64,000 nt of DNA, from the NCBI RefSeq assembly GCF_002927635.1, contig NZ_PRDS01000010.1:1-64000 (forward strand), written 5' to 3'. The translations under genes were made by a program, and so were the position numbers. Below are positions 1-64,000 of the stretch, piece by piece (position 1 is the first letter of the stretch; each line of letters begins with the position of its first letter). The stretch comes from Albidovulum inexpectatum. Its GTDB lineage: Bacteria; Pseudomonadota; Alphaproteobacteria; Rhodobacterales; Rhodobacteraceae. Below the pieces are notes generated by a model, which worked only from the letters and a program-made list of their open reading frames with translations, had not been told where the DNA came from and did no database searches.

Positions 1-560
1 ATCTTCTCTCGCCGTCGGGTGTGTCGGTGCGATGCCTCGGCCCGATTGTTCAACCCCCTTGTGGTCACCCTTGTGGGCCCGGTGATCGGCGCTCGTGCAA
101 AGCGTGAGTCGGGCCACGCCGTAGCTGGGCAGCTTGTCGGTGACCAGCACGCGCGGCGGTCCCCAGCGGCGCATCAGCTTGCGCAGGAACCATTTGGCCG
201 CTTTGGCATTCCGGCGACTCTGCACGAGGATCTCCCCTGTATCGCCCCTGGCGTCGACAGCGGCCAGAGCCAATGCTTCCGGCCGCGAATCGAGATCACC
301 ACCCCATCGAGATGCCGCTTGTCCGCCGCGCCGGGCCGATCCCGCCGGATACACCCGCCGGATACATGCGGCAAACTGCGGCCCGAAGCGGGCAACCCAG
401 GCTCGGATCGTCTCGCAGCTGACTGCACGCCCTGCTCTGCCAACAGGCCCTCGACATCGCGCAAGCTGAAGGCAAACCCGTGATACGCCCAGACTGCATA
501 AGCGATGATTGAGCGCGGGAAGCGGTACCCTTCGAGCGAGGGAGCTTCGATGGTGATCAT
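1..560 (-). pseudogene. IS6-family transposase, frameshifted and 3'-truncated by the window
   Basis: Conceptual translation from ATG 560 gives the family N-terminus (SLEGYRFPRSIIAYAVWAYH, then LRDVEGLLAEQG). The match then jumps frame near 421-435 (to VSCETIRAWVARFGPQFAA), again near 340-365 (to IRRDRPGAADKRHLDGVVIS, where the 11-mer tatccggcggg is repeated in tandem) and again near 258-275 (to DARGDTGEILVQSRRNAKAA). The last frame continues to the window edge through VLVTDKLPSYG and HRAHKG...LNNRAE, the DDE-region motifs of the family. Three frameshifts mean no full-length transposase can be made, so mobility would need a helper copy elsewhere. Confidence 0.8.
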
Positions 561-607
561 CCAGACCTGCCAGGCGCCAGACCACGCCTCGTCAACCTGA
601 CAGAGCC
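1..607 (-). mobile_element. IS6-family insertion sequence, one end, partial
   Basis: This is the promoter-proximal end of an IS6-family element; the other end lies before the window. On the minus strand it opens with GGCTCTGTCAGG at 607, like the GGCTCTGT-type ends of IS6 elements, and the transposase frame begins 47 bases inside. The reading of the minus strand changes at base 607 from a GFA-family start to IS sequence, which fixes the junction. No target-site duplication can be checked because the partner end is missing. Confidence 0.7.
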
Positions 608-659
608 TGTCAAACTCCCAGCGGGTTTCACCGCACAGGCAGCGGCCGCGTTTCGTCAT
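608..659 (-). pseudogene. 5' fragment of a GFA-family gene, cut by the IS
   Basis: ATG at 659 starts MTKRGRCLCGETRWEFD, which has the G-x-CLCG-x-x-x-W pattern that opens glutathione-dependent formaldehyde-activating (GFA/CENP-V-like) zinc proteins. After about 17 codons the frame runs into the IS end at 607. The rest of the gene is not in the window, so this is a remnant. With only 17 residues the family call rests on the Cys-containing start motif. Confidence 0.55.
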
Positions 660-796
660 GATGTCCTCCGCCGCCTTTTCGTGACCAGTCTGACCGGACG
701 AAGGGCCCGGGCGCGTCAAAAAGCGACACGGCATCCGGGAACAGCGTCCAGCTGCCAAGCTTGACCAATGACCGGCCCCCGGCTAAGGGCCACGGT

Positions 797-1126
797 ATGG
801 AAAAGCAAAAGAAACCTTCGCGCCAGCAGGTCTATACCCTGCTGGTTCAGGTCGGACGGAAGAAGGGCGACGGCCTGCCGGATGGCGCGACCGGCGCGGC
901 GCTGATGTGCTATGCCAGCGGCGTGGACGAGGCCGAGGCCGTGCGCGAGACGGTCGCGATCCTGCGGCAGGCCGACATGGCGCCGCTGGATGTCACCGGC
1001 CACGGCACGATCGAGGAACGCGAGGCGCGCGGCGAAGAAATCCCGCCCGAGGAACGCGCGCTGATGGATCGTGCCCTGCGCGAGAACGCGGTCATCGTCG
1101 CGCAGGTGACGCCGTTCTACGACTGA
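797..1126 (+). CDS. conserved hypothetical protein, 109 aa
   Basis: I do not recognise a characterised family. The start at 797 gives MEKQKKPSRQQ; a start 36 bases upstream is possible but would add a Pro/Gly-rich stretch with no ribosome site. The protein has no signal peptide or membrane segment. It is acidic in the second half and contains a block (GDGLPDGATGAALMCYASGVDEAEAV) that reads like a globular cytosolic domain conserved in related bacteria. It stands alone between the decayed IS and the thioredoxin-like gene, 85 bases before the latter, on the same strand. No function is proposed. Confidence 0.75.
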   Translation: MEKQKKPSRQQVYTLLVQVGRKKGDGLPDGATGAALMCYASGVDEAEAVRETVAILRQADMAPLDVTGHGTIEEREARGEEIPPEERALMDRALRENAVIVAQVTPFYD

Positions 1127-1211
1127 TCCGGGCTGCCCCGTCCGGGGGGGCTTGGAGTCGCGCGCCTGCGCACTCATATAGATTGCGACTGACATTCACA
1201 CGGGGGCAGAC

Positions 1212-2120
1212 ATGCTCGAACTGGGACAGAAACAGCCTTCGGCGCAGGCGGGCGATCTGGTGCGCGACGTGACCGAGGCCGAATTCATGAAGGCGGTCAT
1301 CGAGGCCAGCCAGGAAGTGCCCGTGATCGTCGATTTCTGGGCGCCGTGGTGTGGCCCGTGCAAGGCACTGGGCCCGGCCCTGGAGGCCGCGGTCGTCGCG
1401 GCCAAGGGAAAGGTCCGCATGGCCAAGGTCAATGTGGACGAAAACCAGATGCTGGCCGGACAGCTGCGCATCCAGTCGATCCCGACGGTCTATGCCTTCT
1501 GGCAAGGGCGTCCGGTTGATGGCTTTCAGGGTGCGTTGCCCGCATCCGAGGTCAAGGCGTTCGTCGATCGCGTCGCGGCGCTGGCCGGTGACGGTGGGCT
1601 GGGCGAGGCCATCGAGGTCGCCGAGCAGATGCTGACCGAGGGCGCAGCCGTCGACGCGGCCGAAACCTTTGCGGCCATCCTGGCCGAAGACCCGAAGAAC
1701 GCCGCGGCCTATGGCGGCCTGATCCGGGCGCATCTGGCCGCCGGCAACACCGAGCAGGCCGAACAGCTTCTGGCCGCCGTTCCCGCCGAAATCGCGTCGA
1801 GCGCCGAGATCGAGGCCGCGCGCGCCCAGATCGAACTGGCGCAACAGGCCCGGAATGCGGGACCGATCGCCGAGCTCAGCCAGACGGTCGAGGCCGATCC
1901 GAACGACCATCAGGCCCGCTTCGACCTGGCGCTGGCCCTGCACGCGGCAGGCAGGGTCGAGGAAGCGGTGGACACTCTGCTGGAGCTTCATCGCCGTGCG
2001 CCCGACTGGAATGACGGCGCGGCGCGCAAGCAGCTGTTCACCATCTTCGACGCGCGCAAGCCAACCGATCCGATCGTGCTGAAGGGGCGGCGCAAGCTGG
2101 CCTCGATGCTGTTTGCCTGA
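1212..2120 (+). CDS. cnoX: thioredoxin-fold/TPR co-chaperone (CnoX/YbbN type)
   Basis: Residues 20-115 form a thioredoxin domain with the active site WCGPC (Cys47, Cys50) in FWAPWCGPC and the cis-Pro segment QSIPTVYAF. Residues 130-290 are alpha-helical tetratricopeptide-like repeats, with conserved AxxxFxxxLxxxP spacing. This two-part architecture is that of CnoX (YbbN), a holdase that protects proteins from oxidation and hands them to chaperonin. The CXXC is intact, so a redox role is possible, unlike the E. coli protein, which lacks the pair. The 302-residue length is typical. It is followed 19 bases later by the LON-domain gene on the same strand, probably one transcript. Confidence 0.85.
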   Translation: MLELGQKQPSAQAGDLVRDVTEAEFMKAVIEASQEVPVIVDFWAPWCGPCKALGPALEAAVVAAKGKVRMAKVNVDENQMLAGQLRIQSIPTVYAFWQGRPVDGFQGALPASEVKAFVDRVAALAGDGGLGEAIEVAEQMLTEGAAVDAAETFAAILAEDPKNAAAYGGLIRAHLAAGNTEQAEQLLAAVPAEIASSAEIEAARAQIELAQQARNAGPIAELSQTVEADPNDHQARFDLALALHAAGRVEEAVDTLLELHRRAPDWNDGAARKQLFTIFDARKPTDPIVLKGRRKLASMLFA

Positions 2121-2139
2121 TCTTGCGCGAGGGCAAGGC

Positions 2140-2778
2140 ATGAGACTGCGCGGCGGCCTGCCGGACAAGATCCCGCTTTTCCCCTTGCCGGGGGCGATCC
2201 TGTTGCCGCGCATGCGTCTGCCGCTGCAGATCTTCGAGCCGCGCTATCTGGCGATGCTCGAGGATGTGCTGAAGACCCCGCACCGGCTGATCGGCATGAT
2301 CCAGCCCCGGCCGGGCCCCGAAGGCCAGCCGCAACTGGCCCGGATCGGCGGGGCGGGGCGGGTCACGGCCTTCAGCGAGACCGATGACGGGCGTTACATG
2401 ATAACCCTGACCGGGATATCGCGCTTCAGGCTGATGCGCGAAGTGTCGGGCTTCGCCCCCTATCTGTCGGGCGAGGTCAGCTGGGACGACTTCGCAACCG
2501 ATCTTGCCGGCGCGGAGGAGGACCCCGACTTTGATCGCGAGCAGTTCCTGCGCCTGTTGTCGCGCTATTTCGCGGCGCATGACATGCGCGCCGACTGGGA
2601 CAGCCTGCGCGAGGCCGATGACGAGATGCTGATCAATTCGCTGGCCATGCTCAGCCCCTTCGAGCCCGAGGACAAGCAGGCCCTGCTGGAGGCCGCAACC
2701 CTTGGCGAAAGGCGCAGGATGCTGGAGACGCTGATGGAATTCGCCCTGCGGGGCGGAGGCGAGGAGATCGTCCAGTGA
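2140..2778 (+). CDS. LON substrate-binding-domain protein (no protease)
   Basis: The 212-residue product is a stand-alone LON N-terminal (substrate-binding) domain. It begins with the characteristic [30 protein letters not shown] and continues through [15 protein letters not shown]. There is no AAA+ or Ser/Lys protease part. I chose ATG 2140, preceded by a GAGGGCAAGG ribosome site; an in-frame GTG 27 bases upstream would overlap the previous stop. It lies in a tight run with the thioredoxin/TPR gene before and the Trm112-like gene after (4-base overlap at 2775). The family is widespread in alphaproteobacteria, and its molecular function is not established. Confidence 0.85.
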
Positions 2779-2957
2779 GCGAGGAAATCCGATTCGATCG
2801 CAGGATGCTCGAGGCCCTGGTCTGCCCGGTCACCCACGGCCCGCTGACCTATGACGCCGAACGGCAGGAACTGGTTTCACGCGCGGCGCGGCTGGCCTTT
2901 CCGATCCGCGGGGGCATCCCGATCATGCTGGTCAGCGAGGCGCGCGCGCTGGACTGA
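2775..2957 (+). CDS. Trm112-like small protein (UPF0434/YcaR type)
   Basis: This 60-residue protein has the family's pattern: ...[16 protein letters not shown] near the start and [13 protein letters not shown] towards the end. Bacterial members resemble the zinc-binding Trm112 activator of methyltransferases but usually lack the full cysteine set, and only one Cys (in VCPVT) is visible here. It starts with GTG at 2775, overlapping the stop of the LON-domain gene by four bases (GTGA), so translation is probably coupled. Small members of this family often lie next to lipid A genes; here waaA-like and lpxK follow 350 bases later. Confidence 0.85.
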
Positions 2958-3043
2958 GCCGCCCAGCGATGCTTGAGCCCGACGGCGCGATCGCATAGGG
3001 TCCGCGCAGCATGAACACCCCTTTCCACGCAACGGAGATCTTC

Positions 3044-3289
3044 ATGGCACAGCGCCTTCATCTCGTCTTTGGCGGCGAGCTTGTCGATCCGTCGAAAAAC
3101 GTCTTCAAGGATCCCAGGAACATCCACATCGTGGGCATCTTCCCGAACTACCAGGAGGCCTATAACGCCTGGAAGGCCGAGGCCCAGCGCACCGTGGACG
3201 ACGCCCATACGCGCTATTTCATCGCGCATCTGCATCGCCTGCGCGACGAAGAGCGCGAGGCCGGCCCGACCGAGGAGCTGGGCGACTGA
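3044..3289 (+). CDS. DUF4170 family protein
   Basis: The 81-residue product reads MAQRLHLVFGGELVDP...IHIVGIFPNYQEAYNAWKAEAQRTVDDAHTRYFIAHLHRL, which I recognise as the DUF4170 pattern: a small alphaproteobacterial protein regularly found just upstream of the Kdo transferase gene. The start at 3044 follows ACGGAGATCTTC; an upstream ATG at 3011 would add 11 unrelated residues. No membrane segment or signal peptide is seen. It ends 15 bases before the waaA-like gene, so it is probably co-transcribed with waaA-lpxK. The function is unknown; context suggests a link to lipopolysaccharide core assembly. Confidence 0.8.
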   Translation: MAQRLHLVFGGELVDPSKNVFKDPRNIHIVGIFPNYQEAYNAWKAEAQRTVDDAHTRYFIAHLHRLRDEEREAGPTEELGD

Positions 3290-3304
3290 TCGCCCCGGTG
3301 CAGG

Positions 3305-4528
3305 ATGAGCTGGTCGCCCGCGCTTGCCCTGTATCTGATCGCCGCCCGGCGCGGGGCGGCGCGGAGCGTGGCAGCACGACCGGAACGGCCCGGCGAGCGG
3401 TTGATCTGGCTGCATCCTGGTGGAAGCGGAACGCCGCGCCGGCTGGCGCAACTGGCGCTTCGCATCACGGCGCGGGACGATCCGCCCGCCATTCTGGTCA
3501 CGGGCCAAGAGGGTGCCGCGCCGGAGCTTGACGATTTTCCCGACGGAACCTTGTTCGACCTGCTGCCGCCGGACCGGATTGCGGATCTTCGCGCATTCCT
3601 GCGGCATTGGCGGCCCGATGCCCTTGTCCTGACGGAAACGGAACTGCCGCCCGCGCTGATCGTCGAGACGCATCGGCGTGGAATCCCGATTCTTCTGGCC
3701 GATGCCGCGATCGGGGCCGCGGAAGATCGATTCTGGCGTCGGGGAATGGCGCGGGCCCTGCTCTCGCGGATCGATCGGATCCTCGCGCGCGATCCCGAGA
3801 GCGCCGAGCGGCTGCGCCGTCTTCTTGGTCCGCAGGCGCCTGTGGAAGTGGCAGGGCGGATCGAGGAAACGACCGATCCGTTGCCTTGCAAGGACTCCGA
3901 TCGTGAATGGCTGGCGGAACTGACCAGCGCGCGCCCCGTCTGGCTGGCGGCATCCTGCCCGCAGGGCGAAGAGCCCGCGGTCATCGCCGCGCATGCCGAA
4001 GCGCTGCGGTTTGCGCACCGCACGCTGCTGGTCGTCGTGCCGGATACGCCCGCGCGTGCGCCCCTCCTGGCCGCAAATCTGCGGGCTCAGGGCTGGATCG
4101 TCGCCGAGTGGGACAAGGGCGAGGAACCGGCCCGGGACGTGCAGATCCTGGTCGCGGCCGACGAGGCCGATCTGGGCCTGTGGTACCGCCTGGCCCCGGT
4201 GACCTTCATGGGCGGAACGCTGCTGGCCGAAGGTGCCGGGCGTTCTCCCTTCGAGCCCGCCGCTTTTGGCTCGGCGATCCTGCATGGTCCGCATTTCGGT
4301 GCCTATCCCGAGGCCTATGCCCGGCTGATCGAGGCGCGCGCCACCCGGATGGTGGACCAGGCCGAGGAGCTCGCGCGCGCCGTGACCGACATGATGGCAC
4401 CTGATCGTGCCGCGATCCTGGCGCATAATGCCTGGGCGGTGTCCTCGGGCGGGGCCGAAGTGGCCGAGCGCGTGGCCCGCGCCGTCCTCGATCTGATCGA
4501 GGCCCGGCCCCGGACGGAGGTTGTCTGA
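3305..4528 (+). CDS. WaaA/KdtA-like Kdo transferase homologue, divergent
   Basis: The two-domain GT30-like fold is recognisable. The N-terminal half includes LIWLHPGG and [12 protein letters not shown] (canonical WxETELWPNLI). The C-terminal half includes [11 protein letters not shown] (canonical WxAGSTHxGEE), TFMGGTL and SPFEPAAFG. The 407 residues match WaaA length, and it overlaps lpxK by one base (TGATG). However, the family's N-terminal SVGE, which carries the catalytic Glu, reads GSGT here, and HGGHNPLEPA reads [10 protein letters not shown]. It is therefore either a specialised paralogue or not a classical Kdo transferase. A canonical waaA may lie elsewhere in the genome. Confidence 0.75.
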
Positions 4529-5520
4529 TGCGTCCGCCCGCTTTCTGGTATCGTGATGCGGCGCATCCCGGGCTGACGGCACGGCTGTTGTCCCCGCTGG
4601 GGCGTCTTTATGCGCGGGCGACGGCGCGCCGTCTGTCCCGGGAAGCGGCGCTGCGGGCGGATGTCCCCGTCATCTGTATCGGAAACCTGAATGCGGGCGG
4701 CACCGGCAAGACCCCGACCGTCATCGCGCTTGTCCAGCGCCTGGCGCAGCGCGGGATCGCGGCCCATGTCGTCAGCCGCGGTCATGGCGGCCGCCTGACG
4801 GGACCGGTGCGGGTGGACGAGCGGCGGCACTCGGCCGGCGAATGCGGCGACGAGCCCCTGCTCTTGGCGGGATTCGCCCCGACCTGGGTCGCGCGCGACC
4901 GCGCCGCTGGCGTGCGCATGGCACAGGATGCGGGCGCGCAGGCCATACTTCTGGACGACGGGTTCCAGAACCCCTCGGTGCACAAGGATCTGTCAATCGT
5001 CGTGGTGGATGCCGCGCGCGGCTTCGGCAATGGGCTGTGCCTGCCCGCGGGGCCGCTGCGCGAGCCAGTTCCCGTGGGTCTGGCGCGCGCGGATTTCGTG
5101 CTGTCCATCGGCGACGAGGACGCCCAGCGCAGATTCGTTGCCCAGTGGGGATGCGCGTTGCCCTGCCCGCACCTGACGGGCCGGCTGCGCCCTTTGCAGA
5201 CCGGGATGGATTGGCAGGACCTGCCGGTTCTGGCCTTCGCTGGGATCGGTCACCCCGAGAAATTCTTTGCCACGCTGCGGGATCTGGGCGCGCGGATCGT
5301 GCGCAGCGTGTCGCTGGATGATCACCAGCCGCTGGCACCCGCATTGCTGCGCAGGCTCGAGGCCGATGCCGAGGCGATCGGCGCGCAATTGGTCACGACG
5401 GAGAAGGACGCGGCCAGGCTGCCCGCCGAATTCCGCCCCAAGGTGTTGACCCTGCCCGTCCGGCTGGAGATCGACGACTGGTCCGCCCTTGATGCCGCGC
5501 TGGAGCGGCTGGGGCTTTAA
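4528..5520 (+). CDS. lpxK: tetraacyldisaccharide 4'-kinase
   Basis: LpxK phosphorylates the 4' position of the lipid A disaccharide at the inner membrane, giving lipid IVA. The Walker A loop [12 protein letters not shown] lies near residues 52-63, followed by VVSRGHGG and LLDDGFQN, the signature DDGFQ with the catalytic Asp region. The N-terminal stretch ([16 protein letters not shown]) is the membrane-associating helix of the family. Length 330 is typical. It is translationally coupled to the upstream WaaA-like gene by a one-base TGATG overlap. Its TAA stop (5518-5520) interlocks with the stop of the convergent CoA-transferase gene. Confidence 0.95.
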
Positions 5521-6659
5521 TCCGACTTCTTTCGACTGCTCTTGAATTCGGCATCGTGACTGCCAAGCCGTGGCGAGGCACGGTTCAGGGAAAGCTCGGC
5601 CTCCGAGAACCGGAAGGGCGAGCGGACGCCGGGAATGCCCTCGGGCGCGATCCGCATGGCGCGGGCCGCGATCTGCGGATCGGCAAAGACGTCGCGCATG
5701 TCGTTGATCGGACCTGCGGGAATTCCCGCGGCCTCGCACGCCGACAGAAGTTCGTCGCGCCTGCGCTGGCGCGTGGCGTCGGTGATCAGGGCCGTCAGCT
5801 CTTCGCGGTTCGCGACGCGGTCGGCATTGGTGGCAAAGCGCGGGTCGGTGGCCAGCGCGGCCAGGTCCAGCAGCTCGCACAGCCGGCGATATTGCGCATC
5901 GTTGCCCGTGGCGATGATGATCCAGCCATCCGCGCAATCGAACACCGAATAGGGCACGATATTGGGGTGCGCATTGCCCATGCGCGAGGGCGGCTTGCCC
6001 GAGACGAGGTAGTTCATGGCCTGGTTCGCCATGATCGCGGTGGCCACGTCGAACAGGGCCATGTCGATATGCTGACCGCGTCCGGTACGGTTACGTTGAT
6101 GCAGTGCGGCCAGGATCGCGGTGGCGGCATAGATGCCGGTGAAGATGTCGGTCACCGCGACGCCGACCTTCTGGGGCTGACGATCCGGCTCGCCCGTCAC
6201 GCTCATCAGGCCGGACATGCCCTGGATGATGAAGTCATAGCCCGCGCGCGGCGCATAGGGTCCGGTCTGGCCGAACCCGGTGATCGAACAGTAGATCAGC
6301 CGGGGATTGAGTTTCATCAGGCTGTCATGGTCCAGCCCGTATTTCCTGAGCCCGCCGACCTTGAAGTTTTCGATCACCACATCGGCGTCGCGGACCAGTT
6401 CGCGCACGAAAGCCTGGCCTTCGGGCGTGCGGAAATCCGCGGTTACGGATTTCTTGCCGCGATTGCAGGCGTGGAAATAGGCGGCCGAGCGGTCGCCTTC
6501 GCGTTCGACGAAGGGGGGACCCCAGCGGCGCGTGTCGTCGCCTTCGGGAGATTCGACCTTGATGACCTCGGCGCCCAGATCGGCAAGCGTCTGGCCGGCC
6601 CACGGACCGGCCAGGATCCGGGCCAGCTCGATCACGCGCAGGCCCGAAAGTGGCGTCAT
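5517..6659 (-). CDS. CaiB/BaiF-type CoA transferase (family III)
   Basis: The 380-residue protein has the full family III pattern. It opens [33 protein letters not shown], continues through [18 protein letters not shown], which includes the catalytic-Asp region of the family, and [25 protein letters not shown], and ends with the helical C-terminal domain. Such enzymes move CoA between carboxylic acids by a glutamyl/aspartyl-CoA mechanism; the acid used here cannot be read from sequence. Start ATG 6659 overlaps the stop of the DsbA-like gene by four bases (ATGA). The frame stays open further upstream, but that part is the shadow of the DsbA-like gene. It is the last gene of a three-gene minus-strand unit. 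Confidence 0.9.
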
Positions 6660-7339
6660 TCGGCCTTTTCCGCCAGCTTCTCGTCCAGGATGGCCGAGAA
6701 ATCGGCATAGGACATGTTGGAATATTTCGTTCCGTCGATGACGAATGACGGGGTCGAGTTGATGCCGTCCCGCGTGGCATTGGCCTGATAGGTGGCGATC
6801 ATCGCCTTCATCTGGTCCTCGTCGCGCAGGCAGGCATCGACCTGTTCGGCCGTCATCCCGGCCTTGATGCCGATCTTGCGCAGATTGTCGGCGATGGTGG
6901 CGGGTGTCCCGTCGCCGATCCATTCCTTCTGGGTGTCATAGATCATGTCGGCCACGGCGAAATACTTCTCGGGCCCCGCACAGCGCGCGACGGCCGCGGC
7001 CCACAGGCCGAACCGGTCGAAATAGACCTCGCGATAGACGAAGCGCACCTTGCCGGTGTCGATATAGTCGCGCTTGAGGTCGTCAAAGACCGTTTCGTGG
7101 AAATGTGCGCAATGCGGGCAGGTGAACGATGCGTATTCGATCACTTCCACGGGCGCCTCGGCAACGCCCAGCACCATGTCTGGCACGCGCTGGGCCTCGG
7201 CGCTGGGGGTGGCTTCCTGCGCGAGTGCGGCGGTCGAGAAGCCTTGCGTCAGCGGCGTTCCGGCCCGGTTGGCCGACAGCCCGATACCGGCAAGCACGGC
7301 AAGCGCGGCACCGGCGGCGATCATGGAGGTTTTCGACAT
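6656..7339 (-). CDS. DsbA-family thiol-disulfide oxidoreductase, exported
   Basis: Residues 1-28 form a signal peptide (MSKTSMIAAGAALAVLAGIGL). Residues 65-225 form a DsbA-like thioredoxin fold with the active site FTCPHC and the cis-Pro motif near the end (NSTPSFVIDGTKY). It is therefore a periplasmic oxidant or isomerase-like protein of 227 residues, resembling the BdbD/Com1 branch rather than E. coli DsbA. It sits between the DUF721 gene (4-base gap) and the CoA transferase (ATGA overlap) on the minus strand, so the three are one transcript. No DsbB partner is adjacent. Confidence 0.9.
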   Translation of the reverse strand: MSKTSMIAAGAALAVLAGIGLSANRAGTPLTQGFSTAALAQEATPSAEAQRVPDMVLGVAEAPVEVIEYASFTCPHCAHFHETVFDDLKRDYIDTGKVRFVYREVYFDRFGLWAAAVARCAGPEKYFAVADMIYDTQKEWIGDGTPATIADNLRKIGIKAGMTAEQVDACLRDEDQMKAMIATYQANATRDGINSTPSFVIDGTKYSNMSYADFSAILDEKLAEKAE

Positions 7340-7343
7340 AGGC

Positions 7344-7865
7344 TCAACCCTTGTTGTTGCGTGAGCGAGATAAGACCTTTTCGGCCAGCGCTTCAAGCGC
7401 GGCCCGCAGGGTCGGGTCCTGGACCTCACCCGAAAGTGTTCGCGCCGTGAGCCGGATTTCGGGGTCGGGCGGGGTTTCGTCGGCCTTGGGCCGGGGCGCG
7501 AAGGCCACCTGGCCCTCGGCAAAGCCAGTGGGCGCGGTCTGGGTCACCGTGATGCGCGAGACCGCGTTGTAGCCGTAACAGGCGTTCACCCGCTCGCGGA
7601 TCTGGGGCAGACGCATCTGCAGGATTGGCGCCTGCGCGCCCGTGGTCAGCAGGGTCAGCGTGCCGCCCATTCCTTCGCGGCCATAGGAAATGCGCACCGG
7701 CACGGCCATGGCGGCGATGTCTTCACCCACGATCTCGGGCCAATGGGTCAGCAGGCGGGACACGGCAAAGCCGCGGGACTCGCCGACGGCGCGGATACGC
7801 TTGCGCAGCAGCCCCCCGGCCGGCACGAAGCCCCGCCCGCGTCGTTCGGTCATGGTTGCGTTCAC
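7344..7865 (-). CDS. DUF721 protein (DciA-like helicase loader)
   Basis: The 173-residue protein carries the DUF721 domain over about residues 15-110 (RGFAVSRLLTHWPEIVGEDIAAMAVPVRIS, then LTLLTTGAQAPILQMRLPQIRERVNACYG). DciA proteins of this family help load the replicative helicase DnaB. The C-terminal third is Pro/Thr-rich and probably disordered. I prefer GTG 7865, because AGGA lies 7 bases before it; an ATG at 7853 has no usable ribosome site. It is the first gene of the minus-strand unit with the DsbA-like and CoA-transferase genes, and is divergent from mutY across a 106-base promoter region. Confidence 0.8.
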   Translation of the reverse strand: MNATMTERRGRGFVPAGGLLRKRIRAVGESRGFAVSRLLTHWPEIVGEDIAAMAVPVRISYGREGMGGTLTLLTTGAQAPILQMRLPQIRERVNACYGYNAVSRITVTQTAPTGFAEGQVAFAPRPKADETPPDPEIRLTARTLSGEVQDPTLRAALEALAEKVLSRSRNNKG

Positions 7866-7971
7866 GCCCTTTTCCTGTCCTTGATCCTGGCATGATCATC
7901 CTAGAGCCAAAGGTGGGGTTTGCCCACCATCCACGTCAACACGGATGCCCCCAACACGGATGCTTCGGGCC

Positions 7972-9039
7972 ATGACGCACGAACGGCGCATCGCCGCAAC
8001 CCTTCTGGCCTGGTATGACGCCAATGCACGCGATCTGCCCTGGCGGACCGGGCCGGATGCGGCGCGGGCGGGCCTGCGTCCCGATCCCTATCGCGTTTGG
8101 CTGTCAGAGGTCATGCTTCAGCAGACCACCGTGGCGGCGGTGCGCGACCGCTTCCTGCGTTTCGTCGAACGCTGGCCGGACGTGGCCGCGCTGGCCGCCG
8201 CGCCCGATGCCGAGGTGATGGCCGAATGGGCCGGGCTTGGCTATTACGCCCGGGCGCGAAATCTTTTGGCCTGTGCGCGGATCGTGGCCCGCGACCTTGA
8301 CGGGCAGTTCCCCCGAAGCCGCGCCGGGCTGCAGGCCCTGCCCGGGATCGGCCCCTATACGGCGGCGGCCATCGCGGCGATCGCGTTCGACCTGCCCGAA
8401 TGCGCGGTCGACGGCAATGTCGAGCGGGTCGTGGCGCGGCTCTTCGCGGTTGCCGAGCCCCTGCCGGCTGCGCGGGCGCGGATCGGGTCGCTGGCCGCCG
8501 CACTGGTTCCCGGCGACCGGCCCGGGGACCACACGCAGGCGATGATGGATCTGGGCGCCACGATCTGCACGCCGCGCAATCCCGACTGTGACGCCTGTCC
8601 GCTTCGGGCGTTGTGCGGCGGCCATGCCCGGGGGATCGCCGCCGACCTGCCGCGAAAGGCGCCGAAGGCGGCCAAGCCCGTCCGGCGCGGCATCGCCTAT
8701 GTCGGGCGCCGCGCCGATGGCGCATGGCTGCTGGAACGTCGGCCCGCGCGCGGGCTGCTGGGCGGCATGCTGGGTTGGCCGGGCACGGAATGGACCGTCT
8801 CGCCCGCACGTCCTGCCCCGCCCGCCCGGGCCGAATGGCGCGCCGTTCCCGGCGAAGTGCGTCACACCTTCACCCATTTCCATCTGGCCCTGTCGGTGAT
8901 GGTGGCCGAACTGCCTGCCGGGGCCAACCCGGAGCGTGGTGAATTCATCGCGTCCGACCACTTTCGCCCGGCCGATCTGCCCACCGTGATGCGCAAGGTC
9001 CATGCGCATGCCTTGGCCGGTGGATTCGAAGGTCATTGA
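7972..9039 (+). CDS. mutY: A/G-specific adenine DNA glycosylase
   Basis: MutY removes adenine mispaired with 8-oxoguanine. Visible are the helix-hairpin-helix (LQALPGIGPYTAAAIAAIAF), the catalytic Asp in CAVDGNVERV, the lesion-pocket segment SEVMLQQTTV, and the 4Fe-4S cluster ligands C-x6-C-x2-C-x5-C in ICTPRNPDCDACPLRALC. The C-terminal part (about 240-355) is the NUDIX-like recognition domain (RPARGLLGGMLGWPG, TFTHFHL). Start ATG 7972 gives MTHERRIAATLLAWYD, 355 residues, the usual length; an upstream in-frame ATG at 7945 would add nine unrelated residues. It is divergent from the DUF721 operon. Confidence 0.95.
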   Translation: MTHERRIAATLLAWYDANARDLPWRTGPDAARAGLRPDPYRVWLSEVMLQQTTVAAVRDRFLRFVERWPDVAALAAAPDAEVMAEWAGLGYYARARNLLACARIVARDLDGQFPRSRAGLQALPGIGPYTAAAIAAIAFDLPECAVDGNVERVVARLFAVAEPLPAARARIGSLAAALVPGDRPGDHTQAMMDLGATICTPRNPDCDACPLRALCGGHARGIAADLPRKAPKAAKPVRRGIAYVGRRADGAWLLERRPARGLLGGMLGWPGTEWTVSPARPAPPARAEWRAVPGEVRHTFTHFHLALSVMVAELPAGANPERGEFIASDHFRPADLPTVMRKVHAHALAGGFEGH

Positions 9040-9101
9040 GCACGAAGGCCCGGGCGCCTAATCTGCGGGCAGGCATGACGGATCAAGGCAGAGGCAAGCC
9101 C

Positions 9102-10259
9102 ATGTCGGACATCACCGCCACATCGTCGCGGCGCGCCGGGGGCATAAAGGCCGCCGCGCCCTTCTGGATTTCCCTGCTCATGGTGCCGCTGGCCGTGGCA
9201 GGCGCGGCTTATGGCGGATGGACGGTTCTGTTGCTGCCGATCTATGGCTGGATCGGCACGACGATCCTGGATGCGCTTGCCGGGCACGATACCTTCAATG
9301 CCGATCCGCAAACGCCCGAACGCGAATTGTTCTGGCATCGGCTGATCACGCTGCTGTGGTTTCCGATTCAGGCCGCGGTTCTCTACGGGCTGATCTGGTA
9401 CGTGCCGCGCGCCGCCCATCTGGGCACGGCCGAAAAGATCGGTCTGTTCTTCGGAGTCGGTGTCATCTCGGGCTCCATCGGCATCACCTATGCGCATGAG
9501 CTGATGCATCAGCGCAACCGGCTGGAGCGCTGGCTGGGCGACCTGCTGCTTGCCACGGTCCTGTACAGTCATTTCCGCACCGAGCATCTCCTGGTGCATC
9601 ACCGCTATGTCGGGACACCGCGCGATGCGGTGACGGCGCGCTACAACGAAGGCTTCCATCGGGCCTTCCTTCGCGTGCTGCGCGACTGTCCGCGATCGGC
9701 CTGGCGGGCCGAAAGGATGAAGCTGGCCCGCGCGGGCCGGCCGGTCTGGCACCGATCGAACCCTTTCTGGCGTTACGCGATCCTTCAGCTGGTCGCGCTG
9801 GGCCTGGCCTTCGGCCTGGGTGGCTGGCAGGGGCTGGCGCTGTTCTCATGGCAGGCCCTTGTCGCGATCTGGCAGCTGGAGCTGGTGAACTACGTCGAGC
9901 ATTACGGCCTGACCCGGCGTCATCTGGGCGATGGCCGCTACGAGCATGTCCTGCCGCGACATTCGTGGAATGCCGATCACAAGGTCACGAACTGGCTCTT
10001 GATCAACCTGCAGCGCCATTCCGATCATCACTACAAGCCGGACCGGCGGTTTCCCCTGTTGCAGACCTATCCCGAGGACGAGGCGCCGCAGCTTCCCATG
10101 GGGTATCCCGCGATGACGGCGCTGGCGATGATCCCGCCCCTGTGGCGGCGCAAGATGAATCCGCGGGTGCGGGAATGGCGGCGCCGTCACTATCCCGACA
10201 TCACGGACTGGAGCGACTACAATCGCGGCACATTGCCTATGCCGCGCGGTTCGGTCTGA
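9102..10259 (+). CDS. alkB: AlkB-type alkane 1-monooxygenase / membrane fatty-acid-desaturase-like oxygenase
   Basis: This 385-residue integral membrane di-iron enzyme hydroxylates terminal methyl groups of medium-chain alkanes. The histidine boxes are all present: HELMH, HLLVHHRYVG and LQRHSDHH, plus NYVEHYGL, which is typical of AlkB rather than plain desaturases. Hydrophobic helices lie near 23-70, 85-130 and 235-275. ATG 9102 follows GAGGCAAGCC; the frame extends upstream only from a TTG inside the mutY tail. No rubredoxin or rubredoxin reductase gene is near, so electrons must come from unlinked partners. The C-terminus lacks a fused rubredoxin. Confidence 0.9.
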   Translation: MSDITATSSRRAGGIKAAAPFWISLLMVPLAVAGAAYGGWTVLLLPIYGWIGTTILDALAGHDTFNADPQTPERELFWHRLITLLWFPIQAAVLYGLIWYVPRAAHLGTAEKIGLFFGVGVISGSIGITYAHELMHQRNRLERWLGDLLLATVLYSHFRTEHLLVHHRYVGTPRDAVTARYNEGFHRAFLRVLRDCPRSAWRAERMKLARAGRPVWHRSNPFWRYAILQLVALGLAFGLGGWQGLALFSWQALVAIWQLELVNYVEHYGLTRRHLGDGRYEHVLPRHSWNADHKVTNWLLINLQRHSDHHYKPDRRFPLLQTYPEDEAPQLPMGYPAMTALAMIPPLWRRKMNPRVREWRRRHYPDITDWSDYNRGTLPMPRGSV

Positions 10260-10288
10260 GGCCGCGGCATCAAAAAGGCATCAAAAAT

Positions 10289-10313
10289 CCCCGCCGGACC
10301 TGGGCCGGCGGGG
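10289..10313 (-). terminator. intrinsic terminator for ccrM
   Basis: A perfect nine-pair GC stem (CCCCGCCGG / CCGGCGGGG) with a seven-base loop is followed, on the minus strand, by ATTTTTGATG. It lies 88 bases past the ccrM stop. The T-tract is only on the minus side, so alkB on the plus strand is not obviously served by it. Confidence 0.8.
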
Positions 10314-10400
10314 TCAGTTCGTGCCCACGCGCGCGCTCCGCGCCTTTCGCGGCGCGGGCGGGTGGGCACCGGCGGTTCGATGGATGCCCGCGATATCCGG

Positions 10401-11599
<1,199 letters not shown>

Positions 11600-11601
<2 letters not shown>

Positions 11602-12235
11602 AAGGGGTTACACTTTTCGCTTGGCACAACATCTTGTGTACGGGGGCGAAGGAACGTCTATGATGTGGGGTGACCCCAAGATCTTGGAGCGCCCGAAGGT
11701 GGTCCTTCGTGGGATAGCCCGCGTTGCGTTCCCAGCCATAGCCCGGATGGCGGCGGGCAAGATCGTGCATGATGCGATCGCGCCACACCTTGGCCACGAT
11801 CGAGGCCGCCGCGATCGACAGCGACAGCGCATCGCCCTTCACCACCGCCCGTCCCGGGCAGGGCAGTTCGCGGGGAATCATGTTGCCATCGATCAGGGCC
11901 AGATCCGGTGGCGCCGGCAGCGCGCCAATCGCGCGGCACATCGCCAGATGGCTGGCCCGCAGGATGTTCAGCTCGTCGATCTCGGCGACGCTGGCCTCGC
12001 CGATGCCGACCTCGGCACAGGCCATGATCTGGTCGAACAGGGTTTCACGGCGCCGGGCCGTCAGCTTTTTCGAATCGTTCAGCCCATCGGGCAGGCGGGC
12101 GGGGTCCAGGCGCACGGCCGCGGCGACGACAGGGCCACAAAGCGGGCCGCGACCGGCCTCGTCCACGCCGACGATCCGGGCAATGCCCTGGCCCAGGGCC
12201 TCGAATTCCATGGACAGGTCTGGTCGGGTACGCAT
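11600..12235 (-). CDS. rnhB: ribonuclease HII
   Basis: RNase HII cuts RNA in RNA-DNA hybrids and removes misincorporated ribonucleotides. The metal-binding acidic residues are in place: VDEAGRG (Asp25, Glu26), LIDGN with its Asp near residue 116, and the Ser/Ala-rich SIAAASIVAKVWRD segment, followed by GYGWERNAGYPTKDH. The 211-residue length is normal. Start ATG 12235 is used; ATG 12211 (MEFEAL) is an alternative that would still keep the whole catalytic domain. It lies upstream of ccrM on the same strand, separated by an 89-base gap. Confidence 0.95.
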
Positions 12236-12299
12236 GGCAGGCAGATTGCCGCCCTTCGACGCGGGTGCAAGTACGATTCATCGCCTGCGTCAAAAAAGA

Positions 12300-12320
12300 G
12301 GGGCGGGCAATGCCCGCCCT
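12300..12320 (-). terminator. intrinsic terminator for the 12382-12888 gene
   Basis: The stem GGGCGGGC / GCCCGCCC with loop AAT, extended by one wobble pair, is followed on the minus strand by CTCTTTTTTG. It lies about 60 bases past the stop of the secreted basic protein gene and before rnhB, so the two are separate units. Confidence 0.8.
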
Positions 12321-12381
12321 CAGGTCACGGCGCATGCGTTGGCGCCGACTGCTCGATCCGGTTCCTTTTCATGCCGCCCGA

Positions 12382-12888
12382 TCAATCGTCGCGGTCATGC
12401 TTGTGCCGGTGGGAATCGTGGCCATGGCGGGCATGCCTGTCGAAGCGGAAGCCATAATTGCGCAGGCAGCGCGTGTCATAGACCGTGCGCTTGCCCCAGC
12501 GAGTTCTGATCTTGAAACCGCATCCGTCCGGCAGGTGGCTGCGGACGCCGAATTCCTCCATGCAGCGCGCCGAGACGACATCGCGCCCGCCGACCGGAAA
12601 GACACAGGCCGCCGGAATGGCACGCGGGTGGTACCGACCGGGCCGCTTGTCGCGGTGAGATTCGGTTTTCCAATCGTCCAGCCGTCGGGTTTGCGTCGAG
12701 CCGGATTTCGAAACCTTCTTCTTGTCGTTGTCCTTGCTGATCTCGTTGATCAACAGGCCGATTGCCGCCGCGCCCAGTAGCACGCCCAAGGCCTCCTGGT
12801 TCCTGTCGGCCGACAGGGCCGGTGCGGGGGCAAGACCGGCCATCGCGACGGCGATTGCGGCAAGGGCGGAAATCATCATGCGTTTCAT
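12382..12888 (-). CDS. secreted, His/Arg-rich hypothetical protein, 168 aa
   Basis: No characterised family is recognised with confidence. Residues 1-26 are a signal peptide (MKRMMISALAAIAVAMAGLAPAPALS). A short hydrophobic stretch follows (LGVLLGAAAIGLLINEI), then a basic domain with three or four cysteines (PAACVFPVGGRDVVSARCMEEFG, DGCGFKI, YDTRCLRNYGF) that could form disulfides. It ends in a His/Asp-rich tail (HARHGHDSHRHKHDRDD) suited to metal binding. Start ATG 12888 has GGGAGAG eight bases upstream. The gene is monocistronic with its own terminator. Confidence 0.8.
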   Translation of the reverse strand: MKRMMISALAAIAVAMAGLAPAPALSADRNQEALGVLLGAAAIGLLINEISKDNDKKKVSKSGSTQTRRLDDWKTESHRDKRPGRYHPRAIPAACVFPVGGRDVVSARCMEEFGVRSHLPDGCGFKIRTRWGKRTVYDTRCLRNYGFRFDRHARHGHDSHRHKHDRDD

Positions 12889-13077
12889 CGGGTCTCTCCC
12901 GTTCTGGGGGCGGGGGCTCTCGCTGGATGTGTGGCGCCCGCCTTTGATGACCCGACCCTGCGGCCACAGCGCGCGGCAGCACAATAACGCCGGGTTGCTA
13001 GCCGATAACAGACGAACGGTGCGCGCCATGCGCCGCTGGTTATTGATTAGCGGCCCGCGCCGGCGCATCTTCGGGGC

Positions 13078-13320
13078 ATGAAAACGCATCGTCTGATATC
13101 CGCCCTGATCGCGATCGCGCTGGCTGGCCCGGCGCTGGCCGATTGCCGCGTCGAATACAAGGCCAAGCAGGACAATCCGCTGCGCCTGAGCTTTGGCACC
13201 GCGACGCTGCCCGAGAAGGCCTGCGCCGACAAGAAGGCGGCGGCCCGCGCATTGGCGCCGCAGCTTGCGAAACAGGGCTGGACGCTGCTTTCCATCGTGT
13301 CCATCCTGCCCGACAAGTGA
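13078..13320 (+). CDS. small secreted hypothetical protein, 80 aa
   Basis: Residues 1-22 form a signal peptide (MKTHRLISALIAIALAGPALA), with cleavage likely before DCRVEYKAKQ. The mature part is about 58 residues with two cysteines (DCRVEY and EKACADKK), which could form one disulfide. No family is recognised. Its stop is 20 bases before the GTG start of the membrane-bound winged-helix protein on the same strand, so both may be one transcript. The pair could be a periplasmic partner and a membrane regulator, but that is only suggested by position. Confidence 0.75.
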   Translation: MKTHRLISALIAIALAGPALADCRVEYKAKQDNPLRLSFGTATLPEKACADKKAAARALAPQLAKQGWTLLSIVSILPDK

Positions 13321-13340
13321 CGACAGGCAGCGAGGGCCGC

Positions 13341-14054
13341 GTGAGCGACACCCGAAAGGCAAGGATGGACCGTATCCGAACGGCCCTGGACGGCAATCGC
13401 GTCGTGGTCTGGGGCGTCGTGGCCATCGTGGCGATCCTGGCCGCGGCGGCGGTCATGCTGTTCCTGTCGCTGCCCGATGCCAACGCCTTCAACGAGAGGG
13501 TCGAGCGGATCTTCGTCGAGAATGACGCCTTGCGCACGGCCGAGCAGATCCGCCTGCTGGAGATCCTTGCCCAATCCGGCACCGCCTTTTCCGAGGTTCT
13601 TGCCAGTTACCGGATGATCATCTTCGTCCTGCTGGTCTTTGCCGTGGCGCTGATGGTGGCGGCGATCATCTTCCTGGTCACGATCGCCGTTCTGAACCGC
13701 CGCATGGAGGAAATCGAACGTCAGGGGATTCGCGTCTCGTCGCTGATGATCAGCCGCGAGGAAAACTCGGTCATGCTGAATGACATGGCCTTTCGCCTGA
13801 CGCCCGCCGCGATCGAGACGCTCTCGGTCCTGGCCGAGGCGCGTCTGGACGGCGACATCATGTCGGGGGCCGAGATCGAGGCCGTCATCTCGGGCAAGGA
13901 TCCGGCCGATTGCGACGAGGCCGCGGGCGCCATGCGGATCAAGCGCCTGCGCGATGCGCTGGGCAACCAGATCGTGTCCGAGCTTCTGGTGCGCAACATC
14001 GCCCGGCGCGGCTATGTCCTGGCCGTCGAGCCCGAGAAGATCCGCATGATCTGA
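13341..14054 (+). CDS. membrane-anchored protein with C-terminal winged-helix domain
   Basis: The 237-residue product has two hydrophobic segments (about 20-45, VVVWGVVAIVAILAAAAVMLF, and about 90-118, IIFVLLVFAVALMVAAIIFL). A roughly 45-residue loop between them would be periplasmic. After a short coiled-coil-like linker (RRMEEIERQGIRVSS), residues about 145-235 resemble the OmpR/ToxR-type winged helix: LTPAAIETLSVLAEA..., then MRIKRLRDALGNQIVSELLVRNIARRGYVL, matching the recognition-helix and wing (RGxGYxL) pattern. It looks like a membrane-bound transcription regulator with inverted order relative to ToxR. Start is GTG 13341, with GAGGGCC upstream. DNA targets are unknown. Confidence 0.7.
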   Translation: MSDTRKARMDRIRTALDGNRVVVWGVVAIVAILAAAAVMLFLSLPDANAFNERVERIFVENDALRTAEQIRLLEILAQSGTAFSEVLASYRMIIFVLLVFAVALMVAAIIFLVTIAVLNRRMEEIERQGIRVSSLMISREENSVMLNDMAFRLTPAAIETLSVLAEARLDGDIMSGAEIEAVISGKDPADCDEAAGAMRIKRLRDALGNQIVSELLVRNIARRGYVLAVEPEKIRMI

Positions 14055-14140
14055 CGCCCCGCCGCCGCGGTCGGCGCCCTTGCGCGCGCGGTCCGGGGTG
14101 GCTATATGCAGCCTTCAACCTGACCGGTGGGGGGACGCCC

Positions 14141-15235
14141 GTGATCCAGACGCCCTACTATCTGATCGACAAGTCGAAGCTGTTGCGCAACATGCAGGTC
14201 ATGGACCGGCTGCGCGAAGGGTCGGGGGCGAAGACGCTGCTGGCGTTGAAGTGTTTCGCAACCTGGTCGGTCTTCGACCTGATGCGCGAACACATGGATG
14301 GCACGACGTCGTCCTCGCTGTTCGAACTGCGCCTTGGGCGCGAGAAGTTCGGCGGTGAAACGCATGCCTATTCCGTGGCCTGGGCCGATCACGAGATCGA
14401 CGAAGCGGTGTCCTATGCCGACAAGATCATCTTCAACTCGATCGGTCAGCTGACCCGGTTCGAGGCGGCCTCGGCCGGCATCCAGCGCGGCCTGCGGCTC
14501 AACCCGCGCTTCTCGACCAGCGGCTTCGACCTTGCCGATCCCGCCCGGCCCTTTTCGCGCCTGGGCGAATGGGACGTCGGCAAGATCGAGACCGTGATGG
14601 ACCGCATTACCGGTTTCATGATCCACTACAATTGCGAGAACCGCGATTTCGGCCTGTTCGACGAACAGCTGGGCCGGATCGAACGCGAATTCGGCCGCCT
14701 CTTGGAGCGCGTGCAATGGGTCAGCCTGGGCGGCGGCATCCACTTCACCGGCGAAGGCTATCCGGTCGATGACCTGGCCGCGCGGCTGAAGGCCTTCGCC
14801 GAGAAGTTCGGCGTCCAGGTCTATCTGGAACCGGGCGAGGCCGCGATCACCAACACCACGACGCTGGAAGTCACGGTGCTGGACCTGCTCAACAACGGCA
14901 AGGATCTGGCGATCGTCGATTCCTCGATCGAGGCGCATATGCTGGATCTTCTGATCTACCGCGAGCAGGCCAAGCTGCCCCGGACGGGCGATCACGAATA
15001 CCAGATCTGCGGCAAGTCCTGCCTGGCCGGCGACGTCTTCGGCGATGCGCGCTTCGAACGCCCGCTGCAGGTCGGCGACCGGATCTCGATTCAGGACGCC
15101 GCGGGCTATACGATGGTCAAGAAGAACTGGTTCAACGGCGTCAAGATGCCGGCCATCGCGATCCGGGAACTGGACGGCAGCATCCGTCTGGTGCGAGATT
15201 TCGGCTACGAGGATTATGCCTCGAGCCTGTCGTGA
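14141..15235 (+). CDS. nspC: carboxynorspermidine/carboxyspermidine decarboxylase
   Basis: This PLP-dependent alanine-racemase-fold enzyme removes CO2 from carboxy(nor)spermidine in the alternative spermidine route. Recognisable are the PLP-lysine segment (TLLALKCFATWSVFDLM), the glycine loop WVSLGGGIHFTGEGYP, the phosphate-binding PGEAA region, and the active-site Cys segment QICGKSCLAGDVFGD. Length 364 is usual. The start is GTG 14141; the open frame runs further upstream over the previous gene's end, but without homology. The dehydrogenase gene that makes its substrate follows 52 bases downstream on the same strand. Confidence 0.9.
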   Translation: MIQTPYYLIDKSKLLRNMQVMDRLREGSGAKTLLALKCFATWSVFDLMREHMDGTTSSSLFELRLGREKFGGETHAYSVAWADHEIDEAVSYADKIIFNSIGQLTRFEAASAGIQRGLRLNPRFSTSGFDLADPARPFSRLGEWDVGKIETVMDRITGFMIHYNCENRDFGLFDEQLGRIEREFGRLLERVQWVSLGGGIHFTGEGYPVDDLAARLKAFAEKFGVQVYLEPGEAAITNTTTLEVTVLDLLNNGKDLAIVDSSIEAHMLDLLIYREQAKLPRTGDHEYQICGKSCLAGDVFGDARFERPLQVGDRISIQDAAGYTMVKKNWFNGVKMPAIAIRELDGSIRLVRDFGYEDYASSLS

Positions 15236-15287
15236 GCGCAGCTTGCGCTCTCCTTCAACTGGCCTCTGACGAAAGGAGACAGCCGAA

Positions 15288-16529
15288 GTGAAAAAGAACG
15301 TGCTCATCATCGGCGCGGGCGGCGTGGCGCAGGTCGTCGCGCACAAATGCGCGCAGAACAACGACGTTCTGGGCGACCTGCATATCGCCAGCCGCACCAA
15401 GGCGAAATGCGATGCGATCATCGACAGCGTCCGCGAGAAGGGCGCAATGAAGGTGCCGGGCACGTTCGAATCGCATCAGGTCGATGCGACCGACGCGACC
15501 GCAGTGGCCGACCTGATCAAGGCGACGGGCGCGCAGATCGTGATCAACGTGGGTTCGGCCTTCGTCAACCGCCATGTGCTCGAAGCCTGCATCCGCACCG
15601 GCGCGGCCTATATGGACACCGCGATCCACGAAGAGCCCGACAAGATCTGCGAAACCCCGCCGTGGTATGCGAACTACGAATGGAAGCGGCGCGAGGATTG
15701 CGAAAAGGCCGGCGTGACGGCCATCCTGGGCGTGGGCTTCGACCCGGGCGTGGTGAACGCCTATGCGCGGCTGGCCGAGGACGAATTCCTCGACACGATC
15801 GAATCGATCGACATCGTGGACATCAATGCCGGCAGCCACGGCAAGTATTTTGCCACCAATTTCGACCCCGAGATCAACTTCCGCGAATTCACGGGCACGG
15901 TCTGGTCGTGGCAGAACGGCCAGTGGCAGGCCAACAAGATGTTCGAGATCGGCCGCGAATGGGATCTGCCGGTGGTGGGCAAGCAGAAGGCCTATATGAC
16001 CGGCCATGACGAGATCCATTCGCTGTCCCAGCGCTATCCAAATGCCGATGTGCGTTTTTGGATGGGATTCTCGGACCATTACATCAACGTCTTCACGGTG
16101 CTGAAGAATATCGGATTGCTGTCCGAACAGCCCGTCAGGACCGCCGAGGGTCAGGAGGTCGTGCCGCTGAAGGTCGTCAAGGCCTGTCTGCCCGATCCCG
16201 CCAGCCTTGCGCCGAACTATACCGGCAAGACCTGCATCGGCGATCTGGTCAAGGGTACGAAGGATGGCAAGCCCGCCGAGGTCTTCATCTACAACGTGGC
16301 CGACCACAAGGAAGCCTATGAGGAAGTCGGCAGCCAGGGCATTTCCTATACCGCGGGCGTTCCGCCGGTGGCCGCGGCGATCCTGGTCGCCAACGGCACC
16401 TGGGATGTGGGCAAGATGGTCAATGTCGAGGATCTGGACCCCAAGCCCTTCATCAGCCTGCTGAACCGGATCGGCCTGCCGACCCGGGTCAAGGACGAAC
16501 AGGGCGACCGTCCGGTGGATTTCGCCTGA
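15288..16529 (+). CDS. carboxynorspermidine synthase (saccharopine dehydrogenase family)
   Basis: An N-terminal Rossmann fold (KNVLIIGAGGVAQVVAHKC) for NADPH is followed by a saccharopine-dehydrogenase-type domain (VGFDPGVVNAYARLAEDEF, DINAGSHGKYFATNFDPEINFREF). The 413-residue protein matches carboxynorspermidine dehydrogenase (CANSDH), which condenses aspartate semialdehyde with a diamine. It is paired with nspC immediately upstream, giving a two-step spermidine or norspermidine route independent of S-adenosylmethionine decarboxylase. Start GTG 15288 has a strong AAAGGAGA. Whether the diamine is putrescine or diaminopropane cannot be read here. A terminator hairpin follows. Confidence 0.9.
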   Translation: MKKNVLIIGAGGVAQVVAHKCAQNNDVLGDLHIASRTKAKCDAIIDSVREKGAMKVPGTFESHQVDATDATAVADLIKATGAQIVINVGSAFVNRHVLEACIRTGAAYMDTAIHEEPDKICETPPWYANYEWKRREDCEKAGVTAILGVGFDPGVVNAYARLAEDEFLDTIESIDIVDINAGSHGKYFATNFDPEINFREFTGTVWSWQNGQWQANKMFEIGREWDLPVVGKQKAYMTGHDEIHSLSQRYPNADVRFWMGFSDHYINVFTVLKNIGLLSEQPVRTAEGQEVVPLKVVKACLPDPASLAPNYTGKTCIGDLVKGTKDGKPAEVFIYNVADHKEAYEEVGSQGISYTAGVPPVAAAILVANGTWDVGKMVNVEDLDPKPFISLLNRIGLPTRVKDEQGDRPVDFA

Positions 16530-16557
16530 CCCACTGTCGCCGCAAGCCAGTCTGCGA

Positions 16558-16581
16558 CGCCCGGCCCGAAAGGGTCGGGCG
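16558..16581 (+). terminator. intrinsic terminator after the polyamine genes
   Basis: CGCCCGGCCC - GAAA - GGGTCGGGCG forms a ten-pair stem (one G-T) closed by a GAAA tetraloop and followed by TTTCGCTTT. It lies 29 bases after the dehydrogenase stop. Confidence 0.75.
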
Positions 16582-16755
16582 TTTCGCTTTGACCCGGCGG
16601 CATCGCCGAAGGCCTGCGCCCGTCAGCCGCTTCCTGACGCCCCCCAGCCATTGAAGACCCCATGCCGGTCCGGCCGGGGCTGTGTGAGGCAGGGCGCATT
16701 GTACCGGACCCGCCAAGCTGCCCGATCCCGCTGCCATGGGCGCGGCGGGCGCCTT

Positions 16756-17628
16756 TCAGGCGAATTCCGTAACAGCATAGCCCTGCAGGTACAGCAGGGC
16801 GGTCAGGTCGCCGTGGTTGATGCGCACATCGCACTGCGCGGCAACCGAAGGCTTGGCATGTAGCGCGACCCCCGTACCGGCAAGGCCCAGCATCCCCAGG
16901 TCGTTTGCCCCGTCGCCCACGGCGATCACGTCGTCGGGCGTCAGACCCAGCCGTGCGGTGATGTCGTGCAGGGCCTGCACCTTGGCCTCACGCCCAAGGA
17001 TCGGGCGCGCGACATCGCCGGTCAGGCGCCCCTCCCTGGCCAGCAGGACGTTGGCACGGTGTTCATCGAAGCCCAGCGCGCGCGCAACCGCTTCGGTGAA
17101 CGCCGTGAACCCGCCCGAAACCAGGGCCGCATAGCCGCCATTGGCCTTCATCGTCGCGATCAGCTCGCGTCCGCCGGGCGTCAGGGTGATGCGCTCGCGC
17201 AGCACATCCGAAATCACGCTTTCCGGCAGGCCGCGCAGCAGGCCCACGCGCTCCAGCAGCGCTTCCTCGAAGTTCAGTTCGCCGTTCATCGCCCGGGCGG
17301 TGATCTGCGCCACGCGCGGCCCGACGCCCGCCATGTCGGCCAGTTCGTCGATGCATTCCTGCCCGATCATGGTCGAATCCATGTCCGCCAGCAGCATCCG
17401 CTTGCGGCGCCCTTCGGCCGGTTGCACCACAAGATCGATGCCGATGCCCTGCAGCCCTTCCCAGACCTGCCAGCGGTTCTCGGGCAGCCGGTCGATATCG
17501 AATTCCGCGGCGATGCCGGGATTGAGCCAGCGCGCATGGCCGCCCCCCCAGGCGTCTCGCAGGGCTTCGACGGTCGCGCGGTCGAGATCCGCGCGGGCAG
17601 GATTGGCAAGCAGGGTGGCAACGAACAT
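16756..17628 (-). CDS. serB: phosphoserine phosphatase
   Basis: SerB carries out the last step of serine synthesis. The HAD signature DMDSTMIGQECIDE (nucleophile in DxDST) lies near residue 82, motif II is LVSGGFTAF, and motif III/IV is AVGDGANDLGMLGLAGTGVALHAKP. The N-terminal about 75 residues form the extra domain seen in proteobacterial SerB. Length 290 is normal. It starts 155 bases from serC in the opposite direction, so the serine genes share one divergent regulatory region. Confidence 0.95.
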   Translation of the reverse strand: MFVATLLANPARADLDRATVEALRDAWGGGHARWLNPGIAAEFDIDRLPENRWQVWEGLQGIGIDLVVQPAEGRRKRMLLADMDSTMIGQECIDELADMAGVGPRVAQITARAMNGELNFEEALLERVGLLRGLPESVISDVLRERITLTPGGRELIATMKANGGYAALVSGGFTAFTEAVARALGFDEHRANVLLAREGRLTGDVARPILGREAKVQALHDITARLGLTPDDVIAVGDGANDLGMLGLAGTGVALHAKPSVAAQCDVRINHGDLTALLYLQGYAVTEFA

Positions 17629-17724
17629 GAAGAAAGTTTCCGATAGTGGTCGGGACGGGTCGCAATTGATATCCGATGCGCCGACTTAAAGCAGTTTTCC
17701 GGCTTGTGCCAGAGCGCGCATGGT

Positions 17725-17783
17725 CATATGCCCATCGGCGGGACACCCCTCCCCAACGAGGGGCGCATATCTGGAAGGATACC
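17725..17783 (+). promoter_or_regulatory. serC leader, structured RNA candidate (serC motif)
   Basis: Just upstream of serC, CATATGC (17725-17731) can pair with GCATAT (17765-17770), enclosing a CCCCTC / GAGGGG hairpin (17746-17751 with 17758-17763). The ribosome site GGAAGG (17773-17778) follows directly. A conserved RNA called the serC motif is known in the 5' leaders of serC genes of alphaproteobacteria. The position, size and overlap with the ribosome site fit it, but I could not align to the published consensus. Confidence 0.5.
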
Positions 17784-18941
17784 ATGACAGATCAGACGAT
17801 CCCGGCCGCGCGGCCGGCCAATCCGCGCTTTTCTTCTGGCCCCTGTGCCAAGATCCCCGGATTTACCCTGGACATGCTGTCGGACGCGCCGCTGGGCCGT
17901 TCGCATCGCTCGGCGCTGGGCAAGGCGAAACTCGCCGAGGCCATCGACCTGACGCGCGAGATCCTGGGCGTGCCGGCCGATTACCGCATCGGCATCGTTC
18001 CGGCCTCGGATACCGGCGCGGTCGAGATGGCGATGTGGAACCTGCTTGGCCAGCGCAAGGTCGATATGCTGGCCTGGGAAAGCTTTGGCGAGGGCTGGGT
18101 GACCGATGCGGTCAAGCAGCTCAGGCTCGACGCCAATGTGCATCGCGCGCCCTATGGCCAGATCGTCGATTTCGCCAGGGTCGATTTCGACAATGACGTC
18201 GTGTTCACCTGGAACGGCACCACCAGCGGCGTGCGTGTCCCTTCGGGCGCTCTGATCCCGGCCGATCGCCAGGGCCTGACGATCTGCGACGCCACCAGCG
18301 CGGTCTTCGCCATGGACCTGCCCTGGGAGCGGCTGGATGTCGTGACCTTCAGCTGGCAGAAGGTGATGGGCGGCGAGGGCGCGCATGGCGTCCTGATTCT
18401 GTCGCCGCGCGCCGTCGAGCGGCTGGAGAGCTACAGCCCCGCCTGGCCCCTGCCGAAGATCTTCCGCCTGACCAAGGGCGGCAAGCTGATCGAGGGCATC
18501 TTCCGCGGCGAGACGATCAACACGCCGTCCATGCTGTGCGTCGAGGATTACCTGGTCGCGCTGAAATGGGCGAAGTCCATCGGCGGGCTTCCTGCCCTGA
18601 TCGCGCGCGCCAATGCCAATGCCGGCGTGGTGGCCGATTTCGTCGCAAGCCGTGACTGGATCGCGAATCTCGCCGAGGACCCGGCGACGGCCTCGACCAC
18701 AAGCGTCTGCCTGAAATTCACCGATCCGCGCATCAGGGACGGCGCCGCCTTTGCCAAGGCCGTCGCGAAGCGGCTGGAGAAGGAAGGCGTGGCCTTCGAT
18801 ATCGGCGCCTATCGCGATGCGCCTCCGGGTCTGCGCATCTGGTGCGGCTCGACCGTCGAGACATCGGATGTCGAGGCCCTGATGCCATGGATCGAATGGG
18901 CCTTCGAACAGGAACTTGCCGCGCAGGCCGAAGCGGCCTGA
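17784..18941 (+). CDS. serC: phosphoserine aminotransferase
   Basis: SerC is a PLP enzyme that converts 3-phosphohydroxypyruvate to phosphoserine. The sequence opens [17 protein letters not shown] and carries the substrate-site GRSHRS. Next comes the PLP-lysine region [19 protein letters not shown], followed by the [16 protein letters not shown] tail. At 385 residues it belongs to the longer alphaproteobacterial type. Start ATG 17784 follows TGGAAGGATACC. serA begins 46 bases after its stop, so serC-serA is an operon with the leader described at 17725. Confidence 0.95.
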
Positions 18942-18987
18942 CGGCGCCCCCGACATCGCAATCCATCCCAATCAAGGAGCCACGACA

Positions 18988-20583
18988 ATGGCACCCCGTG
19001 TTCTCGTGTCCGACAAGCTGTCGGAAACCGCCGTCCAGATCTTCCGCGATCGCGGGATCGAGGTCGATTACATGCCCGATCTGGGCAAGGACAAGGATCG
19101 CCTGCTGGAGGTGATCGGCGATTATGACGGCCTGGCGATCCGCTCGGCCACCAAGGTGACCGAAAAGCTGCTGGAGCGGGCAAGCCGGCTGAAGGTGATC
19201 GGCCGCGCCGGCATCGGCGTGGACAATATCGACGTGCCCGCGGCCTCGCGCCGTGGCGTGATCGTGATGAACACGCCGTTCGGCAACGCGGTGACGACGG
19301 CCGAACATGCGATCGCCATGATGTTCGCCGTCGCCCGCCAGCTGCCCGAGGCCAGCGTCTCGACCCATCAGGGCAAGTGGGAAAAGAACCGCTTCATGGG
19401 GGTCGAGCTGTTCAACAAGACTCTGGGCGTCATCGGCGTGGGCAATATCGGCTCGATCGTCTGCGACCGGGCGCTTGGCCTGCACATGAAGGTCATCGCC
19501 TATGACCCCTATCTGTCCGAGGAACGCGCCCAGAAGCTGGGCGTGACCAAGGTCGATCTGGACGAGCTTCTGGCCCGGGCCGATTTCATCACGCTGCATG
19601 TGCCGCTGACCGAAAAGACGCGCAACATCCTGTCGGCCGAGGCGATCGCCAAGACCAAGAAGGGTGTGCGGATCATCAACTGTGCACGTGGCGGCCTGGT
19701 GGACGAGGCCGCGCTGGCCGAGGCGCTGAAATCGGGCCATGTCGCCGGCGCCGCCTTCGACGTGTTCGAGAAGGAGCCGGCCACCGACAGCCCGCTTTTC
19801 GGCCTGCCGAATGTCGTCGTCACGCCGCATCTGGGCGCCTCGACCACCGAGGCGCAGGAAAACGTCGCCATCCAGGTGGCCGAGCAGATGTCGGACTATC
19901 TGCTGACCGGGGCGGTGCAGAACGCGCTGAACATGCCGTCGGTCACGGCCGAGGAGGCCGCGGTGATGGGCCCGTGGCTGAAGCTTGCCCAGCATCTGGG
20001 CGCCTTTGCCGGCCAGATGACGCAAGAGCCGATCACCGCCGTCAACATCCTGTATGACGGTGTCGTCGCGGGCATGAATCTCGAGGCGCTGAACTGCGCG
20101 GCCATCGCGGGACTGATGAAGGTGGTCAACCCGGATGTGAACATGGTGTCGGCCCCGATCGTGGCGCGCGAGCGCGGCATCAGGATCTCGACCACGCACC
20201 AGGAAAAGAGCGGCGCATTCGAAGGCTATATCAAGCTGACCGTCGTCACCGATGGCCGCGAACGGTCGATCGCCGGCACGGTCTTCTCGGATGGCAAGCC
20301 GCGCTTCATCCAGATCAAGGGCATCAATATCGATGCCGAGATCGGCGCGCACATGCTCTATACCACCAACGAGGACGTGCCCGGCATCATTGGCACACTG
20401 GGCCAGACGCTGGGCGAGGCGGGCGTGAACATCGCCAACTTCACCCTTGGCCGCGCGGCGCCGGGTGGCGATGCGATCGCCCTGCTGTATCTCGACAAGC
20501 CGGCCGATCCCGCCGTGCTGGACGCGCTGCGTGCCACGGGCAGGTTCCATCAGGTCCAGCCGCTGGAATTCGACGTCGCCTGA
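18988..20583 (+). CDS. serA: D-3-phosphoglycerate dehydrogenase
   Basis: This enzyme commits 3-phosphoglycerate to serine. The NAD-binding Rossmann loop is GVIGVGNIGSIVCDRA (near residue 150). Catalytic segments NCARGGLVDEAAL (Arg) and VVTPHLGASTTEAQENVA (His) follow. Residues about 320-450 form the intervening ASB-type domain, and residues about 455-531 form an ACT domain (NEDVPGIIGTLGQTLGEAGVNIANFTLGR), the usual site of serine feedback. Length 531 is the long form. Start ATG 18988 has AAGGAGCCACGACA. It follows serC on the same transcript. Confidence 0.95.
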   Translation: MAPRVLVSDKLSETAVQIFRDRGIEVDYMPDLGKDKDRLLEVIGDYDGLAIRSATKVTEKLLERASRLKVIGRAGIGVDNIDVPAASRRGVIVMNTPFGNAVTTAEHAIAMMFAVARQLPEASVSTHQGKWEKNRFMGVELFNKTLGVIGVGNIGSIVCDRALGLHMKVIAYDPYLSEERAQKLGVTKVDLDELLARADFITLHVPLTEKTRNILSAEAIAKTKKGVRIINCARGGLVDEAALAEALKSGHVAGAAFDVFEKEPATDSPLFGLPNVVVTPHLGASTTEAQENVAIQVAEQMSDYLLTGAVQNALNMPSVTAEEAAVMGPWLKLAQHLGAFAGQMTQEPITAVNILYDGVVAGMNLEALNCAAIAGLMKVVNPDVNMVSAPIVARERGIRISTTHQEKSGAFEGYIKLTVVTDGRERSIAGTVFSDGKPRFIQIKGINIDAEIGAHMLYTTNEDVPGIIGTLGQTLGEAGVNIANFTLGRAAPGGDAIALLYLDKPADPAVLDALRATGRFHQVQPLEFDVA

Positions 20584-20646
20584 ACCGGTTGCGTGGCGTC
20601 ATCGTGCCGCGCTAGGGTCCGCCCGGACAACAGGGGGCGGACCCGG

Positions 20647-21387
20647 ATGCGGACCTATGCGATCGGCGACATTCACGGCCATCTGGACAAGCTGGAGCAG
20701 GCGCATCGCCTGATCGAAGAGGACCGGGCGCGGGTTGGCGACAGCTCTGCGCCCGTCGTGCATCTGGGCGATCTGGTCGATCGCGGGCCGGATTCGGCGG
20801 GTGTCGTGGACTATCTGATCCGCGGGATCGAGGCGGGCGCGCCGTGGATCGTTCTGAAGGGAAACCACGACCGGATGTTCACCGGGTTCATGTCCGATCC
20901 GGATCACCAGGATCCCGGCCTGCGCGCCGATCTGCACTGGACCCATCCGCGGCTTGGCGGCGATGCGACGCTGGCTTCTTACGGCGTGCCGGGCGCGGGC
21001 GAGCGCCTGTTGCACGACCTGCACGAAGAGGCCCGGGCCCGCGTGCCCGAACGCCACCTGCACTTTCTGCGCGCATTGCCGTCACGGGCGCTCATGGGCG
21101 AGGTCCTGTTCGTTCATGCGGGCATTCGTCCCGGCATCCCGCTGGAAGATCAGGTCGAGGACGACCTTCTGTGGATCCGCCGTCCCTTCCTCGACTGGAC
21201 CGGGGATCACGGCGTTCTGGTCGTCCACGGCCATACGGCGGTCGACGCGCCCGAACATCACGGCAATCGCGTCAATCTGGACAGCGGCGCGGGCTATGGC
21301 CGGGCGCTGACCGCGGCGGTGTTCGAGGAACGGCGCGCCTTCATCCTGACCCCCGAAGGCAGGATCGAACTGGCCCCGGCGACCTGA
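20647..21387 (+). CDS. calcineurin-like metallophosphoesterase (Ser/Thr phosphatase type)
   Basis: The dinuclear-metal phosphatase motifs are present in order: GDIHGH (residues 7-12), GDLVDRGPDS (near 43), GNHD (near 79), and the later histidines in VHAGIRPG and VHGHTAVD. The 246-residue size matches bacterial PrpA/PrpB-like and ApaH-like enzymes acting on phosphoproteins or diadenosine polyphosphates; the substrate cannot be decided from sequence. ATG 20647 gives MRTYAIGDIHGHLDKLE, the family's usual start. It stands 63 bases after serA and 110 before the thiolase. Confidence 0.85.
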   Translation: MRTYAIGDIHGHLDKLEQAHRLIEEDRARVGDSSAPVVHLGDLVDRGPDSAGVVDYLIRGIEAGAPWIVLKGNHDRMFTGFMSDPDHQDPGLRADLHWTHPRLGGDATLASYGVPGAGERLLHDLHEEARARVPERHLHFLRALPSRALMGEVLFVHAGIRPGIPLEDQVEDDLLWIRRPFLDWTGDHGVLVVHGHTAVDAPEHHGNRVNLDSGAGYGRALTAAVFEERRAFILTPEGRIELAPAT

Positions 21388-21497
21388 ACGCCGTGCCGTC
21401 ACGTCGCGGCGCGTTTGCTCTGGCAACACCGCCGCGCGGGGCGTAGCCTGTCCGAAAGTCAGGGAAATCCGCCCGGATGGGCGGCAAGGAGGGGCAA

Positions 21498-22676
21498 ATG
21501 ACCGACGATATCGTGATCCTGTCCGGCGCCCGAACGGCGATCGGGACCTTTGGCGGCACGCTTGCGGGCATGGCGCCGATCGACACGGCGACCGCGGCCA
21601 GCCGCGCGGCGCTGGAACGCGCGGGCGTCGAGCCGGGCCAGATCGGCCATGTCGTCTTTGGCCATGTCATCAATACCGAGCCGCGCGACATGTACCTGTC
21701 GCGCGTGGCCGCGATGCAGGCGGGCATTCCCGAAACGACCCCGGCGATGAACGTCAACCGGCTGTGCGGATCGGGCGCGCAGGCCATCGTCTCGGCCGTC
21801 CAGAGCCTGATGCTGGGCGATGCCGACTTCGCCGTTGCCGGCGGGGCCGAGGCCATGAGCCGCTCGCCTCATGCGATCCAGACGGCGCGTTTCGGCCAGA
21901 AGATGGGCGACACGCGCGCCGTGGACATGATGACCGGGGCGCTGACCTGCCCCTTTGGCACGGGGCATATGGGCGTGACGGCCGAGAATGTCGCACGGGA
22001 ACACGGGATCTCGCGCGAGGATCAGGACGCCTTCGCGCTGGAAAGCCAGCGCCGCGCGGCCCGCGCCATCGCCGAGGGACGCTTTCGCGACCAGATCGTG
22101 CCGGTCGAGATCTCGACCCGCAAGGGCGCGATCGTCTTCGACACCGACGAGCATCCCAAGGAAACCAGCGCCGAGGCGCTGGCCGCCCTGCGACCCGTCT
22201 TCCAGAAGGATGGAACCGTGACGGCGGGCAATGCCAGCGGCATCAATGATGGCGCGGCGGCGCTGGTCCTTGCGCGCGCCTCGGCCGCGGCGGCACGCGG
22301 ATTGACGCCGCGCGCGCGGGTGCTGGGCTATGCCCATGCGGGTGTTCGCCCCGATGTGATGGGCATCGGCCCGGTCCCCGCGGTGGAATCGCTGCTGAAG
22401 CGCACGGGCCTGTCGGCCTCGGATTTCGACGTGATCGAATCGAACGAGGCCTTTGCCGCGCAGGCCATCGCCGTGACCCGCGCCCTGGGGCTGGACCCCG
22501 AGCGCGTCAATCCCAATGGCGGTGCAATCGCACTGGGCCATCCGGTCGGCGCGACCGGCGCGATCCTGACGGTCAAGGCTCTGTACGAGCTGGAGCGCAC
22601 CGGCGGGCGTCATGGCCTGATCACGATGTGCATCGGTGGCGGGCAGGGCATCGCGATCGCCATCGAACGGATCTGA
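21498..22676 (+). CDS. acetyl-CoA C-acyltransferase (thiolase)
   Basis: This thiolase-superfamily enzyme has 392 residues. The acylated Cys lies in VNRLCGSGAQAIVSA (near residue 90), the catalytic His in GHPVGATGA (near 348), and the second Cys in MCIGGGQGIA (near 378). These are the marks of a biosynthetic-type acetyl-CoA acetyltransferase such as PhaA/AtoB, although some beta-oxidation thiolases look similar. The ribosome site AAGGAGGGG precedes ATG 21498. No phaB or other butyrate or polyhydroxyalkanoate gene is adjacent, so the pathway remains open. Confidence 0.9.
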   Translation: MTDDIVILSGARTAIGTFGGTLAGMAPIDTATAASRAALERAGVEPGQIGHVVFGHVINTEPRDMYLSRVAAMQAGIPETTPAMNVNRLCGSGAQAIVSAVQSLMLGDADFAVAGGAEAMSRSPHAIQTARFGQKMGDTRAVDMMTGALTCPFGTGHMGVTAENVAREHGISREDQDAFALESQRRAARAIAEGRFRDQIVPVEISTRKGAIVFDTDEHPKETSAEALAALRPVFQKDGTVTAGNASGINDGAAALVLARASAAAARGLTPRARVLGYAHAGVRPDVMGIGPVPAVESLLKRTGLSASDFDVIESNEAFAAQAIAVTRALGLDPERVNPNGGAIALGHPVGATGAILTVKALYELERTGGRHGLITMCIGGGQGIAIAIERI

Positions 22677-22683
22677 CGCGCGG

Positions 22684-22710
22684 CGGGCCGCGCCTTCCGG
22701 GGGCGGCCCG
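22684..22710. terminator. GC hairpin between convergent thiolase and recQ
   Basis: CGGGCCGC / GCGGCCCG, extended by GCC/GGG pairs around TTCC, forms a strong hairpin in the 64-base gap between two convergent genes. No T-tract follows on either strand, so it is a candidate stop for transcripts from both sides rather than a classical intrinsic terminator. Confidence 0.45.
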
Positions 22711-22740
22711 GTCCGTGGATGGAACCCCCGAAATCGTGGA

Positions 22741-24804
22741 TCATTCCTCGGACAGGATCTGCAGGAACGCGGCGCCGAAGCGCTCGACATGCTGCGGCCC
22801 CATGCCCGGGATGCGGGCCAGGGCGGACAGGTCGCGCGGGCGCAGCTCGGCGATCTTGCGCAGGGTCGAAGCCGAGCAGGCAAGGTAACGCCCCGTCCCG
22901 TCCTCTCCGCGCACCAGTCTGGCCTGGGCCTCTTCCAGCCTGTCATACAAGGTCCCCGCGCGCGTTCCGGCAAGCTTGCGCCGCGCGGGGTGCAGTTCGG
23001 GCGTGGCGCCCGCGATGACCTGCAGGAAGTCGCGGCCATGGCGTTCCAGCTTCTTGGCGCCCACGCCATTGATGCGCGCCATCTGGTCGAGGTTCGCGGG
23101 CCGCTTCTCGGCCATCTCGATCAGGGTGCGATCGGGAAAGATGACATAGGCCGGCACACCCGCAGCTTCGGCCAGCGCACGACGCTTGGCCTTCAGCGCC
23201 GAGAGAAGCGGCGCGTCTTCCTCGGAAACCAGCATCCGTACCGCCGGGGTCTTGCGCGCCCGTTTCAGCGAATCCCGGCGCAGGGTGATACCGGCCTGGC
23301 CGCGCAACAGCGGCAGCGCGTTGTCCGTCATGCGCAGCGCGCCATGCCGCGCGGGATCGGGGCGGATCAGGTCGTGGCCCATCATCTGACGAAACACCGC
23401 CTGCCATTCCGCGCGGCCAAGATCGCGGCCCACGCCAAAGGTGGGAAGCGTCGCATGCCCGTGCTGACGCACCTTGTCGGTCTCGCGCCCGATCAGGATG
23501 TCGATCAGATGCCCGGCGCCAAAGCTTTCGTTGGTGCGCAGGATCGCCGACAGCGCCTTGCGCACCGGTTCGGTCGCATCGAAGGTTTCGGGCGGGCTGT
23601 CGCACAGGTCGCAATTGCCGCAGGGCGCGCTTTCCTCGCCGAAATAGGACAACAGATGCTGGCGGCGGCAAGTGATCGCTTCGGCAAGGCCAAGCAGGGC
23701 GTTCAGGCGCGCATGGTCGGCCATCTTGCGTTCGGGCGGGGCCAGGCCCGCGTCGATCTGGGTGCGCCGAAAGGCGACATCCTCGGGGCCGAACAGGGTC
23801 AAGGTCTCGGCGGGCGCGCCATCGCGGCCGGCCCGACCGATCTCCTGATAATAGGATTCGATGGATTTCGGCAGATCCGCATGCGCGACCCAGCGGATGT
23901 CGGGCTTGTCGATCCCCATGCCGAAGGCGATCGTCGCGACGACGATCAGCCCGTCCTCGCGCTGAAAGCGCTCTTCGACCGCGCGCCGCAGGTCGGGATC
24001 CATGCCGCCGTGATAGGCGCAGGCAGACAGGCCCTCGTCGCACAGCGCCCGGGCCAGGCTTTCGGTCCGCGCGCGCGTGCCGCAATAGACGATCCCGGCC
24101 TGGCCGGGCCGCGCGCGGGCAAAGTCCAGGATCTGGCGGCGCGGGCGGTCCTTGGCGGCAAAGGCAAGGTGGATATTCGGCCGGTCGAAGCCGCGCAGGA
24201 AGATCCGCGGTCGATTGCCCCCGAACAGGCGCGCGACGATTTCCTCGCGCGTTTCTTCATCGGCCGTCGCGGTAAAGGCCGCCAGCGGGACGTCCAGCAT
24301 TCGGCGCAGCTCCCCGATGCGCAGGTAATCGGGGCGGAAGTCATGGCCCCACTGGCTGACGCAATGGGCCTCGTCCACGGCGATCAGGGTTGTGCCGATC
24401 CGCGCCAGCATCGCCCGCGTCGCGGCCGAGGCCAGCCGTTCGGGCGCCATGTACAGCAGTTTCATCTGCCCGGCGTCCAGCGCATCGAACACGGCGTCGC
24501 TTTCGTCCTGGCTGTTGGCCGAGGTCAGCGCCCCGGCCGGCACGCCGGCTTCCCGCAGGGCGCGCACCTGGTCGCGCATCAGCGCGATCAGCGGCGATAT
24601 CACGACCGTGACGCCCGGCCGGATCAACGCGGGCAGCTGGTAGCACAGCGACTTGCCGCCGCCCGTGGGCATGATCGCCAGCGTGTCGCGCCCCGCGATG
24701 ACGGCGTCCACGATCTCGCGCTGGCCGGGGCGGAACCGGGCAAAGCCAAAGACCTCGGACAGGATCTGCTCGGGCGATGCGGCGGGCGCGGCTGTATCGG
24801 GCAT
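22741..24804 (-). CDS. recQ: ATP-dependent DNA helicase RecQ
   Basis: This superfamily 2 3'-5' helicase repairs and restarts replication forks. Motif I is MPTGGGKSLCYQLPAL, motif II is the DEAH box in AVDEAHCVSQWGHDFRPDY, and motif VI is QEIGRAGRDG. The zinc-binding RQC part shows C...CGNCDLCDSPP near residue 390. Two HRDC-like modules follow near 525-600 and 615-687, both ending in a G-x-G-xx-xx-ER-G helix-hairpin-helix pattern. One HRDC is the norm, but two occur in related bacteria. Length is 687. It is convergent with the thiolase and follows the YggT gene on the minus strand. Confidence 0.95.
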   Translation of the reverse strand: MPDTAAPAASPEQILSEVFGFARFRPGQREIVDAVIAGRDTLAIMPTGGGKSLCYQLPALIRPGVTVVISPLIALMRDQVRALREAGVPAGALTSANSQDESDAVFDALDAGQMKLLYMAPERLASAATRAMLARIGTTLIAVDEAHCVSQWGHDFRPDYLRIGELRRMLDVPLAAFTATADEETREEIVARLFGGNRPRIFLRGFDRPNIHLAFAAKDRPRRQILDFARARPGQAGIVYCGTRARTESLARALCDEGLSACAYHGGMDPDLRRAVEERFQREDGLIVVATIAFGMGIDKPDIRWVAHADLPKSIESYYQEIGRAGRDGAPAETLTLFGPEDVAFRRTQIDAGLAPPERKMADHARLNALLGLAEAITCRRQHLLSYFGEESAPCGNCDLCDSPPETFDATEPVRKALSAILRTNESFGAGHLIDILIGRETDKVRQHGHATLPTFGVGRDLGRAEWQAVFRQMMGHDLIRPDPARHGALRMTDNALPLLRGQAGITLRRDSLKRARKTPAVRMLVSEEDAPLLSALKAKRRALAEAAGVPAYVIFPDRTLIEMAEKRPANLDQMARINGVGAKKLERHGRDFLQVIAGATPELHPARRKLAGTRAGTLYDRLEEAQARLVRGEDGTGRYLACSASTLRKIAELRPRDLSALARIPGMGPQHVERFGAAFLQILSEE

Positions 24805-24820
24805 TCCGGCCTTCCCCGGT

Positions 24821-25117
24821 CTAGTAGCCGTAGAAGAAGCCCGCGTTGTTGATCAGTGCGCGTTGCAGGATGATCAGGATGATGAAAGCCACCAGCGGGG
24901 CGAAATCGATGCCGCCCGTCTGCGGCAGGAAGCGCCGGATCGGGCCATAGATCGGCTCGAGCACACGGTTCAGGCCATACCAGATCTGGGCCACCATCGG
25001 CTGGCGCAGGTTCAGCACGTTGAAGCTGATCAGCCAGGACATGACGATATGGGCGATCATGATCCACCAGATCACGTTCAGGATCAGCATCAGGGCCTGG
25101 AACAGCGTTATCATCAT
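24821..25117 (-). CDS. YggT family integral membrane protein
   Basis: The 98-residue protein has the YggT layout: a first hydrophobic helix (LFQALMLILNVIWWIMIAHIVMSWLI), the loop FNVLNLRQPMVAQIWYGLNRVLEPIYGPIRRFLPQTGGIDFAPLVAFIILIILQ with the conserved ExIYxPIRRFLP, and a second helix. The family is linked to cell division and osmotic adaptation, without a settled function. ATG 25117 has GGAGAG upstream. It precedes recQ by 16 bases on the minus strand, so the two are probably co-transcribed. Confidence 0.9.
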   Translation of the reverse strand: MMITLFQALMLILNVIWWIMIAHIVMSWLISFNVLNLRQPMVAQIWYGLNRVLEPIYGPIRRFLPQTGGIDFAPLVAFIILIILQRALINNAGFFYGY

Positions 25118-25255
25118 TCTCTCCGCATCTGGGTGTTGGAGACAGGTAAGCGCAGCGGGCCCGTCGCGCAACCGGGTAACGCGACGTTTCGGCTTGACGC
25201 GCGGGGCGCGCTGGGCCACCCGAAGGGCATCAGCCAGCTTTCCGGGGGTGTGCGC

Positions 25256-25786
25256 ATGTATCCTTTTCTTCGCATGATCAAGGAGATGTGGAAGTATCGC
25301 AAGGCACCGCCCCTGGACCTGACCGAGGCGCATGTGTCGCACCACATCTGCTGGCCCTGGGATCTGGACATCTGGATGGAGCTGAACAACGGCCGGACCC
25401 TGACCCTGTACGATCTGGGCCGCATCCCGATGGCGCAGCGCACGGGCCTGATCCATGTCATGCGGCGCGAGGGTTGGGGCATTACCGTGGCGGGCAATTC
25501 CGTGCGCTATCGCCGCCGGGTGCGCGCCTTCGACCGGATCGAGATGGTCAGCCGCCTGATCGGCTGGGACGAACGCTTTTTCTACATGGAGCAGAGCATG
25601 TGGCGAAAGGGCGAGTGCACCAGTCACATGCTGTTGCGCGCCGCAGTGACCGATCGGAACGGCATCGTGCCGACCGCGCGGGTGGCCGAGGCGATGAAGC
25701 ATGACGGGCCATCGCCCGAACTGCCGGACTGGGTCCGCGCCTGGATCGAGGCCGACGCGAAACGCCCCTGGCCACCCCTGCGATAG
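25256..25786 (+). CDS. hot-dog-fold acyl-CoA thioesterase
   Basis: The 176-residue protein fits the 4HBT-type thioesterases: HICWPWDLDIWMELNNGRTLTLYDLGRIPM contains the helix with the usual D-x-x-x-x-NNG, and the beta-sheet part follows (VAGNSVRYRRRVRAFDRIEMVSRLIGWDERFFYMEQSMW). It probably hydrolyses an acyl-CoA in the cytosol; the chain length is unknown. ATG 25256 is preceded by GGGGG; an internal Met at 25274 is possible. It is divergent from yggT across 138 bases and lies 90 bases before the MFS transporter gene. Confidence 0.8.
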   Translation: MYPFLRMIKEMWKYRKAPPLDLTEAHVSHHICWPWDLDIWMELNNGRTLTLYDLGRIPMAQRTGLIHVMRREGWGITVAGNSVRYRRRVRAFDRIEMVSRLIGWDERFFYMEQSMWRKGECTSHMLLRAAVTDRNGIVPTARVAEAMKHDGPSPELPDWVRAWIEADAKRPWPPLR

Positions 25787-25876
25787 ATCGCGGCCCGACG
25801 GGGGATCGCGGTCTCGGGGATTGCCAGAACGCCGCTTTTCGGGCTTGATCGCCGAAAAGGCAGCAGGGGGCGGCGC

Positions 25877-27226
25877 ATGTTCAGGCAGGTATCGAAGCGG
25901 GTCTGGGGCTGGTGGTTCTTCGATTGGGCCAGCCAGCCCTATAACACGCTGCTGCTGACCTTCATCTTTGGCCCCTATGTCAAGGAACTTCTGGGCGATG
26001 GGACACGCGCCCAGGCGGCCTGGGGCTATGGCGTGGGGATCACCGGGCTGATCATTGCGATCCTTTCCCCGGTCCTGGGGGCGATCGCGGACCGGGCCGG
26101 GGGACGGATGCGCTTCATCTGGCTGTTTTCGGCGATGTATGTCGTCGGCGCCTGGGGCCTGTGGTGGGCCGCGCCCGACAATTTCAACCTGGTGCTGATC
26201 CTGCTGTCCTTCGGGATCGGACTGATCGGCATGGAATTCGCCACCACGTTCACCAATGCGATGCTGCCCGATCTTGGTTCGCGCGAGGAGATCGGGCGCA
26301 TTTCCGGGTCGGGCTGGGCCTTTGGCTATGTCGGCGGGCTTCTGGCGTTGATCCTGATGCTGGCGGTTTTTCAGACCGATCCGCAGACCGGCAAGACGAT
26401 GGTCGGGTTGCCGCCGATGTTCGGGCTGGACCCCGCCGCGCGCGAAGGCACGCGGATCGTGGGGCCGCTGACGGCCATCTGGTACGTCGTCTTCATGATC
26501 CCCTTCTTCCTGTGGGTGCGCGAGCCGCGCAAGCCCGACGCCCTGCCCATGGCCGAGGCTGTCCGCCGGGCTGTGCCCGAGCTGAAGGAAAGTCTGCGGC
26601 GCCTGCCGCGGAATCGCAGCCTGTCGGCCTTTCTGCTGTCGTCGATGTTCTACCGCGACGCGCTGAACGGCATCTTTGTTTTCGGGGGGCTGTATGCTGC
26701 CGGGGTGCTGGACTGGAGCGTCGTGGATACCGGCAAGTTCGGCCTGCTGGCCATCGTGACCGGAGCATTGTTTGCCTGGATCGGGGGGCGGGCCGATGAC
26801 CGTTTTGGACCCAAGGCGGTGATCGCGCTGTGCGTGATCGTGCTGACAGCGCTTGCGCTGGCGGTCGTGTTCGTTTCGCGCGACAGCGTGTTCGGCATGC
26901 CGGTGCCACCCGAGTCCAATCTGCCCGACATGGTCTTCTATGCGATCGGCGGGATGATCGGCGCGGCCGGTGGCGCATTGCAATCGGCCAGCCGGTCGAT
27001 GATGGTCCGCCAGGCCGAACGGGGCCGCATGACCGAAGCGTTCGGACTGTATGCGCTGGCCGGAAAGGCCACGTCCTTCATCGCGCCCTTGTCGATCGGG
27101 ATCGTGACCGACATGACGGGCAGCCAGCAACTTGGTATCCTGCCGCTCATTGCCCTGTTCCTGGTCGGGCTTTTCCTGCTGGGCCCGGTCGATCCCAAGG
27201 GCGCGCCAGAGGAGGCCCCGACATGA
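25877..27226 (+). CDS. MFS transporter, UMF1/Atg22-like
   Basis: About twelve transmembrane helices span the 449 residues. The N-terminus KRVWGWWFFDWASQPYNTLLLTFIFGPYV is the signature of the UMF1 family, related to fungal vacuolar Atg22 amino-acid effluxers. The cytosolic loop motif of MFS proteins is seen at IADRAGGRMRFIW and again at GGRADDRFGPKAVI. The substrate is not known. The stop overlaps the mepA start by four bases (ATGA at 27223), indicating co-transcription with the murein endopeptidase. Confidence 0.9.
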   Translation: MFRQVSKRVWGWWFFDWASQPYNTLLLTFIFGPYVKELLGDGTRAQAAWGYGVGITGLIIAILSPVLGAIADRAGGRMRFIWLFSAMYVVGAWGLWWAAPDNFNLVLILLSFGIGLIGMEFATTFTNAMLPDLGSREEIGRISGSGWAFGYVGGLLALILMLAVFQTDPQTGKTMVGLPPMFGLDPAAREGTRIVGPLTAIWYVVFMIPFFLWVREPRKPDALPMAEAVRRAVPELKESLRRLPRNRSLSAFLLSSMFYRDALNGIFVFGGLYAAGVLDWSVVDTGKFGLLAIVTGALFAWIGGRADDRFGPKAVIALCVIVLTALALAVVFVSRDSVFGMPVPPESNLPDMVFYAIGGMIGAAGGALQSASRSMMVRQAERGRMTEAFGLYALAGKATSFIAPLSIGIVTDMTGSQQLGILPLIALFLVGLFLLGPVDPKGAPEEAPT

Positions 27227-28113
27227 TCCGTCCCCTGCTGTCGCTGACAGTCGCGATTCTCATGGCCCTGCCCGCGCAGGCCGAGACGCGCGCCTGGGAA
27301 TTGTTCGGGGCGCAGAAGACCGCTTCGCGCCACCAGCCCGAGGCGATCGGGTCCTATGCGCGGGGCTGCGCGGCCGGGCTGGTGCAATTGCCCGAATCCG
27401 GCCCGACCTGGCAGGCGATGCGCCTGTCGCGCAATCGCAACTGGGGCCACCCCGAGCTGGTGCAGTTCCTGATCGACCTGTCGCAGACCGCCCGAAGGCT
27501 GGGCTGGAAGGGGCTGTATATCGGCGACATGAGCCAGCCGCGCGGCGGCCCCATGACCAGCGGCCATTCCAGTCACCAGATCGGCCTTGATGCCGATATC
27601 TGGATGCTTCCGCCCCGCAGGCTGGATCTCAGCCGGGCCGAGCGCGAGAAGATCAGCTCGATCTCGGTCCGCACGGCCGACCAGAAGCGCGTGAACGAGA
27701 ACTGGACGCCCCAGCACCACGCCCTGCTGAAGGCGGCGGCCCTGGATCCACGGGTGGACCGCATCTTCGTGGCCGCGGCGGTCAAGATCGAGATGTGCCG
27801 GACACGAACCCGCGCCGACCGCGCCTGGCTGCAGAAGATCCGGCCGCTTTACGGTCACAACACCCATTTCCACGTTCGCCTGAAATGTCCGAAAGGCGCG
27901 CGCTTTTGCGAACCGCAAAAGCCGACCGTGGCGCAGCTGTCGAAGGGTGGCGATGGCTGTGACGAAACGCTGAACTGGTGGGTGACCGAGTATCTCGATC
28001 AGCTGCGCAACCCGCCCAAGCCGCGCAAGGACGCGCCGCGAAAGAAGGGCGCGCGCGACTTCACGCTTTCGGATCTGCCGCGTCAATGCGCAACCGTGCT
28101 TTCCCTGGACTGA
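27223..28113 (+). CDS. mepA: penicillin-insensitive murein endopeptidase
   Basis: MepA is a periplasmic zinc LAS-type (M74) enzyme that cleaves D-Ala-meso-DAP cross-links. Residues 1-21 are the signal peptide (MIRPLLSLTVAILMALPAQA). The zinc ligands are visible in SGHSSHQIGLDADIWM (H-x6-D) and in NTHFHVRLKCP (H-x-H). Cysteines in YARGCAAG, EMCRTR, KCPKGARFCEP and GDGCDE probably form disulfides. Length 296 is normal. It overlaps the MFS gene upstream by four bases, and the secreted phytase-like gene starts 28 bases inside its 3' end. Confidence 0.95.
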   Translation: MIRPLLSLTVAILMALPAQAETRAWELFGAQKTASRHQPEAIGSYARGCAAGLVQLPESGPTWQAMRLSRNRNWGHPELVQFLIDLSQTARRLGWKGLYIGDMSQPRGGPMTSGHSSHQIGLDADIWMLPPRRLDLSRAEREKISSISVRTADQKRVNENWTPQHHALLKAAALDPRVDRIFVAAAVKIEMCRTRTRADRAWLQKIRPLYGHNTHFHVRLKCPKGARFCEPQKPTVAQLSKGGDGCDETLNWWVTEYLDQLRNPPKPRKDAPRKKGARDFTLSDLPRQCATVLSLD

Positions 28114-28976
28114 TCACGGCGCTTGTGCTGCTGGCTGTCGGCGGGGCTTCGGCACCGCCGCGCGCCGTGTTCGTGGCCAGCTATGCCTGGTCCATCCCGC
28201 ATGAACGTTTCGGCGGCTTCTCGGGGCTGGAGATCACGGGGGACGGGGACGATTTCATCACGATCTCGGACTCGGCCGCCATCTGGTCGGGGCGGCTTGT
28301 CCGCGATCCGTCCGGTGCCATGATCGACGTGCGGGCCGAAGGTCCGGTCCTGCCGAAATCGTGGCGCGGCCGTCCGTTGCGGCCGCCCATGGACGATGCC
28401 GAGGGGCTGGCGCTGGGCCCCGACGGCACACTGCATGTCGCGTTCGAGACGGAAAACCGCATCAATCACTATGCCGATGGCGGCCGCCGCTGGCTGGGCG
28501 AGGACTGGCCGCCGGAATTCCAGCATCTGAAGCTGAATGCCGGCATCGAGGCCCTGGCCGTCGCGCCCGACGGGGCCTTGTTCGCCTTGCCCGAGGAATA
28601 TGGCGAGGAGAACACCCCGATTCCCGTCTTTCGGCTGAAGGATGGCGCGGTCTCGGTGCCGTTCCGGCTGCGCCGTGATCCGCGCTGGCGGCCGGTCGGC
28701 GCGGATTTCGGTCCCGATGGGCGGCTCTATCTGCTCGAGCGCGACTTCTGGCCACTGCTGGGCTTCAAGAGCCGGCTGCGCCGGATCACGCTGTCGGGGG
28801 ACAGGGTCGTTCAGGACGAGGTCTTGTTCCAGACCACGGCCGGGGTGCATGACAATCTGGAAGGTATCGCGGTATGGCGCGATCCGGGCGGTGCGATCCG
28901 GGTCACGATGATCTCGGATGACAACTTCCTGCCGTTCCAGCGCACGGAATTCGTGGATTACCGGATCGAGGAATGA
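28086..28976 (+). CDS. secreted phytase/esterase-like beta-propeller protein, copy 1
   Basis: The protein has 296 residues: a signal peptide (MRNRAFPGLITALVLLAVGGAS), then repeats typical of the esterase-like activity of phytase family: [98 protein letters not shown] and LEGIAVWRDPGGAIRVTMISDDNFLPFQRTEF. The Asp/Gly-rich repeats suggest a calcium-binding propeller, and the substrate is unproven. It overlaps the mepA end by 28 bases. A second copy lies at 32536-33450 with the same repeat order. Confidence 0.85.
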   Translation: MRNRAFPGLITALVLLAVGGASAPPRAVFVASYAWSIPHERFGGFSGLEITGDGDDFITISDSAAIWSGRLVRDPSGAMIDVRAEGPVLPKSWRGRPLRPPMDDAEGLALGPDGTLHVAFETENRINHYADGGRRWLGEDWPPEFQHLKLNAGIEALAVAPDGALFALPEEYGEENTPIPVFRLKDGAVSVPFRLRRDPRWRPVGADFGPDGRLYLLERDFWPLLGFKSRLRRITLSGDRVVQDEVLFQTTAGVHDNLEGIAVWRDPGGAIRVTMISDDNFLPFQRTEFVDYRIEE

Positions 28977-28982
28977 CTTGAC

Positions 28983-29013
28983 CGGACGCGCGCATGGGCC
29001 TATGCGCGGTCCG
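28983..29013 (+). other. GC-rich inverted repeat before the queuosine transporter
   Basis: CGGAC-GCGCGCAT / ATGCGCG-GTCCG forms a stem with one bulged base and a six-base loop. It lies 6 bases after the stop of the phytase-like gene and 60 before the next start. Only TTCCC follows, so it is either a weak terminator or part of a leader structure. I saw no match to known preQ1 riboswitch cores nearby. Confidence 0.4.
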
Positions 29014-29072
29014 TTCCCGGCGGATGGTCCGTGGGAACCAAGTCTCCGCAACCTTGTAAAAACGGATCCGAC

Positions 29073-29699
29073 ATGACCCGCAAGCTTCTTCCCGGCATCC
29101 TTGCCATGGCCGCCATCGTCGTGGCGGCGAACATCCTGGTCCAATTCGTGATCGATGGCCTCTACCTGACCTGGGGCGCGTTCACCTATCCGTTCACCTT
29201 TCTGGTCACCGACATCACCAATCGCCTGTATGGCCCCGCCGCCGCGCGCCGGGTCGTCTTCGTGGGTTTTGTCGTGGGCGTGATCTGCTCGCTGATCGGC
29301 ACGCAGATCGTCGGCGAATTCGGCCCGCTGGTGACGCTGCGCATCGCCATCGGCTCGGGCGTGGCCTTCCTGACCGCCCAGCTTCTGGACGTGGCGATCT
29401 TCCACCGGCTGCGCGACGCCGCCTGGTGGCGGGCGCCGCTGGCCTCGACGCTGGTCGGCTCTGCGGTCGATACCGCGCTGTTCTTCACGATCGCCTTCGC
29501 AGCCTCGCTGAGCTTCCTCGAGCCGGGCAACGACGTGTCCTGGGCCGGGGGCGCGGTGCCGCTTCTGGGCTTTGGCCCCGAGGCCCCGTTGTGGATGTCG
29601 CTGGCCACCGCGGACTGGATCGTGAAACTGTCTCTGGCGATCGTTGCACTGGTGCCATTCCGGGCCATTGTCGGCCGGTTGAGCGCACAGGTAGCGTAA
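29073..29699 (+). CDS. yhhQ: queuosine precursor transporter (YhhQ type)
   Basis: YhhQ/QPTR proteins import preQ0 or preQ1 for queuosine tRNA modification. The 208-residue protein has about six membrane segments and the family pattern: GAFTYPFTFLVTDITNRLYGPAAARRVVFVGF, and an acidic segment before a final helix. Length is typical. ATG 29073 gives MTRKLLPGILAMAAIVVAANILVQF; a GTG at 29031 would add a non-conserved stretch. It is monocistronic, with the arfB leader promoter beginning only about seven bases after its stop. Confidence 0.85.
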   Translation: MTRKLLPGILAMAAIVVAANILVQFVIDGLYLTWGAFTYPFTFLVTDITNRLYGPAAARRVVFVGFVVGVICSLIGTQIVGEFGPLVTLRIAIGSGVAFLTAQLLDVAIFHRLRDAAWWRAPLASTLVGSAVDTALFFTIAFAASLSFLEPGNDVSWAGGAVPLLGFGPEAPLWMSLATADWIVKLSLAIVALVPFRAIVGRLSAQVA

Positions 29700-29705
29700 A
29701 AGATT

Positions 29706-29736
29706 TTGACAAACACAAAATCTGTGGCAGCCTGTC
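29706..29736 (+). promoter_or_regulatory. candidate promoter of the arfB leader
   Basis: TTGACA (29706-29711) is a full -35 consensus immediately after the yhhQ gene. At 17-18 bases spacing the -10 region is only weakly consensus (AGCCTG/GCCTGT), as is common in high-GC alphaproteobacteria. Transcription would start near 29740, about 30 bases before the leader ORF. Confidence 0.45.
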
Positions 29737-29752
29737 ATCAACGGCAACCCGG

Positions 29753-29769
29753 AGAAAGGAGGTGATCCA
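29753..29769 (+). promoter_or_regulatory. full-length Shine-Dalgarno before the leader ORF
   Basis: AGAAAGGAGGTGATCCA is complementary, base for base over 17 positions, to the 3' end of bacterial 16S rRNA (ending GGATCACCTCCTTTCT). AGGAGG ends 7 bases before the GTG at 29770. Ordinary ribosome sites elsewhere in the window pair over 4-7 bases, so this one stands out strongly. Confidence 0.8.
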
Positions 29770-29826
29770 GTGTCTAGAGTGATATTGGAGAGAGGCGTCG
29801 GGACAGTCAGGGGAGCCGTGACCTGA
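29770..29826 (+). CDS. 18-codon leader peptide upstream of arfB
   Basis: GTG 29770 to TGA 29826 encodes MSRVILERGVGTVRGAVT (GTG read as Met). It is preceded by the exceptional Shine-Dalgarno at 29753. The 3' third of the ORF contains the first arm (CAGTCAGGG, 29804-29812) of the leader's first hairpin, so translation would open that hairpin. There is no run of one amino acid as in classical biosynthetic leaders (four Val, three Arg and three Gly scattered). It is too short for normal gene finding. Evidence is the ribosome site and the overlap with the attenuator arms. Confidence 0.65.
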   Translation: MSRVILERGVGTVRGAVT

Positions 29827-29937
29827 GGGCAGCCCCGAAGGTTGTGAACCCTGACTGGGCCTGTCGATCTTCGGCACCCTAACTGGCCCATCTCCGTAGA
29901 TCTCGGAGGGCCGCTCCAACCCGGAGTGGCCCTTTCC
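29801..29937 (+). promoter_or_regulatory. transcription attenuator of arfB (alternative hairpins)
   Basis: Four mutually exclusive pairings can be read. Arm 1 CAGTCAGGG (29804-29812) pairs with arm 2 CCCTGACTG (29849-29857). Arm 2b TGGGCC (29856-29861) pairs with arm 3 GGCCCA (29885-29890). Arm 3 with CTCCG (29885-29896) pairs with CGGAGGGCC (29904-29912). The last overlaps the terminator 5' arm. If arm 1 is free, 1:2 then 3:4 form and the terminator is blocked. If a ribosome covers arm 1, 2:3 forms and the terminator can fold. A small hairpin TGTCG/CGGCA (29862-29876) fits inside 2:3. This is read from complementarity only. Confidence 0.6.
29908..29935 (+). terminator. intrinsic terminator inside the arfB leader
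   Basis: GGGCCGCTCC / GGAGTGGCCC gives ten contiguous pairs (one G-T) with loop AACCC, followed by TTTCC. It lies 32 bases before the arfB start, so transcripts starting at the leader promoter would end before arfB unless the 5' arm is captured by the upstream sequence. Confidence 0.7.
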
Positions 29938-29966
29938 GTTCGCCCCAATCCCCCGGAGCACGCGCC

Positions 29967-30386
29967 ATGCTGCGCATCAATGACGACATCGCCATCGCGG
30001 AATGGGAGCTGACCGAAAGCTTCACGCGCTCGGGCGGGCCGGGCGGGCAGAACGTGAACAAGGTTTCGACCGCCGTCGAACTGCGGTTCGAGGCCGAGCG
30101 CAGCCCGCATCTGAGCGATGCCGTCAAGCGGCGGCTGAAACGTCTGGCCGGACGCCGCTGGACGCAGGACGGGGCAATCGTTCTGCGGGTCGAAGAGACG
30201 CGCAGTCAGGCCCAGAACCGCCAGATCGCCCGCGACCGGCTGGCGGACCTGATCCGCGCGGCGCTGGTCGTGCCGCGCCGCCGTATTCCTACCCGGCCCA
30301 CCAAGGGCAGTATCCGCCGCCGGCTGCAATCCAAGGCAACACGGGCCCAGATCAAGGCGCTGCGCCGTCCGCCGGGCGAAGAATAG
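29967..30386 (+). CDS. arfB: alternative ribosome-rescue factor ArfB (peptidyl-tRNA hydrolase)
   Basis: ArfB enters stalled ribosomes that lack a stop codon and hydrolyses peptidyl-tRNA. The release-factor-type GGQ is in TRSGGPGGQNVNKVSTAVELRF (near residue 28), and the basic C-terminal tail that reads the empty mRNA channel is present (RRRIPTRPTKGSIRRRLQSKATRAQIKALRRPP). Length 139 is normal. ATG 29967 follows CCGGAGCA. Its only upstream promoter candidate leads through the attenuator, which would tie its expression to leader translation. The flippase gene follows 72 bases later. Confidence 0.95.
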   Translation: MLRINDDIAIAEWELTESFTRSGGPGGQNVNKVSTAVELRFEAERSPHLSDAVKRRLKRLAGRRWTQDGAIVLRVEETRSQAQNRQIARDRLADLIRAALVVPRRRIPTRPTKGSIRRRLQSKATRAQIKALRRPPGEE

Positions 30387-30458
30387 CCAGCCGCGATCTT
30401 GCGCGGGCCGTGCTTTGGGCCCACAACGAAACGACATGTTCGGAAAGCCAGGGCGCCC

Positions 30459-31895
30459 ATGTTGAAGAAGGCCGTGATGCTGGTGTCAGGCAACGCCTTT
30501 GGCTCGGCGCTCAACCTTGTGCGCAATCTGGTCGTCGCGCGGATCCTCAGCCCCGAGGATTACGGCGTCGCCGCGACCTTTGCGATCACCATGTCGCTGG
30601 TCGAGATGCTGTCCTATCTGGGGCTGAACCAGATGATCGTCGTGGACCGCGACGGTGACGATCCCGAGATGCAGCGCGCGCTGCAAGGCTTTCAGCTGCT
30701 GCGCGGCCTGTTTTCCGCCACCGTCCTGTTCGTGATCGCGCGGCCCTATGCGGCCTTTCTGGGCGTTCAGGATATCGCCTGGGCCTATCAGGCCATGGCG
30801 GTGATCCCGCTTGTCAACGGGTTGCAGCATTACGACATGCACCGGCTGAGGCGGCACATGCAGTTTCGTCCCGCCGTGATCGTGCAATCGGTTGCGCCGC
30901 TGGTCGCCTTGCTTTCGGTTGGCCCCCTGGCGCTGATCTGGTCGGATTTCCGCATCATGCTGGGCGCGCTGATCGTTCAATCCTGCGCCATGGTCGTACT
31001 GTCGCATCTGACGGCGCGGCGACGCTATGGGCTGCGCTGGGATCTGTCGATCATGCGCCGCGCGACGATGTTCGGCTGGCCGCTTCTGCTGAACGGGATG
31101 CTCTTGTTCGTTGTCTTCAATGGCGAAAGGCTGATCGTGGGGCGCGAGCTGGGCATGGCGCAGCTGGCCGTCTTTTCCATGGCGATCACCTTGACGCTGA
31201 CGCCGACGCTTGTCCTGGCCGGGGCGTGCCAGAGCCTGTTCCTGCCCGCACTGTCGGCCGCGCGCGAGAATCCGGGCGCCTTTCGCTGGCTTGGGACAGC
31301 CTCGATCGAGGCCGGGCTTGCGATCGGGGTCTTGCTGCTGTTGGGGGTGGCGTTGATCGGCGGGCCGCTGGTGCATCTGCTGCTTGGCGGAAAATATGAC
31401 GCAATCCTGTCCATCCTGCTGCCGATTGCGGTCGTTCAGGTCATTCGTGTGGCCAAGTCCGGCAGCGCGACGGTGGCGCTGTCTGTCCATCGGTCGGGCA
31501 ATGCCGCGCTGTCGAACGCCTTTCGCGCGGCATCCGTGCCCATTTCGTGGGCCGCGCTGGTCCAGACCGGCAGTTTGATGGTGGTCATCCATATCGCCAT
31601 GGCGGCCGAGCTGATCGGCTATCTGGCGGCGCTGGTGCTGGCCGCGCGCCGCGCGGGGCTGGGTCTGGGCGCGATCCTGCTGCCATCGGGCATGGTCTTT
31701 CTGACGCTTTCGGCCGCGCTGGTCCTGAATGTCGCCTATCCGCCGCGCCAATTCCTGCTGCCGCATCTGTCCTCGCCCGCGCCCTGGGTTCTGGCCGTGC
31801 TGTCCGTTCTGTCGCTGGCGACGATGTCCCATCTGCGCCGCTATGTGGTCGGCAAACTGCGCGCACGCTGGGCGCGCCGCGGCAAGGATGGTTAG
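30459..31895 (+). CDS. Wzx-like polysaccharide flippase
   Basis: The 478-residue protein has about 12-14 membrane helices and the opening VSGNAFGSALNLVRNLVVARILSPEDYGVAATFAI, which is the polysaccharide transport (PST/MATE-like) family signature. It would move lipid-linked repeat units across the inner membrane. ATG 30459 is used; an upstream start would add 20 unrelated residues. It is the first gene of the exopolysaccharide region and is followed by a convergent acyltransferase gene 20 bases away. Final residues are strongly basic (KLRARWARRGKDG), as expected for a cytosolic tail. Confidence 0.85.
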   Translation: MLKKAVMLVSGNAFGSALNLVRNLVVARILSPEDYGVAATFAITMSLVEMLSYLGLNQMIVVDRDGDDPEMQRALQGFQLLRGLFSATVLFVIARPYAAFLGVQDIAWAYQAMAVIPLVNGLQHYDMHRLRRHMQFRPAVIVQSVAPLVALLSVGPLALIWSDFRIMLGALIVQSCAMVVLSHLTARRRYGLRWDLSIMRRATMFGWPLLLNGMLLFVVFNGERLIVGRELGMAQLAVFSMAITLTLTPTLVLAGACQSLFLPALSAARENPGAFRWLGTASIEAGLAIGVLLLLGVALIGGPLVHLLLGGKYDAILSILLPIAVVQVIRVAKSGSATVALSVHRSGNAALSNAFRAASVPISWAALVQTGSLMVVIHIAMAAELIGYLAALVLAARRAGLGLGAILLPSGMVFLTLSAALVLNVAYPPRQFLLPHLSSPAPWVLAVLSVLSLATMSHLRRYVVGKLRARWARRGKDG

Positions 31896-31915
31896 GGAAG
31901 ATAAGATCCTCGCGC

Positions 31916-32479
31916 TCAGCCGGACCGGCGCATGCGGATCAGCCGCGCGGGATTGCCGCCGACCACGGCCATCGGCGCGACGTCGCGGGTAACCACGGCG
32001 CCCGCGGCGATCACGGCCCCGTCGCCGATCCGCACGCCGGGCAGGATGATCGCGCCGTGGCCGATCCAGACATCGCGCCCGATATGGATGTCGGATTCGT
32101 CCATTGACTGCGCGGTGACCGGGCTGCCGTCATCGAACCGGTAATTCGCCGCCGTGATCATGACCGAGGTCGCGATCAGCGCGTCATCCCCGACCACGAT
32201 CCGCGCCGTTCCCGGGCCGGCCCACAGACATGTATTCGCGCCGATGCTGACGCGGTCGCCCAGTTCGATATTGTGGCCATTGGCAAGGCTCGCGGTCGGG
32301 CTGATGTTCTGCCGCCCGCGCCGGGTGATCTTTCGCAGTTCGGCCACGTGGGTATAGTTGTAATAGTTCACCACCTTGATCACGTGCGCCCATGCGCGCG
32401 GATCAAGGCTGGCGCCGATCAGCCTCAGGAACCTTTGGCCGCGCGACAGGCGGCGCTTGTGCGGGTGTGGCGTGGACAT
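31916..32479 (-). CDS. hexapeptide-repeat acyltransferase (WcaF/maltose O-acetyltransferase-like)
   Basis: Residues about 65-180 form a left-handed beta-helix from hexapeptide repeats ([55 protein letters not shown]), ending with the family's [11 protein letters not shown]. The first 60 residues are basic and helical. It most likely O-acetylates a sugar of the exopolysaccharide or its precursor. Length is 187. It is transcribed convergently to the flippase gene and divergently from the phytase-like gene, so it forms a single-gene unit. Confidence 0.85.
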
Positions 32480-32535
32480 GGCCTGTCCCCTATCCTTTCC
32501 CCGAACACAATCCGATTTGCGACCCGAGGTAAAGC

Positions 32536-33450
32536 GTGACCGTATCGATCAAGGCCAGTCTCTGCCGGCTTGTGGCGTTCGGCGCGTTGCTTGCCGGTGT
32601 GATCTGGATGGCCCATGCGCAACAGGGCCCGGCCGATCACGGCGCGCAATTGCGAGGAACCTATGTGTGGTCGCAGTCGGACCCGGAATTCGGCGGCCTG
32701 TCCGGCCTGGTCATGGCGGACGACGGGGCCGCGCTTCATGCCGTGGGGGATACGGGCTGGTTGTGGCATGCGAGTGTCTGGCGGGATGACGCGGGCGCGA
32801 TCAGGCAGATCACGACCCTGTCGCGCACCCGTCTGCGCGACAATCACGGAGAAGAAGTCGCCGATTTCCGCGCCGATGCCGAGGCGCTGGCGCACGGCCC
32901 GGATGGCCGTCTGTATGTCGCCTTTGAAGGCTATACCCGTGTTGCGGCCTTTCGCCCGCCCGACATGACGCCCGAGCCGCAGAATGCCTGGGACAGGTTT
33001 CGCGGCCTGTGGGGCAATAGGACGATCGAGTCCCTGGCCATTCGTTCGGACGGTCTGATGCTGGCGGTCGTCGAAAAGGCCGAGGATCGGGCCTACCGAA
33101 CGCTGATCGGGCGCAAGGGCGACTGGCAAGAAGGCCCCGACCTGCCGACGGGCGGCGGATATGACGCGACCGATGCGACCTTTGGCCCGGATGGCCGGCT
33201 GTATCTGCTGGAGCGGCGATGGACGGTGTTGGGGCGCTTTGCCACGCGCTTGCGGCGATTCGAGATGCGGGAAAACGCGTTCGACCAGGGCCGCACCCTG
33301 CTGGAGACGCGTCCCGGTGAGCTGGGCAACATGGAGGGCCTGTCGCTGTGGCGCGGTCCCCATGGCGGTCTTGTCGCGACATTGGTCGCGGACGACAATT
33401 TTCTGCCCTTTCACCGGACGATTGTCGCCGAATTCGATCTGAACGACTGA
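32536..33450 (+). CDS. secreted phytase/esterase-like beta-propeller protein, copy 2
   Basis: This 304-residue paralogue of the 28086-28976 gene shows the same repeat order: [97 protein letters not shown] and [31 protein letters not shown]. Residues 1-29 form the signal peptide (ends AHAQ). Start is GTG 32536 with GAGGTAAAG upstream. It is placed between acyltransferase and algD-like genes, so it may act on exported polymer or phosphate esters, but no substrate can be assigned. Confidence 0.85.
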
Positions 33451-33549
33451 TTTCCGCGTCAGGCGTTTGCCTTTGCCTTGCCGATCGGCGATGGCTAGGT
33501 TCGGGACGGGCGGTCCGACTGCCCGAATGGCCGCAAGCGGGGCGAAAAC

Positions 33550-34863
33550 GTGAAGATTGCCGTATTTGGACTTGGCTATGTGGGAATCGTCTCGGCGGCG
33601 TGCCTCGCGCGTGACGGGCATCAGGTGATCGGCGTCGATCCGCAGGCAACCAAGGTCGACCTGGTCAATGCCGGGCGACCGCCGATCGTCGAGAAGCTGG
33701 TCGGCGAGCTGATCGCCGAGGCGGTCGGCAATGGCGCGCTTCGCGCGACACAATCAGCCGAGGAAGCCGTCTCGTTTGCCGATCTCAGCCTGATCTGCGT
33801 CGGTACGCCTTCGCGCCGCAACGGGTCGCTGGATACCGGCGCGGTCGAACGCGTCTGCGAACAGATCGGTGCCGCCGTTGCGGCCAAGGGGCGCGATCAC
33901 GTCGTCGTCCTGCGATCGACGGTCCTGCCGGGAACGATGCGGGGGCTTGTCATTCCGACGCTGCGCCGCGCCGCGGGCGATGCGGCGGGGCATCTGAAGA
34001 TCGCCAACAATCCCGAATTCCTGCGCGAGTCCACCGCCGTCTATGACTATGACCATCCGCCCAAGACCGTCGTGGGGGCGGATCGGCCGGAGGTGGCCGA
34101 ACTGGTCCTGTCGCTGTACGAGGACCTGCCCGGGCCCAAGATCGCGACCCGCCTGGAAGTCGCCGAGATGGTCAAGTACGCCGACAATGCCTGGCACGCG
34201 GTCAAGGTGTCTTTTGCCAACGAGATCGGCAATATCGCGCAGGCCGTCGGGGTGGACAGCTGGGAGGTGATGGACATCTTCTGTCAGGACACCAAGCTGA
34301 ACATCTCGCCCTATTACATGAAGCCGGGTTTCGCCTTTGGCGGCTCGTGCCTGCCCAAGGACGTGCGCGCGCTGACCTACAAGGGGCGCGATCTGGATCT
34401 GGATCTGCCGCTGCTGAATTCGGTCCTGCCGGCCAATGCGCGCCAGATCGAACGGGCAATGCAGATCGTTTCCGATTACGGGCTGCGCAACGTGGCCTTT
34501 CTGGGCATCAGCTTCAAGGCGGGTACGGACGATTTGCGGGAAAGCCCCCTGGTGGCCTTGGCCGAACGGATGATCGGCAAGGGGTTGAATCTGCGCATCT
34601 ATGATCGCAACGTGCATCTGTCGCGCCTGATGGGGGCGAACCGCGCCTATATCGAGGAGACGATCCCGCATATCGGCCAGATCCTGTCCGACGACCTGGA
34701 CCAGGTGCTGGAGCATGGCGAGCTGGTAGTCATCGGAAATCCCGCGCCCGAGTTCAAGACCGTGGCCGAGCGTCTGCGCCCGGACCAGAAGGTCCTGGAT
34801 CTGGCGCGCATTCCCGGTCTCGCGGCACGTTTGGGGGACAGGTATCGTGGCATCAACTGGTAA
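33550..34863 (+). CDS. algD: GDP-mannose 6-dehydrogenase (AlgD-like)
   Basis: This NAD-dependent four-electron oxidase converts GDP-mannose to GDP-mannuronate. The Rossmann loop GLGYVG (7-12) is followed by CVGTPSRRNGSLD, STVLPGT, NPEFLRESTAVYDYDHPP, the central KYADNAWHAVKVSFANEIGN, the nucleophile Cys267 in GFAFGGSCLPKDVRALTY, and SFKAGTDDLRESP. The ICQD/FCQDTKLN segment and closing INW match AlgD better than UDP-glucose dehydrogenases, so mannuronate is the likelier product. Length is 437. Start is GTG 33550. The glycosyltransferase gene begins 17 bases inside its 3' end. Confidence 0.85.
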   Translation: MKIAVFGLGYVGIVSAACLARDGHQVIGVDPQATKVDLVNAGRPPIVEKLVGELIAEAVGNGALRATQSAEEAVSFADLSLICVGTPSRRNGSLDTGAVERVCEQIGAAVAAKGRDHVVVLRSTVLPGTMRGLVIPTLRRAAGDAAGHLKIANNPEFLRESTAVYDYDHPPKTVVGADRPEVAELVLSLYEDLPGPKIATRLEVAEMVKYADNAWHAVKVSFANEIGNIAQAVGVDSWEVMDIFCQDTKLNISPYYMKPGFAFGGSCLPKDVRALTYKGRDLDLDLPLLNSVLPANARQIERAMQIVSDYGLRNVAFLGISFKAGTDDLRESPLVALAERMIGKGLNLRIYDRNVHLSRLMGANRAYIEETIPHIGQILSDDLDQVLEHGELVVIGNPAPEFKTVAERLRPDQKVLDLARIPGLAARLGDRYRGINW

Positions 34864-36061
34864 GGGGCAGGGGCGGCGCGTCCTGATCGTCGTCGAAAAC
34901 CTGCCTGTCCCCTTTGACCGGCGCGTCTGGGCCGAGGCCACGACCTTGGCGGATGCGGGCTATACGGTTTCGGTCATCTCGCCCAAGGGCAGGGGGTTCG
35001 ACGCGGATTACGAGTTTCTGGACGGCGTGCATGTCTATCGCCACGACATGCCGGCCGAGGGCAATTCGGCGCTGGGATATCTGCGCGAATACGGCGCGGC
35101 GCTGTGGCACGAATTGCGTCTTGCCCTGCGGGTGCGGCGCGAACGCGGCGTCGATGTCCTGCATGGGTGCAACCCGCCCGATCTGATCTTCCTGGTGGCC
35201 TGGGCGATGCGACCCCTGGGCGTGCGTTACCTGTTCGATCACCACGACATCTGCCCCGAGCTGTACGAGACGAAGTTCGGGCGGCGGGGGCTTTTGTGGC
35301 GCGCGATGCGGCTGTTCGAATGGCTGACCTTCCGCACGGCCCTGGTGTCGATTGCCACGAATGAAAGCTATGCCGAGATCGCCCGGCGGCGCGGTGGCAT
35401 GGCGGCCGAGGATGTCTTCGTGGTCCGTTCGGGCCCCAAGATCGAGAAGTTGCAGATCCGGCCGCCGAAACCCGAACTGAAGAAGGGCGCGCGCTTTCTG
35501 ATCGGCTATGTCGGCGTGATCGGCCAGCAGGAAGGGCTGGATCTTCTGGTCCAGAGCGCCGAACACCTGATCCGGGTCATGGGGCGCGATGACGTGCATT
35601 TCGGGATCGTCGGTGGCGGGCCGGCGCTGGACGAGATCCGGCAGTTGGTACGCGAAAAGGGGCTGGAGCCCTGGTTCACCTTCACCGGCCGCGCGCCCGA
35701 CGATCTGTTGCTGGACATGTTGAACACGGCAGACATCTGCGTGAACCCCGATCGCGTGACGCCGATGAACGACCTGTCCACGATGAACAAGATCATGGAA
35801 TACATGACACTGGCCAAGCCCATCGTGCAGTTCGAACTGAAGGAAGGCCGGGCCAGCGCGGGCGAGGCATCGCTGTATGCCAGGCCCAACGATCCGGTCG
35901 ATTTCGCCGAGAAGATTGCCCAGCTGATGGACGACCCCGATTCGCGCGAGCGCATGGGCCGTATCGGCCGCCAGCGAATCGAGACTAGCCTGAGCTGGGC
36001 GCATTCGGTGCCCAATCTGCTGGCCGCCTATGATCGCATCTTCCAGAAGATGGGCCGCTGA
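34847..36061 (+). CDS. glycosyltransferase family 4
   Basis: This GT-B retaining transferase has 404 residues. The N-terminal half has VLIVVENLPVPFDRRVWAEATTLADAGYTVSVISPKG and FDHHDICPELYETKFG, a pattern common in WbuB/ExpE-like enzymes. The C-terminal half has IGYVGVIGQQEGLDLLVQSAEHL, FTGRAPDDLLLDMLNTADICVNPD and the nucleotide-binding loop MNDLSTMNKIMEYMTLAKPIVQF. It probably adds one sugar to the lipid-linked repeat unit. GTG 34847 overlaps the algD-like gene by 17 bases. Its stop abuts the stop of the convergent rhomboid gene. Confidence 0.9.
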   Translation: MASTGKGQGRRVLIVVENLPVPFDRRVWAEATTLADAGYTVSVISPKGRGFDADYEFLDGVHVYRHDMPAEGNSALGYLREYGAALWHELRLALRVRRERGVDVLHGCNPPDLIFLVAWAMRPLGVRYLFDHHDICPELYETKFGRRGLLWRAMRLFEWLTFRTALVSIATNESYAEIARRRGGMAAEDVFVVRSGPKIEKLQIRPPKPELKKGARFLIGYVGVIGQQEGLDLLVQSAEHLIRVMGRDDVHFGIVGGGPALDEIRQLVREKGLEPWFTFTGRAPDDLLLDMLNTADICVNPDRVTPMNDLSTMNKIMEYMTLAKPIVQFELKEGRASAGEASLYARPNDPVDFAEKIAQLMDDPDSRERMGRIGRQRIETSLSWAHSVPNLLAAYDRIFQKMGR

Positions 36062-36676
36062 TCAGCGGCGCAGCAAGATGGGGAGCAGCGCCCAGCCGGC
36101 AACGAAGCCGCCCAGATGCGTCTCCCATGCCAGAAGGCCCCCCATCGCCCACCAGAGGACGGTGTTCAGAACCGCCAGGCCGACCAGCGACTGAACGACC
36201 GGGATCGTGCTGGCCCCCAGCCTGCGGCGACGCATCCAGTCGATCCTGAGCCATGCGCCCAGCAGCCCGAAGACCGCGCCCGACGCGCCGACCATCGGCG
36301 CGCCGACCGTGCCCAGGGCGCCAAAGGCCGCAGCCCCCGCGACCAGCGATGCCAGATAGAGCATCGCGAAACGTGCCTGGCCCAGGACCGGCACCAGCGC
36401 GCGTGCCAGCGACACCATGACGGTCATGTTCATCACCAGATGAAGCATCCCGCCATGCAGGAAGCCATAGGTCACATATTGCGCGACGGGCTGACCGGGA
36501 TAAAGCGCTTGACCCGGCCCAAGCCCCTTCCAGAACGCGCCAAGCGCCAGGGCCGTGCCGCGCCAGTCACGGCTGCCCCACAGCCCCAGATCCGCGCCGG
36601 TCAGGATCAGCTCGGGCAGGGTGCACAGGATCAGGATCGCCCAGGTCACCGGGGCGAGCGGGGAATCACGTCTCAT
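36062..36676 (-). CDS. rhomboid-family intramembrane serine protease
   Basis: The 204-residue membrane protein has about six helices. The catalytic serine motif is GASGAVFGLLGAWLR (GxSG), the catalytic His is in the last helix (ETHLGGFVAGWALL), and the HGGMLHLVMNM motif in helix 2 is intact, so it should be active. It starts 5 bases after the stop of the exosortase gene on the same strand and is thus almost certainly co-transcribed with it. Substrates could be envelope proteins of the same export system; nothing in the sequence names them. Confidence 0.9.
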   Translation of the reverse strand: MRRDSPLAPVTWAILILCTLPELILTGADLGLWGSRDWRGTALALGAFWKGLGPGQALYPGQPVAQYVTYGFLHGGMLHLVMNMTVMVSLARALVPVLGQARFAMLYLASLVAGAAAFGALGTVGAPMVGASGAVFGLLGAWLRIDWMRRRRLGASTIPVVQSLVGLAVLNTVLWWAMGGLLAWETHLGGFVAGWALLPILLRR

Positions 36677-36681
36677 GCGGG

Positions 36682-38277
36682 TCAGAAAGGCACGAAGCGC
36701 GGCAGGTGGACAAGGGTCTGTTTCATGAAGCCGATCAGGCGCGTCTCGGCCTGTGCATCGGTCTCGTCGCTGCCGATCGGGGTGACAAAGCGCACAAGCG
36801 CCCCGTCGCTGCGCCCGACCGTCAGGCTGTCGGAGAGAACCGCCAGCTTGGCGGATACGTCATTGGCAACGCGGCGGCCTCGGCCTTCGAACCAGTAGAT
36901 GACCAGCTGGCGGTCAAGTTCCTTCTGGATCACGGCGCGCATGGCATGGAACCGGCCATAGCCCACGTCGCGCAGATCCATCGCGGTTTCGGTCAGCGAC
37001 CAGACCTCCCACCCGCCTGTCGGCAGGCAGACCTCGGGCGAATGTATGCCCTGGCCCTCGGTCTGGCGGTCATACCATGCGACGAACAGGCTGACGGGCG
37101 GACTGTCGGGGCGTTGGTAGAAAGCATTGAGATAATCGTCGGCGCCAAGGATCCGCTCGATCTTCGGGTCCAGCGCCTCGGTCAGCCCGCGCCAGTCGCC
37201 GATCTGGCGGGGAAACAGAAGCAGCGGATCGCGGGCCACCGGGGCCGATGGCGGCGCGGGCAGCGTGAGCCATGCCGCTGATGTCGCCGCCGTCACCGCC
37301 AGCGCCGTCACAAGCGCCGGGCCGGGCAGCACATCACGGACCCGACCGATCACCGCGCCGAAATCCTGAAAGTCGAGGTCGATCGCTTCGGACAGGGGAA
37401 GCGGATCTGGCGTCAGCCGCTGCAGCGCCATGGCCATGGCAAAGAGGATCAGTACGCACAGAAGAAAGATGACCCAGCCCTCGAACAGGTGAAGGAAGCC
37501 TTCGGCCATCTCGATCCCGTGGCGATCGACGAGCACGCCGATCACGGCAATTCGCACCGCGTTCATGGCCACAGTCAGCGGCGCCGCCGAAACCAGCAGA
37601 ACGATCTTGTGCCACAGCGGCCCGCGATAAAGGATCGCGAAGAGATAGGAAAAGGACAGGATCGGAAACAGGTAGCGCAGGCCGGAACAGGCCTCGGCCA
37701 CTTGCAGCTTGTAGATCCCGAGGTCGATGACATTGCCCTCGAGGTAGACGGCAACGCCCAGCTTCGTCAGGATCCAGACCCCCAGCGCGGACGAGATCCA
37801 CTGCAGGAAGATCGTCAGCTTCCAGTACAGGATCTGCGGCAGGGGCAGCATGAACACAAGATGCAAGACAGGCAGCTGGTGCCGGCGCCCACGTTGCCAG
37901 CCCATGACCGTCAGCACAACGCCGCCGATCCAGAGGATCAGGGCATAGGTCACGATGTCGGGCACGCGCATCAGGTTGCCCAGGACCGCAAGCCCCAGCG
38001 CCGCGACGATCACGGCGACGCCCGGCCATCTTGCGCCCGCATCTCCGCCCGTCCGGGGCGCGCGCCGCAATTCGCGCACGAAGAGGTAAAGCGAAACCAG
38101 CGGTATGAGCGGCCCGTGTGAGTATTCGGGCGTCGTCCAGGCCCTGATCAGCGATTCGAGACCGATCCAGAACACCGGCAGGGACGCTGCGACCAATGCG
38201 CCCAGAAGGAACGCCCCGCCCGATCGGCCAAGCAGGGGACGAAGGCCAACACTGGCTGGATCGTGGGCGTCGGTCAT
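36682..38277 (-). CDS. xrtD: exosortase XrtD fused to an EpsI domain
   Basis: Residues 1-290 are the multi-helix exosortase core with the catalytic triad: Cys197 in [13 protein letters not shown], Arg242 in [10 protein letters not shown] and His263 in [13 protein letters not shown]. Residues about 330-531 form a periplasmic EpsI-like domain ([38 protein letters not shown]). This fused form of 531 residues is the VPLPA-CTERM-specific type. It would cut the C-terminal VPxPA signal and hand the protein to the surface. Its matching substrate is encoded at 47524-48186. It leads the rhomboid gene on the minus strand. Confidence 0.9.
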
Positions 38278-38343
38278 CCCGGCCTCATTGACAGGTCGCG
38301 CCGGGCGGCACAGCCCGGGCGCGGGGATCTGGCACGTTTTCGA

Positions 38344-39762
38344 TCAGGGCCGATAGCTGAACGTCCGGCCAAGCGTCATGAAGACGGCGTTCGAACGGGC
38401 ATCGCCCGTGGCCGATGAATCCTTCCGGTCGCGCAGCTGTATGCCCGTCGTCATCGCCCAGTCCCTGGTCAGGCTACGACTGTAGGCGGCCCGCAGGGTG
38501 GTGCGCGTCACCGTGGGAACGGTGGACAGGTCGTCGGCCGATGCCGAACGTCCGTAATTGAGCGTGACGTTCAGGCTCGAGACGCTGTTGATCTGATAAT
38601 CGTAGCCCAGCGCAAGGCGTGTATCGACGATTTCCTCGTCCAGATTGTTGGTCGACACGTCGCGGCGCAGCGATACGGTCAACGTGCTGGAGGCAAGGTT
38701 GTGGCTGTAGCTGACCGCGCTGTTCCAATCGGTGTTGCCGGCCGGCGTGCGCGTGACGCCCAGCGAGGCCGACAGCGCGCCCCGCGGCAATTGCAGATCG
38801 CGCCCGAAGCGCAGAGAGGTCCTGGTCCCCGTCGTGTTCACGGTCGAATCGACGGATGCGAAGATCGATCCCGTCGGCAGGGTGCGCGTCAGCTTCAGAA
38901 GGCCCGAAGCGCCCGACCGGCTGCGCGTTCCGTTTGTGTCGGCAATGTCGATTTCGGTCCAGCCAAGCCGTGCATCGAGAACGAGAACCGGGTTGATGTC
39001 ATACACGGCGCCGATGCCGTATGTCAGTGTCTGACGCTCGGTCTGCACGGAATCATCGGCGCTGTAATCGCTGTAGCCCAGATCGAAATCCAGCACCGCG
39101 ACGGGTGAAATCCTGGCCGTGACGACCGCGTTCACGCTGTCGGTGCGGGTGTCGAACAGCCGGGTGTTCAGGATCGACAGGTCCTCATAGCTCTTTTCGT
39201 CGTGTGTCACGGTGATCTGGAAGCCAAGCGGCGCATTGATTCCCGTGCGGTAGCCGATCGAGGCATTGCGCACCGTCAGCGTGCCGCCGCCGGCGAACAG
39301 CCCGGTTCCGGCCAGAAGCTGTTCTTCCTGTTCGACCTGGAAGGGGTCCAGGAAATCGCGGTCCGATCGGCGATAGCGCGCGCTGAGCGTGAACTCGCTG
39401 TCCACCGCCTGCAGACGGTAGGAGAGGCGCAGAAGCGGGTCTTCGAAGCCCGACATGGTGCGCCCCGGAATGTCCGCATAACGCAATACGGTCGAGCCGA
39501 ACAGGCGCAGGTCTTGCGTGGGCGTGATGCTGGACAGATCAAAGGTCAACGTATTGTCGAAAATGGTCGAGGTGCCGCCCGAATTCGGTGAAAGCTGGAA
39601 GTTGTCGTCGATGCTGAGCGACGAGCTGACGCCGAGATCGATCTGAAGACCGCCGGGGTTTCCCGTATTGGCCTGCTGGCCTGCCGATTGTGCCTGTGCA
39701 AGCAGTGGCCAGGCCGCGCAAAGCGCGGCCCAGACTGCAATGGTGCTGTTGAATGTTTTCAT
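38344..39762 (-). CDS. outer-membrane beta-barrel protein of the exosortase/EPS locus
   Basis: The 472-residue protein has a signal peptide (MKTFNSTIAVWAALCAAWPLLAQA), then alternating hydrophobic/polar strands throughout, ending in an aromatic-rich last strand (VFMTLGRTFSYRP). The many D-x-x-L-G-Y-x-Y strand repeats and Thr/Ser-rich turns indicate a large barrel like the putative outer-membrane proteins of PEP-CTERM/EPS loci. It may anchor or translocate polysaccharide. It lies first downstream of the wza-like gene (21 bases) and upstream of xrtD (66 bases) on the minus strand. Confidence 0.75.
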   Translation of the reverse strand: MKTFNSTIAVWAALCAAWPLLAQAQSAGQQANTGNPGGLQIDLGVSSSLSIDDNFQLSPNSGGTSTIFDNTLTFDLSSITPTQDLRLFGSTVLRYADIPGRTMSGFEDPLLRLSYRLQAVDSEFTLSARYRRSDRDFLDPFQVEQEEQLLAGTGLFAGGGTLTVRNASIGYRTGINAPLGFQITVTHDEKSYEDLSILNTRLFDTRTDSVNAVVTARISPVAVLDFDLGYSDYSADDSVQTERQTLTYGIGAVYDINPVLVLDARLGWTEIDIADTNGTRSRSGASGLLKLTRTLPTGSIFASVDSTVNTTGTRTSLRFGRDLQLPRGALSASLGVTRTPAGNTDWNSAVSYSHNLASSTLTVSLRRDVSTNNLDEEIVDTRLALGYDYQINSVSSLNVTLNYGRSASADDLSTVPTVTRTTLRAAYSRSLTRDWAMTTGIQLRDRKDSSATGDARSNAVFMTLGRTFSYRP

Positions 39763-39783
39763 GTCCGTTGCGATTTCCGCTGA

Positions 39784-40419
39784 TTATTCGAACAGTCGCC
39801 GTTCGGGGACCACGATCACGTCACCTTCGCGCAGGACGATCACGGGCGCCTTGGCGCCGTTCTGAACGGCCTTGTAGTTGAACTGATAGACCGTTTCGGT
39901 CCCGGTCTTGGTATCGGCGCGCCGCAACTGGATGCGCTTGGTGGCCGCGAACCGCGTCAGGCCGCCGGATTCGGCAAGGAACTGCAGCAGTGTCGTGCCA
40001 CGCTCGACATCCAGACGGCCGGGTGTATTGACCTCACCGACCACATAGACCGCGACGGTGCCATAGGGCCGCACCTTGCTGGCCACGGCCTGGGCCGCGG
40101 CATTGTTGACAGCGGTCGTTACCGGGTTCAGCTGACCGACCGTCAGGAAAACTGTGGGCTCCGAGGCAAAATTCGGCGCCAGGGCCGAGGCAATGGACTT
40201 GCGCAGCGAATCAATCGTCTTGCCGGAGGCGCGCACCGAACCGACCAGCGGCAGGCTGACCGTTCCGTCGGGCAGAACCAGAAGGCTGCGGTTCAGGCTG
40301 GGATCCTCGAGAACCTCGAGCTGAAGCACGTCTCCGGACTGAACCCGGTAGCCGCCTTGCGCGGCGGCGGTCGTGGCAATGAAGACGGCCGCAATCAGGC
40401 CAAGCAATGCTCTAATCAT
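39784..40419 (-). CDS. Wza-like polysaccharide export protein
   Basis: The product is 211 residues with a signal peptide (MIRALLGLIAAVFIATTAAAQ). The Poly_export domain GYRVQSGDVLQLEVLEDPSLNRSLLVLPDGTVSLPLVGSVRASG is followed by a SLBB-type domain VAVYVVGEVNTPGRLDVERGTTLLQFLAESGGL. It forms the periplasmic/outer-membrane channel for polymer. It has no lipobox Cys, so it is a soluble or signal-peptidase-I type rather than a true Wza lipoprotein. ATG 40419 is preferred, and a GTG lies three codons earlier. It is co-oriented with PrsT and the barrel gene. Confidence 0.85.
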   Translation of the reverse strand: MIRALLGLIAAVFIATTAAAQGGYRVQSGDVLQLEVLEDPSLNRSLLVLPDGTVSLPLVGSVRASGKTIDSLRKSIASALAPNFASEPTVFLTVGQLNPVTTAVNNAAAQAVASKVRPYGTVAVYVVGEVNTPGRLDVERGTTLLQFLAESGGLTRFAATKRIQLRRADTKTGTETVYQFNYKAVQNGAKAPVIVLREGDVIVVPERRLFE

Positions 40420-40548
40420 TTTCGTCACCCGATCATTTCAATGTTCCGAGCCTAAGCCCTTTCGACCAGAAAACAAAACGTCCTGTCGGAATCGACCTTC
40501 GCAAACCGGGCGGAAAGGCGCATCTTGTGACACTTGCGCACCGCTTCC

Positions 40549-43041
40549 TCAGTTCGCGACTGCCCCGTTTCCGGTGGCGAGATCCGCCAGCGCGGCCTTG
40601 ATTCTCTTGGCAATCTCGCCGTCAGGATCGGCCACAAGGCCTTGCGCGCGCTCCAGCACTGCGCGGGCCTGGTCGCGTCTGCCGCGTGACAGGTGCACCA
40701 TGGACATGTGGTACTGGACCATCGGATCGTCGGGTAGCGCCTGCGCCGCGCGCGCGAAGTGGCGTTCTGCGGCATCAATGTCACCGCGCAGATAGGCGAT
40801 CCAGCCATAGGTATCCTGATAGGGCGCGTCGTCGCTGTCGCGCAGGCGGCGGGCGATGATCTCGGCGCGTGCCAGGCTGTCGGGGTCGCTGCGATGGTTC
40901 GACAGCAGGCTGGCCAGGTTGTTCGCGATGACGGGATTGGCCGAATTCGTCCGGTAGAGATCTTCGTAAACCGCGATCGCGGCGTCGATCTGTCCCAGAC
41001 GCTGCAACAGGCTGGCGCGCGCCCATTTCAGATCGGCCGCATCCGGGAAAAGTTCCTGTGCCTGGTCCAGAAGCCTTGCGGTTTCATCCGATCGCGCGGG
41101 GTCGGTCGCGACGATGCGGATGAGTTCGGCCCATGCGGGCTGCATGTGCGGCTGGCGCGCCACGAGATCGCGAAGCCGCTGTTCGGCGCCGGAAAGGTCG
41201 CCCGTCAGGCTGAGAACCGACGCGTCCAGAAGGCGCAATTGCGGATCATCGGGCGAGTCGGCCAGCAGGCTGGCGGCATAGGCGCGGGCCTTTTCGATAT
41301 CGCCATTGTCCAGATGGGTCCTGAGGATGGCGATCCGGGTTGCGCGTCCGCCTTCTCCGCTTTCGGCAAGATCGGTCAGATAGCGCAGGGCCTCGGTCGT
41401 GTCGCGTTCCTGCGCAAGGATCGCGGCGCGAATTTCATGGGCCCTTGCGCGAGCGGCGGGATCCGAGGTTGCCTCCAGCGCGTCGGCCACCGAGCGCGCC
41501 CGCGGCCAGTCCTGAACGCGCAGATAGATCTCGCCCAGCGCGCCCAGCAATCCCGGATGGCCCGGCGAAATGCGCAGCGCATCGATCAGGACCGATTCGG
41601 CCGGAAGATAGCGGCCTTCATTGGCCAGGAATTGCGCATAGCGAAGCGATTCGATGGGCGCGGCATTGGACAGTTCGACCGCGCGCGACAGACTTTCGCG
41701 CATCAGGTCGCGGTTTCCGTCGCGTTCATAGGCCTCGGCCATCAGGGACAGGATGTCGGCATCGCGCGGGGCGCTGGCCAGGGCGCGGCGAAGCACGGCG
41801 ATGGCGTCGCCGACCCGATCGTCGCGGATCAGCGCGGCTGCCTGAAGCTTCAGGGCTTCGGGATGTACCGGGTTCCTTGACAGGACCGAGTCGATGAGGG
41901 TGGCCGCCCTGTCGTTCTGGCCCGCCACCGTCAGCATCCGGGCCAGCGCGACGCGGGCGTTGAGCGCGTCGTCATCCTCGCCAAGCGAGTCGACGAGTTC
42001 CTGCATGCGCGCGATGGCGTCGTCGCGGCGGCCCATGTCAAACAGAAAGGCGGCATAGGCCGACAGATAGGCCGGTGACGCGCCCTCGTGGGCGATGACG
42101 CGTTCGAGTTCGGTAACGGCGGCATCTGGCCCGCGCCATGTGGCCAGAAAACGGACGAGGTTCAGCACATCGTCGCGCTCGATCGGTCCACCGCTGACGC
42201 GGCTGCGCAGAAAGGCCTCGGCCTTGTCGATTTCGTTTCGCGCAAGATGCCAGCGGATCAGCGTCGCGCGCAATTCCGGCGCATCGGGGTGGCGCGCGAT
42301 CATCTGATGAAGGGTCTGCTCGACATCCGCGTCCCTGCCCAAAGCTGCCAGCGCGGCGAGCTTCTGCGCATAAAGCGGCCTGTCATCGGGGAACAGGGCA
42401 AGCGCATGGTCGATTTCGGCAAGGGCGTCCTCGAATCGCTGGGCGCGCATCAGGTCATCGATCACCACGCGGCGCAGCAGCAGGTTGCCGGGAAGCCCGT
42501 CAAGCAACCGGCGCGCCTGTTGTGCGGCACGGGCGAGGCGGCCCACGTCGTTCGACTGAATCGCAACACCGTATTCGGCGGCGGTGCGAATGGCCAGCAG
42601 CTCGGGATTGCCGGGTTCGATACGCAGCGCCTTGTCGGCATTGTCCAGGGCGGCGGCCCAGTCGCTGCCCGTCGCGGCGATCTCGGCCAGTGCGCGCAAG
42701 GCGTCCAGATCGTCGGGATATTGTTCGACCAGGCGCAGGTACTGGGCATAGGCCTCGCGCAGATGGCCGCGCTTGCGTTCTGCCTCGGCATAGGTGCGGC
42801 GTGCCTCACGATGGCTGCCATCAAGCTTGAAGACATTGCGAAGCTCGACAAGTGCCCGGTCGATGTCGCCGGCCTGCAGGTATTCAAGCCCGGCCTGGAA
42901 GTGACGTTCGGCACGCTCTTCGGCCGTGTCGCAGGCCGTCAGCGCCAATGTCAGGACCAGCGCCGAGGCCAGCGCCGAGACACGCCGCGCGACCGGACGG
43001 CGGCCTGCGGAATCGGCGGGGCGCTGTCGTTCGTGCCGCAT
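40549..43041 (-). CDS. PrsT-like TPR lipoprotein of exosortase/EPS systems
   Basis: The signal peptide has a lipobox LALTAC (Cys37), so it is a lipoprotein. The remaining about 790 residues are consecutive tetratricopeptide repeats (HFQAGLEYLQAGDIDRALVELRNVFKLDGSH... to the end), about twenty of them. This is the layout of PrsT, the TPR lipoprotein found in PEP-CTERM/exosortase EPS loci, thought to scaffold the export machinery. Length is 830. ATG 43041 overlaps the sugar transferase stop by one base (TGATG), so translation is coupled. The Wza-like gene follows 129 bases later. Confidence 0.85.
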   Translation of the reverse strand: MRHERQRPADSAGRRPVARRVSALASALVLTLALTACDTAEERAERHFQAGLEYLQAGDIDRALVELRNVFKLDGSHREARRTYAEAERKRGHLREAYAQYLRLVEQYPDDLDALRALAEIAATGSDWAAALDNADKALRIEPGNPELLAIRTAAEYGVAIQSNDVGRLARAAQQARRLLDGLPGNLLLRRVVIDDLMRAQRFEDALAEIDHALALFPDDRPLYAQKLAALAALGRDADVEQTLHQMIARHPDAPELRATLIRWHLARNEIDKAEAFLRSRVSGGPIERDDVLNLVRFLATWRGPDAAVTELERVIAHEGASPAYLSAYAAFLFDMGRRDDAIARMQELVDSLGEDDDALNARVALARMLTVAGQNDRAATLIDSVLSRNPVHPEALKLQAAALIRDDRVGDAIAVLRRALASAPRDADILSLMAEAYERDGNRDLMRESLSRAVELSNAAPIESLRYAQFLANEGRYLPAESVLIDALRISPGHPGLLGALGEIYLRVQDWPRARSVADALEATSDPAARARAHEIRAAILAQERDTTEALRYLTDLAESGEGGRATRIAILRTHLDNGDIEKARAYAASLLADSPDDPQLRLLDASVLSLTGDLSGAEQRLRDLVARQPHMQPAWAELIRIVATDPARSDETARLLDQAQELFPDAADLKWARASLLQRLGQIDAAIAVYEDLYRTNSANPVIANNLASLLSNHRSDPDSLARAEIIARRLRDSDDAPYQDTYGWIAYLRGDIDAAERHFARAAQALPDDPMVQYHMSMVHLSRGRRDQARAVLERAQGLVADPDGEIAKRIKAALADLATGNGAVAN

Positions 43042-43730
43042 CAATACCCCGTACCCGACAGGACGACCCGGACGGTCCCAAGCAGTATCCGCAGGTCCGT
43101 TCCGAAGCTCAGCGCCGCGAAATAGGCGTTGTCATATTCGACGCGCCGGGCGAATTCGCTTTCGTTGCGCACCGAGATCTGCCACGCGCCGGTGATCCCG
43201 GGGCGCATGAAGTAATAGGCCTTGCCGCGATAAAGCTTCTGCTGGTTTGGCATCATCGGTCGCGGTCCGACCAGGCTCATGTCGCCGATCAGGACGTTCC
43301 AAAGCTGTGGCAATTCATCAAGCGACGACTTGCGCAACAGTCGGCCAAGCCTGGTGATGCGCGGATCGCATTTCAGCTTCTGCGTGCGGTCCCATTCAAG
43401 CCGCGCGCCCGGATCGCGGGAAAGATGGCGCTCCAGCGCCTTGTCGGCATCTGGCACCATGGTGCGCAATTTCAGCATCCGGAAGATGCGGCCGCCTCGA
43501 CCGACGCGCTCGCTCCAGTAGAAGGGCGATGCTCCGTCCAGCGAAATGAGTGCCGCCAGAATGGCGACCATCGGCAGCCAGACGACCGCCATGATCAGAA
43601 CCACGCCGACATCGAAGAGCCGCTTGAGGCCCGAACCATACAGCCCCCTGGCCCGGCCGATCAGCGCCAATTCGTGCACTCCGTTGGCACGGCCGGTTTC
43701 CTCAAGGGGATCGTCCGTATGAAAACTCAT
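43041..43730 (-). CDS. polyprenyl-phosphate sugar-1-phosphate transferase
   Basis: This bacterial sugar transferase (WbaP/PglC-like monotopic family) starts the repeat unit by loading the first sugar phosphate on undecaprenyl phosphate. One membrane segment (LFDVGVVLIMAVVWLPMVAILAALI) is followed by the catalytic core SERVGRGGRIFRMLKLRTMV and SLDELPQLWNVLIGDMSLVGPRPMM. ATG 43730 gives 229 residues, the normal monofunctional size. Starts at 43859 or 43928 are open but would add a non-conserved basic stretch. It overlaps PrsT by one base. It is the first gene of the minus-strand export operon. Confidence 0.85.
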   Translation of the reverse strand: MSFHTDDPLEETGRANGVHELALIGRARGLYGSGLKRLFDVGVVLIMAVVWLPMVAILAALISLDGASPFYWSERVGRGGRIFRMLKLRTMVPDADKALERHLSRDPGARLEWDRTQKLKCDPRITRLGRLLRKSSLDELPQLWNVLIGDMSLVGPRPMMPNQQKLYRGKAYYFMRPGITGAWQISVRNESEFARRVEYDNAYFAALSFGTDLRILLGTVRVVLSGTGY

Positions 43731-44159
43731 CCAAGTACCCAAATCCACAATCGTCGCCCCAAGGGGCAAGGCCGGCCAGGGCCCGAGAAAAAGCAGCGTC
43801 TTTCGAAATCGAAGCGATATGCCACCCACGGCATGGTCAGGATACCATTTTTTTGCCATATTCCTACACCGGATTTGCCAGAATGATCGAAAGGAACGAA
43901 GTGGCCGCCCGCAGGCGCCTGGGGCCACAGATCGCCTCCGTCAACGGACAGGAATCGGAAACAGGCGCAAGGTTTGGCGGGAATTGTTCGCCTCAGGGCG
44001 CGAATCGGGCGGGATGCCTTGGGATCGCGGCGCATTGCACGTCACTGAGAGCGGTGGTTTCTGGACGCCGGGCGACAGCCGGGCTTATATGATGTATTGA
44101 TTGAATGGCGTGCCGCGCGCCCGTCGGGCGGCAACGCTGGTTATGGAAACGGATTTTTG
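43731..44159. other. 429-base divergent intergenic region of the EPS locus
   Basis: This is the gap between the divergent sugar transferase and ExeA-like ATPase genes and must hold both promoters. It is less GC-rich around 43850-43880 (CATTTTTTTGCCATATTCC) and near 44085-44105 (GCTTATATGATGTATTGATTG, a possible -10 for the plus-strand operon). Open frames of 79-93 codons exist but look like chance frames without ribosome sites. No repeat or operator could be assigned. Confidence 0.5.
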
Positions 44160-45053
44160 ATGAACAAGGTCGTCGAGACCGAGACGAATATCGGCGATAA
44201 CGTCAGCTTCTACATGGAGTTCTACGGATTCCACGAGCGTCCCTTCACGCTCGTGCCCGATCCGGATTTCCTGTTCTGGTCGCCACAACATCGCCGGGCC
44301 TATTCCGTCCTCGAATTCGGCATCCTCAGCCGTGCGCCGATCACCCTGGTGACGGGCGGGGTAGGATGCGGAAAGACGACGCTTTTGCGCGAATTGTTGC
44401 GCCAGTTTGGCGACAAGGTCACCGTCGGGCTGATCTCGAATGCCCAGGGGGGGCGCGGCGAGCTGATCCAGTGGGTCCTGAATGCCCTCGCCGTGCCCTT
44501 CGATCCGGCCGCGGGCTATGTGCCCCTGTTCCAGAAACTGCAGGATTTCCTGATCGAGGAATATGCCGCGGGCCGGCGCGTGGTGCTGATCTTCGACGAG
44601 GCGCAGAACCTTTCGCCCGAAAGCCTGGAAGAGCTGCGCATGCTGACCAACATCAACTCCGGCAAGGATGAGGTCATCCAGCTGGTGCTGGTCGGCCAGC
44701 CCGAACTGCGTGACATGGTCCTGCGGCCCTCGCTGCGCCAGCTTGCCCAGCGCATCGCGGCCAGTTTCCACCTGCGCCCGCTGGAGGCCGACGATGTCGT
44801 GGCCCTGATCCGCCATCGGCTGCGCTCGGCCGGCGGTACCGGCGAAGAGGTGACCGAGGCGGCGGCGCGCATGGTTCACAAGGTGACCCATGGCGTGCCC
44901 CGTCTGGTGAACCAGCTATGCGACATGGCCCTGCTTTACGGGTGGAGCATGGACATGGCGCAGGTGGATGAGAACGTCGTCCAGGCCGTCCTGGATGATG
45001 GAGTGTTCTTCGCGGCTCAGATCGCGGCAGAGGAAGAAGAAAAGGCAACATGA
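44160..45053 (+). CDS. ExeA-like AAA ATPase of exosortase/EPS systems
   Basis: The 297-residue protein has a Walker A TGGVGCGKTTLLREL near residue 66, Walker B VVLIFDEAQNL near 145, and the sensor region LRQLAQRIAASFHLRPL. The N-terminal FYGFHERPFTLVPDPDFLFWS is the start pattern of the ExeA/PEP-CTERM-associated ATPase. It probably powers or regulates polymer chain assembly with the GumC-like and CpsD-like partners that follow. The first 17 residues before MEFYGF may be extra; ATG 44214 is an alternative start. The stop overlaps the next start by four bases (ATGA at 45050). Confidence 0.85.
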   Translation: MNKVVETETNIGDNVSFYMEFYGFHERPFTLVPDPDFLFWSPQHRRAYSVLEFGILSRAPITLVTGGVGCGKTTLLRELLRQFGDKVTVGLISNAQGGRGELIQWVLNALAVPFDPAAGYVPLFQKLQDFLIEEYAAGRRVVLIFDEAQNLSPESLEELRMLTNINSGKDEVIQLVLVGQPELRDMVLRPSLRQLAQRIAASFHLRPLEADDVVALIRHRLRSAGGTGEEVTEAAARMVHKVTHGVPRLVNQLCDMALLYGWSMDMAQVDENVVQAVLDDGVFFAAQIAAEEEEKAT

Positions 45054-46594
45054 ATCTGGATCTGTCCTTCTGGTTCGCGGTGTTCCTGCGCAGGATTCAC
45101 TATTTCATCCTGACATTCGTGCTGGTGACCGCCGCCTCGCTGGCCGCCGCGTTCCTTTTGCCGCCGGTCTATACCGCAAGTTCGACGCTGCTGGTCGAAT
45201 CCTCCTCGATCCCCGGGCCCCTGTCGGCACCAACCGTTCAGGCGCAGGCCCTTGAAAAGCTGCAGACGATCGAAAAGCGTCTGATGACGCGGGCAAACCT
45301 TCTGGAGATTGCCAAGAAGCTGCGCGCCTTCAAGGACATCGACAAGATGACGCCGGACGAGATCGTCCAGGCGATGCGGGACAATACACGTATCGGAAAG
45401 AGCGCCGGCCGAGGTCAGGCCACGATCATGACGATCTCGTTCGATGCGGAACGCCCCGCCGTCGCCGCGGGGGTTGTCAATGAATATGTGACGCTGATCC
45501 TGCAGGCCGATGTGGAGTTGCGCACCCGCAATGCCGAAGACACGGTAGAGTTCTTTCGCCAGCAGGTCGAAAAGCTTTCGGGCGAGCTGGATATCATGAA
45601 GGCCAGGATCCTGGACTTCCAGAACGCCAATGCCGACGCTTTGCCGAACACGCTGAACTTTCGCATGAACCAGCAGCAATTGCTGCAAAGCCGGCTGAGC
45701 GTCGTCGAACGGGATATCGCCACACTGAAAGACCAGCGCGAGCGCATGCTGGCGATCTTTGAATCCACCGGTCAGGTCACGGGCAGCACGATTGCCCAGA
45801 CCCCCGAGGCACGCCAGCTGGACCAGGCGCGTCAGCAACTGACGACCTTGTTGTCCACGCTTTCGCCCCAGCATCCACGGGTGCGTCAGCTACAGGCGCA
45901 GATCGCATCGCTGGAAGAGATCGTGCGCGCGCAAATGCCAACGTCCGGTGCCGGAGGGCAGCCTGGCGGCACCGCGGCCAGCATGCTGGACATCCAGCTG
46001 GCGGATCTGGACACGCGCATCCAGCTGCTCGAGGAGGAGCGGGTGCGGATCATCGACGATCTGGAAAAGCTCAAGGTGTCGATCGACAAGACGCCGGCGA
46101 ACCAGATTGCACTGGACGCCTTGACCCGCGATTACAACAACATCCAGCAGCAATACAACATTGCGGTGGACAAGCTGGCCAAGGCCGAGGCGGGCGAGGA
46201 AATCGAGGTCCGCTCGAAGGGAGAGCGCGTTGTCGTGGTCGAGCCTGCCTCGGAACCCACGCGGCCGACCAGGCCGAACCGCGTCCTGATCGCCGGAATG
46301 GGCAGCGTGGCGGGCATTGCCCTGGGCGTTGCAATGGTTGTCCTGCGCGAGCTGTTGAACAGGGCTGTGCGACGGCCCACGGATCTTGTCCGCGCCTTCG
46401 GGATCACGCCGATCGTGACGATCCCCTACATACGCACCCCGCGAGAGACGCGCATGAGACGGGCGGGCTTTGTCGCGCTGCTGGTGCTGGTCGCGGTGGG
46501 CATTCCGGCGATGATCTATGCCGTACATGTCTATTACCAGCCGCTGGATCTGATTCTGCAGCGCGCGGCGGCCCGTTTCGGAATACGGCTGTAG
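45050..46594 (+). CDS. GumC/Wzz-type chain-length determinant
   Basis: The 514-residue protein has membrane segments near 17-37 and 415-440 and a further hydrophobic pair near the C-terminus (GFVALLVLVAVGIPAMIYAVHVYY). The large periplasmic part is coiled-coil (about 160-375, with EKLSGELDIMKARILDFQNANAD and LDQARQQLTTLLSTLSPQHPRV). The Wzz signature near the second segment is RPTRPNRVLIAGMGSVAGIALG. It sets chain length and contacts the Wza-like channel. It has no kinase domain, as the kinase is encoded next. ATGA overlap couples it to the ATPase gene. Confidence 0.9.
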   Translation: MNLDLSFWFAVFLRRIHYFILTFVLVTAASLAAAFLLPPVYTASSTLLVESSSIPGPLSAPTVQAQALEKLQTIEKRLMTRANLLEIAKKLRAFKDIDKMTPDEIVQAMRDNTRIGKSAGRGQATIMTISFDAERPAVAAGVVNEYVTLILQADVELRTRNAEDTVEFFRQQVEKLSGELDIMKARILDFQNANADALPNTLNFRMNQQQLLQSRLSVVERDIATLKDQRERMLAIFESTGQVTGSTIAQTPEARQLDQARQQLTTLLSTLSPQHPRVRQLQAQIASLEEIVRAQMPTSGAGGQPGGTAASMLDIQLADLDTRIQLLEEERVRIIDDLEKLKVSIDKTPANQIALDALTRDYNNIQQQYNIAVDKLAKAEAGEEIEVRSKGERVVVVEPASEPTRPTRPNRVLIAGMGSVAGIALGVAMVVLRELLNRAVRRPTDLVRAFGITPIVTIPYIRTPRETRMRRAGFVALLVLVAVGIPAMIYAVHVYYQPLDLILQRAAARFGIRL

Positions 46595-46614
46595 GCTTGG
46601 GAGAGGGCGAAGGG

Positions 46615-47448
46615 ATGGAAAAGCTCGAAGCGGCGCTGGCCAAGGCCAGGCAGATGCGACAGCAGGCCATGGGCACAAGGCGGCCCGTGACGCCGGGTGA
46701 AGCCGACAAATCCCGCCCCGAATCTCGCGCGGACGCCTGGATCGACGCCTTTCAGGAAATCGTCCTGGACCCCGCGCGGCTGGAACGGAACAGGATCACC
46801 GCGCTTGCCGGAGGCCGCGAGGCCACGCCATATGACATGCTGCGTTCGCGCAGTCTGCGTTTCATGCGGGAAAAGGAATGGAACCGGCTGGCGATCACCT
46901 CGCCGGGCGCCGCATGCGGCAAGACGACCATCGCCGTCAATCTGGCGCTGAGCCTGGCGCGGCAGAAGGACCTGAAGGTGATGCTGTTCGATCTGGACCT
47001 GCGGCGTCCCGCATTGCATCGTGTGCTGGGGCAGGCGCCATCGGTCTCGTTTCACGAAGTCCTGACCGATCGGGCCTCGTTCCAGGATAATGGCCGCAGG
47101 ATCGGCGACAATCTGGTTGTCGCGATGAATGCGGGTCCCGCACGCATGCCGGCCGAGATCCTGCAGGCCGAGCGTACGGCCGAGATCCTGGACGAGATCG
47201 AGCGCCGCTGGCAGCCGGACATCATGATCTTCGACACGTCACCCTTGCTGGCAACCGATGACAACGTGGGATTCCTGTCCAACGTCGACTGCGCCTTGCT
47301 GGTCGCGGCGGCCGAGAAGACGACGCTGCCCAACATCGATATCTGCGAAAAGGAACTGGCGCAGCTGACCAATGTCCTGGGGGTCGTTCTGAACAAGTGC
47401 CGATATCCCGACACGCTTGCCGGGTATGACTACGAGTATTACGGCTGA
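46615..47448 (+). CDS. CpsD/CapB-like tyrosine autokinase
   Basis: The 277-residue BY-kinase domain shows Walker A ITSPGAACGKTTIAVNLAL near residue 100, Walker A' VMLFDLDLRRPALH, and Walker B DIMIFDTSPLLA. The C-terminus ends YDYEYYG with four tyrosines, the usual autophosphorylation cluster. The first 60 residues are a linker. It partners with the GumC-like protein just upstream (20-base gap) and cycles phosphorylation to control polymerisation. ATG 46615 has GAGAGGGCGAAGGG before it. A strong terminator follows. Confidence 0.9.
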   Translation: MEKLEAALAKARQMRQQAMGTRRPVTPGEADKSRPESRADAWIDAFQEIVLDPARLERNRITALAGGREATPYDMLRSRSLRFMREKEWNRLAITSPGAACGKTTIAVNLALSLARQKDLKVMLFDLDLRRPALHRVLGQAPSVSFHEVLTDRASFQDNGRRIGDNLVVAMNAGPARMPAEILQAERTAEILDEIERRWQPDIMIFDTSPLLATDDNVGFLSNVDCALLVAAAEKTTLPNIDICEKELAQLTNVLGVVLNKCRYPDTLAGYDYEYYG

Positions 47449-47471
47449 ACGGATGCCCCGGCCGCAAGCAG

Positions 47472-47498
47472 AAAGGCCGGGCGTTTGTCCGGCCTTTT
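47472..47498. terminator. bidirectional terminator between CpsD-like and VPLPA-CTERM genes
   Basis: AAAGGCCGG - GCGTTTGT - CCGGCCTTTT is a symmetric stem with an eight-base loop. It is followed by TTTTGCGTTT on the plus strand and by CTTTC on the minus strand. It lies between two convergent genes and can end both transcripts. Confidence 0.85.
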
Positions 47499-47523
47499 GC
47501 GTTTCGCGCTGATCGTTGCCGCT

Positions 47524-48186
47524 TCAGGCCGTCTTGCGACGGCGGCGCAGCGCGGCAAGTCCGCCCAGTCCGCCAAGCAGCAGAAGTCCCGCGGCCGGTA
47601 CCGGAACCGGCGCGATGCCGATGCCTGCCAAGGCCCCGTCGGCATAGCCATAGGCGTCATTGCTGCTCATGACCGTGAAGAAGATCTCGGTCACCGAGAT
47701 GGCGGCAAAGGTTGCCCCCACGAAGCCTGGCGCGCCCGTGCCCGCGACATCGGTTGCATACATCGATATCACGGGGAAGCCGCCGTTGATCGATGCCTGA
47801 GCCACCTCGAGCGACGAGCCGTCCTTGGCTTGGAAGAGGTCAAGGAAATAGAGCGCGTCCACCATGACGGGCGCCGAGAACGACACCTTGACCCATTCCC
47901 ACTTGTTGTTGGCGTAATTCGTGATTTCGTCATCGTTCTTGCCGACGCCATACCCGTCTGTCTCGAAGGACAGGCCGGTGCCGGATGGCATGGAGTTGCC
48001 GTCAAATGCCTGGCTGTTGTTGAGAACGTCACTTGCCGTCATCGTCCAGCTGACCGAGCCACCATAGAGAGTGCCGGACGCCCCCGTCGATGCCTTGGTG
48101 AAATCGATCACATAGGCGCCGGATGCAGTTGCGGCGCAAATCGTGCCAAGTGCCATTGCGGCCGCGGTAAAGACCTTCGAAACCAT
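47524..48186 (-). CDS. VPLPA-CTERM exosortase substrate, secreted
   Basis: The 220-residue protein has a signal peptide (MVSKVFTAAAMALGTICAATASGA), a central beta-rich domain with several Gly/Asn-rich strands, and a C-terminal sorting tail: motif VPVPAAG, hydrophobic stretch LLLLGGLGGLAAL and basic end RRRRKTA. This tripartite tail is the VPLPA-CTERM signal recognised by XrtD, encoded at 36682-38277. The core resembles surface-associated domains of such proteins, with no enzyme motif visible. It is transcribed alone on the minus strand from the 48187-48549 region. ATG 48186 follows GGTGGG; a GTG lies three codons earlier. Confidence 0.9.
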   Translation of the reverse strand: MVSKVFTAAAMALGTICAATASGAYVIDFTKASTGASGTLYGGSVSWTMTASDVLNNSQAFDGNSMPSGTGLSFETDGYGVGKNDDEITNYANNKWEWVKVSFSAPVMVDALYFLDLFQAKDGSSLEVAQASINGGFPVISMYATDVAGTGAPGFVGATFAAISVTEIFFTVMSSNDAYGYADGALAGIGIAPVPVPAAGLLLLGGLGGLAALRRRRKTA

Positions 48187-48549
48187 AATTCCCACCCTTC
48201 AGACGCGGAACGCGCCAGTATCGATTAAACAATCGCTAATCTTTTTAGCATGAAGCCGCCCGATCTCCAACATGAATTGCCACAATTGCGCCAAAATTGG
48301 GCGCTTCCATCCGCGACGGATGGCTAACCGTTCAGCCTGCATGAACAATTGCGCGTCGTCGCTGAAAGACGGGCTTGTGGTCCGGGCGGGAGATGTTCGA
48401 AACAGTGATTGTTAGGTGATAAAATTGGAGCTTATTGCAAAACAATGGCGTGGGCGGCGGGGCTGATCGATGGCCGGGCGCGCGGGGTACTGGACAAACC
48501 CTGACCCGGACTCGCAAAGTCGGCGGGAACCATTCAGGCAGGCCGCGTC
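48187..48549. promoter_or_regulatory. AT-richer divergent control region with repeated ACAATTGCGC
   Basis: This 363-base gap separates the VPLPA-CTERM gene from the glycosyltransferase gene and is visibly lower in GC than its surroundings. The ten-base word ACAATTGCGC occurs twice (48282-48291 and 48345-48354), and an imperfect palindrome GCGCCAAAATTGGGCGC (48288-48304) overlaps the first. GATTAAACAATC near 48225 is another small inverted repeat. These look like operator sites. No gene or known regulator site could be assigned. Confidence 0.45.
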
Positions 48550-49416
48550 ATGAACATCGCGATCATCATACCGCACTACAACGACGCGGCGCGGCTGAGG
48601 CGCTGCCTCGATGCCCTGGCGGCTCAGGACCTGTCGGGGTCCGAGATCGTGGTCGTGGACAATGGCTCGACCCAGCCGCTTGACGATATCGCCGCATCCT
48701 TTCCGCAGGTCCGTTTCGTCACCGAACACGGGCGGGGCGCCGCCATGGCTCGCAATCGCGGCGTGACCGAGACGCGGGCTGAACACATCCTGTTCCTTGA
48801 TGCCGACTGCATTCCGTCACCCGGATGGCTGAATGCGGCCCGCAGCGCGATCGGCAAGGCCGATATCGTCGGCGGTGCAATCGATGTCTTTGACGAAACA
48901 CCCCCGCCCCGCAGCGGCGCGCAAGCCTTCGAGACGGTCTTTGCCTTCAATTATCGCCGCTATGTGCAAAAGAAGCACTTTTCGGTGACCGCGAACCTGC
49001 TTACCCGGCGGCGGGTTTTCGATGAGATCGGTCCGTTCCGCCCCGGCCTGTCCGAGGACGAGGAATGGTGCCAGCGCGCCCGCGGCAGGGGTTTTTCGAT
49101 TGCGTTGGCCGAGGACATGCGGGTCGCGCACCCCACGCGGTCGGATTGGCCGGCGCTGCGGCGCAAATGGAAGCGCCTGACGTCCGAGATGTTCGCGCTG
49201 AACATGACCAACCATCCGGAGGCCCGGGGAAGGTTGCTCTGGGCTGGACGGGCGCTTCTCATGCCGGTGAGCATATTGGTGCATCTGCCGCGTATCCTGT
49301 TCAGTCCGCGCCTGAACGGGTGGGGTGAACGCCTGCGCGGAGCCGTCACTCTGGCGCGGTTGCGCCTGTTGCGCATGGCATGGATGACGCGCCAGGCGTT
49401 GACCGGGCGCCCCTGA
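48550..49416 (+). CDS. glycosyltransferase family 2
   Basis: The GT-A fold of 288 residues begins IAIIIPHYNDAARLRRCLDALAAQDLSGSEIVVVDNGS. The DxD metal motif is in ILFLDADCIPSPGWL, and the acceptor loop ED motif is SEDEEWCQRARGRGFSIALAED. The C-terminal basic/hydrophobic part suggests membrane association. It would extend the lipid-linked repeat unit. ATG 48550 is used. The 3' end is followed by a hairpin belonging to the convergent beta-helix gene. Confidence 0.9.
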   Translation: MNIAIIIPHYNDAARLRRCLDALAAQDLSGSEIVVVDNGSTQPLDDIAASFPQVRFVTEHGRGAAMARNRGVTETRAEHILFLDADCIPSPGWLNAARSAIGKADIVGGAIDVFDETPPPRSGAQAFETVFAFNYRRYVQKKHFSVTANLLTRRRVFDEIGPFRPGLSEDEEWCQRARGRGFSIALAEDMRVAHPTRSDWPALRRKWKRLTSEMFALNMTNHPEARGRLLWAGRALLMPVSILVHLPRILFSPRLNGWGERLRGAVTLARLRLLRMAWMTRQALTGRP

Positions 49417-49426
49417 AAAAAAAGAA

Positions 49427-49449
49427 CCCCGCCGAGAGGATCGGCGGGG
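49427..49449 (-). terminator. intrinsic terminator of the beta-helix gene
   Basis: CCCCGCCGA - GAGGA - TCGGCGGGG forms a nine-pair stem followed, on the minus strand, by GTTCTTTTTTTT. It lies 23 bases past the stop of the secreted beta-helix gene and just after the convergent GT2 gene. Confidence 0.85.
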
Positions 49450-49471
49450 CAGTTGGGAGCATTCCGAAAAC

Positions 49472-51211
49472 TCAGAAACTTTCGTATGCGCCGGCATCCG
49501 GTGCCTTGCCCAACGGGCGGCTGGCCCCCGTGATGTCCTTGGGTGGCGCGTATTGGGGATCGCCCGCATCGACACCGGCGGCCTGCGGATTGGACAACCC
49601 GAAGTCCAGCCCCTTGAAGTCGACGAATTGCGATGCGTGATTGCGCACGATCACGTTGTTGGTTTCCACGATTCCTCTTTGAGCGTTCGTGCTGACCTTG
49701 TTGCCGTTCACCAGGTTGTTGGCGACGGTCACGTTTTGCGACGGCGTGCCGTTCTTGTGGGGTGACAAGCGAATCCAGGGCCAGTTGTCCGACGTGCCGT
49801 CGATGTTCACGACCGTGTTGTTCACGATCATGCTGTTGAGCGCGCCGTTCATCGTTATCCCGTGATAGGCGCGGCTGACGATGAGATTGTTCCGAATCGT
49901 GAAGCCGTCATACATGCCATCGAACATCGACAGCCCCTGCAGCTTGCAGCGCAGCGGATTCGATCTGCTGGCGACCCACTCGACGATCTTGTTGTTCTCG
50001 ATCGTCATATTGCGCACGGTTCCGGTGCCGGGCTTGCCATTGGCCCCGATCGAGAAGGACTGGAAGCCGTCGGCATGGTTGCCATTGATCTGGAAGCAGT
50101 TCTGAACCTTGTTGCCCCGCACGATCGTGTCATCGCCATTGGCGCGCAACCCATCGCCCGAAAAGCCGTCCACGATGTTGTCTTCAACCAATGCGTTGTC
50201 GGCCAGGCTCTGAATGCCGTGATAAATGCCCGTGACCCGATTGCGCGCGATCGTCATCGTGTTGCCATCGATGTAAAGACCGTTGCGCTGGTTGGCCAGC
50301 CACTCGCTTTGCGTCCATTGCAGGTAGTTGCCGGAATCCGGAACCGCGCGGACGTCAAGATCGATGAAGGCCAGATTCGACGTGTCGGGGTAGCTGCGGA
50401 TCAGCGCACCCGTGCCGGCATTGACCGAGGTGGCCCAGACCTTCAGCCCCTGGAACACGATGTTGGAAGAATCGCGCACCGTGATCGAATCGACATGGGC
50501 GACTGCGCCAGCCATCGGCGCGATCACGACCGGCGAAGCGAACTTGTAACCCTTGATCGTGATCGGTCCGTGATAGCCGTCGAGCAAGAAGATCCGATCC
50601 CCGCCTTTCACCTGCCCCGAGGCCAGCAGGTTGCCAACCGACGGCCAGGTCTTTCCGGTCACCGCGGTGGGTGCAGAGCCGCTGGGTGCCACGGGTGTCG
50701 GCGCTGGCGCCTGGCCTCCCGTTGTCGGCGCGGATGGAGAGGTCGTGCCGGGCTGGGTGGCGCTGCCTTCGGTGCCCTGGCTGGCGCTCGTGCCGGTGTC
50801 GTTGCCCCCCGAGGTCACCGGCGTTTCGGTTGCAATGCGTCGTTCCCGGCGCGTCATGGTTTTCCTGGGCGATACCCACTTGGCGCCTGAACTGTCGATG
50901 ATGGTCACCGAGCCTTCGCCGCCGTTCGTGGAAGAATCGGCGGGTTGCGTCGCGCCTTCCGTATCCGTCCGGGTGTCGCTCTGGGTCCCCCGACGCAGCA
51001 GATACCAACGCTGCGCACGGCGCTTCTTTCTTTTGACGTCTTCGTCCGCGGGTGTTGCGTCAAGCGAGGCCTGCAGGGTCACGACACCCAGCGGGGTGCC
51101 CGCGACCGGACCTGGTTTGAGTGGTTGAACGAAAAAGTCGGTGGCAAGTGCAGTCGATCCCAGCAAGGCCGCCGCCGTTGCCAGCATCGCATGCGAGCAG
51201 AATCGTTTCAT
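49472..51211 (-). CDS. secreted right-handed parallel beta-helix protein
   Basis: The 579-residue protein has a signal peptide (MKRFCSHAMLATAAALLGSTALA), a Thr/Ser/Gly/Pro-rich low-complexity linker (about 75-190), and then a long stretch of parallel beta-helix coils with N-ladders: NNIVFQGLKV-like turns, NGLYIDGNTMTIARNRVTGIYHGIQSLADNALVEDNIVDGFSGDG and IENNKIVEW. This fold is shared by pectate/alginate lyases and mannuronan C5-epimerases. In an algD-containing locus an epimerase or lyase acting on uronate polymer is plausible but not shown by a catalytic motif. ATG 51211 has GAAGGGA upstream. Confidence 0.8.
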   Translation of the reverse strand: MKRFCSHAMLATAAALLGSTALATDFFVQPLKPGPVAGTPLGVVTLQASLDATPADEDVKRKKRRAQRWYLLRRGTQSDTRTDTEGATQPADSSTNGGEGSVTIIDSSGAKWVSPRKTMTRRERRIATETPVTSGGNDTGTSASQGTEGSATQPGTTSPSAPTTGGQAPAPTPVAPSGSAPTAVTGKTWPSVGNLLASGQVKGGDRIFLLDGYHGPITIKGYKFASPVVIAPMAGAVAHVDSITVRDSSNIVFQGLKVWATSVNAGTGALIRSYPDTSNLAFIDLDVRAVPDSGNYLQWTQSEWLANQRNGLYIDGNTMTIARNRVTGIYHGIQSLADNALVEDNIVDGFSGDGLRANGDDTIVRGNKVQNCFQINGNHADGFQSFSIGANGKPGTGTVRNMTIENNKIVEWVASRSNPLRCKLQGLSMFDGMYDGFTIRNNLIVSRAYHGITMNGALNSMIVNNTVVNIDGTSDNWPWIRLSPHKNGTPSQNVTVANNLVNGNKVSTNAQRGIVETNNVIVRNHASQFVDFKGLDFGLSNPQAAGVDAGDPQYAPPKDITGASRPLGKAPDAGAYESF

Positions 51212-51578
51212 TGCATGTCCCTTCGTTGCGCGAATGGTCGCCGCGAAATGTCTCCCCACCCCGAACAATGAGTCCAAAAGTGGCCAGACTTTGGCGCGAA
51301 TCGCGCCCGTTCATGACGCAAGGCCAGGGTGCTGACTTCGAAACGCTTGCAGGCGCCGATTCTGGGCATTTTCTTGCCGACTGCGGCTGTCGGGTCGGCA
51401 TCTTTTGGACACCTGTTGCGCGCGCTGCGTTTCGCTGCGGTTAACGCGGCTTGTCTAGACAGGCCGTGCGGGGCCGATCTTGCACCACTCGCGGATCAGG
51501 AGCCTTGCGCGGCGAGGCGATTCCCGAACCGCGCATGTCCCCGCGCATGGATGGCTCAGACAGTATGAGATGACAGGC
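51212..51578. promoter_or_regulatory. 367-base divergent region before the spike base gene
   Basis: The region lies between the minus-strand beta-helix gene and the plus-strand spike base gene. It contains a perfect ten-base palindrome TGTCTAGACA (51452-51461) and, just upstream, GCTGCGGTTAACGCGGC, an imperfect dyad. Either could be an operator controlling the spike gene 118 bases downstream. No promoter could be fixed and no gene is evident in the gap. Confidence 0.4.
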
Positions 51579-51839
51579 ATGGATCCATTTTCCGATTTTC
51601 CGACAACCCTGACGTCGCCCGCGCGCGAAGCGATGAACGTGACCCCCGACGATGCAGAGGATCTTGGCTATCTGCCACGGGCGATCTACGTGGGCGTGGG
51701 TGGTGATCTTTCGGTGCGGATGCCCTCGGGGCAGACTGTCCTGTTCCAGGGCGTCGCCCCGGGCACCGTGTTGCCCCTGCGTGCGGCCGGGATCAACGCA
51801 ACCGGTACGACGGCCGGAGGCATCGTCGCACTCTGGTAA
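51579..51839 (+). CDS. GTA/phage spike base protein, RCAP_Rcc01079 family
   Basis: The 86-residue protein shows the family's short pattern: DPFSDFPTTLTSPAREAMNVTPDDAEDLGYLPRAIYVGVGGDLSVRMPSGQTVLFQGVAPGTVLPLRAAGINATGTTAGGIVALW. In Rhodobacter capsulatus, Rcc01079 forms the base of the head spikes of the gene transfer agent, which bind the recipient's capsule. No other GTA structural gene is near, so it stands as an orphan inside the EPS locus. A start nine bases upstream (51570) is equally open. It has its own terminator. Confidence 0.8.
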   Translation: MDPFSDFPTTLTSPAREAMNVTPDDAEDLGYLPRAIYVGVGGDLSVRMPSGQTVLFQGVAPGTVLPLRAAGINATGTTAGGIVALW

Positions 51840-51866
51840 GGCAAGGGCGCAGGTCAAGGTGCAGGC

Positions 51867-51892
51867 AAGGCGCACGATTGCTCGTGCGCCTT
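51867..51892 (+). terminator. intrinsic terminator of the spike base gene
   Basis: AAGGCGCACG - ATTGCT - CGTGCGCCTT is a ten-pair stem with a six-base loop, followed by TTCTTTCG. It lies 28 bases after the spike base stop and 20 before the stop of the convergent 744-codon gene. Confidence 0.9.
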
Positions 51893-51911
51893 TTCTTTCG
51901 TCCTTTTCGGT

Positions 51912-54146
51912 TCAGCTGGCGTCGGCGTCCATTTTCCAGGGGTCCGAGTTCGCGGCCGTTGCCGGTCCGGTGATGACCTTGTAGGGCGTGGATGCGGGGG
52001 CCGAACCGTCGGCCGTAGCGGACAGCCAGGTCTTCAGATACTCGACCCGCCCCACGAATTGCAGTGCCCCGCTGTTGCGCGCAAGCCAGCTCAGCGCCCT
52101 GTTGCTCTGGAACTGGCCATCTCCTGTCGCCGAGAAGGGCAGGGTGGCGATCAACGCACCATCCACCATGACCCGACAGACCTGGGCCCCATGATCGGCC
52201 GATACGACGATGTCGTACCAGACCCCCGGAACGAGCGCTGCGGACACAACGGCCGACGAGATCAGGCGCAGGCCCGTTCCATCTTCCAGCGTGATCCGCA
52301 GATTGCCCGTATTCATCAGCTCGACATCGAAACCCGTGGCCGCCTGGGCAAAAAGGATGGCGCTTGTCGCCGGCAGGGCGTCCAGTCGGATGCGTGCGGC
52401 ATGCGTGATCGCCACGGTTCCCGCAGGGACGGGCTGAGGGTCAAGGAAATAGGGGCCGCTTGCGCTGGTGGCAAAGCTGGGCGCAGTGACCGGAAGGGTA
52501 TTGGCTGTCACGGCAGGGTCGGGAAGTGGCCGGACGGGAATGCCATCCAGCCCGGGCGCCCCGACATCCACGATCGGCAGATTCTTCCAGGTCTCGGCGA
52601 TCATGTCATCAGGATAGGCGATCATGCCGGTCGCTCCGCCTTCGCCGAATGTCACCGTGTCGGCATGGGTGAAGCTGCCGGAATCGGGATAAACCCTGAC
52701 GCGCCCCGCGACAATTTCGGCCCGCCGGGCGGGCCGGCCATTGATCTGGAATCCCATGACCTCCGTCCAGTGCGGGTGGGTGGTTCCAAGCGCGGGCTCG
52801 CCACGTTTCCTGCGCGTGGTTGTTACCGGGCCGGCCGAGCACCAGAACTCGACCCAGGCGCCGGAAGGTTCCCACAGGCAATTGTCGAACTCGGGTACCG
52901 GCCAGCCGACCAGCCCCGCCGATTGCAGGATGGCCAGCGCGGTCAGGCGGGCGAATGCCTGCGTCCCGTCCGGCGTGTCGCCCGCGGGATGGGCAAGATC
53001 GGTCCAGCCGCCCGCACCATCGTCACGACCGTTCACATAGGTCAGAGGCTCGAGCCCCAGCGGCAGGAACATGGTCGCGTCGGGTAGGCTCAGCATCGCC
53101 CTCCAGCTGGCGCGCGCGGCTTGCTTGTTCGCCAGGTTCACATGCAGGCCACCGCCGACATAATGCGTGGCATCCTGCATGTCGGTATCAATGTCGAAAC
53201 GGTGCGGCCCATAGGCCACCCATCGGGTATGGGCATAGTCGTAAAGCTCGCCGAACCAGTGATCCGCGTGATACGTTCCAGCCCCGGTCTGGATCGTTGC
53301 GGGGAAGCTGACCGCCGTGCCGTCGATTGTCTTGCCCGAAAACAGGGGAAACAGCGCTTCGGCATAGCTTGCCCCAAGATTGCCGGGTGCGGCAAACCAC
53401 GACATGGCCGCGATGCCGACATGGCTGCCGTCAGACGTGACGACGTCATGCAGGGCACGGTCATTCGCCCAGGCCCGCGATGGATCGCCGTCGTCCACCA
53501 GGCTGCGCGGATCCGTCCCCGGTACGGTGTGAAAGACCAGGGCGAATTTCTCGCCCGGCCGTGCGGCGACAAGGGTCTGCGCCAGCGCCGCCGCGGCCGC
53601 AGTCACCGGGTTTGCGTTGCTTACGAAGTCTCGCTTCGGGTTGCCTGCTGCCCCGGAAAAGATCTGTACGGCCTCGCCATCGGCAATCGTTGGCGGAGTC
53701 GTTCCGTCATGTACCGTCGAGAGGATCCGGTCCGGTTCGGACTGGCCCCAGATCGCAATCACATGTCCCACGCCAAAGCGCATCGTGCCCCGGACAACAT
53801 TCGACGGATCGGAAGCCAGCCGAATTTCCGGCAAGAACCAGCTTGACGCGCGCGGCACGTTGATCACGCCCGCCCAGGTTCCATCCTGGCCGACCGTGGC
53901 AATGTCTGCCCATGCGGTCGAGCTGGCCCCACCGTCATCGACCGAAACTGCCCGCGCCTGAATGGTCGCACCGGGCTGACCATGACCGCGCAACGGAACA
54001 TCGGCGGCATTGCGTCCCACGGCCACACCGCTGTCAAACAGCGTGCGATCGCGACTGAAGGGATTGAGGCCAAGGCTTCGCGCGACCCCGGCAATGGGGC
54101 GCACGGGATTGCTTGCCGAAAGACCGATTGACGAAGGTGAGATCAT
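51912..54146 (-). CDS. 744-aa protein with SGNH-like and LamG-like segments, possible spike fibre
   Basis: The function is not recognised with certainty. Residues 1-120 look like a beta-domain. Residues about 125-385 contain VIAIWGQSEPDRI (a GQS block as in sialate O-acetylesterase-type SGNH hydrolases) and later GGGLHVN. Residues about 580-720 resemble a concanavalin/LamG sandwich (GFDVELMNTGNLRITLEDGTGLRLIS...PGVWYDIVVSADHGAQVCRVMVDGALIATLPF), usual for carbohydrate binding. It has no signal peptide, which fits a phage-like structural protein rather than a secreted enzyme. It is convergent with the spike base gene, so a spike fibre role is suggested by context alone. ATG 54146 has GGGAG upstream. 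Confidence 0.6.
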   Translation of the reverse strand: MISPSSIGLSASNPVRPIAGVARSLGLNPFSRDRTLFDSGVAVGRNAADVPLRGHGQPGATIQARAVSVDDGGASSTAWADIATVGQDGTWAGVINVPRASSWFLPEIRLASDPSNVVRGTMRFGVGHVIAIWGQSEPDRILSTVHDGTTPPTIADGEAVQIFSGAAGNPKRDFVSNANPVTAAAAALAQTLVAARPGEKFALVFHTVPGTDPRSLVDDGDPSRAWANDRALHDVVTSDGSHVGIAAMSWFAAPGNLGASYAEALFPLFSGKTIDGTAVSFPATIQTGAGTYHADHWFGELYDYAHTRWVAYGPHRFDIDTDMQDATHYVGGGLHVNLANKQAARASWRAMLSLPDATMFLPLGLEPLTYVNGRDDGAGGWTDLAHPAGDTPDGTQAFARLTALAILQSAGLVGWPVPEFDNCLWEPSGAWVEFWCSAGPVTTTRRKRGEPALGTTHPHWTEVMGFQINGRPARRAEIVAGRVRVYPDSGSFTHADTVTFGEGGATGMIAYPDDMIAETWKNLPIVDVGAPGLDGIPVRPLPDPAVTANTLPVTAPSFATSASGPYFLDPQPVPAGTVAITHAARIRLDALPATSAILFAQAATGFDVELMNTGNLRITLEDGTGLRLISSAVVSAALVPGVWYDIVVSADHGAQVCRVMVDGALIATLPFSATGDGQFQSNRALSWLARNSGALQFVGRVEYLKTWLSATADGSAPASTPYKVITGPATAANSDPWKMDADAS

Positions 54147-54336
54147 TGCGTGCTCCCGCTTGCGGGGACGGCCGCCAGATCTGCCGCCAGACCGGACGGC
54201 AGGGCGGCTCGTCCGGTTGCGGGCGGGGCATCGAATTCGACACGGCCGATCAAGGATCGACCTGCCCCGCCAGACGTCCTGATTAGCACCGCCATGCCCG
54301 GTGTTGCGGAATCCGCGAATGCCCCGAGCGGCGGCT

Positions 54337-55059
54337 TCAGAACCTGGTTGGGGACTCACATGCCTCTTGGAACACGTCCTCGATCAGCCCGATCAGTCCG
54401 GCCTCATAGAGGTCTGCCTCGATCGCGGGATCGGGGTGCAGACCGTCTGGCAGCGTGGCTTCATCCAGTGGATGATAGGACCAGCGCGCTTCGCCATCGA
54501 ACAGACTTGCCCCCGTTTCACGCGCGATCTCGACCAGGTCGGAATAGTGACGCGACAAGAGCGGTCGTTTCAGCTCTTGCAGGCCTCGGACCGGGTTGGT
54601 CGTCATCAGAATGACCGCGATGTCGGGATAGGCCTCCCGAAGCTGCGTGATGGCAGAAATCCAGGCGTTCCAGGCCTGCCTGCGCGACAGGCCATCGAAC
54701 AGGTCGGCATCGTTGATGGCGAATTCCATGACGGCGATATCCACGCCGCCGCCCGTACGAGCGACCGACTCGGCGATCAGGGCGCCCGCGCGCGACACGT
54801 TCGCACCGGGCTGAGCGACCACATGGACCGATTCGATGATCCAGCCGCAGTCCAGCCGCCGTCCCGCCAGCCGCTCGGGCCACAGGGCGCGATGCGACAG
54901 GCTTGTTCCGATCACAAGCAGGTCGATCCGGCCATCGGCAATCTGACGCTGTGCCGGTCGGATGACATCGCGTGGAGCCAGCGCATCGTGGCGGCTCAGC
55001 CCCAGAGTGATCGCCGCAATCGCAAGACCCGCAAGGCAGACGGCAATCACGCGACGCAT
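54337..55059 (-). CDS. SGNH/GDSL-hydrolase-like secreted or membrane-anchored protein
   Basis: The 240-residue protein has an N-terminal signal/anchor (MRRVIAVCLAGLAIAAITLGLS). The catalytic blocks of SGNH hydrolases are seen as DLLVIGTSLSHRALWP (Ser), FAINDADLF (Asn block) and DGLHPDPAIE (Asp/His pair, D-x-x-H). Such proteins often remove or add O-acyl groups on polysaccharide. It starts 3 bases after the acyltransferase stop on the same strand, so the two are co-transcribed and could act as an acyl-modifying pair on the exopolymer. Confidence 0.75.
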   Translation of the reverse strand: MRRVIAVCLAGLAIAAITLGLSRHDALAPRDVIRPAQRQIADGRIDLLVIGTSLSHRALWPERLAGRRLDCGWIIESVHVVAQPGANVSRAGALIAESVARTGGGVDIAVMEFAINDADLFDGLSRRQAWNAWISAITQLREAYPDIAVILMTTNPVRGLQELKRPLLSRHYSDLVEIARETGASLFDGEARWSYHPLDEATLPDGLHPDPAIEADLYEAGLIGLIEDVFQEACESPTRF

Positions 55060-55062
55060 GGG

Positions 55063-55611
55063 TCAGGTCAACCCCTGGTCCGCCAGGCGCGCTTCGGTCA
55101 GGTCGGCATCGGCAAAACGCCCATAAGGACCGACTTCGATCCCCGAGCGCATGATCCGCGCGGGGTTCCCCGCGACGACCGAGTTCGGCGGAACCGATCG
55201 TGTCACCACCGATCCCGCTCCCACCACGCAATTGTCGCCGATTTCCACACCCGGCAGGATCAGGCAGCGGCCGCCGATGAAGCAGTTCCTGCCGATCCGC
55301 GTGTGAAGATACAGCCCGCGCGTGCGGTCATGCGTCAGGATCCGGGCTTCGAACGCGACATAGGAATACGCCCCGACATGGACGCCGATGGGAAAGGTCC
55401 GGTCGAACTTCGCTGAGAGGGAAAACTGCGCCGTCGGGTGAATATCCATGCCCCAGACCCGGCGCAGCCAGAGCCTGCGCAGATCGACCAGAAGGTTGCG
55501 CAACCATGACAGTCTGTTCAGGCCGCGCCGTCGTGCCTTGGCCAGTTTCGGCGCAGGCCCGATGGGCCTGTCCTCGCCGTTTCCCATGTGTATCGTTCGA
55601 TGGATGGTCAT
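55063..55611 (-). CDS. hexapeptide-repeat acyltransferase, second copy in locus
   Basis: The 182-residue protein has a left-handed beta-helix region ([83 protein letters not shown]), the signature of O-acetyltransferases such as WcaB/WcaF. The first about 50 residues are basic. It differs clearly from the 31916-32479 protein outside the repeats, so it is not a recent duplicate. ATG 55611 gives [17 protein letters not shown] 55587 is possible. It precedes the SGNH-like gene by 3 bases. Confidence 0.85.
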
Positions 55612-55754
55612 GGCGCAACCGCCCCTGTCTAACCCTGAACGGACGGTCACCGAAAATGGTAAACCATGCGTTTACGAACATTCAACTCAGTTTGCACTGG
55701 CCGTCCCGGCTTGCGTCATGCCAAATTCGACCCCTGTAGCAAGATTTCAGGGCA

Positions 55755-56735
55755 ATGGCGGATGGCCGGATGATCGAAGAAGTGGAACTGCCTGGCGCCG
55801 GTGCACCCGAACTGACGATCATCATCGTAAGCTACAATACCCGTGAACTGACGCTGACCGCCCTGCGCACGCTGTTCCAGACCACCCGCAAGACGCGGGC
55901 AAGGGTTGTCGTGTTCGACAATGCCTCGACCGATGGTTCGGCCGATGCGATCGCCGACGCCTTCCCACAGGTCGAACTGATCCGCAGTCCCGAAAATGTC
56001 GGTTTCGCAAGAGCCAACAATATCGTTGCCGCGCGCGCGACGACCGAGTGGCTGTTGCTTCTCAATCCCGACACCGAGGTTCATGAAGGCGCGGTGGACA
56101 ATCTGATGGATTTCGCGCGCGCCCATCCCGAGGCGGGAATCTATGGCGGCCGCACCGTCTTTCCCGATGGTTCCCTGAACAAGGCATCGTGCTGGGCACG
56201 CATCACGCCGTGGAGCCTTTTCTGTTCGGTGGCCGGTCTTTCGGCGGTGGCGCCGGAATCGACCCTGTTCAACCCGGAAACGATGGGCGGCTGGCAACGC
56301 GACAGCGTGCGTGCGGTCGATATCGTCGTGGGCTGCTTCTTCCTGATCCGGCGCGAATTGTGGGACAGGCTTGGCGGGTTCGATCTGCGCTATTTCATGT
56401 ATGGCGAAGAAGCCGATCTCTGCCTTCGCGCAAGAAAGCTTGGCTGCCAACCGATGATCACGCCAGACGCGGAAATCATGCATCTGGTCGGCGCGGCGTC
56501 AAAGACGCTTGGCAACAAGCTGGTGCTGCTGGCCAAGGCGCGCGTGACGCTCATTCGCGATCACTGGCCCAGGGCGTGGCTGCCCTATGGGCTGGCGATG
56601 ATGTGGCTATGGGTCGGGACGCGGGCGGCGGCCTACACGGTTCTTGGAATGCTGGGCGTGGAGCGGGCCAGGAAGAAGGGGGCCGCCTGGACCGAAGCCT
56701 GGCGCGAGCGACGGGACTGGTTGAGAGGGTACTAG
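55755..56735 (+). CDS. glycosyltransferase family 2 (rhamnosyltransferase-like)
   Basis: The GT-A enzyme of 326 residues has LTIIIVSYNTRELTLTALRTLFQT, VVFDNASTDGSADAI, LLLLNPDTEVHEGAVDNLM (DxD-like NPDTE) and the later FDLRYFMYGEEADLCLRARKLG (acceptor ED). The pattern is close to WbbL-type rhamnosyltransferases. A C-terminal hydrophobic stretch (LPYGLAMMWLWVGTRAAAY) suggests membrane contact. ATG 55755 is preceded by GCAAGATTTCAGGGCA. It begins the last plus-strand EPS unit, which also includes the polymerase and a GT4. Confidence 0.9.
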   Translation: MADGRMIEEVELPGAGAPELTIIIVSYNTRELTLTALRTLFQTTRKTRARVVVFDNASTDGSADAIADAFPQVELIRSPENVGFARANNIVAARATTEWLLLLNPDTEVHEGAVDNLMDFARAHPEAGIYGGRTVFPDGSLNKASCWARITPWSLFCSVAGLSAVAPESTLFNPETMGGWQRDSVRAVDIVVGCFFLIRRELWDRLGGFDLRYFMYGEEADLCLRARKLGCQPMITPDAEIMHLVGAASKTLGNKLVLLAKARVTLIRDHWPRAWLPYGLAMMWLWVGTRAAAYTVLGMLGVERARKKGAAWTEAWRERRDWLRGY

Positions 56736-56849
56736 ATTGCGCTAGGATCAACCCCGGGGCTTCTTGCCGCGCAGACAGGAGAAGACGCCATCTACGGCCG
56801 CGCTGAAAATGCTTCGCTGAAGATCGGCCCGACCTCGGTCGCACCGGCC

Positions 56850-58235
56850 GTGGCAGAGGATGATCGTGGCGCGATCATCGTCCTGCTGTATGTGCTCGCG
56901 GTCATCCTTCCGATCGGTTTCGACATCGGAACGATCGCGATGACGGTCTTGCGCCTTCTGTTGTTGATCATGATCGTGCCGTTGGGAATCCGTCTGTTTT
57001 CGGGCGGGCTTGGCAAGATCTATCCCACGGACTGGCTGCTTGTCCTGCATTGCCTGTGGAGCTTTGTGTCGATCGGTGTCAACAACCCCAACCGCGTGGT
57101 CGAGAATGCCGGCGCCTATTCGCTCGAGCTTCTGGGCGGCTATCTCATCGGGCGCGCCTATATCAGGTCGCCTGCCGCATTCTATCGGTTGATCCGATAT
57201 GTCCTGATCTTTGCTGTCCTGTCCTTGCCCTTTGCAATTGTCGAATCACAGACGGGCAGAGCGGTAATCATCGGGATTCTGGAATCCATTCCCGGCATCA
57301 AGACGGTTGCCCAGGTCGATATCGCCCCCCGGCTTGGCTTGCACAGGTCCCAGGTCGTCTTTGCCCATCCGATCCATTACGGGCTGTTTTGCACTTCGGT
57401 CCTTGCGCTCAGCTGGATCGGGATGCGCGGCGTCACGAGTGGCGCGGCGCGTTATCTCGGGGTGTTTGCCGTGCTGGCGGCGGTTTTCCTGTCGCTGTCC
57501 AGTGGCGCATTGCTCGCGGCGCTGTTGCAGATCGGGCTGATTGCCTGGAACGCGATATTTCGCAATGTCGAACGGAAATGGTCCATCCTGGTCGGCCTGT
57601 TCGCGCTTGCCTACATCGTGATCGATCTGCTTTCGAACCGCACGCCCCTGCGTGTCTTCATGAGCTATGCGACATTTTCGGCCCACAATGCCTTTTACCG
57701 GGCGATCATCTTCGAATGGGGCATGATCAATGTCTGGAACAACCCGATCTTCGGATTGGGTCTGCGAAGCTGGATACGTCCGTCCTTCATGAAATCCGGC
57801 AGCATCGACAATTTCTGGCTGGTCGCGGCGGTCAAGTTCGGCTTCCCGGGATTTCTGACGCTGGCCGGCGCCTATGCCGACGCCATGTGGCGGATCGGGC
57901 GCCGCCGTCTTGCGCCCGGTTCCGCGCTGTCGGACCTGCGGCTGGCCTGGATGATCACCTTTGTCGGGCTCACGTTCACTCTTGCGACGGTTCATATCTG
58001 GACCTCGATATTCTCATATGTCTTCTTCCTGCTTGGTGCCGGGATGTGGATGATCAATGCCCCCGAGGCCGGACTAGCCCCCGTTCAGCCCCCGGACGCT
58101 CCAGAACGAACCGGGGGCCCGATGTGGTCGCGTCCGGCGCCGGAATTGAAGCTGACACGCGACAGGTCCGAAACGCCCGCGCGCCCCAGGCAGGACACAA
58201 GGCGGTATACGCGTTTCGACGGATCCGACGGCTAG
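56850..58235 (+). CDS. Wzy-like exopolysaccharide polymerase / O-antigen ligase-type
   Basis: About ten membrane helices span residues 5-400 with a long periplasmic loop, as in Wzy/WaaL proteins. Features include LGLHRSQVVFAHPIHYGLF and, in the loop, FSAHNAFYRAIIFEWGMINVWNNPIFGLGLRSWIRP with the usual H...G-x-G-x. The C-terminus (about 410-461) is charged and probably cytosolic. The start is doubtful: GTG 56850 has no clear ribosome site, while the frame stays open back to 56736. A good AGGAG (56777-56781) stands 8 bases before an ATC at 56790, so translation may begin there. Confidence 0.8.
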   Translation: MAEDDRGAIIVLLYVLAVILPIGFDIGTIAMTVLRLLLLIMIVPLGIRLFSGGLGKIYPTDWLLVLHCLWSFVSIGVNNPNRVVENAGAYSLELLGGYLIGRAYIRSPAAFYRLIRYVLIFAVLSLPFAIVESQTGRAVIIGILESIPGIKTVAQVDIAPRLGLHRSQVVFAHPIHYGLFCTSVLALSWIGMRGVTSGAARYLGVFAVLAAVFLSLSSGALLAALLQIGLIAWNAIFRNVERKWSILVGLFALAYIVIDLLSNRTPLRVFMSYATFSAHNAFYRAIIFEWGMINVWNNPIFGLGLRSWIRPSFMKSGSIDNFWLVAAVKFGFPGFLTLAGAYADAMWRIGRRRLAPGSALSDLRLAWMITFVGLTFTLATVHIWTSIFSYVFFLLGAGMWMINAPEAGLAPVQPPDAPERTGGPMWSRPAPELKLTRDRSETPARPRQDTRRYTRFDGSDG

Positions 58236-58351
58236 CAGCGGGTTTCGGCGTATCCTGGCATGGCTGCCCTGAAGCGGGTGGACTTCATGACCATGAATCC
58301 TCATCCTGCAACCGGTTGGGTGTAACGGTTCGAGCGGTTGTTGGGGGTGGC

Positions 58352-59530
58352 GTGAACAGGATTGCGAACCTGTCGATTGCGGGGGGGCGCATTCACCGTT
58401 TGGGCCGCCTGCATACGTTCTTTGACTCGCCCGGCAAGGGCGCAGGCGTATCCAGAACGGCCCGAGAGCTCTTGTCCGCGATGTCGGCCATGGGACAGCC
58501 GGTCGATCTGTTCACGTCCTACCTTGCCGGGGCTCTTGATGCGGACTTTCCCGTTCACCAGGTAATCCCGCCCGCACTGCGCATGCTTCCTTATGCCCGG
58601 CTGCAAGGGCTGTTCATGCAACGCCTGAGCCGGAAATTCCTTGATGCCTGTCAGCCCTCGGACATCGCGTATCTGTGGCTCATGCCGCCCCTGTCGATCT
58701 ACGAGGAGCTCGGCCGTCGCGGGGTGCCGATCGTCGCCGAACTGGTCAATACGCGGATGGCGCACGCGCGCACTATTCTTGATGAGGCATATGACGGGCT
58801 GGGGCTGCCCCCCACGCACGGGATTACCGATCAGCGAATCGCCGATCAGAACCGTCGTCTCGGCTTGGCCGACGCGATCTTCGCTGCCAGCCCCATGATC
58901 GAATCCTCGCTCCAGGGCGCGGGATTTGCCGCAGATATCCTGCCTGCCAGTTTCGGAACGCATGTTCCCGCGACTTTGCCTTCGCGGCCGCGCAAGGATG
59001 TCCCCGTGACTGTCCTGTTTCTGGGGCGTCTGAGCGTGCGCAAGGGCGCGCATGTGCTGCTTCGGGCCTGGCAAGAGGCCTCTTCGGGCGCGCGGCTGCG
59101 GATCGTGGGCGAAATCGAACCCGCCATCCGGGACCGATTTGCGGACGTCCTGAGCCGCGACGATGTCAGTTGCGCGGGTTTCGTGGCCGACGTCCGCGCC
59201 GAGATTCTCCGCGCCGACATCGCGGTCCTGCCATCGCTCGAGGAGGGCGACCCGATCGCCACATATGAAGCCGCCGCGCACGGGCTCGCGGTCGTGACCT
59301 CAGTGCCCGGGGCGGGACGGATCGGGGCCGAAACGGACGCGATTCGCATCGTCCGAACGGGCGATGCGCAGGACTTGCGCGCCGCCCTGCATGATCTGAT
59401 CGCCGACGAGGAATTGCGCCGCGCATGGGGCAACCGTGCGCGCGCCGCCAGCTTGGCCTATGACTGGCCCGTAGTGGCGCGACGCAGACTTGATGCTCTT
59501 GCGCGTTTCATGGCCGGCAAAGTGTCCTGA
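58352..59530 (+). CDS. glycosyltransferase family 4
   Basis: The 392-residue GT-B enzyme has an N-terminal acceptor domain (GVSRTARELLSAMSAMGQPVDLFTSYLAG) and a C-terminal donor domain with VTVLFLGRLSVRKGAHVLLRAWQEA, CAGFVADVRAEILRADIAVLPSLEEGDPIATYEAAAHGLAVVTS (E-x7-E motif) and SLAYDWPVVARRRL. The sugar donor is unknown. GTG 58352 has GGGGGTGG upstream. It is the last gene of the EPS region on the plus strand and stops 14 bases before the convergent trhO stop. Confidence 0.85.
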   Translation: MNRIANLSIAGGRIHRLGRLHTFFDSPGKGAGVSRTARELLSAMSAMGQPVDLFTSYLAGALDADFPVHQVIPPALRMLPYARLQGLFMQRLSRKFLDACQPSDIAYLWLMPPLSIYEELGRRGVPIVAELVNTRMAHARTILDEAYDGLGLPPTHGITDQRIADQNRRLGLADAIFAASPMIESSLQGAGFAADILPASFGTHVPATLPSRPRKDVPVTVLFLGRLSVRKGAHVLLRAWQEASSGARLRIVGEIEPAIRDRFADVLSRDDVSCAGFVADVRAEILRADIAVLPSLEEGDPIATYEAAAHGLAVVTSVPGAGRIGAETDAIRIVRTGDAQDLRAALHDLIADEELRRAWGNRARAASLAYDWPVVARRRLDALARFMAGKVS

Positions 59531-59544
59531 AATCCGGGAATCCG

Positions 59545-60450
59545 TCAGTCTTCCCCCAGATGGTTCAGCCCCCTTGCGCGGGCAAGCATCACCTGCCGGT
59601 GCCGTTCACGGAATCTCGCGCGATCGCTTGCGTCGTATTCGTCGCGACAGGCCGGGCATTGTACGCCCTCTTCATAGTCCGGATGGGCCATGTCTTCGGG
59701 CGATACGGGTCTGCGGCATGCGTGACACAGTGCGTGGCGGCCCAGCCGCAGGCCATGCCCGACTGCAACGCGATCGTCGAAGACGAAGCATTCGCCCCGC
59801 CACAGGCTTGCCTCCTCGGGCACGGATTCCAGGTATTTCAGGATGCCGCCCTTCAGGTGAAAGACCTCGCTGGCGCCCTCTTGCAGCAGGTAGCTGGTCG
59901 CCTTTTCACAACGGATGCCACCGGTGCAGAACATCGCCACGCGGTGATTGGAGAACCGCGCGGCGTTTTCACGCCACCAGGCCGGAAAGTCGCGAAAGCG
60001 GCGCGTGCCGGGGTTCACCGCGCCCTCGAACGTGCCGATGGCGACTTCGTAGTCGTTGCGCGTGTCGATCACCACGACATCGGGCGCGGAGATCAGCGCG
60101 TTCCAGTCCTCGGGTGCGACATGGGTGCCCACGGCGCGGCGCGGATCGACGTCCGGCATGCCCAAGGTCACTATCTCGCGCTTGATGCGCACCTTCATGC
60201 GGCCAAAGGGCATCGTGTCGGCGTGGCTTTCCTTCCATTCCAGTTCCGCGCAACCGGGCAGGGAGCGGATATGCGCCAGAACCGCGTCGATGCCGACACG
60301 GCTTCCCGCGATCGTGCCGTTGATGCCCTCATTCGCCAGAAGGATCGTCCCCCGAACGCCCATCTGCCGCGCCAGCTTCAACAATGGCTGGCGAAGGGCT
60401 TCAGGGTCTGTGAATTGGGTGAAGTGGTACAGTGCCGCGACGGTAAACAT
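59545..60450 (-). CDS. trhO: tRNA uridine-34 hydroxylase, rhodanese type
   Basis: TrhO (YceA) makes 5-hydroxyuridine at tRNA position 34. The N-terminal domain ([40 protein letters not shown]) is the family hallmark. The rhodanese domain (about 115-225) has the active Cys in [18 protein letters not shown]-terminal Cys-rich module, [32 protein letters not shown], could bind zinc. Start ATG 60450 gives 301 residues, in line with the family; two earlier Met codons add about ten residues. It is divergent from pncA. Confidence 0.9.
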
Positions 60451-60545
60451 GCCGCACGGCATAGTGCACAGGCCACGCATTGCGCAAGGCGATGTTGACG
60501 GATGGCCCCATGCCGCTTACCCATCCCTGAACAGCCGGAGGATAC

Positions 60546-61154
60546 ATGCGCGACCCCAACGAAGCCCTGATCGTGATCGATATCCAGAATGACTTCTGCC
60601 CGGGCGGCGCGCTGGCCGTGGCCGGGGGCGACCAGATCATTCCGCGCGTCAATGATCTGCTGTCGGAATTCCCGATCCGCGTTCTTACGCAGGACTGGCA
60701 CCCCGCCGACCATCGCTCCTTCGCCGCAAGTCATCCGGGCGCCGAACCCTTTTCGGTCATTCAGATGCCCTATGGTCCGCAAGTCCTGTGGCCGGCCCAT
60801 TGTGTCCAGGGCACAGTCGGGGCCGCGTTTCATCCCGATCTGCGCAGCGACAGGGCCGATCTCGTCCTGCGCAAGGGCTTTCGGCCCGAAATCGACAGCT
60901 ATTCGGCCTTTTTCGAAAACGATCACAGCACGCCGACCGGGCTTGAAGGCTATCTGCGCTCGCGCGGCGCCACGCGGCTGACCCTTGTCGGTCTTGCGAC
61001 GGATTTCTGCGTCGCCTGGTCGGCGATCGATGCGGCGCGTCTGGGGTTCGAGGTCACGGTGCTGATGGGCGCCTGCCGGGCGATCGACCTTGACGGTTCG
61101 CTGGACCGCGCCTGTGACGACATGCGCGCCGCCGGCGTGCGGCTGGAGGAATGA
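60546..61154 (+). CDS. pncA: nicotinamidase
   Basis: PncA deamidates nicotinamide to nicotinate for NAD recycling. The isochorismatase-like fold has the catalytic Asp in VIDIQNDFCPGGALAV (near residue 10), the metal-binding residues in TQDWHPADHRSF, the Lys in RKGFRPEIDSYSAF, and the nucleophile Cys in LATDFCVAWSAIDAARLGFEV. Length 202 is normal. ATG 60546 follows CCGGAGGATAC. Its stop is directly next to the pncB start, so pncA-pncB is an operon of the two salvage steps. Confidence 0.95.
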   Translation: MRDPNEALIVIDIQNDFCPGGALAVAGGDQIIPRVNDLLSEFPIRVLTQDWHPADHRSFAASHPGAEPFSVIQMPYGPQVLWPAHCVQGTVGAAFHPDLRSDRADLVLRKGFRPEIDSYSAFFENDHSTPTGLEGYLRSRGATRLTLVGLATDFCVAWSAIDAARLGFEVTVLMGACRAIDLDGSLDRACDDMRAAGVRLEE

Positions 61155-62447
61155 ATGGTCGATATCGCGACGCGGGTCTACAATCACAACTGGAAGATCG
61201 ATCCGATCATCCGGTCGCTGATCGACACCGATTTCTACAAGCTGCTGATGTGCCAGTCGGTTCTGCGGAACCGGCCTGATACGCATGTCGTCTTTTCCCT
61301 GATCAACCGCACCAAATCGGTTCCGCTTGCCGAGCTGATCGACGAAGGCGAACTGCGCGAGCAGCTGGATCATGCGCGTACGGTTTCCCTGTCGCGCGGC
61401 GAGTCGACATGGCTGCGCGGCAACACGTTCTATGGCAAGCGGCAGATGTTTTCGCCGGAATTCATGGAATGGTTCGAAAAATTCCGCCTGCCGCCCTATC
61501 ACCTCGAGCGCCGCGGCGATCAATACGAGCTGACCTTCGAGGGTCCCTGGCCCGAGGTCATGCTGTGGGAAATCCCGGCATTGGCCATCCTGATGGAGCT
61601 GCGCTCGCGCGCGGTGCTCAAGCACATGGGCAAGTTCGAGCTTCAGATCCTCTACGCGCGCGCCATGACGCGGGTCTGGGAAAAGATCCAGGCACTGCGC
61701 GATCTTCCGGGCCTGAAGATCGCCGATTTCGGCACCCGCCGCCGCCACGGATTTCTGTGGCAGGACTGGTGCGTACAGGCCATGATCGAAGGTCTGGGCG
61801 ACGCCTTCATCGGCACATCGAACTGCCGCATCGCGATGCGGCGCGACATCGAGGCGATCGGCACCAACGCGCACGAATTGCCCATGATCTATGCCGCCCT
61901 GGCCGACACGGACGAGGAGCTGGCCCAGGCGCCCTACAAGGTTCTGGCCGACTGGCATGAAGAGCATGAAGGCAATCTGCGCATCATCCTGCCCGACACG
62001 TTCGGAACCGAAAACTTCCTGCGCAACGCGCCCGACTGGCTGGCGGGCTGGACCGGTATCCGCATCGATTCGGGCGATCCGGTTGCGGGCGCCGAAATGG
62101 CCATCCAATGGTGGCAGGAACGGGGCGAGGATCCGCGTCAGAAGCTGGTGATCTTTTCGGACGGCCTGGACGTGGACCGGATCCGCGAACTTCATGCGCG
62201 CTTTCACGGGCGGGTCAAGGTGTCGTTCGGCTGGGGTACCCTGCTGACGAACGATTTCCGGGGGCTGGTGCCAAATGACGCGCTCGCGCCGTTCAGCCTG
62301 GTGTGCAAGGCCGTTTCGGCCAATGGCCGTCCGACCGTGAAACTGTCGGACAACCCCAACAAGGCAATGGGCCCGGCCGAAGAGATCGCGCGCTACAAGC
62401 GGGTCTTCGGCGTGGGCGAGCAGACGCCCCGTCAGGTCATCGTCTGA
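61155..62447 (+). CDS. pncB: nicotinate phosphoribosyltransferase
   Basis: PncB turns nicotinate and PRPP into nicotinate mononucleotide. The 430-residue protein has the NAPRTase order: [65 protein letters not shown] (catalytic His), [19 protein letters not shown] and [15 protein letters not shown]. It begins immediately after the pncA stop (no gap), so it is translated from the same mRNA. Together the pair feeds nicotinamide back to NAD. It is convergent with the CysQ-like gene, with six bases between stops. Confidence 0.95.
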
Positions 62448-62453
62448 TCGCGA

Positions 62454-63242
62454 TCAGCCCGGGTTGTCGGCCAATCCGTTGTGCAGGCTGCTCCACAGCG
62501 GTGCCGGGGCCGCGATCAGCCCCGGCGCGCGCGGATCGCGCGCGTTGAAACGCAGCGGCGCGCCAAAGCGGTCGGTGACGCGCGCGCCGGCGCGCTCGGC
62601 AATCAGGCTGCCCGCGGCGATGTCCCATTCCCATGTGGGGCGCAAGGTCAGCATGGCATCAAAGCGCCCCTCTGCCACCAGGCACAGACGCCATGCCAGC
62701 GACGGGCGGAACTTGCGCGTACAGGCGGGCGGTGTGCCTCCGCGCCAATGTCCTGGGTCGAAATTTGCCCGTGTCGCAAGCACCGTCGCCCGCGACATCT
62801 CGTGCTGGGCCGAGACGTGGATGGGCTGGCCGTTCAGCAGGGCAGGGCCATCCTGCGTCGCCGCATAGGTCGCATTCAGCATCGGCAGGTGCACGACACC
62901 GGCCGTGATCCGGCCGTTTTCGGCCACGGCCAGGGAATGCGCCCATCCCTTTTCGCCCGCGATGAAGGCGCGCGTGCCGTCGATCGGATCGACGATGAAG
63001 ACCCTTTCGGCCTGAAGACGGCTTTGGTCGTCCGGCGTTTCCTCGGACAGCCAGCCATATCCGGGCCGCGCGGCCATCAGGCGGGATTTCAACATCCCGT
63101 CCACCTCGATGTCCGCCTCGGTCACGGGGCCCGCACCCTCGGGCTTGTGCCAGATGCCCGGATCGCGTTGGAAATAGCCCCGCGCGATGCGGCCGGCTTC
63201 GGTCGCGGCCTCGACCAGCAGTTCCAGATCACGCGCCGGCAA
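62454..63242 (-). CDS. 3'(2'),5'-bisphosphate nucleotidase / inositol-phosphatase family (CysQ-like)
   Basis: The 262-residue metal-dependent phosphatase has SEETPDD, the Mg-binding VFIVDPIDGTRAFIAGEKGWAHSLAV (DPIDGT), and the second metal motif WEWDIAAGSLIAERAGA. It matches CysQ/SuhB enzymes that hydrolyse PAP or inositol phosphates; PAP is likelier in bacteria. The only in-frame initiator is TTG 63242; ATG-only calling would lose about 49 residues. It overlaps the TldD/PmbA stop by 14 bases, so the two are co-transcribed on the minus strand. Confidence 0.9.
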   Translation of the reverse strand: MPARDLELLVEAATEAGRIARGYFQRDPGIWHKPEGAGPVTEADIEVDGMLKSRLMAARPGYGWLSEETPDDQSRLQAERVFIVDPIDGTRAFIAGEKGWAHSLAVAENGRITAGVVHLPMLNATYAATQDGPALLNGQPIHVSAQHEMSRATVLATRANFDPGHWRGGTPPACTRKFRPSLAWRLCLVAEGRFDAMLTLRPTWEWDIAAGSLIAERAGARVTDRFGAPLRFNARDPRAPGLIAAPAPLWSSLHNGLADNPG

Positions 63243-64000
63243 CGGTCAGACCTTCGACCAGAAGCGAGGGCACGACATGGCTGACATGGGGCCTTGCATC
63301 GTTCGCCGGGGTGATCCGCATCAGCATCTCGCGCAGATTGCCCGCCAGGGTGCATTCGTTCACCGGATAGGCGATGCGCCCGTTTTCCACCCAGAACCCC
63401 GAGGCCCCGCGCGAATAATCCCCCGTGGTGGGATTGATGGCCGATCCCATCATCGACGTGACCAGAAGGCCCGTGCCCATCTCCTCCATCAGCAATTCGG
63501 GCGTCTTGTCCCCCTGGGTCAGGGCAATGTTCGACACGCTGGGCGCCGGGGGCGAGGACGTCCCGCGCGTCGCCGAGGCTGTGGACTTCATGCCAAGCTT
63601 GCGCGCCGTGGCCAGATCCAGCGTCCAGCCCATCAGAATGCCGTCGCGCACGATGTCGCGCGGTTCGGTCGGCAGCCCCTCGGCATCGAACGGGCGCGAA
63701 CCCGAGATACGGGGCCGATGGGGGTTTTCAAAGATCGACAGGCCGCGCGGCAGAACCTGCTGGCCCAGCGCGTCGCGCAGCCACGACGCCCCGCGCGCCA
63801 CGGCCGAGCCGTTCACCGCGGCCAGAAGATGCCCGATCAACCCGGCGGCCACGCGTTCGTCAAACAGGACCGGGAATGCCCCGGTCGGCGGCTTGCGCGC
63901 CCCCAGCCGGGCGGCCGCCCGCTGGCCGGCCAGCGCTCCGATCTCTTCGGGATCGGGAAGGTCGGACTGATAGACGCGGCTTTCCGCCGCCCAGTCGCGC
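63229..64000 (-). CDS. TldD/PmbA-family metalloprotease, 5' end outside window
   Basis: Only the C-terminal about 255 residues are present. From the window edge the frame reads RDWAAESRVYQSDLPDPEEIG, then FDERVAAGLIGHLLAAVNGSAVARGASWLRDALGQQVLP, FDAEGLPTEPRDIVRDGILMGW, LLMEEMGTGLLVTSMMGSAINPTTGDYSRGASGFWVENGRIAYPVNECTLAGNLREML: the PmbA/TldD C-terminal fold. Members of this family process bacteriocins and peptides. The stop at 63229-63231 lies within the CysQ-like gene start. The N-terminal, metal-binding part lies past base 64000 on the minus strand. Confidence 0.9.
   Translation of the reverse strand, partial: RDWAAESRVYQSDLPDPEEIGALAGQRAAARLGARKPPTGAFPVLFDERVAAGLIGHLLAAVNGSAVARGASWLRDALGQQVLPRGLSIFENPHRPRISGSRPFDAEGLPTEPRDIVRDGILMGWTLDLATARKLGMKSTASATRGTSSPPAPSVSNIALTQGDKTPELLMEEMGTGLLVTSMMGSAINPTTGDYSRGASGFWVENGRIAYPVNECTLAGNLREMLMRITPANDARPHVSHVVPSLLVEGLTVAGA

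Follow-up and report, generated by a model that had tools for sequence, protein, structure and literature searches.

Classical ribosome-dependent attenuators, such as the trp leaders, carry a leader open reading frame (ORF) that overlaps alternative helices lying before a terminator.

In Sinorhizobium meliloti, the passages on the duf1127 leader describe a short uORF in which initiation is the sensed event (PMC12218461), and those on rpsU of Flavobacteriales describe an extended Shine-Dalgarno (SD) sequence and regulation by ribosomes in a particular state (PMC9976891). The CC2171 RNA of Caulobacter (Rfam RF01867) is called an sRNA by Rfam, the only label found for it, and neither an ORF nor a 16S complement was found described for it in the literature searched; the relevant part of a Mesorhizobium screen lists a member, MH_s33, and states that, riboswitches apart, all predicted sRNAs except MH_s6 gave RNA-seq products (PMC5596092), and RF01867 is named among the families with improved structures in the passage concerned of the Rfam 15 report (PMC11701678).

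The RNA considered here lies directly upstream of arfB in Albidovulum inexpectatum, within a window of 64,000 nucleotides (the whole stretch of DNA analysed; all features are on the plus strand). An earlier note had read it as a complete attenuator of this ribosome-rescue gene, with four arms switching in the classical 1-2-3-4 order; literature searches on an arfB attenuator or on CC2171 function found no such paper. The best explanation, to which we give a probability of about 0.58, is an independent RNA that can be either translated or closed on itself by folding, but not both at once, and that would act as a sensor of ribosome availability. This reading draws on features absent from the earlier note, namely a 16S complement, a probable promoter of its own, kinship with CC2171 and a conserved internal anti-SD.

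Probable kinship of the RNA with the CC2171 family

The candidate stand-alone RNA (29740-29936, with an inferred 5' end) is flanked upstream by a gene for a queuosine-precursor transporter (29067-29699; TIGR00697, 103.7 bits) and downstream by arfB (29967-30386; NF006718, 173.8 bits, and PF00472), whose identity is thereby confirmed. A model built from the Rhodobacterales RNAs (R1) matches the locus at 29741-29935, and RF01867 aligns over its full length (model positions 1-159 of 159) at 29746-29933, with 34.8 bits and an E value of 5e-6, below the gathering cut-off of 75; the alignment takes in both the 16S-complementary 5' block and the 3' hairpin, and the family consensus starts with the same 16S complement, GAAAGGAGGUGAUCCAGUGUCU. 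The sole Rfam match above cut-off in the 64-kb window is the serC leader (RF00517; 17736-17787, plus strand, 73 bits). None of seven related loci gave an RF01867 match at the gathering cut-off; in wider draws the family was found in 61 of 289 class genomes, nine of them above the cut-off, and in one of 14 control genomes, that of Caulobacter.

The Rhodobacterales sample comprises 68 RNAs, the window (L086) included: 38 were extracted from 56 of the 80 arfB loci scanned (those of L042 and L050 are cut by a contig end), and 30 more came from a family pattern search. The pattern of that search, AAGGAGGTGATCCANTG, is present in 91 of 198 family genomes, one copy each, and its class counterpart, GAAAGGAGGTGRTCNNRTG, in 80 of 385 class genomes, with a single copy in 79 of the 80; both backward controls gave 0. 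The one genome of this draw with two exact copies (G209, both on C1) may hold paralogues. Some of the class matches are ordinary longer ORFs (L150, L170, L171 and perhaps L156); the first three of these encode small proteins of 54-57 codons with signal-peptide-like starts; they share the 19-nt pattern, and inspection by eye shows no body of the CC2171 kind. A looser pattern matched 91 of 299 genomes in a phylum-wide draw, other classes among them (backward control, 5), and the matches in other classes show scattered spacings, as ordinary strong SDs would give.

At E <=1e-3, R1 picks up 49 of the 51 class loci; L150 and L171 are among these, the former an ordinary longer ORF that still scores 42.6 bits. 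When 45 of the 51 loci are scored with a version of the model lacking the SD block (R2), the best match has 23.5 bits, and the matches are weak and often confined to the hairpin. Because R2 is weak and R1 also matches L150, CC2171 membership rests largely on the SD block and the architecture, and on these grounds the element looks like the form that the CC2171 RNA of alphaproteobacteria takes in Rhodobacterales.

The RNA probably has its own promoter and terminator, and its transcript ends are predicted ones. A putative promoter lies at 29706-29733 (TTGACA, 29706-29711; CAGCCT, 29728-29733); ttTTGACa and TGTGGCAnnCT are conserved upstream of GGAGGTG in Rhodobacterales, and in 47 class loci -35-like and -10-like matches accumulate around positions -54 and -31 relative to GGAGGTG. 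The scores of a -35/-10 consensus scan in Rhodobacterales do not beat those of shuffled sequence, and a sigma-70 scan of the locus listed no promoter. At the other end, the terminator hairpin given in the earlier note is present (29905-29935), with a poor U tract, TTTCCGTT, and separated by 31 nt from the arfB ATG (29967); a strict terminator scan of the locus listed none.

The 16S complement and the tiny ORF

Positions 29753-29770 (AGAAAGGAGGTGATCCAG) are an exact complement to the last 18 bases of 16S rRNA; they also form the SD, and their last base is the G of a GTG start codon. The reference is a 53-nt sequence that we take to be the 16S 3' end with its exact mature terminus; it matches 237 plasmid records, with 100% identity in the best 30 of the 237, and the identical matches among those listed come from Rhodobacter, Paracoccus, Gemmobacter, Azospirillum, Rhizobium and Sphingomonas plasmids. 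The plasmid collection used lists no RNA genes, and the 16S 3' end could be read in none of 21 genomes checked. A 15-mer of the complement has a single copy in the genome sequence. The longest match to the 16S tail is 15-18 nt in 48 of the 68 Rhodobacterales RNAs, 11-12 nt in 19 and 8 nt in one; among 45 class RNAs (L144, L145, L150, L156, L170 and L171 of the 51 loci excluded) it is 14-18 nt in 37 and 11-12 nt in eight, and upstream of 305 control ORFs it never exceeds 9 nt. A chance SD is rejected by these controls, together with the once-per-genome pattern counts and the empty backward searches.

In the window RNA, the duplex with 16S rRNA is worth -35.8 kcal/mol against an opening cost of 14.0, a net gain of -21.8 kcal/mol. 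Such an 18-bp duplex could simply park 30S subunits, with the start region held in a helix, and in the class RNAs the start region does pair with the segment before the terminator; this role as a trap is nevertheless barely plausible, since the ORF is conserved, so that a bound 30S subunit must at times initiate. Pairing of the SD with the rest of the RNA exceeds that of shuffled sequences only modestly (z<0 in 51 of 68 Rhodobacterales and 38 of 45 class RNAs). The idea that the 'TWIxAS' codons of the class RNAs fully mimic the 16S tail was dropped, and mimicry is not claimed, because it held only modestly against shuffles.

The 18-codon ORF described earlier is present at 29770-29826 (VSRVILERGVGTVRGAVT; codons 29770-29823, TGA 29824-29826), and frame tests now place it beyond chance. 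Its length is exactly 18 codons in 61 of the 68 Rhodobacterales RNAs, and in 62 when L054, for which the script chose a TTG start, is read by hand from its GTG alternative; the others have 13, 13, 17, 20, 24 and 26 codons. Within the first 13 codons of the 68 RNAs there is one in-frame stop (in L054), compared with 29 and 43 in the other frames, and changed codons have a mean BLOSUM62 score of +0.82, compared with -0.68 and -0.46. In the class, ORFs of 12-32 codons occur in 44 of 51 loci (21 and 14 in the other frames), and 43 of the 51 have 18-27 codons. The tiny ORF thus looks translated by its sequence signature, and an untranslated RNA is rejected by the frame signature in Rhodobacterales together with the class ORFs. 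In the passages concerned of Schrader et al., which do not name CC2171, Caulobacter intergenic ncRNAs are reported as not translated (PMC4117421); this result speaks against translation, unless CC2171 escaped notice there or was in its closed state under the condition used.

ORF length is conserved far more than ORF sequence. The translated-frame signature in both samples and the LExGVGT core, conserved in Rhodobacterales, would suit a simple mRNA that has a very strong SD and encodes a functional micropeptide; the peptide is otherwise poorly conserved, however, with codons 13-18 variable while the stop keeps its position, and class peptides, from other orders, have little in common beyond MS. 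In addition, the conserved codons coincide with the strands of the helices P1 and P2 described below, and in 65 of 68 RNAs GGAG closes codons 6-7, although Glu has another codon, so a function of the peptide as such appears quite improbable. The match to the 16S tail and the ORF with its marks of translation point to what is probably a ribosome-responsive switch, rather than a private on/off switch of arfB.

Helices, terminator and linkage to arfB

Two alignments were used, A1 with 65 of the 68 RNAs plus the window (L103 and L106 excluded for wrong 3' ends), and A2, which begins at the start codon and comprises the window plus 37 further RNAs (L091, L092 and L094, all divergent, are among those excluded). 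The consensus fold of the 38 RNAs of A2 has three helices: P1, in which ORF codons 6-11 pair with CCGRC..CAC-CUCC; P2, formed by arms 1 and 2; and the terminator. In this fold 94.1% of cells are paired, compared with 87.6% in shuffled alignments (0/500), and at most 55.1% in slid versions, a comparison that favours the consensus because the structure was derived from the same alignment. In the window, the 5' strand of P1 (29787-29801) pairs with its 3' strand (29883-29895) through 29787-29790:29892-29895, 29795-29797:29889-29891 and 29798-29801:29883-29886, and the four pairs of CUCC form in 38 of 38 rows, three cells as G-U. Arm 1 (29804-29812), inside the ORF as the earlier note had it, pairs 9/9 with arm 2 (29849-29857); four of the five P2 pairs, and eight of the nine counted pairs of the terminator helix, are changed on both sides in some row, and the terminator helix is thus beyond chance by covariation.

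Between-species swaps, for which the arms were placed in 64 of 68 RNAs and 60 were used after thinning, give the same result for P2: an arm 1 with its own arm 2 folds at -13.05 and with a swapped one at -9.01, a cost of about 4 kcal/mol (z -14, 0/2000), while control pairs give z 0.5 and -0.9. The conserved pairing predicted for relatives is therefore strong for arms 1 and 2 and fades thereafter. Arms 2 and 3 do pair 6/6 in the window (29856-29861 with 29885-29890), but conservation is weak: the swap test gives z -4.6 on a broad 32-nt window, and the exact helix has 81.2% of cells paired compared with 79.0% shuffled (54/500), its outer pairs gapped in most rows. The putative antiterminator, arms 3 and 4, can form from 29884-29896 and parts of 29904-29913, but is conserved at chance both by swaps (z -1.3, 186/2000) and as an exact helix (76.3% paired compared with 77.5% shuffled, 471/500). 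The Rhodobacterales swaps give a weak signal (z -2.3) for codons 2-8 against the pre-terminator segment; in the class, where a terminator was found in 41 of 45 RNAs and 38 were used, the start region coevolves with this segment (z -4.9, 0/2000; controls z 0.8 and -1.9, the latter being the pairing of the mid region with the pre-terminator segment, 68/2000).

The 3' strand of P1 contains an internal anti-SD, CATCTCC (29889-29895), which pairs either with the ORF in P1 or with the SD (29758-29764), the latter being a 7-bp alternative also seen in the fold of the trimmed RNA. Once freed by translation, this anti-SD (CCACCUCC) could bind the SDs of other mRNAs, making the element a trans-acting sRNA, and this agrees with the retention of the motif, with an RNA not tied to one neighbour, and with the anti-SD sRNAs reported from alphaproteobacteria in the passages concerned (PMC3927594); the intramolecular pairing already accounts for the motif, and we regard such a role as unlikely. 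Since the 5' strands of P1 and P2 lie in codons 6-15, and the anti-SD has these two partners, folding and translation would exclude each other. What stands of the attenuator proposal is an ORF, immediately 5' of arfB in most Rhodobacterales, in which translation and RNA folding compete.

Translation would have little leverage on the terminator itself. Across four masking states, computed for 67 of 69 entries, the mean pairing probability of the terminator stays at 0.94-0.96, and masking the SD and start, the 5' half of the ORF or all of the ORF hardly alters it; it exceeds 0.5 in 67, 67, 67 and 66 of the 67 RNAs, and is 0.66, 0.84, 0.69 and 0.69 in the window RNA. Because pairing is constant under masking, a terminator switch is not favoured, on thermodynamics alone. 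Compared with the classical 1-2-3-4 arrangement, the element has an ORF overlapping arm 1 and a conserved pairing of arms 1 and 2, with neither a conserved antiterminator excluding the terminator nor a fixed downstream gene.

Linkage to arfB is frequent and incomplete. Among 120 family genomes, R1 matches 107 at E <=1e-6 (weaker matches were excluded from the linkage count) and arfB is present in 112, once below the cut-off; in six genomes arfB occurs without an R1 match at this threshold. The two are on the same strand and within 600 nt in 83 of the 107, or 84 with G118, where a contig end leaves a partial arfB match 50 nt downstream of the RNA. The median gap is 50 nt, and in 48 of the 83 linked genomes it is <=60 nt, which leaves little room for another promoter and indicates that arfB is probably read through from the RNA or from an upstream promoter. 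Short tandem-like repeats (tttgtaca; cgtcggtat) occur in the longer gaps of L006, L046 and L056. In the remaining 23 genomes the RNA has no adjacent arfB: the gene is farther away on the same contig (from 811 nt) or on its other strand in 12, on another contig in 10 (contig ends were checked only at the loci read), and without a match above cut-off in one (G114). Fifteen of these 23 RNAs score at least 119 bits (G010 154, G115 150, G016 149), and in G010, of the same genus, an amidase follows the RNA in place of arfB. The other eight score below 100 bits, and part of the unlinked copies may therefore be in decay or have diverged; some linked RNAs also score low (G101 54, G103 56). The RNA is accompanied by a queuosine-precursor transporter gene like that of the window at 27 of 30 related loci, and five of the six loci in which no arfB was found are among these.

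None of 24 arfB loci from other orders has a 16S match longer than 10 nt in the 500 nt upstream, and thus none carries the RNA there. At distant class loci the neighbouring genes differ (ORFs called by length only), and at four of five loci tested with Pfam a convergent gene comes next (integrase, methionine synthase domain, TetR, dihydroxy-acid dehydratase). A dedicated arfB attenuator, in which leader translation sets terminator against antiterminator in cis, is in agreement with the frequent close linkage, with the covariation of arm 1, inside the ORF, with arm 2, and with the low scores of the eight unlinked copies. The well-preserved unlinked copies, the chance-level pairing of arms 3 and 4, the indifference of the terminator to masking, the bare arfB loci of other orders and the unrelated or convergent class neighbours argue against it; together they reject an attenuator serving arfB only, and leave the dedicated attenuator rather unlikely. 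More generally, a leader with a terminator and an ORF should not be taken for the attenuator of the next gene until the survival of the RNA elsewhere has been checked.

A proposed sensor and the known systems

The preferred reading, an independent RNA with two mutually exclusive states, may be formulated as follows. A transcript of roughly 195 nt, which probably has a promoter and a terminator of its own, would pair through its 5' part with the complete 16S 3' tail and start a tiny ORF. With ready 30S subunits at hand, the 16S tail would win the SD, the ORF would be translated and the fold melted; with few ready 30S subunits, the RNA would close on itself. Since translation and the fold exclude each other, the RNA may serve as a sensor, and the availability of ribosomes, or of initiation, would be reported through its fold, its stability or its freed 3' half; the sensing, the output and the direction of the response are what we infer from this arrangement. 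In most Rhodobacterales the terminator is closely followed by arfB, which would probably be supplied by read-through. A tentative extension, to which we give limited credence, is a class-wide alphaproteobacterial ribosome gauge, with competition of the full complement for free 30S tails, refolding at each round of translation of an ORF whose length is fixed and whose sequence is free, and a trans-acting signal arising from this, and with arfB captured in Rhodobacterales.

By its design the RNA seems made for contact with ribosomes along the entire 16S tail and for translation, and no target gene is fixed to it. Should it indeed sense free 30S subunits, initiation capacity would be gauged directly by an RNA, one that adjoins a ribosome-rescue gene in one order; the anatomy described here offers a testable job for the CC2171 family.

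These features may be set beside the known systems. CC2171 is alike in its full-length alignment, in a consensus with the 16S complement and in the terminal hairpin, and differs in that the window RNA stays below the gathering score (34.8 compared with 75) and its body has diverged. The trp-type attenuators share a leader ORF over alternative helices ahead of a terminator, whereas the Rhodobacterales RNA has no conserved antiterminator, no run of regulatory codons and no fixed downstream gene.

With rpsU of Flavobacteriales, as described in the passages on its SD, the RNA has in common an extended SD and regulation by ribosomes of a particular state; rpsU is, however, an ordinary protein gene of another phylum, and the alphaproteobacterial RNA is structured and stand-alone, with a tiny ORF (PMC9976891). 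The S. meliloti duf1127 leader, in the part of the account that concerns it, likewise has a uORF that senses initiation and a structure that masks an element when ribosomes bind late; it serves a downstream gene, presumably via Rho, whereas the Rhodobacterales RNA has its own terminator and no fixed target (PMC12218461). In summary, the logic proposed for this RNA is the sensing of initiation, much as portrayed for the S. meliloti duf1127 leader, but in an RNA that is not bound to a fixed gene.
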